The translations under genes were made by a program, and so were the position numbers. Under the pieces are notes generated by a model. That model ran no database searches. It was not told the DNA's origin and worked only from the letters and a program-made list of their open reading frames with translations. From the NCBI RefSeq assembly GCF_900092655.1, contig NZ_FLUY01000587.1:1-32844 (forward strand): 32,844 nt of DNA, given 5' to 3'. This document shows, piece by piece, positions 1 to 32,844 of the stretch. The first letter of the stretch is position 1. Each line of letters opens with the position of its first letter. Origin of the DNA: Candidatus Thiosymbion oneisti. GTDB taxonomy: Bacteria > Pseudomonadota > Gammaproteobacteria > Chromatiales > Chromatiaceae.

Positions 1-94
1 TAGCCGACTGAAGCGCTTAATCGACGCTGGAGCATCAGATCCCTCCTCCGTCGGGACAAGGTCTGCTCCCACGCTGGAGCGTGGGAGCCAGAGA
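1..94. repeat. Dispersed palindromic repeat, copy 1
   Basis: This stretch contains the core GACGCTGGAGC, then ATCCCTCCTCCGTCGGGAC, then the hairpin CTCCCACGCTGGAGCGTGGGAG. Nearly the same sequence recurs at 31681-31752 and 32060-32148, and in reverse and partial form at 13615-13670. It sits directly downstream of the stop codon of the SEFIR-STAND gene, where the hairpin could help end transcription, but no T-tract follows. Confidence 0.85.
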
Positions 95-97
95 GGT

Positions 98-3000
98 TCA
101 AAGGCAGCTTTCGGTATCGGCGAGCTCCTGGTCGCGGCGGTGGTAGCCGTGTTTGTCGATCAAGCGGCGGGCCTGGGCAAGATCCTCCCGCGCCGAGTCC
201 CAGGGATAGTGGTTCTGCCGTCCGAACAGCCGGACCCGGGTGAGCAGGCAATCCGCCTGGTAGAGGGGCATGGGACCGCGCTCGGCGATCTCCCAGACCT
301 CGTCCAGATCCGCGACGGCATTCTTGGGATCACCCGTCAACCACCGCTGCCAGGCCCGTGTGAGCAATCCGCGGGGGAGGAATTCCATGAAGCCAGACTC
401 GCGGATACCGGCGACCGCTTTGGTCAGATGGTCGCTGGCGGCCGGGGGGATCCGGATTGCGGATGGGGCCGAATCCGTTGTGTCTTTACGCCTCCGAATC
501 TGTGTGGTCAGGAGGGTCTGATAGAGCGCCGCACGGCCCAGATTGAGCCGGTCCAGTGCCTCGTCAAGCAAGCCGAGTTTTCCTCGAACCCATTCGAGGG
601 TCTGTTTGGCCCGCTCGGTGATTTGGTCACAGGTAGCTTGCAGAGCAGCAAGATCCGGGATCCGGGCCTCGGGGTCCAGTACCAATCGCCAGGCCGCACG
701 CTCAGATTCGGACAGCAGCAGGTCGCGGTAGCGGAAACCCCTCAACGAGTAGAGCCGGGGATAGTACGGTTGTCGCTCGGGCTGCATGGATTCGACCTTG
801 ATGAACAGGCGCCGGGCCTCCTCCGTCCGGCCCGCCTGATACAAAGCATCGGCCTGGGTCGTGCGGGTACCCATCCGCCAGAACTTATCCCTACTGCGGT
901 CGGCAAAGCCGACCGACCGCTCAGCGTCGGCAATGGCAGCGGCCGGATCGCCCAATGTCAGCTCCAGCCCACTCAAATTAGAGGCGCTAGTTGCGGCAGA
1001 TTTCCAGTTCTCCTGCCCGATAGCCATCTCCAACCCCGCCCGCATCGGCTCCAGCGATTCGGCCAACCGGCCCAGGGCGCGTAGGAAGAAGGCCGCCTCG
1101 TTGAGCAGCCAACTCTGGTCCGGGGCCGAGAGGTTAGGCGAAATTCGGTCCCAGAGTCGGTCGAAGAAGCAGGCCACCGCCCCCAGATCGGCGCCGATAG
1201 CCCCGAGCTTCCTCGTGCTGTAGAAGTCGGCGCCCCGCAGGATGCGCTCGCGGTAAACGGCGTCTAGGGCCTGTTGATGTAGTCCGGTCTGACAACCATG
1301 TGCCACGGCCTGATACAGGGGTTGCAGGCCCTCCAGACCATCGGGCCGGTGCTCGGTGGTGTCGCATAGGTACTGGTACAGACGCCGGTGGCCCTCCATC
1401 CAGGCAGCGTTATTACTGTGCCGCAGCCGGTGGGCGAACCAGGCCCGGATCAATGGGTGGGTATCGATCTGCTCGATACCGCCGCTGTCCGAGCGTTGGA
1501 GTGAGATCAGCCGGTGATCCTCGGCCAGACTTATGAGTATCCGGTTCCAGTCCTCCGGCCTCCAATTCGGTCCGGCCAGGGCCTCGGTGAGGCCGGAGAC
1601 GGCGGCCCCGGTCCGCAGGGCTTCCAGCAGGTCCAGACGCGCCGGGCGATCAAAGAAGCCAAGCAGCCGTAAAACAGCCAGTTGGCGACGGCCGAGGTCT
1701 CCTTGCTGCTCGAACCAGTGTTCGTAGGCGCCCATCAGGGAATGGGCATGGCCCTCCTGCTCCTGGTCGAGGGCCGAGGTCCAATCCACGCGGTCACGGC
1801 GGCGGATGTCCCCTTGTTGGGCGTGCCTGAGATAACTCCCCAACAATTGGACGGTCAGGGCATGGCCCTGCAGCTCCCGCACCGCTTCGACTAGCTCCGG
1901 GTCGTCGGGATCGATCGCGGCGGCGCCGGCACGGCGAGCGCCGGCCCGGTGCAAGAGTCGAGCAGCGGCCGGCGCGGATAGGTTATCGAGTCGTTCTTCC
2001 CGCACGCTGATGCCGTGGAAGGGTTTCAGGTCCGTCAGGGGCAGTCGGCTGGTGAGGACACACAGGCCGCCCGCGCTAGGCAATTGGGCCAGTCGTTTGA
2101 GGAAGCGCTCCAAACCCTGATCCTTGAGCCGGCCCTCCAGGCCACCTGCACGCTGGAGGTGCTGCAGGGGCTCGACGCCGTCGAGCAGGAGCAGGGTTCG
2201 GGTCTCCGCTATGCGCTCGGCCAGCCGGTCAGATTTGGTGTCAGCAAGGGCCGGGCTGTCGGCCAGATCGGATTCGCCGAAGTGGCGCAGGGCGGCGTCC
2301 AGGAATGGGCCGCTGTTGGCCGCGCCCTGGTCCCGAGTGCCTTGGCTGTAGAAGGACCAGTCAAAGAAGGCACCCAAATCCTCCCGCTGGGAGGGTGTCG
2401 CAAAAGGTATCGATCTTCGCCCTTTGACCCCCTCTCGCCCTTTGACCCCCTCTCCCCAACCCCTCTCCCGGCCGGGAGAGGGGCTTTTGCGATACCCTCG
2501 GTGGTTGTGGAGGATCTCCACCATCCAATCCGTAATCAGGGAGGTCTTGCCCACCCCGCCCGGGGCGACGAAGATCAATATCTGGGTATCCCGATCCTGC
2601 CAGGCAGCATCCAGGATTTGGCGCTCTTGCTCGCGTCCCACCAGCTCATCGAAGCGACTGGCGACGCCCAGATCGAGCAGCCGGGAAGGGGCGATCCGTT
2701 GGGGCAGGGAAGCAGTGGACGTCGGGCCGGTCTGTGGCTTGTCCGGCTCGACCGACTCGGACCCGCCGGGCCGCTTGAACCGGGGTTCGGTTGTTTGGGT
2801 CGGCAGATGCGGCGCTTGGCCGGGTTGGGGCTGTTCATAGAGCGGACGGCCTAGGAGCTTGCGCAGCAGGGTCTCGTATCCATCATCTCCGTCGAGCAGG
2901 AAATGGTCGTATCCATCGAGTTCGAGTGGGATATGTCGCCGGTCCGCGGCATCGAAGAGGACCGGAAAGATGCGGTCGTTGTGCAGCTTTTTCGCGTAGA

Positions 3001-3286
3001 GCAAGCGCCGGATCAGGCCGGCCTCCCAGCCGACGCCCAGTCCCACATCGGGTAGCTCTTGGTCGCGGAAGCGTCGTGCGTAGGTGGCTGTCACCACGCA
3101 GAGAACGGTGTCCGCTTCCACGAGCTGGCAGGTCATCCAGGTCGGCCAGTCCTCGTCCGTATCCTTGTGGACATCGAGATGACAGGTGCAGCCGTCACGC
3201 TCCAGGCTGGCGGCCAACCCCCGCACCCGCTCGGCGTGTTCGGGGCTGTCGTGGCTATAGCTGATGAAGACGGTGGATCGGTCCAT
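98..3286 (-). CDS. SEFIR-domain STAND ATPase with TPR-like C-terminus (NLR-like)
   Basis: The start is placed at the ATG at 3286, because the SEFIR domain begins there with MDRSTVFISYSHDS; an upstream in-frame start would add 19 poorly supported residues. About 1062 residues. A SEFIR domain (related to TIR) spans roughly residues 3-145. A STAND-type ATPase follows, with Walker A APGGVGKT at 241-248 and Walker B LLLLDGVEP at 365-373, and the family motif DWSFYSQGT lies between them. The C-terminal third is helical and TPR-like. The order of sensor/effector, ATPase and repeat domains is that of bacterial NLR-like defence proteins; this role is inferred from architecture. Residues about 264-298 are encoded by a 105-bp repeat element inserted in frame between Walker A and Walker B, so activity is uncertain. 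No partner gene is adjacent. Confidence 0.85.
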   Translation of the reverse strand: MDRSTVFISYSHDSPEHAERVRGLAASLERDGCTCHLDVHKDTDEDWPTWMTCQLVEADTVLCVVTATYARRFRDQELPDVGLGVGWEAGLIRRLLYAKKLHNDRIFPVLFDAADRRHIPLELDGYDHFLLDGDDGYETLLRKLLGRPLYEQPQPGQAPHLPTQTTEPRFKRPGGSESVEPDKPQTGPTSTASLPQRIAPSRLLDLGVASRFDELVGREQERQILDAAWQDRDTQILIFVAPGGVGKTSLITDWMVEILHNHRGYRKSPSPGRERGWGEGVKGREGVKGRRSIPFATPSQREDLGAFFDWSFYSQGTRDQGAANSGPFLDAALRHFGESDLADSPALADTKSDRLAERIAETRTLLLLDGVEPLQHLQRAGGLEGRLKDQGLERFLKRLAQLPSAGGLCVLTSRLPLTDLKPFHGISVREERLDNLSAPAAARLLHRAGARRAGAAAIDPDDPELVEAVRELQGHALTVQLLGSYLRHAQQGDIRRRDRVDWTSALDQEQEGHAHSLMGAYEHWFEQQGDLGRRQLAVLRLLGFFDRPARLDLLEALRTGAAVSGLTEALAGPNWRPEDWNRILISLAEDHRLISLQRSDSGGIEQIDTHPLIRAWFAHRLRHSNNAAWMEGHRRLYQYLCDTTEHRPDGLEGLQPLYQAVAHGCQTGLHQQALDAVYRERILRGADFYSTRKLGAIGADLGAVACFFDRLWDRISPNLSAPDQSWLLNEAAFFLRALGRLAESLEPMRAGLEMAIGQENWKSAATSASNLSGLELTLGDPAAAIADAERSVGFADRSRDKFWRMGTRTTQADALYQAGRTEEARRLFIKVESMQPERQPYYPRLYSLRGFRYRDLLLSESERAAWRLVLDPEARIPDLAALQATCDQITERAKQTLEWVRGKLGLLDEALDRLNLGRAALYQTLLTTQIRRRKDTTDSAPSAIRIPPAASDHLTKAVAGIRESGFMEFLPRGLLTRAWQRWLTGDPKNAVADLDEVWEIAERGPMPLYQADCLLTRVRLFGRQNHYPWDSAREDLAQARRLIDKHGYHRRDQELADTESCL
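2393..2497. mobile_element. 105-bp palindromic element inserted in frame in the STAND gene
   Basis: The terminal inverted repeats are GGGTGTCGCAAAAG (2393-2406) and CTTTTGCGATACCC (2484-2497), which match at 13 of 14 positions. Inside are two tandem 18-bp units beginning CGCCCTTTGACC (2418-2435 and 2436-2453) and the palindrome CTCTCCCGGCCGGGAGAG. The palindrome core recurs at about 2452-2484, 22852-22890 and 32541-32570. The length is 105 bp, a multiple of three, so the host frame stays open and gains 35 residues. No clear target duplication was seen. Confidence 0.75.
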
Positions 3287-3374
3287 GGGTGGTTCCGGGT
3301 GCGCAAAGGCTGTATTTGAACCACAAAGGCGCACAGGACGCAAAGGGTGTCAAGTTTAAACCGGTTCATAATCA

Positions 3375-3439
3375 AACCACAGAGAACACAGAGGACACCG
3401 AGAAGAGGAACCGGTCAATTCTCTGTGTTCTCTGTGGTT
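3375..3439. repeat. Perfect 19-bp inverted repeat (hairpin)
   Basis: AACCACAGAGAACACAGAG at 3375-3393 is the exact reverse complement of 3421-3439. The loop is 27 bp. It lies upstream of the SEFIR-STAND gene, which reads away from it. The motif family (ACCACAGAGAACACAGAG) is a common dispersed repeat in environmental bacterial genomes. Confidence 0.85.
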
Positions 3440-3471
3440 CAAAATTAAGGACCCTAGCCCTACCCAGGCTC

Positions 3472-3597
3472 TCCATCGAGGTTCCGAACCTCTCCGTTGA
3501 GTCTTCAAGACTCTCGGTTGAGTGTTCAACACTTTCCGTTGAGTCCTCAAGACTCTCCACCGAGTGTTCAGGACTCTCCGTTGAGTCTTCAGGGCCG
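3472..3597. repeat. Six tandem 21-bp units, each with an internal palindrome
   Basis: Units start at 3472, 3493, 3514, 3535, 3556 and 3577. The typical unit is TCCGTTGAGTCTTCAAGACTC, in which GAGTCTTCAAGACTC folds on itself (GAGTCTTGAAGACTC on the other strand). Several units carry changes on both arms that keep the pairing, for example GAGTGTTCAACACTT. Because 21 is a multiple of three, several frames stay open as heptapeptide repeats, but none shows a credible gene start or domain. Confidence 0.85.
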
Positions 3598-3823
3598 TAG
3601 GGCGGAAAAGCGTAGCGCATCCCGCCGCGAACTCTGAGTGAGCCGTATCTTTAACCCTCCTCTCTTGTAAACGGCAGCGGTTACGGCTCATAGCGTCTTC
3701 GAGACACTCCGCGGCGCGGAGCTTCCGCATTCCCACGCAGCGCGTGGGAACGAGAAAAACTCCAAAACATCAGGCTGTCATTCCGGCTGGGACGCCGGAA
3801 TCCAGAGCAATGGGCGGGATGCG
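3598..3823. other. Non-coding tract with short palindromes
   Basis: No gene is supported here. The tract holds a hairpin ATTCCCACGCAGCGCGTGGGAACG near 3729 and a second one, ATTCCGGCTGGGACGCCGGAAT, near 3780. Both are dispersed-repeat types. The tract runs into the altered 3' end of the brnA gene. Confidence 0.6.
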
Positions 3824-4063
3824 CTACGCTTTCCTGTCCTCCGCGGGCTGCCGTGGCGTAGCTGATGAAGACGGTGGGGCGCGTCCCTTAGCGAGTGCCT
3901 CACGGACTGCCGGGTAGCCACCTTCCTTTACCACCACGGCAGCGGACCACGCAGCCCGCTCGGCCACCGTCGCCGGCCGATCTTCGCCCGGTGCCTGTGC
4001 GATCACCCGTGCCCACTCCCTCGAATCAGCGGGAAATTTCTTGGATATATCGTCGGACTTCAT
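3824..4063 (-). pseudogene. brnA: BrnA-type antitoxin, truncated at its C-terminus
   Basis: The reading frame starts at the ATG at 4063 and overlaps the last 38 bases of brnT, the usual arrangement for toxin then antitoxin. It has 79 residues. The first ~62 residues (…SREWARVIAQAPGED… AVVVKEGGYPAVREALAKGR) look like the N-terminal half of a BrnT-partner antitoxin. The DNA-binding ribbon-helix-helix half that should follow is absent; the last ~17 residues are low-complexity (APPSSSATPRQPAEDRKA). The change begins at a 19-base sequence identical to the start of the SEFIR gene (3859-3877 versus 3258-3276). If the domain reading is right, autorepression would be lost and toxin binding may be weakened. 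A short but complete variant antitoxin remains possible. Confidence 0.55.
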
Positions 4064-4298
4064 GCTTTTTCGCCCTGCGCAACGAGATTATCTGTACATG
4101 CTTGCCGCGCTCCACATAGGTCATGTGCACGACGATGCCCTCGAGCCAACCGAGTAGATTGATACGCTGCTCGCCGTAGGCTTCACGGTCATCATCCCAA
4201 GCGACCACCGGGTAATCGAACACCACCTCGCAGCCGCTGAAATCCAGGTCATGGTTCTTGAGGTTACGCTGGCGCTTCGATTCATCCCAGACGATCAT
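4026..4298 (-). CDS. brnT: BrnT-family toxin (DUF497 ribonuclease)
   Basis: The ATG at 4298 gives a 90-residue protein starting MIVWDESKRQRNLKNH, the standard N-terminus of BrnT; the frame is open further upstream but without family similarity. Characteristic segments are FDYPVVAWDDDREAYGEQR, then VVHMTYVERG and IISLRRAKKHEVRRYI near the C-terminus. BrnT proteins are small ribonucleases with a RelE-like fold that inhibit translation and are neutralised by BrnA. The toxin looks full length and undamaged, in contrast to its partner. The gene lies next to the broken end of an Rpn-family gene on the opposite strand. Confidence 0.85.
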   Translation of the reverse strand: MIVWDESKRQRNLKNHDLDFSGCEVVFDYPVVAWDDDREAYGEQRINLLGWLEGIVVHMTYVERGKHVQIISLRRAKKHEVRRYIQEISR

Positions 4299-4324
4299 GA
4301 ACCCAATATAGATACAAACATACG

Positions 4325-4894
4325 GCGCGGCAAACTTCGGTGCTGGACCTCGGCAGAGTTCCAGATCGAGAATTGTCCCAAGATCGCCGCTTGCGCGCCC
4401 GGCTGTTGGCCCTGAAATACGCCACCAGAAAGGCACACCAGATGGCGATCAGGGAGCGCTTGATCGAGGCGCTCCGAAACGCGCCCGAAGATCTTCATCC
4501 CATCGTCCGGTACCTGGTCTATGTCTATTGTTACGATGAACAAACGCTGCGCAGAATTATCCGAGAGGTACGACCGGAGGAGGAAGAAACCATGATGTCC
4601 CAATTCGCCCAGGATATTGAGAAAGCGGTTCGCCACCAAGCCTTACAGGAAGGTATACAGCAAGGCATGCAACAAGGCATGCAACAAGGCATGCAACAAG
4701 GTATGCGAAAAGGTCTGCTGGAGGGGGAAGCGAAAGGGGAAGCCAAGCTGTTGCTTCGCCTGCTTCCCCGTCGTTTTGGACCCTTACCTGCCGAAATCTG
4801 TGAGCGGATCTACGAAGCCGACCCGAATACCATCGAACAGTGGGCCGATCGCGTATTGGACGCCAAATCCCTGGAGGATGTGTTTGCGGAATAA
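4325..4894 (+). pseudogene. Rpn-family (PD-(D/E)XK) nuclease, N-terminally truncated
   Basis: The frame encodes LDLGRVPDRELSQDRRLRAR… and ends in a typical Rpn/transposase_31 C-terminal tail (RRFGPLPAEICERIYEADP…IEQWADRVLDA). A GTG at 4340 could start a 184-residue product, but full-length members are about 300 residues and carry the PD-(D/E)XK nuclease domain upstream, which is missing. The break lies around 4300-4330, where brnT begins on the other strand. Four 12-bp repeats encode QQGM units (about 4657-4708), a coil typical of the family. Rpn proteins promote recombination and some act in phage defence. This copy should lack nuclease activity. Confidence 0.75.
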
Positions 4895-5252
4895 CCCATT
4901 TCTCTATCTCGGTTACCCACGTTCGCATCACCAGCGCGCCTGACCCGACCCGCTGCTCGCCTCCCTACCGCGTCGCGGCCCAGGTCGGATCGAATATGGA
5001 AAAAACAGAGCCGACGACTGATTGGGACTGGCGTTAAACCCCGTCGGTAAGGTATTTTTAGGGGTTGCCGCATGGCGGCAAGGTTTCCCGGATTCCGACA
5101 GACAAAAATCTCATCAAGCCGATGCCACCCGATCCGCAGCTGCCGTCTGGATCCGATCAGATGGCTTGCGACGGGAGGAAGCTGGTACACCTGGTGCCAA
5201 CAGCCGGGGCTTCCTCTTTGCATTCGGGTGGATACATGAGGATGACGAACGC
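4895..5252 (+). other. sucCD leader region
   Basis: This 358-bp stretch holds no credible gene. A small perfect hairpin, TTGCCGC-ATG-GCGGCAA, is at 5065-5081. The promoter of sucCD must lie here if the operon has its own, but no convincing -35/-10 pair was found. A weak AGGA precedes the sucC start at 5253. Confidence 0.45.
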
Positions 5253-6422
5253 ATGAATATCCATGAATATCAAGCCAAAGGGCTCCTAGCCAAGTTCGGC
5301 GTAGCCGTACCCAAGGGCCGAGTCGCGTTTACGCCCCACGAGGCGGAGGTGGCCGCTCAGGAGCTGGGCGGGTCGGTGTGGGTGGTCAAGGCCCAGATCC
5401 ACGCCGGGGGCCGCGGCAAGGGCGGCGGGGTGAAGGTGGTCAAATCCCGCGATGAGGTCAAGAAGACCGCCAACCAGATGTTGGGGATGAAGCTGGTCAC
5501 CCATCAGACCGGACCTGGGGGCAAGGAGGTGAAGCGGGTCTATATCGAGGAGGGCTGCGACATCGCCCGCGAGCTCTATCTGAGCGTGTTGCTGGACCGC
5601 GCGACCAGCTGGGTGACCGTGATGGCCTCCACCGAGGGCGGTATGGACATCGAGGAGGTGGCCGCCAAGACCCCGGAGAAGATCATCAAGGTGGCCATCG
5701 ACCCGGCCATCGGCCTGCAGCCGTTTCATGCCCGCAAGCTGGCCTTCGGGCTGGGCCTGGAGGGTCCGCAGATCCGCTCGGCGGTGAAGTTTCTGCAGGG
5801 CATGTACAAGGCCTATACGCAGCTGGACGCGAGCCTGGTGGAGATCAACCCGCTGGTGGTGACCGGCGCGGGGGATCTGGTGGCCCTAGATGCCAAGATG
5901 AACTTCGACAACAACGGCCTGTTCCGCCAGAAGGAGGTCGCCGATCTGCGGGACGAGAGCGAGGAGGACGCGGCCGAGCTGGAGGCGAGCCAGCACGAGC
6001 TCAACTATATCAAGCTGGACGGCTCCATCGGCTGTATGGTCAACGGCGCGGGACTGGCCATGGCGACCATGGACATCATCAAGCTCGAGGGCAGCGATCC
6101 GGCCAACTTTCTGGACGTGGGGGGCGGCGCCAGCGCCGAGCGGGTGACCGTCGCCTTCAAGATCATCCTCTCCGATCCCAACGTGAAGGGCATCCTGGTC
6201 AATATCTTCGGCGGCATCATGCGCTGCGACACCATCGCCGAGGGCATCGTGGCGGCGGCCAAGGAGCTCGATATCCATGTGCCCCTGGTGGTGCGGCTGG
6301 AGGGCACCAATGTGGATAAGGGCAAGGCGATTCTCGACAAATCCGGATTGGACATCGTATCCGCGGACAGTCTCGGTGACGCCGCGAAGAAGGTCGTCGC
6401 GGCCCTGAAGGAGGCACACTAA
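5253..6422 (+). CDS. sucC: Succinyl-CoA ligase (ADP-forming) subunit beta
   Basis: The start is the ATG at 5253, giving [16 protein letters not shown], the conserved N-terminus; the frame extends 231 bases further upstream without family similarity. The product has 389 residues, normal for SucC. The ATP-grasp domain shows [18 protein letters not shown] near the N-terminus, and the C-terminal domain shows GGGASAERV and IFGGIMRCD. With SucD it converts succinyl-CoA, phosphate and nucleoside diphosphate to succinate, CoA and nucleoside triphosphate in the TCA cycle in the cytoplasm. The stop codon overlaps the sucD start by one base (TAATG), so the two are translated together. Confidence 0.97.
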
Positions 6423-7297
6423 TGTCAGTTCTCGTCGATAAAGATACCAAGGTCATTTGTCAGGGCTTCACCGGCGCCCAGGGCACCTTCCATTCGGAAC
6501 AGGCGATCGCCTATAAGACCAAGCTGGTCGGCGGCGTCACCCCCGGCAAGGGAGGAACAAAGCATCTGGGGCTCCCGGTCTTCGATACGGTGGCCGACGC
6601 GGTGGCCAAGACCGGCGCCACGGCCACTGTCATCTATGTGCCGCCGCCCTTCGCCGCGGACGCCATCATGGAGGCGGTCGATGCCGAGATTCCGCTGGTG
6701 GTCTGCATCACGGAAGGGGTTCCGGTGGCGGATATGGTGAAGGTGAAGCGGGTGCTCACCGGCTCCAAGACCCGGCTGGTGGGGCCCAACTGCCCCGGCG
6801 TCATCACCCCCGATGAGTGCAAGATCGGCATCATGCCCGGCCACATCCACAAGCCGGGGAGTGTGGGTATCGTCTCCCGCTCCGGGACCCTGACCTATGA
6901 GGCGGTGGCGCAAACCACGGTGGTGGGTCTGGGGCAGTCTACCTGCATCGGCATCGGCGGTGATCCGGTCAACGGCACCAACTTCATCGACTGCCTAGAT
7001 CTGTTCCTGAAGGACCCCAAGACCGAGTCCATCATCATGATCGGCGAGATCGGGGGCACGGCAGAGGAAGACGCCGCGGATTTCCTCAAGCAGTCCAAGA
7101 TCAAGAAGCCGACGGTGGGCTTCATCGCCGGGCTGACCGCACCGCCGGGCCGCCGTATGGGCCATGCGGGCGCGATCATCGCCGGCGGCAAGGGCGGCGC
7201 CAAGGAGAAGATCGAGGCGATGAAGCGTGCGGGCATCCATGTCTCGGCCTCGCCATCCGAGCTGGGTACCACCTTGAAATCGGTCCTGGGCGGTTAA
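6422..7297 (+). CDS. sucD: Succinyl-CoA ligase subunit alpha
   Basis: The start ATG at 6422 shares one base with the sucC stop and is preceded by AAGGAGG, a strong ribosome site. The product is 291 residues. An N-terminal CoA-binding Rossmann domain shows [14 protein letters not shown] (about 12-25), and the ligase domain shows GPNCPG at 121-126 and the phosphohistidine segment RRMGHAGAI with His248. SucD carries the CoA site and the phosphorylated histidine and works as the SucCD complex. All key residues are present. Confidence 0.97.
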
Positions 7298-7330
7298 CGA
7301 CCGCGCGAGTAGGGTCCGCGCCGGGTTGTC

Positions 7331-7361
7331 CGGATGCCGTGGGGGGAACCACGGCCATCCG
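7331..7361 (+). terminator. Hairpin downstream of sucD
   Basis: CGGATGCCGTGG and CCACGGCCATCCG pair around a GGGGAA loop with one bulged base, 33 bases after the sucD stop. There is no T-tract, so it is at best a weak or factor-dependent terminator. It also marks the last GC-rich host sequence before the AT-rich restriction gene. Confidence 0.4.
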
Positions 7362-7410
7362 CGGCTCCGGTGCGGGTCTGTCTCGGGGTCCACTTCCAGA
7401 TCGCGAGCAG

Positions 7411-10014
7411 ATGAGCGAAGAATTAATACAGATTTCCCCAAAGCTGCTGGGGCGGTATCTTTATTACCGAATTGGCAGTTCTACACTTTCTCAACTGAAA
7501 AAGCAGAAAGTAATTAAAGGGAAATTCACACAGGATATTGCGCAGAAGAAGCCGGACGGACTAGTTGTACTTACAGGTGGTGATGTCAAAGCTATTATTG
7601 AGTACAAACAGCCATCGGAGCTTCAAACGAAATCTCAGGTAGACAGGGCAATAAATCAAGAAATAGAAGTTGCCAAACAGTTATGCAAGCTACTGATTGT
7701 TACATCAGGCAAGAAAACCGTTTGGGTTAATGCGCTGAATGGTGAGCGCATCCTTTCTGAAAATGGAAAGGAACTTAAGCAGGTATTCGATACCCAGCCC
7801 ATAGAGGAAGGTTCCCTATCCAATGAGGAGGTGGTAGCACTCGAACAGCTTATCGATAAAATCGACCATTCGCTGACTGAAAAAAATAACACGATTGCCC
7901 TGCCAGAAGTATTAGACCCTTCACAATTAGCCAGAACCATCTGGCAAAAGATATGGATTAATACCGGCAAAGAGCCGGAAAAGTGTCTTTACAATGTGGT
8001 GGAGCTATTCGTATTTAAGTTTCTCAGCGATCTTGGGGTTCTGCGCTCACATAATAATTTTAGCTCTGTATATGCCTTAACGCAGGCTGAATCATCCATT
8101 GAAGCATTAAAGCATTATGCCAATATTTGTCGGAAAGAAATACGAGAATTATTTCCTGAAGGAAAAGATGGAACGACCGTAATCAATGGTACTATTTTTG
8201 TTAACGAAAAGGGCGAACCGAACATAGCGCAGGCAAGTTTGTTCGGTGAGGTTCTGCGCGACTTGCAGGACTATGACAGTGAGTTTGGATCATTTAAATA
8301 CATTAAGAAAGAATTTAAGACGCGACTGTATGAGTCCTTTCTGCGACAGAATGCGGGCATACGCTTCTTAGGGCAGTATTTCACGCCGCGCAATGTGCTA
8401 AAAGCGGTTGTTGCCATGTCTGATGCCTCGCAACTAAAGAAAGGATCTAGAGTATGCGATCCATTCTGCGGTGTTGGGGGGTTCCTTTTGGAACTAATCT
8501 CTGAGAATAAGCAGATATGGAGAGAGTTTGAGCCGGTAGACGGAAAAGTACTGCCCCAAATCACAGTTATTGGTTATGATAAGGGTAGTGATGAGAAAGA
8601 GGATGAGCGCACTATTATTTTGGCAAAGGCCAATATGCTCATTTATTTTTCTGACTTATTGGTTAAGTATCCTACAAAAGATTACCTAAAAGCGTTTTCG
8701 GAAGGTGCATTTAATGAGGTGTTCCACCTTCTACGCTCTAATTTGGGCACATTCGGCAGAGTTAATAGTGAGCCTTTCGACTTGATTCTAACCAATCCTC
8801 CTTATGTTACCAGCGGTTCAAGCAGCCTTAAGCGCGCTATTGATGAAGAAGGATTATCTACTCACTACACATCCGGGGGGAGAGGCACGGAAACCCTTTC
8901 TATGGAATGGATTGTCAGCAATTTAAAAATCGACGGCCAGGCATTGGTTGTTGTTCCTGATGGCCTGCTGAATCAGGCTGTAATGCTGGCATACTTAAAA
9001 ACCTATTGTATCATTCAAGGTATTGTTTCCCTCCCTACCAGAACCTTCTATTCTACACCGAAGAAGACCTACATACTTGTCCTAAGAAAGAAGACGGATA
9101 CCAACGAAGAACAGGAAAGCCCCGTGTTCACTTATCTTGTCAGTGAAATTGGTGAAACACGTGATGCTAATCGTTGGCTTACGGATAAGAATGATTTAGC
9201 TGAATTGGTTTCTTCGTTTAATCAGTTTAAAGGTGCCCCATCCTACTTTAAAAGCATGTCGAAACGCTGTAAAGTCGTCAAGTTTGATGAATTCAGCAAA
9301 AAAACAAACTGGTTAGTTGACCGCTGGTGGAGTAAAGAAGAAAGAGTATCTTTAGGTGTGGAGGATAGTATCAGGGAAGTTAGTGAGCATGAATACTTCC
9401 AGATGGTAAATAAAGCCAACAATACAATATCATCATTGCTTGATAATGAATTAACAAATAATGGCTCGGGTGATGCGGTCAGGCTTAAAACAATCAGGCT
9501 TGATGAAGAATCTTTCTTTAGCCTTGAAATAGGTGAGAGAATATTGAAAAAAGATCAGCTTGAAGAAGGTATCCCTGCATATAGCGCAAATGTAAATGAG
9601 CCTTTTGGCTTTATTGAAGACTCAAATCTGAATGACTTTAGTCGCCCGTCTTTGATATGGGGTATAGATGGCGTATTTGATTGGGGATACATCCCCGAAA
9701 ATGTCGAGTTTGCCACTACGGACCATTGTGGCAGACTGACTACCGAAGAAATTGATCTGCATCCTAAGTATATCTATTACGCACTGAAAAGCACGAAGGA
9801 CCAGTACGGGTTTGACAGGACGTATAGAGCATCGTTGAAAAACATCCGACAGGTCGTTTCTGTGGATGTACCAGTAAACGAAGGTGGCGACTTTGACCTA
9901 GATACACAGATAGCAATAGCAGAGCGCTACGAAAAGCTGGAAACCGCTAAAGCTAAGATTTTGGAACAGCTTGAAATACTTTCGTCTGTTCAAGTGACTC
10001 TGGATAATTTATGA
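7411..10014 (+). CDS. Single-chain restriction-modification enzyme (Type IIG-like; nuclease, methylase, specificity)
   Basis: The ATG at 7411 gives 867 residues starting MSEELIQISPKLLG; 24 more residues upstream are host-like sequence and unlikely to be translated. Residues 1-120 hold a PD-(D/E)XK nuclease (P48-D49…E64-x-K66, in KPDG…IIEYKQ). A helical HsdM-like region and an N6-adenine methylase follow, with GQYFTPRNV at about 321-329, motif I DPFCGVGGF at 350-358 and motif IV NPPY at 462-465. The last ~230 residues resemble a Type I/IIG target-recognition domain ending in a coiled coil. One chain can thus recognise, methylate and cut DNA. The gene is visibly AT-rich compared with both neighbours, a sign of recent transfer. 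No separate hsdR or hsdS is adjacent. The recognition sequence cannot be predicted. Confidence 0.88.
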   Translation: MSEELIQISPKLLGRYLYYRIGSSTLSQLKKQKVIKGKFTQDIAQKKPDGLVVLTGGDVKAIIEYKQPSELQTKSQVDRAINQEIEVAKQLCKLLIVTSGKKTVWVNALNGERILSENGKELKQVFDTQPIEEGSLSNEEVVALEQLIDKIDHSLTEKNNTIALPEVLDPSQLARTIWQKIWINTGKEPEKCLYNVVELFVFKFLSDLGVLRSHNNFSSVYALTQAESSIEALKHYANICRKEIRELFPEGKDGTTVINGTIFVNEKGEPNIAQASLFGEVLRDLQDYDSEFGSFKYIKKEFKTRLYESFLRQNAGIRFLGQYFTPRNVLKAVVAMSDASQLKKGSRVCDPFCGVGGFLLELISENKQIWREFEPVDGKVLPQITVIGYDKGSDEKEDERTIILAKANMLIYFSDLLVKYPTKDYLKAFSEGAFNEVFHLLRSNLGTFGRVNSEPFDLILTNPPYVTSGSSSLKRAIDEEGLSTHYTSGGRGTETLSMEWIVSNLKIDGQALVVVPDGLLNQAVMLAYLKTYCIIQGIVSLPTRTFYSTPKKTYILVLRKKTDTNEEQESPVFTYLVSEIGETRDANRWLTDKNDLAELVSSFNQFKGAPSYFKSMSKRCKVVKFDEFSKKTNWLVDRWWSKEERVSLGVEDSIREVSEHEYFQMVNKANNTISSLLDNELTNNGSGDAVRLKTIRLDEESFFSLEIGERILKKDQLEEGIPAYSANVNEPFGFIEDSNLNDFSRPSLIWGIDGVFDWGYIPENVEFATTDHCGRLTTEEIDLHPKYIYYALKSTKDQYGFDRTYRASLKNIRQVVSVDVPVNEGGDFDLDTQIAIAERYEKLETAKAKILEQLEILSSVQVTLDNL

Positions 10015-10178
10015 ATTACCTGTACCTTGATCTAGTTAGATACAAAGACTTGGTATTGATATATACCTGAACCCGTGATTTCATCTGCGCTTGCAGGTGC
10101 GTAACATGCTGAGATCAGAGTGATAGTCATATCCGGCGTCTGCTGGGCCTTGCCTCGGAGAACGCCTAATCTCTGGTT
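10015..10178 (+). other. AT-rich tail and junction after the restriction gene
   Basis: Sequence stays AT-rich to about 10080 (TTGATATATACC and similar) and then returns to host composition, so the right boundary of the transferred segment is probably near 10080. No attachment-site duplication was found against the left side around 7400. No gene is supported. Confidence 0.45.
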
Positions 10179-10272
10179 CGACGATGAAGGCGGTACTGAT
10201 CGATAAATTCGGCGGCGGAGGTCCTAGGCATTGGGAGGCGGAGCGGCCGACGCCCGGTAACGGCCAGACGTT
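10179..10272 (+). pseudogene. Partial copy of the quinone reductase 5' end
   Basis: These 94 bases are a degraded copy of 11076-11172 in the intact gene downstream. Both read GACGATGAAGGCGGTACTG and continue to GGTAACGGCCAG with scattered substitutions, and this copy has small deletions that break the frame. Similarity ends sharply on both sides. It therefore encodes nothing useful but records a duplication event around the Uma2 gene. Confidence 0.85.
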
Positions 10273-10287
10273 GAGCGATAAACCCTC

Positions 10288-10878
10288 ATGCAACCAGCAA
10301 GCCAACCGACGCTCTATGAGCTCCTGGAGGGTTTGCCCACAGGGGTGACCGGAGAAATCCTGAATGGGCAACTGCACACCCATCCGCGTCCGTCGGGTCC
10401 ACATGGCCGCGCTGCCAATTGTCTGGACCGTATCATTGGTCGCTACTTTGATTTTGGTGACGGTGGCCCCGGCGGCTGGTGGATCTTCACCGAGCCGGAG
10501 GTGCACTTTCTGCGGGATGCGGAGGTAACCGTGCCGGATCTGGCCGGTTGGCGGCGTGAGCGGATGCCGATACCCCCGGAGGATCATCGCTTCGAGGTGG
10601 TTCCCGACTGGGTATGCGAGATCTTTTCTCCCTCTACCGCGAGTAGGGATCGTGAGATCAAGCTGCCGCTGTACGCCCACTATGGCGTACCGTATGCGTG
10701 GTTGATCGATCCGGTCGCGCATACCCTGGAGGCCTACCGACTCGACGCTGGTGCCTGGCTCGAGATCGACCGCTTCGCCGATGCCGATCAGGTGGTTGCA
10801 CCACCATTCGAATCGGTGTCGATCGACCTCAGGGGCCTCTGGTTGCCTGGGCGGCCGAGAATCGTAGAGAGACGATGA
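10288..10878 (+). CDS. Uma2-family putative restriction endonuclease (DUF820)
   Basis: 196 residues from the ATG at 10288; no strong ribosome site is seen. The family pattern is clear: PTLYELLEGLP…GEILNGQL at the N-terminus, VPDLAGWRRERM in the middle, then VCEIFSPSTASRDREIKLPLYAHYGVPYAWLIDP. Uma2 proteins have a PD-(D/E)XK nuclease fold; the candidate active-site residues are the Asp of VPDL, the Glu of VCEIFSP and the Lys of DREIKL. The family is very abundant in cyanobacteria and some purple bacteria and its biological role is poorly known. The gene sits between a broken copy and the intact copy of the quinone reductase start, so it probably arrived as an insertion. Confidence 0.88.
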   Translation: MQPASQPTLYELLEGLPTGVTGEILNGQLHTHPRPSGPHGRAANCLDRIIGRYFDFGDGGPGGWWIFTEPEVHFLRDAEVTVPDLAGWRRERMPIPPEDHRFEVVPDWVCEIFSPSTASRDREIKLPLYAHYGVPYAWLIDPVAHTLEAYRLDAGAWLEIDRFADADQVVAPPFESVSIDLRGLWLPGRPRIVERR

Positions 10879-11056
10879 ATCCTCAATGGAGAGACCTCAG
10901 TGTGGATTGGTTTTGAAGATCCCTCGCTACGCTCGGGATGACAGTTCCCTGCGGTCGAGATGACAGGCTCGGTTGCGATGAAGAGCATCCGGCAAACTTC
11001 ACAACTTAAAATTCAACCACTACCCGAAAGCCTTGCAATTACCCGAGATCAGATAA

Positions 11057-12064
11057 ATGTCAACGGCCACGAATGCGACGATGAAGGCGGTACTGATCGA
11101 TAAATTCGGCGGGGCGGAGGTCCTGCGCATCGGGGAGGCGGAGCGACCGACGCCTGGTAACGGCCAGGCGTTAGTGGAGGTGGCGGCCACCTCGGTCAAC
11201 CGCCCGGACATCGTCCAGCGTGAGGGCAAGTATCCCCCGCCCAAGGGGGATTCGGAGCTCCTGGGCCTGGAGGTGGCCGGGACCGTCCGGGCGCTCGGCG
11301 CGGGGGTGGACCGCTGGTCCGTCGGCGACCGGGTGATGGGCCTAGTGGGCGGCGGGGGCTATGCGGAATATGCCGTCGCCTACGCGGATCACCTGATGCG
11401 GATCCCGGAGACTATGAATTTCGAGGAAGCGGCCGGTATCTGCGAGGCCTATATTACCGCCTACCTCAATGTCTTCATGATCGGCGGCCTCAAGGACGGT
11501 GACGGCGTCCTGCTGCACGGCGGGGGCGGCGGTGTTAATACCGCCGCCGTTCAGCTTTGCCGGGCCTTGACGCCCGCCGCGAAGGTCCTGGTCACGGCCT
11601 CGCCGGGCAAGCTGGAGCGGGTCGCGGCGCTGGGGGCGGATCCGGTCATCGACTACCGATCCCAGGATTTCGCCGAGGAGGTCCGGCGCGTTACGGACGG
11701 GCGGGGGGTGCAGGTGATTCTCGACCATATCGGCGCCGCCTATCTGGCCTCCAACATGAAGTCGCTCGCCGTCGGCGGACGCTTGGTGCTCATCGGCGTG
11801 ACCAGTGGTATCAAGGCGGAGCTCAACCTGGCCCTGATGATGGTCAAACGCCAGCAGGTCATCGGCTCCGTGCTCAGATCACGGTCGGTGCCTGAAAAGG
11901 CGGCGATCGTCGCCGAGTTCTCACACCGCGTGCTGCCCCTGCTGGCGGAGCGCAAGGTCGTGCCCCTGATTCACAAGGTCTACCGGCTGGACGACGTGGC
12001 CCAGGCCCAGCGTGAAATGGAAGCGAGCGCCCATTTCGGAAAGATCGTCCTGTCACTTGTTTAA
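11057..12064 (+). CDS. NAD(P)H quinone oxidoreductase, medium-chain dehydrogenase superfamily
   Basis: 335 residues starting at the ATG at 11057; an internal ATG at 11081 (MKAVLIDKFGG) is the usual family start and cannot be excluded, though neither has a strong ribosome site. The GroES-like N-terminal domain has ATSVNRPDIVQREGKYPPP, the quinone oxidoreductase (zeta-crystallin / PIG3-like) pattern, and lacks the structural zinc cysteines. The Rossmann domain has VLLHGGGGGVNTAAVQL. It likely reduces quinones or other activated carbonyl compounds with NAD(P)H in the cytoplasm. The first ~97 bases of the MKAV segment are duplicated upstream at 10179-10272. Confidence 0.9.
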   Translation: MSTATNATMKAVLIDKFGGAEVLRIGEAERPTPGNGQALVEVAATSVNRPDIVQREGKYPPPKGDSELLGLEVAGTVRALGAGVDRWSVGDRVMGLVGGGGYAEYAVAYADHLMRIPETMNFEEAAGICEAYITAYLNVFMIGGLKDGDGVLLHGGGGGVNTAAVQLCRALTPAAKVLVTASPGKLERVAALGADPVIDYRSQDFAEEVRRVTDGRGVQVILDHIGAAYLASNMKSLAVGGRLVLIGVTSGIKAELNLALMMVKRQQVIGSVLRSRSVPEKAAIVAEFSHRVLPLLAERKVVPLIHKVYRLDDVAQAQREMEASAHFGKIVLSLV

Positions 12065-12242
12065 ATATTATCGCTCCTTCAGCGCGCCGGTCGTGCTCTA
12101 TCTATATGGAATCCCACCTGGCGACGGGTCCTCTGGTGCCTATGTGGCTCTCGGTATCTTCCTGCAATCGCTGATACTGGCTGCCCTCAAGGAGGGACTG
12201 GCAAACTGTCCCCAGCAGACCCTGGCCGAGTATCCCAAGCCG
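12063..12242 (+). pseudogene. Nitroreductase fragment
   Basis: Immediately after, and overlapping, the quinone reductase stop, the +1 frame encodes KYYRSFSAPVVLYLYG… followed by ALGIFLQSLILAALKEGLANCPQ. This matches the central segment of nitroreductase-family flavoproteins (…APV…D.G.FLQNLMLAA…GL.TCPQ). Both the N-terminal FMN-binding part and the C-terminal part are missing and no own start codon with a ribosome site exists. It is most likely a relic left by a deletion that joined the two genes. Confidence 0.65.
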
Positions 12243-12289
12243 TCAAGCGAAGGCTCGGCATTGTACCAAGAGTAGTATAAGGTGATCGC

Positions 12290-13045
12290 ATGAGGTATCC
12301 GTTTGCAATGAACCTGTTCAAACTCTTCCGCAAGACTGAACTCCCACCACAGGAAACCGAGAACCTTCCCCCGTTGAATGTTATCTATGACCAACAAACC
12401 TTTTCGGTCATGAAAAAGGTCATCTCGGAGAAATCAAACTGCGTGGATGTAGGCTGTCACGTGGGAGAAATTTTGAAAAAGATGCTGGATTTCTCCCCCC
12501 GTGGACAACACTATGCCTTCGAGCCGATACCCGAGTTATGTCAAGGACTGCAAGAGCAATTCGGCGTTCTGCCCAATGTCAGCGTTTCCTGTGCCGCCCT
12601 CAGTGACAAAGTCGGTTCCTCCGAATTCCAGCACGTGGTATCCAACCCGGGATACAGTGGTCTGAAAAAACGGCGTTACGACCGGGACAACGAGGTCATA
12701 GGAAAAATCAGCGTGCAAACGGATACGCTCGACAACTTTTTGCCGCCGGGAACCCCCATTGACTTCATCAAGGTGGATATTGAAGGCGGTGAGGTGGGTT
12801 TTTTTCGCGGCGCCCTGCAAACCATAAAAAACAACAGACCCTATATCGTGTTTGAGCATGGTGCAGGCGGCGCCGATTACTATGGAGACGGGCCAGCGGA
12901 TGTCTATGAAATCCTGGTGGAACAATGCGGCCTGAAATTGACCCTTATGGAAAACTGGCTGGCGAAAAAGCCACCGTTCTCAAGACAGGACCTTCTGGAT
13001 CAATTCTATAATGGTACCAATTATTATTTTCTGGCATACCCCTGA
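12290..13045 (+). CDS. FkbM-family SAM-dependent methyltransferase
   Basis: 251 residues from the ATG at 12290, preceded by AAGGTG at good spacing; a second ATG at 12308 (MNLFKLF) is possible. The SAM-binding motif is CVDVGCHVGE, followed by YAFEPIPELC, and the family signature DFIKVDIEGGEVGFFRGA lies in the second half. FkbM methyltransferases O-methylate sugars or polyketide-like acceptors; the substrate here is unknown. The gene stands alone, with no glycan or polyketide genes nearby, and is less GC-rich than the quinone reductase gene before it, which suggests acquisition. Confidence 0.88.
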   Translation: MRYPFAMNLFKLFRKTELPPQETENLPPLNVIYDQQTFSVMKKVISEKSNCVDVGCHVGEILKKMLDFSPRGQHYAFEPIPELCQGLQEQFGVLPNVSVSCAALSDKVGSSEFQHVVSNPGYSGLKKRRYDRDNEVIGKISVQTDTLDNFLPPGTPIDFIKVDIEGGEVGFFRGALQTIKNNRPYIVFEHGAGGADYYGDGPADVYEILVEQCGLKLTLMENWLAKKPPFSRQDLLDQFYNGTNYYFLAYP

Positions 13046-13189
13046 ACCGTTGCCGATTCAATCGGTACTATGAGGAAAGATCTGTTTAAATTTTGAGTTG
13101 ATAGGTAGTACAGCATTGGCCCAATGTAGGTAGTGGTTATACTACTTTTATATCATTTTTTCATTGTTTCCATTTCAGTGCCGCTGATT

Positions 13190-13360
13190 GTCGCTGCCAC
13201 GAGACGAGTCGAAACCGCCAATCTTTCCTTCTGGGATAGCCTGATCATCGAGTCCGCGATCAAAAGTGATGCGCGGCGTCTCTGGACCGAGGACCTCCAG
13301 GACGGCCAGACCTGCGGTGAACTCATGATCATGAATCCATTCAAGTCGCCGACCAAGTAA
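13190..13360 (+). pseudogene. PIN-domain toxin, C-terminal remnant
   Basis: The frame reads ANLSFWDSLIIESAIKSDARRLWTEDLQDGQ… and ends …MIMNPFKSPTK. This is the C-terminal third of VapC-like PIN ribonucleases, with the conserved FWD and EDLQ(D/H)G acidic positions. An ATG at 13133 opens the frame but adds only hydrophobic, unrelated residues; the N-terminal catalytic aspartate and the antitoxin are absent. It should be inactive. Confidence 0.75.
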
Positions 13361-13680
13361 CCCGGGGTCTGCGTCCCTGGGAAATCGAGACCGGAGACCA
13401 GCGGCCAAGCGATCGTGCGCGGCTTGCCTGCTCCGTAGAAGACGCAGATTCAAACGCAGCCGGCTGCATACAGCGGCGTCATCCGCGGATTCGATACACC
13501 GCCTTGTCGGGTTACGGCGCGTTCGGCCTCGCCGGTACACACCAACCTCCGAAGGCGCGCCTAACCCGACCTACCGTGACAAGTGACTGGTAGCTTTGGT
13601 ACCTTCGGAATTTGCTGGCTCCCACGCTCCAGCGTGGGAGCAAATCCAGACGCTCCAGCGTCGATAAGCGGCCAGATAGG
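13361..13680. other. Non-coding tract with inverted repeats
   Basis: No gene is supported. A palindromic unit lies at about 13506-13574, with GTCGGGTTACGGCGCG at one end and CGCGCCTAACCCGAC at the other. A reverse, partial copy of the window-end repeat follows at 13615-13670 (GGCTCCCACGCTCCAGCGTGGGAG, then GACGCTCCAGCGTCGATAAGCG). Confidence 0.6.
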
Positions 13681-13683
13681 CTA

Positions 13684-13826
13684 GGTCGTGTTGACATTTA
13701 GCAGGTCCGCACAGCGGACCCTACGCTAACCAGCTGATTGACTGTAGGGTCCGCTGTGCGGACCGCCGGAATGTTGCAGTCATTCAACATGTGAAAACAG
13801 TCGGTTAGTTAAATGTCAACAGGACC
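13684..13826. mobile_element. MITE copy A, TA target duplication
   Basis: 143 bp. The ends are GGTCGTGTTGACATTTA and TAAATGTCAACAGGACC, near-perfect inverted repeats, flanked by TA on both sides (13682-13683 and 13827-13828) within CTAG-like context. Internally GTCCGCACAGCGGACCCTAC is repeated in inverse as GTAGGGTCCGCTGTGCGGAC, so the element folds into a long hairpin. A second copy is at 24464-24608 between ruvA and ruvB. No transposase is encoded. The TA duplication and the ends suggest mobilisation by an IS630- or IS5-type transposase (inference). Confidence 0.85.
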
Positions 13827-13942
13827 TAGTACCTGGTTTCGATCGATATTGCTAGTCCACACACTAGAACGGGTAAGCAAAGCGTGTGAGCCAGCAGATA
13901 CTATGAACTTGCAACATAAGTCGAAACTAGATGCTAGCGTAA

Positions 13943-14018
13943 ACGCCTATTAAGTCCGGAGGAGCAAAGTCCGCTGGAGCGGACAAGACGGCGTTCCCAC
14001 GCTCGAGCGTGGGAACGA
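13943..14018. repeat. Dispersed repeat B, copy 1
   Basis: The sequence AGTCCGCTGGAGCGGACAAG followed by ACGGCGTTCCCACGCTCGAG and GTGGGAACG is the reverse complement of 31979-32046 with few changes. Each copy contains two hairpins. This copy lies just upstream of the DUF262 gene. Confidence 0.8.
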
Positions 14019-14084
14019 GCAAAAAAACAAGCCGATAACCGAGCGGGACTTGATACCTAGCCTCATGGGACTTGATAGCCAACC

Positions 14085-15242
14085 ATGAACGAAAACTCGA
14101 ACGAAGCGATTGAAGAGGAATTGAATTCCGAGGGACGTGCCAGCGGTGTGGAACGCGAGCCGGATGGAAGCGATGAACACCCTGAAATCACTGACCCTTT
14201 CGATCCCAAGGATATCGACATCAAGACGAAGAACCCAAGTATGGATAGTCTGATAAAGCGGCTCGATCATGATGAAATCGATCTGAATCCGGATTTTCAG
14301 CGCAAAGGCGGTATCTGGTCGAAAAGAGGTAAGAGTCGCCTGATCGAGTCCTTACTCCTGAACATCCCACTGCCGGTGTTCTATGTGGCCTCGGATGCGG
14401 ATGGAAACTGGATCGTCGTCGACGGGCTGCAACGTTTGACGGCGCTCAATCAGTTTATTCGTGAACGGGCATTCGCTCTGGAAGGCCTGGAGTTCCTGAA
14501 ACAGTTCAATGGTCAGAAGTTTGGCGACCTTCCCCGCCCCATGCAGCGCCGGATTCTCGAATCCGAGCCGGTCTTCCACATTATCCAAGCCAGTAGCTCA
14601 AAGGCTGTTACTCAAACCATCTTCAAGCGCATCAACACCGGCGGGATGCCCCTGTCGGCCCAGGAGATCCGCCATGCCTTGTACCAAGGCCCCGTGACCA
14701 AACTCCTCAAAGAGCTGGCCGCCGGTGAGGCCTTCTTGAGGGCAACCGGCGGGAGCATGAAAGACGATCGCATGGCCGATCGCGAGTGTGTACTCCGTTA
14801 TCTGGCCTTCAGTATTCGAGGCATTGATGCCTACGACAAACCGGATCTCGATAAATTTTTGTCCGACACGATGGAGCAACTCAACGAGAAGGATGAGCAA
14901 TCTTTCGTCGGTTACCGCGCTGGATTCGAGCGGGCCATGGAGCGGGCGTTCCAGATCTTCGGAGGCCTTGGCTTCCGGAGGCAGCGACGAGGTTGGTCTG
15001 GAAAGTCTCCCATCAATAAGGCATTGTTTGAGGCTTGGAGCGTAGCCTTGGGGGGTTTGGACGATGAGCAAGCAGAGCGATTGATTGGGCGTAAGGAGGC
15101 TGTGAACGAGGCCTTTATCAATCTGTTGGAATCCGATCGGGACTTCGTCACTGCGATTTCTAATAGGATTTGGAATGTTACGGGCGTAAAGACACGTTTC
15201 TCACGTATTCATAAGCTCATTGCGCACGTTTTGGAGACATAG
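14085..15242 (+). CDS. DUF262 (GmrSD/SspE-like N-terminal) domain protein
   Basis: 385 residues from the ATG at 14085, with a weak ribosome site. The first ~45 residues are acidic and probably disordered. The DUF262 domain follows: LNPDFQRKGGIWSK near 67-80, the nucleotide-binding motif DGLQRL at 113-118 (DGQQR in most relatives) and FKRINTGGMPLSAQEIR at 180-196. In GmrSD, SspE and BrxU this ParB/Srx-fold domain hydrolyses NTPs and controls a fused HNH (DUF1524) nuclease. Here the C-terminal ~150 residues show no HNH motif, so a nuclease would have to come from a partner. Two bases separate its stop from the next gene, an ATPase, so they form an operon. Confidence 0.85.
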   Translation: MNENSNEAIEEELNSEGRASGVEREPDGSDEHPEITDPFDPKDIDIKTKNPSMDSLIKRLDHDEIDLNPDFQRKGGIWSKRGKSRLIESLLLNIPLPVFYVASDADGNWIVVDGLQRLTALNQFIRERAFALEGLEFLKQFNGQKFGDLPRPMQRRILESEPVFHIIQASSSKAVTQTIFKRINTGGMPLSAQEIRHALYQGPVTKLLKELAAGEAFLRATGGSMKDDRMADRECVLRYLAFSIRGIDAYDKPDLDKFLSDTMEQLNEKDEQSFVGYRAGFERAMERAFQIFGGLGFRRQRRGWSGKSPINKALFEAWSVALGGLDDEQAERLIGRKEAVNEAFINLLESDRDFVTAISNRIWNVTGVKTRFSRIHKLIAHVLET

Positions 15243-15244
15243 GC

Positions 15245-16540
15245 ATGATCGAGTCCGTGGAGGTAAAGAATTTCAAGTGTTTTCGGGGAAACAAGCGCTT
15301 TGATCTGGGGCGTGTTACCTTACCGGCGGGTGTCAACGGGGTGGGTAAGAGCTCCCTGATTCAGGGGCTCCTGCTGATACGACAGTCGTACCCGGACTGG
15401 AACGAGCTGCGGCTGAACGGTGACCTGCTGGAGCTGGGCCAACCCGGTGACGCCTTTTGTACGGATGCGGAGGATGACGAGCTGCGTTTCGCGCTGACAT
15501 TGCGGAACCGCCGAACGGAAATGGGACCTGCGAAGGGCGTAACAATCACAGGCTACGTCGATGAGAACGGAAATTTCCACGGCCCTACCCTGGCAAGGAA
15601 TAAGGGTCTTTCCCTAGCAGAGCTTGATCCGGAGACCAAAAAGGTAAGGGTCATCGGGAATCAGCAGGTCTTAAACCCAGGAGAGGAACAGCCCGGCAAA
15701 CAGCTCGATTGGCGTTATCGGTTTACCGAAGACAGATTCGAACGCGTCGAGGCGCCGAATGACCTGGGCGATTGCGCCTTGTTCGGGCCAGAGTGCCACT
15801 ACCTCTCCGCTGACCGTTGGGGACCGCGCAGATTGCTGCCGATGTCGAGGCACGACATCACTCACGGCAATCTCGGGAAATACGGCGAGTACACGGCCCA
15901 TTATCTGGAGGCCTTCGGTGGCCGCCGGCTCCCGGAGATCAATGCGAAGCTGCCGGTCCGCAATCCCGACGAGGGCAAGGATCTGCTGCACCAGGTGCAG
16001 GCATGGCTGAACGAGCTATCGCCGGGAACCCGCCTGGAACCAAAGATATTCAGGGAGCTGGACGAGAGCACATTGACCTTCGCGTTCCGTGGGGAACTCG
16101 GTTACTCGCGTAGCTATCGCGCTACCAACGTGGGCTTCGGGTTGAGCTATACCTTGCCCATCATCGTGGCACTACTCTCGCTGCCACCCGGCGGATTGGT
16201 GATGCTGGAGAATCCGGAGGCCCATCTGCACCCGCGGGGGCAGACCATCATAGGCCGGCTGATGGCGCTGGCGGCGGCGGCCGGGGTCCAGGTGGTCGTG
16301 GAGACCCACAGCGACCATGTACTCAACGGCATTCGGATCGCGGTGCGAGAGGGCCTGTTGGCCCCGGAGCTGGCGGTTTTTCACTATTTCACCCGCACGG
16401 AACAGGGCGCTGTCGAGATCGATTCGCCCCGCATCGATGCGGAGGGCAAGCTCGACAGCTGGCCGGAAGGCTTCTTCGACGAAGGTATCAAGAGCCTGGC
16501 GGCCCTGTCATCGCGGCGTGCTCGGGGGCGACGGCGCTAG
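15245..16540 (+). CDS. AAA/ABC-type ATPase with DUF3696 (OLD/PtuA-like)
   Basis: 431 residues from the ATG at 15245, with GGAG upstream. It begins MIESVEVKNFKCFRG, typical of RecF/OLD-like ATPases. Walker A is AGVNGVGKSS at 28-37. The C-terminal half has the Walker B and D-loop region GGLVMLENPEAHLHPRGQ and the switch histidine in VVVETHSDHVLNGIR, and ends in the DUF3696 pattern DSWPEGFFDEGIKSLAAL. Such ATPases act with effectors in defence systems (for example PtuA with PtuB). No TOPRIM nuclease domain is visible. Its partner is the DUF262 gene two bases upstream. The stop codon TAG is formed at the edge of a 14-base sequence identical to a MITE end. Confidence 0.88.
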   Translation: MIESVEVKNFKCFRGNKRFDLGRVTLPAGVNGVGKSSLIQGLLLIRQSYPDWNELRLNGDLLELGQPGDAFCTDAEDDELRFALTLRNRRTEMGPAKGVTITGYVDENGNFHGPTLARNKGLSLAELDPETKKVRVIGNQQVLNPGEEQPGKQLDWRYRFTEDRFERVEAPNDLGDCALFGPECHYLSADRWGPRRLLPMSRHDITHGNLGKYGEYTAHYLEAFGGRRLPEINAKLPVRNPDEGKDLLHQVQAWLNELSPGTRLEPKIFRELDESTLTFAFRGELGYSRSYRATNVGFGLSYTLPIIVALLSLPPGGLVMLENPEAHLHPRGQTIIGRLMALAAAAGVQVVVETHSDHVLNGIRIAVREGLLAPELAVFHYFTRTEQGAVEIDSPRIDAEGKLDSWPEGFFDEGIKSLAALSSRRARGRRR

Positions 16541-16750
16541 GTCCTGTTGAGTATGGGAAAATGATACGGTCGCTTCGACCTATCCGTGTCGTCCGTGGAC
16601 GAACAAGATCATGTGATCTTTTGCGACCGATTGGCGTTGATTCGCGTTCATTTGCGGCAAAAAAATGATTCCCATGTTATCGGTACTTCAGTGCTGCTGT
16701 AACAGGAGGTAGCGGAGTGAGGCCGCAACTGGTGTTCTAATGATCTTTCC
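16541..16750. repeat. Repeat remnants between the ATPase and the next ORF
   Basis: CTAGGTCCTGTTGA at 16537-16550 equals the outer end of the MITEs at 13684 and 24464. Further on, GCGTTCATTTGCGGCAAAAA and ATGTTATCGGTACTTCAGTG (about 16630-16700) are the reverse of a repeat in the ruvA-ruvB gap (24256-24330). No gene is present. These insertions may have separated the third ORF from its operon and removed its 5' end. Confidence 0.65.
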
Positions 16751-17572
16751 GTGCGCGAGGCGCAGTCTCGGGCGACGGCTGCGCAATGGTTGTCTGACAT
16801 GGTGCAGACCATCGCGGATCTGATCGCTGAGGGGATGTGTGGCACGACGATCCATACGAATCGGCCACTCTACGAGCTCGATCTGATACGGGACGAATAT
16901 GGTTTTCAGGAATGGGTGTTCGAGGGTCCACATGATGACTTGCGGATACTTGCCGCGGGATTGATCGATCAGTCACCCGTCGCAAAAGGACTCTTCGAGT
17001 CGTCCGCGGAAACCGGCGAATTTGAACGCTCGGATTTCCGCATTGATGAAGCGATCAGCTGCGAGGCCCTCGGCGTGGCCCTGACCTGGGACGACATCGC
17101 CGTCAGCCTACCCTCGGAGGAGCGATGGCGGGCAACGGAGATTCCCATCGTACAGCATCTGTACGACACGGCTCTCATAGTGTGTGACCTGGTTCGGCAT
17201 CGGGTACGTCATGCCTCGATGCCGGATCATGTGGACCGGGTTATCGATGATTGGCGAAAGTCGGCGAGCGCCAAGGTGACCGGGGTAGCCCAGCTGATCG
17301 AGCATTGGGAGCTACTGTTTCCGCGGCTGGATCTCTGCGCGGAATATCAAAGAAAGACGCTGCCGGCACTCTCCGACCAGAATACCCTGCACTCGGTAGC
17401 GGGGCGTTTGTATGTCTTGAATCTCACGTGCAAACATTGGGCCGACCGTGCTGAGGACAATCCGGAGTATGGTTTTCGCGCGCGCCCGGAATCCGGAAAA
17501 CCATGGACAATAAGGAACGTGCCAAGCAACGCCTGGCCACCTGTCCGCGGCAAGGCAAAGCCTACTTCGTGA
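16751..17572 (+). CDS. Unrecognised protein downstream of the DUF262/ATPase pair
   Basis: 273 residues from a GTG at 16751; an ATG at 16799 is an alternative, and the frame is open back to 16721, so the true N-terminus is unclear and may have been lost to the repeats upstream. Recognisable stretches are NRPLYELDLIRDEYGFQEWVF-type sequence near the N-terminus, SFRIDEA-like and VSLPSEERWRATEIPIVQHLYD in the middle, and DLVRHRVRHASMPDHVDRV. The protein is soluble, rather acidic and without clear membrane segments or a Walker motif. I do not recognise the family. Position and strand suggest that it works with the ATPase pair. Confidence 0.55.
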   Translation: MREAQSRATAAQWLSDMVQTIADLIAEGMCGTTIHTNRPLYELDLIRDEYGFQEWVFEGPHDDLRILAAGLIDQSPVAKGLFESSAETGEFERSDFRIDEAISCEALGVALTWDDIAVSLPSEERWRATEIPIVQHLYDTALIVCDLVRHRVRHASMPDHVDRVIDDWRKSASAKVTGVAQLIEHWELLFPRLDLCAEYQRKTLPALSDQNTLHSVAGRLYVLNLTCKHWADRAEDNPEYGFRARPESGKPWTIRNVPSNAWPPVRGKAKPTS

Positions 17573-17694
17573 TGCACTGCGACATCCGGCCAGGGGGATC
17601 CCGGCTTTATTGGCTGGAGAACCGGGAGGAGCACCGGTGCTGTATCGGCTATGTCGGACCACACCTGGAAACGAGTAGGCACAAGGCGCAGTAA
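17503..17694 (+). CDS. Small unrecognised protein, 63 residues
   Basis: The ATG at 17503 follows GGAAAACC at fair spacing and overlaps the end of the previous gene by 70 bases in another frame. The product starts MDNKERAKQRLATCPRQGKA and contains YFVMHCDIRPGGSRLYWLEN, then EEHRCCIGYVGPHLE. Three cysteines and a balanced composition make it look like a real, folded small protein, perhaps continuing the defence cluster. The long overlap could also mean a frameshift near 17500. No family is recognised. Confidence 0.45.
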   Translation: MDNKERAKQRLATCPRQGKAYFVMHCDIRPGGSRLYWLENREEHRCCIGYVGPHLETSRHKAQ

Positions 17695-17724
17695 TAGCTC
17701 CGGAATCGCGAGAGCTCATGGGGG

Positions 17725-20700
17725 ATGAAAAGAAGGCTCCGAGTCCTGGTCTTGTCATCGTCGATCATTGCCGCCTTTGCCGCGGTCCTGGTCCTGGCCG
17801 GGGTGCTCTTGCTGGATTGGGCGAAGGGTCAGCTCGCCGCGAGTGGTCTCGGCGATGTGGATTTCGCCGTCGAAGGTCTTTCTCTCGACCGCTTGTCGCT
17901 CTCGGACATCCGCTTTGGGCTGGGCCGGGAGCAAAATGTGGAGCGGCTTACCCTGCTGTTTCATCCGACCCGGTTGGTGCGCGATCGGTCCTTGGACAAG
18001 GTCCTGATCGAGGGTGCGGAGCTGCGTTTCATCCCAGGGGATGATAGTGTTCCCCAGCTCGCGGGGGTATCCCTGCCCGAGACGCCAGGGGACAAGGCCA
18101 ATTTGAAGATGCCCGCGCTCCCCGTCGCGAGCCTGGAGCTGCGGGCCAGTCGCTTGAACCTGGAAACGGGGAGAGGGACGCTGCAGATTCCGCTGCGCGG
18201 CACATTGACACAAACAGATGTGGGGGCCTGGGCACTCGACGCCCAACTGGAATTGCGCTATCAGGGGGCGTACAGGCAGGGGACACACAGGCAGGAGGCG
18301 CGCGGGGCGCTCGCAGTGAAGGGGCGACTGGAACAGGACGGTGCGGCGAAGCTGGAGGTGGCGCTAGCGGGCGCCGAAGGGTGGCTTCCCGAGGGGTTGG
18401 ACACCCATGGAGCGGGCCAGGCCAGTGTGGAGTGGGATGGGGGCGAGCAGTTCTCCGGCACCGGCAGCCTGGCGGTGCATCTGGCCGAATCGCCCGTGAT
18501 GCTCGCTGTTCAGGCCGGCAAGACTCAGGGTGAGGCGTTTGCCTTCGCATTGGATCTGGACGCATCGGAGCTGGATCTGGCTACTCTGGATGAGCTGGCG
18601 GAATCCGGTGCCGGCCTTGCCGGCCGGGCATCCTTACAGACCCGGATCGAGGGGGCTCTGCCTGTCCTCTCCGAACGCTGGCTGGAAGCAGCGTCAGCGA
18701 GCGGGCGGATTTCCTTCCGAATCAAGGACGGGGCCTTTCCTGGCTCGGCAGCGAAGGCGGTAGATGAAGTCACGCTCGAGGTCCAGGCCAACAAGACCCA
18801 GGGTAAGGGGCTTGCCTTTGGATTGGACCTGAATACATCGGAGCTGGATCTGGCTGCTCTGGATGAGTTGGCGGGATCCGGTGTCGGCCTTGCCGGTCGG
18901 GCATCCTTGCAGGCCCGGATCGAGGGGGCCTTGCCCATCCTCTCCGAACGCTGGCTGGAAGCAGCGTCAGCGAACGGACGGATTTCCCTCCGAATCCGGG
19001 ATGGCACCCTTCCCGACTTGGTAGCGGAGGCGTCGGGTGCCCTCGACCTGGACCTGTCCTTATCCGAGGCCTCCCTCCTGGCCGTACCCGCATCGCCCTG
19101 GGAGGTAACCGGTCGCCTGGTCGGCCTTGACCCGCCCGCAGGCTTCCGGCTCTCCGACGTCAAGGGGCACAGCCTTAGGCTCACCTCGAGTACCGACCTG
19201 GCGCGACAGACCGCCGCGGGTGCAGTCGGCTTTGCCCTCGAAGTTCCGTCCCAACCCAAGATCGCGGGGAGAGTATCCGGCCGTGTGGAGTACGCCCCGG
19301 AAGACGGGCTCCGATTCGATCTGGAGCGGCTCCGGCTCGATCCCATCAGCTGGACCCACGACGGAATGGAAATCCGCATGGGGGCGCTGGACGCACGACT
19401 GGCCGGAACGGCGTCGCATATGCAGGGCCGGGTTTCCACACGGTTGGATGTCTCCGATGTCACCTACGGCGGTGAGCGCCTGACCGGAGGTGAAATCGAG
19501 CTGGAGGGAGATCTGACGCACACGGATGAGGGCCTGGTGCTCGCAGTGAAGGATTGCGTATCGGTACGGGCAAAACGCCTGGATTTGGGGGGAGTCCGGT
19601 GGTTGCGTCCGGTCGATCTGTGTGTCCGCCAGGCCAAGGGAAGGCCGCTGTTGCGATTCGATCCTACCCAGCAGACCTGGTCACTGGCCTTGACCCTACC
19701 GAGCCATCCTGCGGTCCTGGCGGTCGAGCACGGACAAGACGACCCCCTCGAGCTTGCCGGTACCATGCCCCAGGCAAGGCTGTCTGCGACATTTAATCCA
19801 ACTACGCAGGCACTCAAGCTGGTACTGAACACCCAGGGAGGACACTTGAAGCTCGCCGAGCAGGCGGTGGCCGTTTCGGACATCAGGCTGGCCTTGCTCC
19901 AGGATCGAGCGACCTCGGTGACCTTGCAGCACGCGGTCGCAACCAGCCTTGCGAGCCCCCCCGATTTCCCGGCCTTGGTCCTGGCGGGCAAGGCGAAGGG
20001 GCGTTTAGACAAAACCATGGCGTTCGAGCTGGTCGCCCGAGGGCGCCGGGTGCCGTTCAAGCTCTCCGCCAAGGGTAAGCACCACTTTGGGTTGGCCATC
20101 GGCGAGCTGAGCTACCGGCTGGATAAGATCCGATTCTCGCCGCAAGGGCTGCAACCGGGCGACCTGGTCCCCGCGTTGGGAAAGTTCATCAGCGAGGCGC
20201 GCGGCTCCTTGGCCGTGAGCGGCGGTCTTTCCTGGATCGCAGGGGTTCCCGCTACCCACTTGCGCCTGGCGTTGGATGATCTGGGATTCGATGCGCCGGG
20301 GCTATCGGTCAGGGGGCTCAATACGCGGCTCCGGCGCGCGGGTCGGACGGTTCGAAACCAGCTGGACACCCAGGAAATCCGGGTCGATCTCCTGGACATC
20401 GGCATACCTTTGCGCAATGGCCTGATTCGGTTCCACACCAGAGAGGCCCCATCCGTCCGTATCGAGCAGCTCGACTTCACCTGGGGTGGTGGTGGGGTGC
20501 AAATAGAACCGCTTGCTTTGCAGTTCGACCAGCTTGCGGCGGAGCACTCCATCATTCTGAAATTCGAGGCCGTCAGATTGAATCCCCTGCTCCGGCTGAT
20601 CCCGGTCGATGGGCTGTGGGGCACCGGGTTCTTGAGCGGACGGGTGCCGCTGCGCATCCGCGGCTCCGAGATCGCCGTCGACCAGGGCTCGATCAGCGCC

Positions 20701-21018
20701 GAGACGCCTGGCCTGTTGCGCTATCGACCCGAGGAAAAACCAGGGTTTTTCGATAACAGCAGCGAAACGGAGCTGCTGTTCGAGGCCCTGCGGAATTTCC
20801 ATTACGAGTCTCTGTCTATCGGGCTGAACGGCAGGACCCAGGATAACCTGCAACTCTCGATCTCGCTCGCCGGCGCCAATCCCGACCTCTACGATGGTCA
20901 CCCGTTCAAGCTGAACTTCAATCTGACCGGGGAGCTTGATACGATTATCCGCCGTAGCCTGGCGATCGCAACCTTCGCCGAAAGGTTCGGGGAACTCATG
21001 TCCCGCTATTTCAAGTAG
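17725..21018 (+). CDS. ydbH: YdbH-family intermembrane phospholipid transport protein
   Basis: 1097 residues, larger than the ~880 of E. coli YdbH. An N-terminal membrane anchor spans about residues 8-32 (VLVLSSSIIAAFAAVLVLAG). The rest is a long, beta-rich periplasmic chain, with the conserved C-terminal AsmA-like/'dicarboxylate transport' region (about 880-1097: NPLLRLIPVDGLWGTGFLSG, then FNLTGELDTIIRRS). YdbH is one of the AsmA-like bridges, with TamB and YhdP, that move phospholipids from inner to outer membrane. Part of the extra length comes from a tandem 273-bp duplication (91 residues) at 18508-18780 and 18781-19032. The order ydbH-ynbE-ydbL is conserved. Confidence 0.9.
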   Translation: MKRRLRVLVLSSSIIAAFAAVLVLAGVLLLDWAKGQLAASGLGDVDFAVEGLSLDRLSLSDIRFGLGREQNVERLTLLFHPTRLVRDRSLDKVLIEGAELRFIPGDDSVPQLAGVSLPETPGDKANLKMPALPVASLELRASRLNLETGRGTLQIPLRGTLTQTDVGAWALDAQLELRYQGAYRQGTHRQEARGALAVKGRLEQDGAAKLEVALAGAEGWLPEGLDTHGAGQASVEWDGGEQFSGTGSLAVHLAESPVMLAVQAGKTQGEAFAFALDLDASELDLATLDELAESGAGLAGRASLQTRIEGALPVLSERWLEAASASGRISFRIKDGAFPGSAAKAVDEVTLEVQANKTQGKGLAFGLDLNTSELDLAALDELAGSGVGLAGRASLQARIEGALPILSERWLEAASANGRISLRIRDGTLPDLVAEASGALDLDLSLSEASLLAVPASPWEVTGRLVGLDPPAGFRLSDVKGHSLRLTSSTDLARQTAAGAVGFALEVPSQPKIAGRVSGRVEYAPEDGLRFDLERLRLDPISWTHDGMEIRMGALDARLAGTASHMQGRVSTRLDVSDVTYGGERLTGGEIELEGDLTHTDEGLVLAVKDCVSVRAKRLDLGGVRWLRPVDLCVRQAKGRPLLRFDPTQQTWSLALTLPSHPAVLAVEHGQDDPLELAGTMPQARLSATFNPTTQALKLVLNTQGGHLKLAEQAVAVSDIRLALLQDRATSVTLQHAVATSLASPPDFPALVLAGKAKGRLDKTMAFELVARGRRVPFKLSAKGKHHFGLAIGELSYRLDKIRFSPQGLQPGDLVPALGKFISEARGSLAVSGGLSWIAGVPATHLRLALDDLGFDAPGLSVRGLNTRLRRAGRTVRNQLDTQEIRVDLLDIGIPLRNGLIRFHTREAPSVRIEQLDFTWGGGGVQIEPLALQFDQLAAEHSIILKFEAVRLNPLLRLIPVDGLWGTGFLSGRVPLRIRGSEIAVDQGSISAETPGLLRYRPEEKPGFFDNSSETELLFEALRNFHYESLSIGLNGRTQDNLQLSISLAGANPDLYDGHPFKLNFNLTGELDTIIRRSLAIATFAERFGELMSRYFK
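18508..19032 (+). repeat. Tandem 273-bp duplication inside ydbH
   Basis: VQAGKTQGEAFAF…ALPVLSERWLEAASASGRIS is followed 273 bases later by VQANKTQGKGLAF…ALPILSERWLEAASANGRIS. The two units keep frame and differ by scattered substitutions. The second unit fades out after about 250 bases. The unit should add one more stretch of beta strands to the lipid-binding groove (inference). Confidence 0.88.
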
Positions 21019-21147
21019 AAGGGGGCAATCATTGCACGGGCTAAACCCAAGAGGACAACGCCTATGCGGATAATCGGCACCGGCCAGTGGGGCAGCCAGG
21101 AAACCATGACGCGGGGCCTGCGGGTCCGATCTAAGGGGGTACCCAGC

Positions 21148-21351
21148 ATGTCGAGGATGGTCTGGGTCCTACTCGCGGCAACCGTCGGCGTAGGCTGTTC
21201 ACCGCGCGTCAAGGTCGAGGCGCCTGACAAGCCCATTGAGATCAATGTCAATGTGAAAATCGAGCAAGAGGTCAGAATCAAGCTCGACGAGACCGTCGAG
21301 CGTACCCTGGCGGAGAACCCGGAGCTCTTCGGAACGGAGACGAAGCCATGA
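21148..21351 (+). CDS. ynbE: YnbE-family outer-membrane lipoprotein
   Basis: The ATG at 21148 has AAGGGGG upstream; the frame is open from 21064 but that stretch is unlike the family. The product is 67 residues: MSRMVWVLLAATVGVGC is a lipoprotein signal with the acylated Cys17, followed by SPRVKVEAPDKPIEINVNVK, the YnbE core, and a charged C-terminal helix. YnbE binds the C-terminal end of YdbH at the outer membrane and completes the phospholipid bridge. The stop overlaps the ydbL start by four bases (ATGA). Confidence 0.9.
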   Translation: MSRMVWVLLAATVGVGCSPRVKVEAPDKPIEINVNVKIEQEVRIKLDETVERTLAENPELFGTETKP

Positions 21352-21650
21352 AGAAACAAGTCGGTATCAGTGGCGTCAAGCGGGTCGCTTGGGTCGTCGC
21401 CTTGACGCTCGCACTCTTGTTACCCGCCGTTGCTTATGCCCTATCCGTCGGCGAGGCCAAACAAAAGGGACTCGTCGCCGAAACCGGCAGAGGCTATCTC
21501 CGAGCGCAGAAAGGGACGCCGGAGGTCAAGCGGTTGGTCAACCAAACCAACGCCGCCCGCAAGCAGAAATACCGCGAGATTGCCAAGCGGCTAAAGGTGG
21601 GCCTGGACGTGGTCGAACGGGATTTCGGGAAGAAGCTGGGCGGGCGGTGA
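21348..21650 (+). CDS. ydbL: YdbL-family periplasmic protein (DUF1318)
   Basis: 100 residues, starting MKKQVGISGVKRV, with a signal peptide to about residue 32 (LALLLPAVAYA). The mature part shows SVGEAKQKGLVAETGRGYL and VNQTNAARKQKYREIAKRL, the DUF1318 pattern. YdbL is thought to act as a periplasmic chaperone-like partner that controls the YdbH-YnbE assembly. It is translationally coupled to ynbE and ends the operon. Confidence 0.92.
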   Translation: MKKQVGISGVKRVAWVVALTLALLLPAVAYALSVGEAKQKGLVAETGRGYLRAQKGTPEVKRLVNQTNAARKQKYREIAKRLKVGLDVVERDFGKKLGGR

Positions 21651-21698
21651 TGCCGAGCGCGTCCCTGTGGCGCCCGGCATCGATCGGCCTTCAGGATC

Positions 21699-21750
21699 GG
21701 CAGCGTAGCACTCCCGATAGGTAGGGGGTGCTGCCTGCCGCGACCTTTTT
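21699..21750 (+). terminator. Rho-independent-type terminator after ydbL
   Basis: AGCACTCCC (21707-21715) pairs with GGGGGTGCT (21724-21732), extended by GGCAG (21699-21703) with CTGCC (21735-21739). Seven bases later comes a run of five T at 21746-21750. It is well placed to end the ydbH operon. Confidence 0.55.
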
Positions 21751-21751
21751 A

Positions 21752-21824
21752 ATCCGCAGATTACGCAGATTTTCACAGATGATGTCGCCTTACGTCTGGG
21801 AACAGCCGCGTAATCTGCGAATAG
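21752..21824. repeat. Inverted repeat upstream of the Panacea operon
   Basis: TCCGCAGATTACGC (about 21753) pairs with GCGTAATCTGCGAA (about 21811). This is a common dispersed repeat type. Any promoter of the toxin-antitoxin pair must lie within or right after it. Confidence 0.65.
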
Positions 21825-21837
21825 GATAGGGTTACCA

Positions 21838-22392
21838 ATGTTCAACGAGCGCAAAGCGGCCCAGATGGCAGCCTACCTGCTGCACAAACGCGGTGGGACC
21901 ATGTCTCACCTGAAGCTCATGAAGCTGCTGTATCTTGCCGATAGAGAGGCAATGGATCGCTACGGTGCCCCAATCTCCGGAGATCTCCTAGTTGCCATGC
22001 CTCATGGACCTGCGCTATCGAACACGCTCAACCATATGGACGGCGATGTCGAGTCTTCCCCCGGCGGCTGGACCGATTGGATTTCCGACCAAGCGGATTA
22101 CGAGCTGATGTTACGGAACCCCGTATCTGTGGAGGACTTGGACGAACTCAGCGAAGCCGAATTGGATGTCCTCGACGCTGTGTGGGAACAGTTTGGCTCG
22201 ATGGGGCGTTGGGCGCTACGCGACTATACGCATACTCATTGCCCTGAATGGGAGGACCCGCGGGGGTCATCAAATCCTATTCCGTATTACCGGGTTTTTC
22301 GCGCGCTTGGGAGATCACTGCAGGACGCCCGTGCGTTGAGTGATCGGATAGAGTCACACGCTAAGCTCGACCGGCTCTTTGCCGCGCTGTGA
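21838..22392 (+). CDS. Panacea-domain (SocA/DUF4065) antitoxin
   Basis: 184 residues from the ATG at 21838, with AGGATAGGG upstream. The Panacea pattern is clear: KAAQMAAYLLHKRGGTMSHLKLMKLLYLADREAMDRYG, then GDLLVAMPHGPALSNTLN, and YTHTHCPEWEDP in the second half. Panacea domains act as adaptable antitoxins that neutralise unrelated toxin types by direct binding. The toxin-candidate gene follows with a 4-base overlap (GTGA), the usual coupling. The protein looks complete. Confidence 0.85.
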   Translation: MFNERKAAQMAAYLLHKRGGTMSHLKLMKLLYLADREAMDRYGAPISGDLLVAMPHGPALSNTLNHMDGDVESSPGGWTDWISDQADYELMLRNPVSVEDLDELSEAELDVLDAVWEQFGSMGRWALRDYTHTHCPEWEDPRGSSNPIPYYRVFRALGRSLQDARALSDRIESHAKLDRLFAAL

Positions 22393-22832
22393 AGTTGTTT
22401 CTGCCCGTGCGGCGGGCGACCCTGCTGATTCCCTCGGGTCCCGTGCAGGACCCTACCCGGAAGCACTTATTCATTCTACTCACCGACCCCCGCCCGGATG
22501 ATCGCCTGACGCTGCTGGTCAGCATCTCTTCCGTTAATCCGAGAATTCACCACGACGGTACATGCCTATTGTTCGTTGGCGACCATACTTTCATTAAACG
22601 AGATAGCTACGTGAACTTCGCGCAGGCGAGAATCGAGAGCGTGGACAAACTGGAAGCGGGTGTGCGTGAAGGGATCCTCGTCCCTCAAGGAACCATTAAA
22701 GGCGATGTATTTGCTAGAATCTGCCGTGGGTTGATGGAATCTCGATTCACCCCACAAAAAGCAAAGCGATTTTACGAGGAGCTGTACCCCAATGCCATTA
22801 AGTTAAGCGTCACCGGCGCTGTTTGTGATTGA
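22389..22832 (+). CDS. Putative toxin of the Panacea pair, C-terminus altered by an element
   Basis: The GTG at 22389 overlaps the antitoxin stop (GTGA). 147 residues: KHLFILLTDPRPDDRLTLLVSISSV near the start, VGDHTFIKRDSYVNFAQARI in the middle and RICRGLMESRFTPQKAKRFY near the end. This is a small beta-barrel-like pattern reminiscent of PemK/MazF-like toxins; the fold is inferred, not shown. The last ~12 residues (NAIKLSVTGAVCD) are encoded by an inserted element that begins at 22790; without it the frame would end …EELYPGVER. The conserved body is intact. Confidence 0.7.
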   Translation: MKLFLPVRRATLLIPSGPVQDPTRKHLFILLTDPRPDDRLTLLVSISSVNPRIHHDGTCLLFVGDHTFIKRDSYVNFAQARIESVDKLEAGVREGILVPQGTIKGDVFARICRGLMESRFTPQKAKRFYEELYPNAIKLSVTGAVCD

Positions 22833-22914
22833 TTGATCGCTGTTTTTCATTTGCCCTCTCCCCAACCCCTCTCCCGCCGGGAGAGGGGCTGTGAGGCTTA
22901 ACTTAATGACATTG
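22790..22914. mobile_element. 125-bp MITE-like element with 10-11-bp target duplication
   Basis: The terminal inverted repeats are CAATGCCATTAAGTTAAG (22790-22807) and CTTAACTTAATGACATTG (22897-22914), 17 of 18 matching. They are flanked directly by AGCTGTACCC at 22780-22789 and 22915-22924. Inside lies the palindrome CTCTCCCGCCGGGAGAGG. A 10-12-bp duplication would fit an IS4-type transposase (inference). It starts within the toxin gene and supplies the toxin's current C-terminus and stop. Confidence 0.8.
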
Positions 22915-22950
22915 AGCTGTACCCTGGGGTCGAGCGGTGAAGAGTGTACC

Positions 22951-23060
22951 GGCAACGCAAATTACGCTAAGTGCTATATGAAGGAAATCGTGGATCATTT
23001 CGGCGTCCATTACTCAACCGTTGACCGCGCAGTACGCGCTTTCGATCGACTGCGTAGCCG
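22951..23060 (+). pseudogene. RAYT-like transposase, C-terminal HTH remnant
   Basis: The frame reads NYAKCYMKEIVDHFGVHYST VDRAVRAF, which matches the C-terminal helix-turn-helix of REP-associated tyrosine transposases (…EI..HFG.HYSTVSR.VR…). The catalytic HUH part is missing. It lies right beside the palindromic element, the kind of repeat such enzymes move. It is a relic. Confidence 0.65.
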
Positions 23061-23108
23061 GATCGATGAGTGGAGCATCCAAGGCCCATGGATGCCTGAT
23101 TACAAGAG

Positions 23109-23639
23109 ATGCCCTCTGTTTTGCGCCACCGCATCTTAGGCATCGATCCAGGCTCCCGCACGACCGGATTCGGGATAATCGACACGGACGGCAGGCGTAG
23201 CGTCCGCGTTGCCGGCGGCTGTATTCGGGTCGATCACCTGCCTTGGCCACGGCGGTTGGGCGTGCTCTTCGACGGCATCGCCCAGGTGGTGGAGGAGTAT
23301 CGGCCCCATGAAATGGCGGTGGAGCAGCTCATCTTTGCCCGCGATGTGACCGCCGCCCTGAAGCTCGGTCAGGCCCGGGGGGCGGTGCTCTGCGCCGGGC
23401 TCAAGGGGGATATACAGGTCCACGAGTACAGCCCCAAATCGGTCAAGCTCGCCGTCGTGGGCACCGGGAGTGCGGAGAAGGCCCAGGTACAACACATGGT
23501 GCGGCTCCTGCTCTCCCTTGCGGAAACGCCACCGGAGGACGAGGCCGATGCCCTGGCCCTCGCCCTGTGTCATGCCCACTCCATGGGGATACCGGCGCGC
23601 CGCAGGGCCACAGCATCCTGGAGGGATTTTCGGCCGTGA
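23109..23639 (+). CDS. ruvC: Holliday-junction resolvase RuvC
   Basis: 176 residues from the ATG at 23109; a TTG at 23121 with better spacing from AAGAG is an alternative. The RNase-H-like catalytic acids are all present: Asp13 in ILGIDPGS, Glu72 in AVEQLIFARD, and Asp144 and Asp147 in PEDEADALALALCHAH. RuvC cuts the four-way junction after branch migration by RuvAB. The usual upstream neighbour yebC is absent; instead a transposase relic and a MITE precede it, so the original promoter was probably displaced. The stop overlaps the ruvA start (GTGA). Confidence 0.95.
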   Translation: MPSVLRHRILGIDPGSRTTGFGIIDTDGRRSVRVAGGCIRVDHLPWPRRLGVLFDGIAQVVEEYRPHEMAVEQLIFARDVTAALKLGQARGAVLCAGLKGDIQVHEYSPKSVKLAVVGTGSAEKAQVQHMVRLLLSLAETPPEDEADALALALCHAHSMGIPARRRATASWRDFRP

Positions 23640-24244
23640 TCGGCAGGCTACGCGGTGAGATCGTCTCCAAACATCCGCCCCAGCTTATGCTCGAGGTAAA
23701 CGGCGTCGGCTACGAGCTCGAGGCCCCCATGTCCACCTTCTACGATCTGCCGCCCGTCGGGGAGCAGGTCACGCTGGTCACTCATCTGACCGTGCGCGAG
23801 GACGCCCAGCTGCTCTACGGCTTTCTGCGCGAGGAGGACCGTGCCCTGTTCCGCAATCTGCTCAAGGTCAACGGTGTAGGTGCGCGCATGGCCCTGGCCA
23901 TTCTCTCCGGCATGGACGCCCGGCAGTTCGCCCTGTGTGTCCGGCAGGAGGATGTCACTGCCCTGACGCGATTACCCGGCATCGGTAAGAAGACGGCCCA
24001 GCGCCTGGTTATGGAGCTGCGGGATCGCGTAGATGCGGTGCCTACCGGGTCGCCGGTCGGTGTTGCGTCCTCGCCATCGACCGGCGGCAGTGAAGGTTCT
24101 GCGTTAGTCGATGCGATCGGTGCGCTTACGGCCCTCGGCTACAAGCCCGCCGACGCCAACCGTATGGCCCGCGCGGCGGACGACGGGACCAAGACCTCCG
24201 AGGAGATCATTCGCGCCGCACTCAAAGCGGTGAACACACCCTGA
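23636..24244 (+). CDS. ruvA: Holliday-junction branch-migration protein RuvA
   Basis: The GTG at 23636 is chosen because it gives V/MIGRLRGEIVSK, the conserved N-terminus, overlaps the ruvC stop by four bases and has GGAGG upstream; the frame is open 69 bases further. 202 residues. The N-terminal OB domain ends near VREDAQLLYGF, followed by two helix-hairpin-helix motifs (LLKVNGVGARMALAIL and LTRLPGIGKKTAQRLV) and the C-terminal RuvB-binding domain (DAIGALTALGYKPADA). The tetramer holds the junction flat for RuvB. Confidence 0.96.
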   Translation: MIGRLRGEIVSKHPPQLMLEVNGVGYELEAPMSTFYDLPPVGEQVTLVTHLTVREDAQLLYGFLREEDRALFRNLLKVNGVGARMALAILSGMDARQFALCVRQEDVTALTRLPGIGKKTAQRLVMELRDRVDAVPTGSPVGVASSPSTGGSEGSALVDAIGALTALGYKPADANRMARAADDGTKTSEEIIRAALKAVNTP

Positions 24245-24255
24245 CACCCTGGTAT

Positions 24256-24450
24256 AGCAGTGCCGAAGTAGCGATAACATCGGTTTGGTTCTTCCATTGG
24301 GAATTCTTTTTTGCCGCAAATGAACGCGAATGAACGCAAATCGGAAGAAATCGATTCGCTATCATTGATGATTCTTAATCTATTCGCGTTTATTTACGGC
24401 TAAATCTTCCGTGAAGATCCTGCCTGCTCTCAATGTTATCGGTAAGTAAG
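24256..24450. repeat. Palindromic repeat in the ruvA-ruvB gap
   Basis: TGCCGCAAATGAACGCGAAT (about 24312) is inverted as ATTCGCGTTTATTTACGGCT (about 24384), with mismatches. The outer ends GAAGTAGCGATAACAT and ATGTTATCGGTAAGTA are also partly inverted. The left half recurs in reverse at about 16630-16700. No gene is present. With the MITE that follows it makes a 384-bp gap between ruvA and ruvB. Confidence 0.65.
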
Positions 24451-24463
24451 AGCATCTGTACTA

Positions 24464-24608
24464 GGTCGTGTTGACATTTAGAAGGTTCGCACAGCGGACC
24501 CTACGTTAACCATCTGATTGACTGTAGGGTCCGCTGTGCGGACCGCCGGAATGTTGCAGTCATTCAACATATGAAAACAGTCGGTTAGCGTTAAATGTCA
24601 ATAGGACC
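24464..24608. mobile_element. MITE copy B, TA target duplication, upstream of ruvB
   Basis: 145 bp, nearly identical to the copy at 13684-13826. Its ends are GGTCGTGTTGACATTTA and TAAATGTCAATAGGACC, flanked by TA at 24462-24463 and 24609-24610. The internal CGCACAGCGGACCCTAC / GTAGGGTCCGCTGTGCG inverted repeat is kept. It ends 20 bases before the ruvB start codon, so it probably replaced the native ribosome-site region. Confidence 0.85.
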
Positions 24609-24628
24609 TAGGCCAAGACGACACCGGC

Positions 24629-25687
24629 ATGAGTGATCCCAACCGCCTGATCCGTCCGGAAGCCGAGTCCGAGGACCAGGCCCTGGACCGGGCCATCCGG
24701 CCCCGGCGCTTGGTCGATTATATCGGCCAGCCGGCGGTGTGCGAGCAGATGGAGATCTTCATCCAGGCCGCCCGTGGGCGTGGTGATGCCTTGGATCATG
24801 TGCTCATCTTCGGTCCGCCGGGACTGGGCAAGACGACGCTGGCCCACATCATTGCCCACGAGCTGCAGGTGGGCCTGCGTCAGACCTCCGGCCCGGTGCT
24901 GGAGAAGCCGGGGGATCTCGCCGCCCTGCTCACCAATCTGGAGCCTGGGGATGTCCTGTTCGTGGATGAGATCCACCGCCTGAGCCCCGTCGTCGAGGAG
25001 GTCCTCTATCCCGCCCTGGAGGACTACCAGCTCGACATCATGATCGGGGAGGGACCGGCCGCCCGTTCCATCAGGCTGGATCTGCCTCCCTTTACGCTCG
25101 TAGGCGCGACGACCCGCGCCGGGCTCTTGACCTCGCCCCTGCGTGACCGCTTCGGGATCGTGCAGCGGTTGGAGTATTACTCGCCAGAGGAGCTTACCCT
25201 TATCGTCCAGCGTTCCGCCGCTATCCTGGGCCTCCCGACCGAGGCGGACGGCGCCCGGGAGATCGCGCGTCGCTCCCGCGGCACGCCCCGCATTGCCAAC
25301 CGGTTGCTGCGGCGGGTGCGGGACTATGCACAGGTCAAGGCCGGGGGCCGCATCACGGCAGAGGTGGCGGACCAGGCGTTGTCCATGCTCAAGGTGGACG
25401 GCTTGGGCTTCGACCACATGGACCGGCGGCTGCTGCAGGCGGTGATCGAGAAGTTCGCTGGCGGACCGGTCGGGGTGGAGAGCCTGGCGGCGGCCATCGG
25501 CGAGGAACGGGGCACCATCGAGGATGTACTCGAGCCCTACCTCATCCAGCAGGGATTTCTCATGCGCACGCCCCGGGGACGGATGGCAACCCCGGCGGCC
25601 TATGGGCACTTCGGCCTGGCCGCGCCACCGGGGGTCTTACCGCAGGCCGAGATGCGGGACTTGTTCGGGAGCGGAGAAGAGGGCTAG
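24629..25687 (+). CDS. ruvB: Holliday-junction helicase RuvB
   Basis: 352 residues from the ATG at 24629. Walker A is GPPGLGKTT at 62-70 and Walker [11 protein letters not shown] at about 109-118; the sensor segment [18 protein letters not shown] and the C-terminal winged helix ([17 protein letters not shown]) are present. RuvB hexamers drive branch migration with RuvA. There is no clear Shine-Dalgarno sequence in the 17 bases between the MITE and the ATG, and the gene is cut off from ruvA by 384 bp of repeats, so its expression may be weaker or driven from within the repeats. Confidence 0.96.
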
Positions 25688-25690
25688 CCC

Positions 25691-25842
25691 GTAGGATGTG
25701 GTGAGCGCGGGAGATTTTTCAGGATAGCACTGCTGGGTGGCGCGAACCGCATCTTTGGACGCTGGGCGGGCCATCCATTGATGCGGTTCGCGTCCTCTCA
25801 TAGTGCCATCCTGTAAGACCCACCGCGCTCACCGCATCCTAC
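25691..25842. repeat. Palindromic repeat between the convergent ruvB and lptB
   Basis: GTAGGATGTGGTGAGCGCGG at 25691 is inverted at 25825-25842 (…GCGCTCACCGCATCCTAC). CAGGATAGCAC pairs with GTGCCATCCTG inside it, and CGCGAACCGCAT with ATGCGGTTCGCG. A partial copy is at 31770-31840. Lying between two converging genes, it may act as a two-way terminator. Confidence 0.8.
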
Positions 25843-25908
25843 ACCCGACGTGAGGTCCGCGCGGGCAGGTTGCGCCGGGGGTAATAGGGATGTCGGTTCC
25901 CGATCCGT

Positions 25909-26634
25909 TCACAGGGTGAAGTGCTCGCCCAGGTAGACCGCACGCACCTCCGCGTTTTCCAGCAGCTCCCGCGGCCCGCCTTCGGCGATGACCTTGCCCT
26001 CATTGATGATATAGGCCCGGTCACAGATATCGAGGGTCTCGCGGACATTGTGATCGGTAATCAGGACGCCGATGTTGCGGTCCCGCAGATGGGCGACGAT
26101 GTTTTTGATGTCCCTCACGGCGATGGGATCGATACCGGCGAAGGGCTCGTCGAGCAGCATTACCTGCGGATCCATTGCCAGCGCGCGCGCGATCTCCAGG
26201 CGCCGGCGTTCACCGCCCGAGAGGCTCAGGGCCAGCGATTCACCCACATGGGCGATACCCAGCTCTTCGAGCAGCTCTAGCCCGCGGTTCTCCTGCGCCT
26301 GCCGGTTGAGGTCCCGGCGCGTCTGGAGGATCGCCATCAGGTTGTCCCTGGCGGTGAGCTTGCGGAAGACCGACGGTTCCTGGGCAAGATAACTCAGGCC
26401 CTGCCGGGCGCGGGCGTGCATCGGGAGCAGGGTGATGTTGCGCTCCTGGAGATAGATGGTCCCCTCGTCGGCGTGAATCAGTCCGACAATCATATAAAAG
26501 CAGGTGGTCTTACCCGCGCCGTTGGGTCCGAGCAGGCCCACGACTTCGCCCGAGTTGACACCGATGCTGACGCCTTTCAGGACCGTACGACGACGGTAGC
26601 TCTTGACCAGATGGGTTGCTCGGAGGGTCGTCAT
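25909..26634 (-). CDS. lptB: LPS export ABC transporter ATP-binding protein LptB
   Basis: 241 residues. Walker A GPNGAGKTT at 36-44, signature LSGGE at 138-142, Walker B VMLLDEP at 158-164, and the switch histidine at 195 (ITDHNVRE). LptB2FGC pulls lipopolysaccharide out of the inner membrane and pushes it along the LptA bridge. The start overlaps the lptA stop by four bases. The gene usually found next, rpoN, is missing here; the operon ends against ruvB with a palindromic repeat between. Confidence 0.97.
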   Translation of the reverse strand: MTTLRATHLVKSYRRRTVLKGVSIGVNSGEVVGLLGPNGAGKTTCFYMIVGLIHADEGTIYLQERNITLLPMHARARQGLSYLAQEPSVFRKLTARDNLMAILQTRRDLNRQAQENRGLELLEELGIAHVGESLALSLSGGERRRLEIARALAMDPQVMLLDEPFAGIDPIAVRDIKNIVAHLRDRNIGVLITDHNVRETLDICDRAYIINEGKVIAEGGPRELLENAEVRAVYLGEHFTL

Positions 26635-27158
26635 TGAGGCGACGGAGAGATACGGATCTTTACCCGCTCCTTCCCCTTGGCGACGGTTCCCGCTTTGATC
26701 CGGGCCCGGGCCCGATCATAGATGATATGGTCGCTGCGGAAGGTATCCTCGCCCTGGAACACGACGGCTTGGCCGATGAGGGTGATTTCGTCCTTGGCTG
26801 TGTCGTACTCCATATGCAGGGCCGCTGCCTCGAGGTCCTCCTCATCTCCCTCCTCCCGTTGCAGATAGGTCGCGGGGGTACCGATTACGATGATGAACTC
26901 GGGTCTGCGCTCCGGATCATGGTGCACCATGACCTGATCACCCCGGAGTTCCATATTGCCCTGCCTGGCGAAGACGTCTCCCCTATAGATGCTTAAAGAT
27001 ATGGCCTCGAAGAGTTCCGCGCTGTCCGCTTCCAGGTAGAGTGGCCCCTCGGGATCGTCTTCGAGGGCCGGCAGGCACCGGGGGACGAGGAGTAATGCCG
27101 GCACCAGGATCGGCATCGCCAGGACGGTAAGGGCGCGGGAGGCGATTCTTGGCATCAT
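26631..27158 (-). CDS. lptA: LPS transport periplasmic protein LptA
   Basis: 175 residues, with a signal peptide to about residue 31 (VLAMPILVPALLLVPRCLPA). The mature part begins LEDDPEGPLYLEADSAELFE and follows the LptA/OstA beta-jellyroll pattern (IYRGDVFARQGNMELRGDQV, LIGQAVVFQGEDTFRSDHI). It bridges the periplasm and carries LPS from LptC to LptD. Four-base overlaps join it to lptC and lptB. Confidence 0.94.
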   Translation of the reverse strand: MMPRIASRALTVLAMPILVPALLLVPRCLPALEDDPEGPLYLEADSAELFEAISLSIYRGDVFARQGNMELRGDQVMVHHDPERRPEFIIVIGTPATYLQREEGDEEDLEAAALHMEYDTAKDEITLIGQAVVFQGEDTFRSDHIIYDRARARIKAGTVAKGKERVKIRISPSPQ

Positions 27159-27790
27159 TGCGGTTGCCTCGGGTGGTCGTTCGACTGGTTGTTCGACCTT
27201 GGGGGCGTTTCCTCATCGGCTCGGGAGATAACCAGCTCGCCTCGAACCCGTCCCAACAGCTTGATCTGCAACTTCTCTTCCAGCCACACCTGGGCGCCGT
27301 TTTCCGCGGTCACCCAGTCGGTCTCACTCGTGATCCGCACCGGCTGGTCCGTGTGGGCGTAATTTTCGTCCCGCTTCACCACCAGCTCGCGGGTCTTCAT
27401 ATGCACCGGCTGCGTCCCGACCCCGGCCGCGCGGTCGATGTGCACCTCACCATGCATCCGGATCAGATTGTCGTCACTCGAGATCCAGGCCGTCTCGGAA
27501 CGTACCAGCCAGGGCGGACCCGTTTCCACGTACAGGGTCAGGCGGGGGATTTCCAGCTCTTTGGTGTCATCGTCGGGGTAATGGCGCAGCTCAGTAGCGG
27601 TCAGATGCCTGTGTGGTGCCCCGAATTCGTCTATCCTAGTCACATCGAAGTTGTCGACTGTGTAATCGGGACGGCGTTCCGAGTCGTCTGTATTCGGACC
27701 CGGTGTCTCCCCGCCTTGGCGTAGCCACCAGGCAAGCGCTCCCACTGACGCCATGGCCAGGACCAGAATACGTTGGCGCGCCGACAGCAT
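27155..27790 (-). CDS. lptC: LPS export protein LptC
   Basis: 211 residues. A single N-terminal membrane segment lies at about 7-24 (RILVLAMASVGALAWWL), followed by a periplasmic OstA-like domain (DYTVDNFDVTRIDEFGAPHR, DDNLIRMHGEVHIDRAAGVG). LptC receives LPS from LptB2FG and hands it to LptA. It lies 25 bases after kdsC and overlaps lptA by four. Confidence 0.94.
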   Translation of the reverse strand: MLSARQRILVLAMASVGALAWWLRQGGETPGPNTDDSERRPDYTVDNFDVTRIDEFGAPHRHLTATELRHYPDDDTKELEIPRLTLYVETGPPWLVRSETAWISSDDNLIRMHGEVHIDRAAGVGTQPVHMKTRELVVKRDENYAHTDQPVRITSETDWVTAENGAQVWLEEKLQIKLLGRVRGELVISRADEETPPRSNNQSNDHPRQPQ

Positions 27791-27815
27791 ACCAGGTTAC
27801 CTTGTCGTCGTTGGG

Positions 27816-28337
27816 CTAGAGATAAGGCGCGATCATCCCGTCCAGGGTACCCTGGGCCTCCATGATAAGGTCGCACACCTCACGCGCGGCGCCCCGTCCA
27901 CCAGGGAAGTGGGTCTGCCAATGGGAATGGTTCCGGGCCAGGGGGTGGGCATCGGCGACGGCGACCGCGAGACCGACTCGGCGCATGATCGGCAGATCGA
28001 CCAGGTCGTCTCCCACATAGACGATCTGTTCATCGCTCAGGTCCAGGATCGTCTTGAGTGCTTCGTAGGCCCGCAGCTTGTCGTCCTGTCCCTGATAGAC
28101 ATGCGTTATCCCCAGGTGCTCCATCCGCAGGCGCACCACTTCCGAGGTCCGGCCCGTGATGACGGCCAGGGTGACGCCGGTCTGTTGCAGCATCTTCATG
28201 CCGTGACCGTCCCGGGAGTGGAACGCCTTGTACTCCTGACCGTCATCGCCGAGGAAGAGGCTGCCGTCGGTCAGGACCCCGTCCACGTCGAAGATCACTA
28301 ACCGGACCTGTCTTGCCCGCCCGAGAATATCCTGCAT
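27816..28337 (-). CDS. kdsC: 3-deoxy-D-manno-octulosonate 8-phosphate phosphatase KdsC
   Basis: 173 residues of the HAD superfamily, C0 type without a cap domain. Motif I is FDVDGVLTDG with the nucleophile pair at Asp17 and Asp19, motif II VITGR at about 59-63, and motif IV VGDDLVDLP with GDD at 109-111. It removes phosphate from KDO-8-phosphate in lipid A-core biosynthesis. Its ATG starts one base after the fadL stop (TGACATG), so it is probably translated by re-initiation. The isomerase gene kdsD, the usual upstream neighbour, is not here. Confidence 0.95.
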   Translation of the reverse strand: MQDILGRARQVRLVIFDVDGVLTDGSLFLGDDGQEYKAFHSRDGHGMKMLQQTGVTLAVITGRTSEVVRLRMEHLGITHVYQGQDDKLRAYEALKTILDLSDEQIVYVGDDLVDLPIMRRVGLAVAVADAHPLARNHSHWQTHFPGGRGAAREVCDLIMEAQGTLDGMIAPYL

Positions 28338-28338
28338 G

Positions 28339-29685
28339 TCAGAAGGTCTTGCTCAGCTCCAACGCGAACAAGTGGGCGTTGCCCTCATAATTGCCGTTGA
28401 TGGCGTCGGTGCCGTTGATTTCTTTCCCGAGATCCGCCACCGGGGTATAGGGGTTGCTGCTCCGGTAGTGTCGGTCCTTGAATTTCACGTACATGTAGCC
28501 GACGTCAAGGGCCCAACCCTGACCCAGCTCCTGACCGACACCGAAGCTGAAGAGATGGCGATCGTTGTCGGGTACGCGGGCACTGTAGTGGTCCTGTTTC
28601 TGCCCCGTCTCGTCGAAGGCATAGCCGCAGCGTAGCTGGGTGCCGGGTAGGACATCATAGGTCAGGCCCAGACGGTAGGCGTTAGTATCTTCCCACGCAT
28701 TGACCTCGGAGAACAGGGTCCTGCCGGTGGCCCTGCTCTTGATCTCGATCCGGTCGAACTCGCTCCAGCCGATCCGGGTCCAGTCGAACTCGACCGCCAA
28801 CCTATCGGTGAACGCATAGCGGGCGCCGAGTTGCAGACGCCAGGGCAGATTGAGGTCCAGCTTTGCCGCCTGGGCCACCGGTAAGCCGGAGCCCGGTTTT
28901 ATCGTGCCCAGGAAGGCGAGCGTGGAATTCAGGGGCTTATAGTGTCCCGTCAGTTTCGAGGTAGAGGAGGAGTGATAGACGGCACCGAAACTCCACGCGC
29001 CACGGCGATACAGGACGCTGGCATTCCAGCCCCAACCGTCGCCGTCCCCGCTCATGCCGGTCAGCTGAGAATCGAGCCGTGCGGAGTTGGTCTTATAGTA
29101 GTCCAGACCGGCCGCCACACTGAGATCCTCGTTCACCTTGTAGACCAGCGTCGGAACCAAGGCCACGGTTTCCAATTTGCTGTTCGTCGGGTGGGCACCG
29201 AAGGGTAGCGGCAGGGTGACGCCCGGGGCCACCGTAACCGGCGCCGCCCCACTCAGCTTGGGAAAGGTCCCGGTTTCCCAACGGGTCTCCAATCCGAACG
29301 GGGCACTGATACCCAGGCCGATCCGCCAGCGGTCATGGACCCGGATGGCGGCCTGGAACAGGGGGGCGGTGACCCAGTCGGCACCGGCGCTGTCATGGTG
29401 TCCCGTGGCCGTGTCGACGCTGAAGCTCAGCCCGATGAAGAGGGCCCCCAGAGAGACGCTCGTCCGGTCGTGGAACCCCATGGCGGCGGGGTTGTAGGCG
29501 AAGGCCCCCTTTTCTTCCGGGTTTGCGACCACCGCATTGGACATAGCGGTCCCCAGGGCGGAGGCCTCCGGGAGGGAAAAGCCCGAGGCCATTGCGGCCG
29601 TCGCTCCCAATTGCAGACAAAGTCCGCCCACAAGCCCACCCAGCATAGCCGCTTGAGTCCGGCGGAACGCCGACGATTGCCTCAT
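28339..29685 (-). CDS. fadL: OmpP1/FadL/TodX-family outer-membrane transporter
   Basis: 448 residues from the ATG at 29685, with AGAGGTGAT upstream. The signal peptide ends near residue 33 (…GATAAMA), and the mature protein starts SGFSLPEASALGTAMSNAVV, the FadL N-terminal plug pattern with NPAAMGFHDRTSVSLGA. The rest is a beta-barrel ending in the outer-membrane signature …HLFALELSKTF. FadL porins admit long-chain fatty acids and other hydrophobic molecules. It is unusual as the gene directly before kdsC, and could drive the LPS genes behind it. The exact substrate is unknown. Confidence 0.92.
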   Translation of the reverse strand: MRQSSAFRRTQAAMLGGLVGGLCLQLGATAAMASGFSLPEASALGTAMSNAVVANPEEKGAFAYNPAAMGFHDRTSVSLGALFIGLSFSVDTATGHHDSAGADWVTAPLFQAAIRVHDRWRIGLGISAPFGLETRWETGTFPKLSGAAPVTVAPGVTLPLPFGAHPTNSKLETVALVPTLVYKVNEDLSVAAGLDYYKTNSARLDSQLTGMSGDGDGWGWNASVLYRRGAWSFGAVYHSSSTSKLTGHYKPLNSTLAFLGTIKPGSGLPVAQAAKLDLNLPWRLQLGARYAFTDRLAVEFDWTRIGWSEFDRIEIKSRATGRTLFSEVNAWEDTNAYRLGLTYDVLPGTQLRCGYAFDETGQKQDHYSARVPDNDRHLFSFGVGQELGQGWALDVGYMYVKFKDRHYRSSNPYTPVADLGKEINGTDAINGNYEGNAHLFALELSKTF

Positions 29686-29805
29686 GATTCATCACCTCTT
29701 CATTATCGTTATGGGTTGTCCCGGCGCCGGGCATATGATGCCGTAACCGTTTGCCGCCTCGGCAACGCGGGTGCTTCCATGAACTCCCGCCTCACCGCAT
29801 TCCGC

Positions 29806-30375
29806 CTACCCTACATGCAGGACGCTACCCTCATCAACCCTTCCGATGAGGGTGTGAAAATACTCCCAGTCGAAGGCCGCTCCCGGATCCGTCTTACGGC
29901 CGGGCGCGATGTCACTGTGGCCGACGATGCGTTCCAAGCCGATGTCCGGGAAACGGGCCCGGATAGCCTGAGTCGCTTGGGCCAGTACCCGATACTGGAT
30001 CTCCGCGTAGGGAAGCTCGTCCGTACCCTCCAGCTCGACCCCGATGGCGAAATCGTTGCACGCCGCGCGGCCCGCGAAGCGCGAAACCCCCGCGTGCCAG
30101 GCGCGCTTGTAAAGATCCACATACTGAATCAACTCGCCGTCGCGACGGATGAGCAGATGGGAGGAGACGCGCAGCCCGGCGATGGCCCGGAAATAGGGAT
30201 GGGCCTCCGGGTCCAGGCGGTTTTGAAACAGATCATCGATCCAGGGGCCACCGAACACCCCGGGCGGCAAGCTGATGCCATGAATCACCAGCAGCTCCAC
30301 GGCCACGCCCGGGGGACGTTCATCCCAGTTCGGGCAAGGCGCGCGCCGGGCTTGGGGCAACCAGCCGTCGGGCAT
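29806..30375 (-). CDS. ampD: 1,6-anhydro-N-acetylmuramyl-L-alanine amidase AmpD
   Basis: The ATG at 30375 (MPDGWLPQARRAPCPNWD) is chosen because it matches the start of E. coli AmpD and has GAGGG upstream; a TTG at 30420 would add 15 residues. 189 residues. The zinc ligands are visible: His in LLVIHGISLPPG, His and Asp in GHSDIAPGRKTDPG. RDGELIQYV…RAWHAGVS…CNDFAIGVELEGTD matches the cytosolic amidase closely. It cleaves the anhydro-muropeptides in cell-wall recycling. It lies 120 bases upstream of fadL on the same strand. Confidence 0.94.
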   Translation of the reverse strand: MPDGWLPQARRAPCPNWDERPPGVAVELLVIHGISLPPGVFGGPWIDDLFQNRLDPEAHPYFRAIAGLRVSSHLLIRRDGELIQYVDLYKRAWHAGVSRFAGRAACNDFAIGVELEGTDELPYAEIQYRVLAQATQAIRARFPDIGLERIVGHSDIAPGRKTDPGAAFDWEYFHTLIGRVDEGSVLHVG

Positions 30376-30420
30376 CTTCAGTCCCTCAATGTTCGGGGAG
30401 CGGTGATGGGCAGGTTTCAA

Positions 30421-30898
30421 ACGGGAACCTGTTCGATCCCGAAGCCCGGGGACAGGGCTGAACGCGCCCTAACCCAACCCGCCGGACTCGTCCCGACGCA
30501 GGAGGGATCTCGCCAAATAACCCCGGACCGCGCTACCACTACCGGGGGACTTCCAGATCCGAATCGAATAGGATACAAGTTTCCCATACTCAATCCAAGC
30601 CGGACTATCCCACCGCCATGAAATAGCCTTAACCAGTCGCCAGCCTTCAGCTATTCCGCAGCCCACAGCCTTGGCCTCATCGAGTTGGGTAGGTCCGTGG
30701 CCGGGCCGGGCCTATCCTACACCGCCGACGACTGGTCGGTGTGGCTCGCTGTGCTTACTGCCCATCCAGGATTCTGGTTTTGTACCCTACTGAATCATGC
30801 TACTCCCGAGCCGAGCTGCAACGGGAAGTGGCGTCGGGTAACCGGCGGCAGTAACATTTTATTATCTTATCCCCAATAGAAAGCACGAGGAACCAACC
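30421..30898. other. 478-bp gap without a credible gene
   Basis: Several frames are open but none has a ribosome site or recognisable domain. AGTCGCCAGCCTTCAGCTAT near 30637 looks like a dispersed-repeat type, but it has no second copy here. The promoters of ampD (minus) and of the potassium channel (plus) must lie in this divergent gap; no clear -35/-10 pair was identified. AATAACATTTTATTATCTTA-like AT-rich sequence at about 30850-30870 is the best candidate region for the channel. Confidence 0.4.
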
Positions 30899-31630
30899 GT
30901 GGATATAAAGGCAATCGTGGAGAGCAACGATACCCTACCAGGTCGCACATTCGATTTGATTGTGCAAGCCTTGATCCTGTTCTCTGTCATCACCTTTTCC
31001 ATCGAAACCTTGCCCGATCTCGATGCCGGCACCAGAAAATTGCTTGAGGTTACGGAAGTCATCATAGCAATCATCTTTACCTGTGAATATTTCCTCAGGC
31101 TGTATGTGGCGGAGCGCAAGATGAGTTATGCCCTGAGCTTTTACGGGCTCATCGATCTGATCGCCATCGTTCCCTTTTATCTTTTACCCGGCGTCGACCT
31201 GCGGTCGTTAAGGCTGTTTCGTCTGTTAAGCCTGTTTCGGCTGATGAAGCTGCTCCGATACAACAAGGCCATACATCAATTATCAAGGGCGCTTACCATC
31301 GCCAGAGAAGAGATTATCCTATTCAGCCTGATCACCCTCATGCTGTTATACCTGTCGGCCGTCGGGATCTATTATTTCGAAAATGAGGCCCAACCCGAGA
31401 CCTTCAAAAGCATCTTCCACAGCCTGTGGTGGGCCGTCGCCACTCTGTCAACGGTGGGTTATGGCGATATGTATCCGATAACGATAGGCGGCAAGCTATT
31501 TACCTTTATCATATTGATGCTTGGTCTATGTATTGTCGCCATTCCGACAGGATTGCTGGCATCCGCGCTATCAAGGGTCAAACTGGAAGACCACGAGAAG
31601 GAATCGACCGCTTTGGATGACAAGCCATAA
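30899..31630 (+). CDS. Voltage-gated-type potassium channel (ion transporter)
   Basis: 243 residues from a GTG at 30899, preceded by GAGGA at 8-base spacing. Six membrane segments: S1 about 17-37, S2 48-69, S3 76-97, S4 about 100-118, S5 138-158 and S6 199-221. S4 is charged (Arg102, Arg105, Arg108, Arg114, Lys117). The selectivity filter TVGYGD is at 185-190 after the pore helix. The filter marks K+ selectivity; the charged S4 suggests voltage gating, as in KvAP and Kch-like channels. The short cytoplasmic tail has no RCK or cyclic-nucleotide domain. It is not in an operon. Confidence 0.93.
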   Translation: MDIKAIVESNDTLPGRTFDLIVQALILFSVITFSIETLPDLDAGTRKLLEVTEVIIAIIFTCEYFLRLYVAERKMSYALSFYGLIDLIAIVPFYLLPGVDLRSLRLFRLLSLFRLMKLLRYNKAIHQLSRALTIAREEIILFSLITLMLLYLSAVGIYYFENEAQPETFKSIFHSLWWAVATLSTVGYGDMYPITIGGKLFTFIILMLGLCIVAIPTGLLASALSRVKLEDHEKESTALDDKP

Positions 31631-32059
31631 TCACCGCCGAATAGTCGTCAAAAGGGTAGTGTCAGCGGCCAAGGGTTCATGACGCTGGAGCGTCAGATCC
31701 CTCCTCCGTCGGGACCAGGTTTGCTCCCACGCTGGAGCGTGGGAGCCAGCCGACGAACTCGCATCGACCGTAGGATGCGGTGAGCGCAGTAGGTCTTACA
31801 GGATGGCACCGCGAGGCGGCGCGAACCGCATCAATGATGCGATGAGCCCGCGTAGGTCGGATAAGGCGCGCCTGCTGTGAAGCTGCATTGGCCGCGGTGA
31901 TTGGCGCGCCGTCACCCGACGCCGGGTGGCCATCGTGTCGGGTGGCGGCCATCCTTGGCCTTACCCGACCTTAGCGCTCGTTCCCACGCTCCAGCGTGGG
32001 AACGCCGTCTTGTCCGCTCCAGCGGACTCAGCTCCTCTATAGGCGTCGGCTGTTAGCCT

Positions 32060-32148
32060 ATCGAGGCGCTTAATCGACGCTGGAGCGTCAGATCCCTCCT
32101 CCGTCGGGACCAGGTCTGCTCCCACGCCGGAGCGTGGGAGCCAGCCGA
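32060..32148. repeat. Dispersed palindromic repeat, copy 3
   Basis: Shares GCGCTTAATCGACGCTGGAG, ATCCCTCCTCCGTCGGGAC and the CTCCCACGCCGGAGCGTGGG hairpin with positions 10-94. Copy 2 is at 31681-31752, so two direct copies lie about 380 bp apart. Confidence 0.85.
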
Positions 32149-32317
32149 GGGTAGGGTCCGCTGTGCGGACCGTCTGTGAAATTTAAACCACAGCCGGGTA
32201 GGATGGGCAAAGCGGAGCGTCCGAGCAATAGGGTCGCGGGCTTTGTCATGGCATGAAGCCCTGCAAACCAGGGTTCCCCATAGAGAGATAAAGCGAAGCG
32301 TGCCCATCAAATCCTGA

Positions 32318-32459
32318 GAGACTGTCTAAAAAGGGACCGTAGGCCGTAGGCTGGGTTGCGGCCAGGGATGGCCAAAACCCAGCAATAACCACAGCTGGGG
32401 TTCGTTCTTCACCCCAGCCTACCGATTTAAAATCGATAGGTTAGTTTTTAGACAGCCTC
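32318..32459. mobile_element. MITE-like element with GAGRCTGTCTAAAAA ends
   Basis: GAGACTGTCTAAAAA (32318-32332) and TTTTTAGACAGCCTC (32445-32459) match at 14 of 15 positions when inverted. The 142-bp element encodes nothing. A further GAGGCCGCCTAAAAA at 32463-32477 looks like another end of the same type placed next to it. The ends resemble insertion-sequence termini; the parent family is not certain. Confidence 0.7.
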
Positions 32460-32700
32460 TAAGAGGCCGCCTAAAAACCAGCCCATTGATCTTGCTTGAT
32501 ATGGAGTGACCAATCCGATCGAAATAAAGCCCTTGATCCCCCCTCTCCCCAGCCCTCTCCCCCAAGGAGGGTGTCGCAACAGCCCCGCTCCCGGTCTCTG
32601 GTTCCCAGGCCGCGCATGGGAACGAGAAAACTCAGCCTGACTGATGACCATTTGGAGCGGCAACTCGGCATTCAGGTTCTAGCCGGTAACCAGAAGAGCC

Positions 32701-32781
32701 GACAGGATGTCGGCGGTCCCGGGGGGCGACAAAATGTCAGCGGTCCCAGGGGCCGACAAAGTGTCGTCGGTTCCGGGGACG
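32701..32781. repeat. Three tandem 27-bp units
   Basis: Units start at 32701, 32728 and 32755 with the pattern GACARRRTGTCGGCGGTCCC, then GGGGGC. Each unit carries GACA…TGTC, a small palindrome. Unit 3 is more diverged. They are directly adjacent, without spacers, so they are not a CRISPR array. Confidence 0.75.
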
Positions 32782-32844
32782 CTGGGACCGCCGTCTTTCA
32801 GACGGCTTACCCACCCAATGACCAGCTGTCGGCAACGGTCAGAG

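What the first reader, a model, noticed from the sequence alone, without database searches (positions are those of the whole stretch)
24462..24628. MITE insertion just upstream of ruvB splits the ruvAB operon
The TA-flanked MITE ends 20 bases before the ruvB ATG and no Shine-Dalgarno sequence remains in between. Together with a second repeat it separates ruvA from ruvB by 384 bp. The RuvAB stoichiometry could be changed, or the element may provide a new promoter.
Basis: partly seen in the sequence, partly recalled or inferred. Interest (0 to 1): 0.5.

Follow-up and report, generated by a model that had tools for sequence, protein, structure and literature searches.

The report
Stacked MITEs between ruvA and ruvB
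Two small non-coding mobile DNA elements sit back to back between two DNA-repair genes of a purple-sulfur-bacterium relative; they are real, but the gene pair was probably already loosened in its ancestors, so this is an ordinary tolerated insertion rather than a new regulatory device.

Summary
A 143-bp MITE-like element (24465-24607, CTAG on both sides) ends 17-18 bp before the ruvB ATG. A second multicopy repeat (24253-24460) fills most of the rest of the 384-bp ruvA-ruvB gap. Both belong to multicopy families of this Chromatiaceae genome and share one CTAG, so the later insertion probably used the target copy made by the earlier one. Without both elements the gap would be about 25-31 bp. 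The missing Shine-Dalgarno is not the element's doing: joined flanks, and ruvB in three congeners, are about as weak. No sigma70-type promoter or terminator consensus was found. The junction is also open in the two congeners that group with this genome, with different fillers (879 bp with an aspartyl-protease-like ORF; probably about 1.6 kb with a DUF4325/HATPase gene). Only G001 keeps a 4-bp overlap. In seven named purple sulfur bacteria no ruvA was found upstream of ruvB. Best reading: ordinary stacked MITEs in an already relaxed junction, co-transcribed as a hairpin spacer. Side find: another copy cuts into the 5' end of recG, and its terminal repeat carries the only in-frame ATG there, so it probably supplies recG's start codon.

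The parts
23109..23639 (+). ruvC
   Evidence: ORF; 88-91% identical ruvC beside ruvA in the three congeners
23636..24244 (+). ruvA, GTG start overlapping the ruvC stop
24249..24252 (.). CTGG, read as a degenerate left copy of the CTAG target of the first element (inference)
   Evidence: sequence; CTAG-like bases at ends of several other copies
24253..24460 (+). Repeat element MITE2, 208 bp, ends TATAGCAG...CTGTA, core GCCGCAAATGAACGCGAATGAACGCAAAT
   Evidence: 52 matches in own genome, alignment of 10 copies
24461..24464 (.). CTAG shared by the right end of MITE2 and the left end of MITE1
   Evidence: same stack at G000:C488 (L004)
24465..24607 (+). MITE1, 143 bp, terminal inverted repeats GTCGTGTTGACATTTA / TAAATGTCAATAGGAC, inner 31-nt palindrome
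24608..24611 (.). Right CTAG of MITE1
24595..24636 (+). 13-codon mini-ORF opened by the outward ATG of the MITE1 right end; its TGA (24634-24636) lies just inside ruvB. Use not shown
24612..24628 (+). Residual ruvB leader, 17 nt, no Shine-Dalgarno; 13 of 17 identical to the ruvB leader of G002
24629..25687 (+). ruvB
13681..13829 (+). Another MITE1 copy in the window, 95-96% identical

Best explanation
Two ordinary non-autonomous MITE-type elements stacked in an already relaxed ruvA-ruvB junction. MITE2 probably entered first, at a CTAG-like site in a junction of roughly 25-31 bp; the target copy left at its right edge then took MITE1. The insert is most likely transcribed as part of the ruvC-ruvA-ruvB message and forms a strong hairpin spacer 17 nt before the ruvB AUG. 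ruvB starts without a Shine-Dalgarno, as in its congeners, so any effect on expression is probably small and selection did not remove it. Shown: the elements, their copy number, the shared CTAG, the relatives' junctions, the weak leaders. Inferred: order of insertion, co-transcription, near-neutrality.
For: Copy families. Of 14 MITE1 copies tried (picked from the 40 places for length), 12 gave both ends: CTAG left in 10 of 12, right in 7 of 12, both in 6 of 12. The same MITE2-CTAG-MITE1 stack at C488. Three short related sites without the element but with one target: G003:C12 and G002:C668 for copy L007 (50 and 37 nt), G002:C212 for copy L014 (37 nt). Gap arithmetic 4+4+208+4+143+4+17 = 384. 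G001 overlap of 4 bp, G003 gap 879 bp; G002 ruvA followed by a 416-aa DUF4325/HATPase gene, contig ends overlapping the ruvB contig. Tree: G000, G002, G003 together, G001 outside. Lamprobacter 148, Halochromatium 79, Lamprocystis MAG 1016 bp. No promoter or terminator consensus.
Against: No transcript data, so read-through is assumed. No orthologous empty site with long matching flanks was found; the three related sites are 37-50 nt long and lie in repeats or short matches, and four of six joined-flank pairs gave none. No parent element with these ends was found. The hairpin is strong, so processing or attenuation is plausible. Tight spacing is common too: at most 60 bp between matches in 12 of 30 family and 10 of 18 other genomes with both genes placed.
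Confidence: 0.65

Rival explanations
1. The MITE1 hairpin in the ruvA-ruvB message is cut by RNase III or attenuates transcription, so that RuvB is made in a different ratio to RuvA.
For: Fold -81.7 kcal/mol, z -12. RNase III cutting of Correia/nemis repeats and transcript effects of ERIC and BIME insertions in operons are described in passages of PMC10969869 and PMC3049150.
Against: No measurement. Predicted openness around the ruvB start is much the same as in joined flanks or G001 (0.38, 0.45, 0.34; a shorter stretch from MITE1 onward gave 0.68). ruvA and ruvB lie apart in several relatives.
Confidence: 0.2
2. The element brings a promoter that transcribes ruvB on its own.
For: Other bacterial MITEs carry sigma70 promoters (passages of PMC10969869; MITEAba12, passages of PMC6382973). 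Both ends hold TTGACA.
Against: 0 sigma70-type sites in 24200-24700 on either strand, 0.5 expected by shuffling; the two TTGACA point inwards (sequence). Other sigma factors are not covered.
Confidence: 0.08
3. The outward ATG in the MITE1 end opens a 13-codon leader ORF that stops inside the ruvB start region and restores translational coupling.
For: Mini-ORF 24595-24636. The same end gives an in-frame start at recG and a 12-codon ORF ending in ATGA on a HigB-like gene start.
Against: The mini-ORF start has no Shine-Dalgarno (-2.4, random level). Of 15 copies tried, 13 gave an ORF from this end, 7 to 505 codons (the longest, recG, runs off its locus), without a pattern; chance is enough.
Confidence: 0.07

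Closest known systems
Chunjie MITE of Geobacter uraniireducens (title and one review passage seen; the paper is not held)
   Same: Short multicopy inverted-repeat element inside an operon; the title says the operon structure was not disturbed, the review passage says the element disrupts one of two phosphate uptake operons
   Different: Different host; sequences not compared here
Correia/nemis repeats of Neisseria (review passages)
   Same: Size class, often just upstream of genes, hairpin in transcripts cut by RNase III; TA-type ends are recalled
   Different: No sigma70 promoter consensus found here; sequences not compared
Pneumococcal RUP/BOX/SPRITE clusters (passages of PMC3049150, and PMC10969869)
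   Same: Repeats of different families cluster and insert into one another
   Different: Here the stacking goes with a shared CTAG target
MITEAba12 of Acinetobacter (passages)
   Same: Start codons near the element ends that could fuse to genes
   Different: 9-bp target duplications and a co-resident IS with the same ends; no such IS found here

Membership tests
MITE (bacterial) | Short and without a transposase ORF | tested here: met
   143 and 208 bp; no transposase could fit
MITE (bacterial) | Terminal inverted repeats | tested here: met
   MITE1: 20 nt, 90% complementary; MITE2 ends are less regular
MITE (bacterial) | Many dispersed copies | tested here: met
   69 matches, at least 40 places; end motif 111 against 5 in the control
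MITE (bacterial) | Target-site duplication | tested here: inconclusive
   CTAG at both ends in 6 of 12 copies; three short related sites with a single target speak for a duplication, but they are 37-50 nt long and TA cannot be told from CTAG
MITE (bacterial) | Parent IS with the same ends in the genome (usual, not obligatory) | tested here: inconclusive
   No paired ends in 30 of 49 DDE_Tnp_1 loci or 14 of 14 DDE_3 loci of the genus; 8 stretches with end motifs held no transposase that I recognised, without a family search. Other transposase families not searched
IS5-type (YTAR target) derived MITE | Related IS5-family transposase with the same ends | tested here: inconclusive
   Only DDE_Tnp_1 searched, 30 of 49 loci read; the YTAR rule is recalled, not from a call

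The most novel reading that the evidence does not exclude
The terminal repeats of this MITE family carry an outward ATG (mostly M-S-T-G/R-P...), so the element works as a mobile translation-start donor: it supplies recG's start codon in this genome and, at ruvB, a leader ORF that re-couples ruvB translation. The two genes belong to the two branch-migration systems, RuvAB and RecG.
Probability: 0.07. Interest if true: 0.5.

Novelty: new member of a known kind. Interest (0 to 1): 0.22.

Why it matters
It suggests a simple way for MITE clusters to grow: an insertion at CTAG leaves a CTAG at its edge for the next element. It also warns against reading a functional change from one split operon, because relatives show that ruvA-ruvB adjacency is loose in this family. 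The recG copy is a concrete, testable case of a mobile repeat supplying a start codon to a DNA-repair gene.

Tried and rejected
Promoter and terminator scan: nothing. Rfam: no match at gathering scores in the window. Parent IS: eight stretches with end motifs, some of them on one strand only, looked at by eye; 30 of 49 DDE_Tnp_1 loci and 14 of 14 DDE_3 loci had no facing pair of ends, though single perfect motifs lay in L245, L326 and L327. Empty sites: six of the 12 joined-flank pairs were searched in G001-G003; pairs L007 and L014 gave short hits across the join (three in all, aligned), L005, L008, L010 and L012 none beyond about 12 nt. The palindrome search (matches in 3 of 4 genomes) was followed for those sites only. 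Loss of a Shine-Dalgarno through the MITE: rejected. A RuvB start inside the element: rejected, the ruvB frame meets TAG at 24602-24604 (sequence). Literature: no held paper with MITE, operon and Chromatiaceae, none with the five CTAG/IS5 terms, none with MITE and alternative start codon.

Mistakes on the way: one search used a wrong ruvA frame and unturned loci and was replaced.

Papers: of PMC10969869, PMC3049150, PMC4853749, PMC5896051, PMC1193525 and PMC6382973 I saw found passages only; others only in search listings or as titles.

Full report
What is there. In the window ruvC (23109-23639), ruvA (23636-24244) and ruvB (24629-25687) run in one direction; ruvC and ruvA overlap, ruvA and ruvB are 384 bp apart. 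The gap divides without remainder into CACC, CTGG, a 208-bp element (24253-24460), CTAG, a 143-bp element (24465-24607), CTAG and 17 nt of leader. Taking out the elements leaves 25 bp if the target is CTAG (used) or 31 bp if it is TA (used). The 143-bp element has ends 90% complementary over 20 nt and a long inner palindrome; as RNA 24461-24611 folds at -81.7 kcal/mol, z -12.

Family. The 143-bp element (MITE1) has 69 matches at no fewer than 40 places of the own genome (4.33 Mb, 1891 contigs; 40 of 111 candidates scored). Its end motif occurs 111 times in G000 (control 5), 81 in G003 (6), 10 in G002 (3) and 6 in G001 (2). Of 55 genomes searched with the element 7 match; the four genomes of the genus have the best E-values, while the matches in G007, G008 and G021 cover the inner palindrome. 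The 208-bp element (MITE2) has 52 matches (40 of 166 candidates scored). Of 14 MITE1 copies tried, 12 gave both ends, 147-151 bp with the TAs: CTAG left in 10 of 12, right in 7 of 12, both in 6; the exceptions are TTAG and GTGG left, CTAA (2), CTGG (2) and TGAG right. Three related sites without the element carry a single target: for copy L007 50 nt in G003:C12 and 37 nt in G002:C668, for copy L014 37 nt in G002:C212. They are short, the two for L007 lie in a palindromic repeat, and so they support a target duplication without proving it. The two families meet at one CTAG in the window and again at C488 (L004), so the target copy left by one element seems to serve the next. In the window CTAG occurs 34 times, Markov expectation 49. 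No parent transposase was found in the part searched.

Did it split an operon? The nearest named record is a Chromatiaceae MAG (JAJDOL010000289.1), with the contig length and ruvB identity of G001. There ruvA and ruvB overlap by 4 bp. In G003 the gap is 879 bp and holds a 158-aa aspartyl-protease-like ORF between what look by eye like inverted repeats. In G002 ruvA is followed by a 416-aa DUF4325/HATPase gene and repeats; the ruvA contig ends in 37 bases with which the ruvB contig begins, so the genes are probably about 1.6 kb apart (by eye, and in repeat sequence, so not certain). A RuvCAB tree joins G000, G002 and G003 (95/94) with G001 outside. The 17 nt before ruvB agree in 13 places between G000 and G002. 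So the junction was most likely open before these elements came. Lamprobacter (148), Halochromatium (79) and a Lamprocystis MAG (1016; near its start the gap has a GCCGCAAATGAACGCAAAT repeat like the core of MITE2) are open too.

Relatives at large. In 17 of 80 named loci no ruvA was found upstream, 13 of them with more than 4 kb held, among them Thiobaca, Thiohalocapsa, Imhoffiella, Thiorhodococcus, Chromatium weissei and two Thiocapsa (one RuvA query, E at most 1e-4, so distant RuvA may be missed; the label purple sulfur bacteria is recalled). In the 55-genome set 48 have both genes placed (distances between match edges). In the family (30): 12 with at most 60 bp, 4 with 61-200, 4 with more than 200, 8 on different contigs (G002 among them) and 2 far apart on one contig. 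Outside it (18): 10, 5, 2 and 1 on different contigs. Left out: G008, G021 and G036 (ruvB only at the cut-off used; for G008 one search shows part of ruvA 5 bp from ruvB) and G012, G016, G037 and G051 (no strong ruvB). G027 was counted from a ruvB fragment. Different contigs may be an assembly effect. Rocha and colleagues report RuvA and RuvB colocalised in 77 of 111 co-occurrences (passage of PMC1193525; author name recalled). Separation is therefore nothing unusual, though tight spacing is the commonest single state.

Shine-Dalgarno and promoter. Anti-SD energy before ruvB is -2.4 with the element and -2.4 in the joined flanks; G001 -3.2, G002 -3.2, G003 -1.1; random mean -2.1; ruvA -9.8. 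The element did not remove a Shine-Dalgarno. No sigma70-type promoter or terminator consensus was found. Start-region openness is 0.38 as it stands, 0.45 in joined flanks, 0.34 in G001; a fold from MITE1 onward alone gives 0.68, so the prediction depends on the stretch folded and shows no clear change.

A more striking copy. At G000:C545 a MITE1 copy lies against recG (RecG_wedge and DEAD domains). In G002 and G003 the likely recG start is a TTG preceded by GGAAG(G/A)AAC, and the codons K-T-Q-A-L that follow shortly after are kept in G000 with synonymous changes only; G001 differs there. In G000 the frame upstream of KTQAL runs into the MITE end, where ATG TCA ACA GGA CCT AGT holds the only start before a stop, giving a 703-aa ORF. 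The TTG codon of the L in KTQAL remains a possible start. The MITE thus seems to have cut off recG's native start and supplied a new one. The same ATG at ruvB (24595) opens only a 13-codon ORF that ends just inside ruvB. MITEAba12 is reported to have start codons near its ends that could fuse with genes (passage), so the idea is known.

Verdict. Real, correctly seen, ordinary. The interest lies in the CTAG stacking and the recG start, not in a proven change of RuvAB.

Noticed in passing
L329 (G000:C545) 127-278 and 262-2373: A MITE1 copy abuts recG; its end ATG is the only in-frame ATG upstream of conserved KTQAL codons, so the MITE probably supplies recG's start codon.
   Followed up: partly
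L141 (G003:C1) about 8261-9139: 879-bp filler of the ruvA-ruvB gap in G003 with a gag-asp-protease-like 158-aa ORF between inverted repeats containing ATTAAGTTAAGCG (repeats by eye).
   Followed up: partly
22790-22914: Inverted repeat with ATTAAGTTAAGCG-type arms like those of the G003 filler; its left arm forms the last codons of the ORF 22389-22832.
   Followed up: no
25691-25842: Large inverted repeat just downstream of ruvB, with similar sequence again at 31755-31836.
   Followed up: no
18496-19032: 264-nt direct repeat in tandem, 84% identical, inside the ORF 17725-21018.
   Followed up: no
3466-3591: 21-nt repeat units in tandem.
   Followed up: no
L010 (G000:C1028) near 1481: A MITE1 copy ends about 20 nt upstream of a HigB-like toxin-antitoxin gene; the ORF from its end ATG ends in an ATGA overlap with that gene's start.
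   Followed up: partly
L178 (G002:C689): A DUF4325/HATPase gene directly downstream of ruvA in G002.
   Followed up: no
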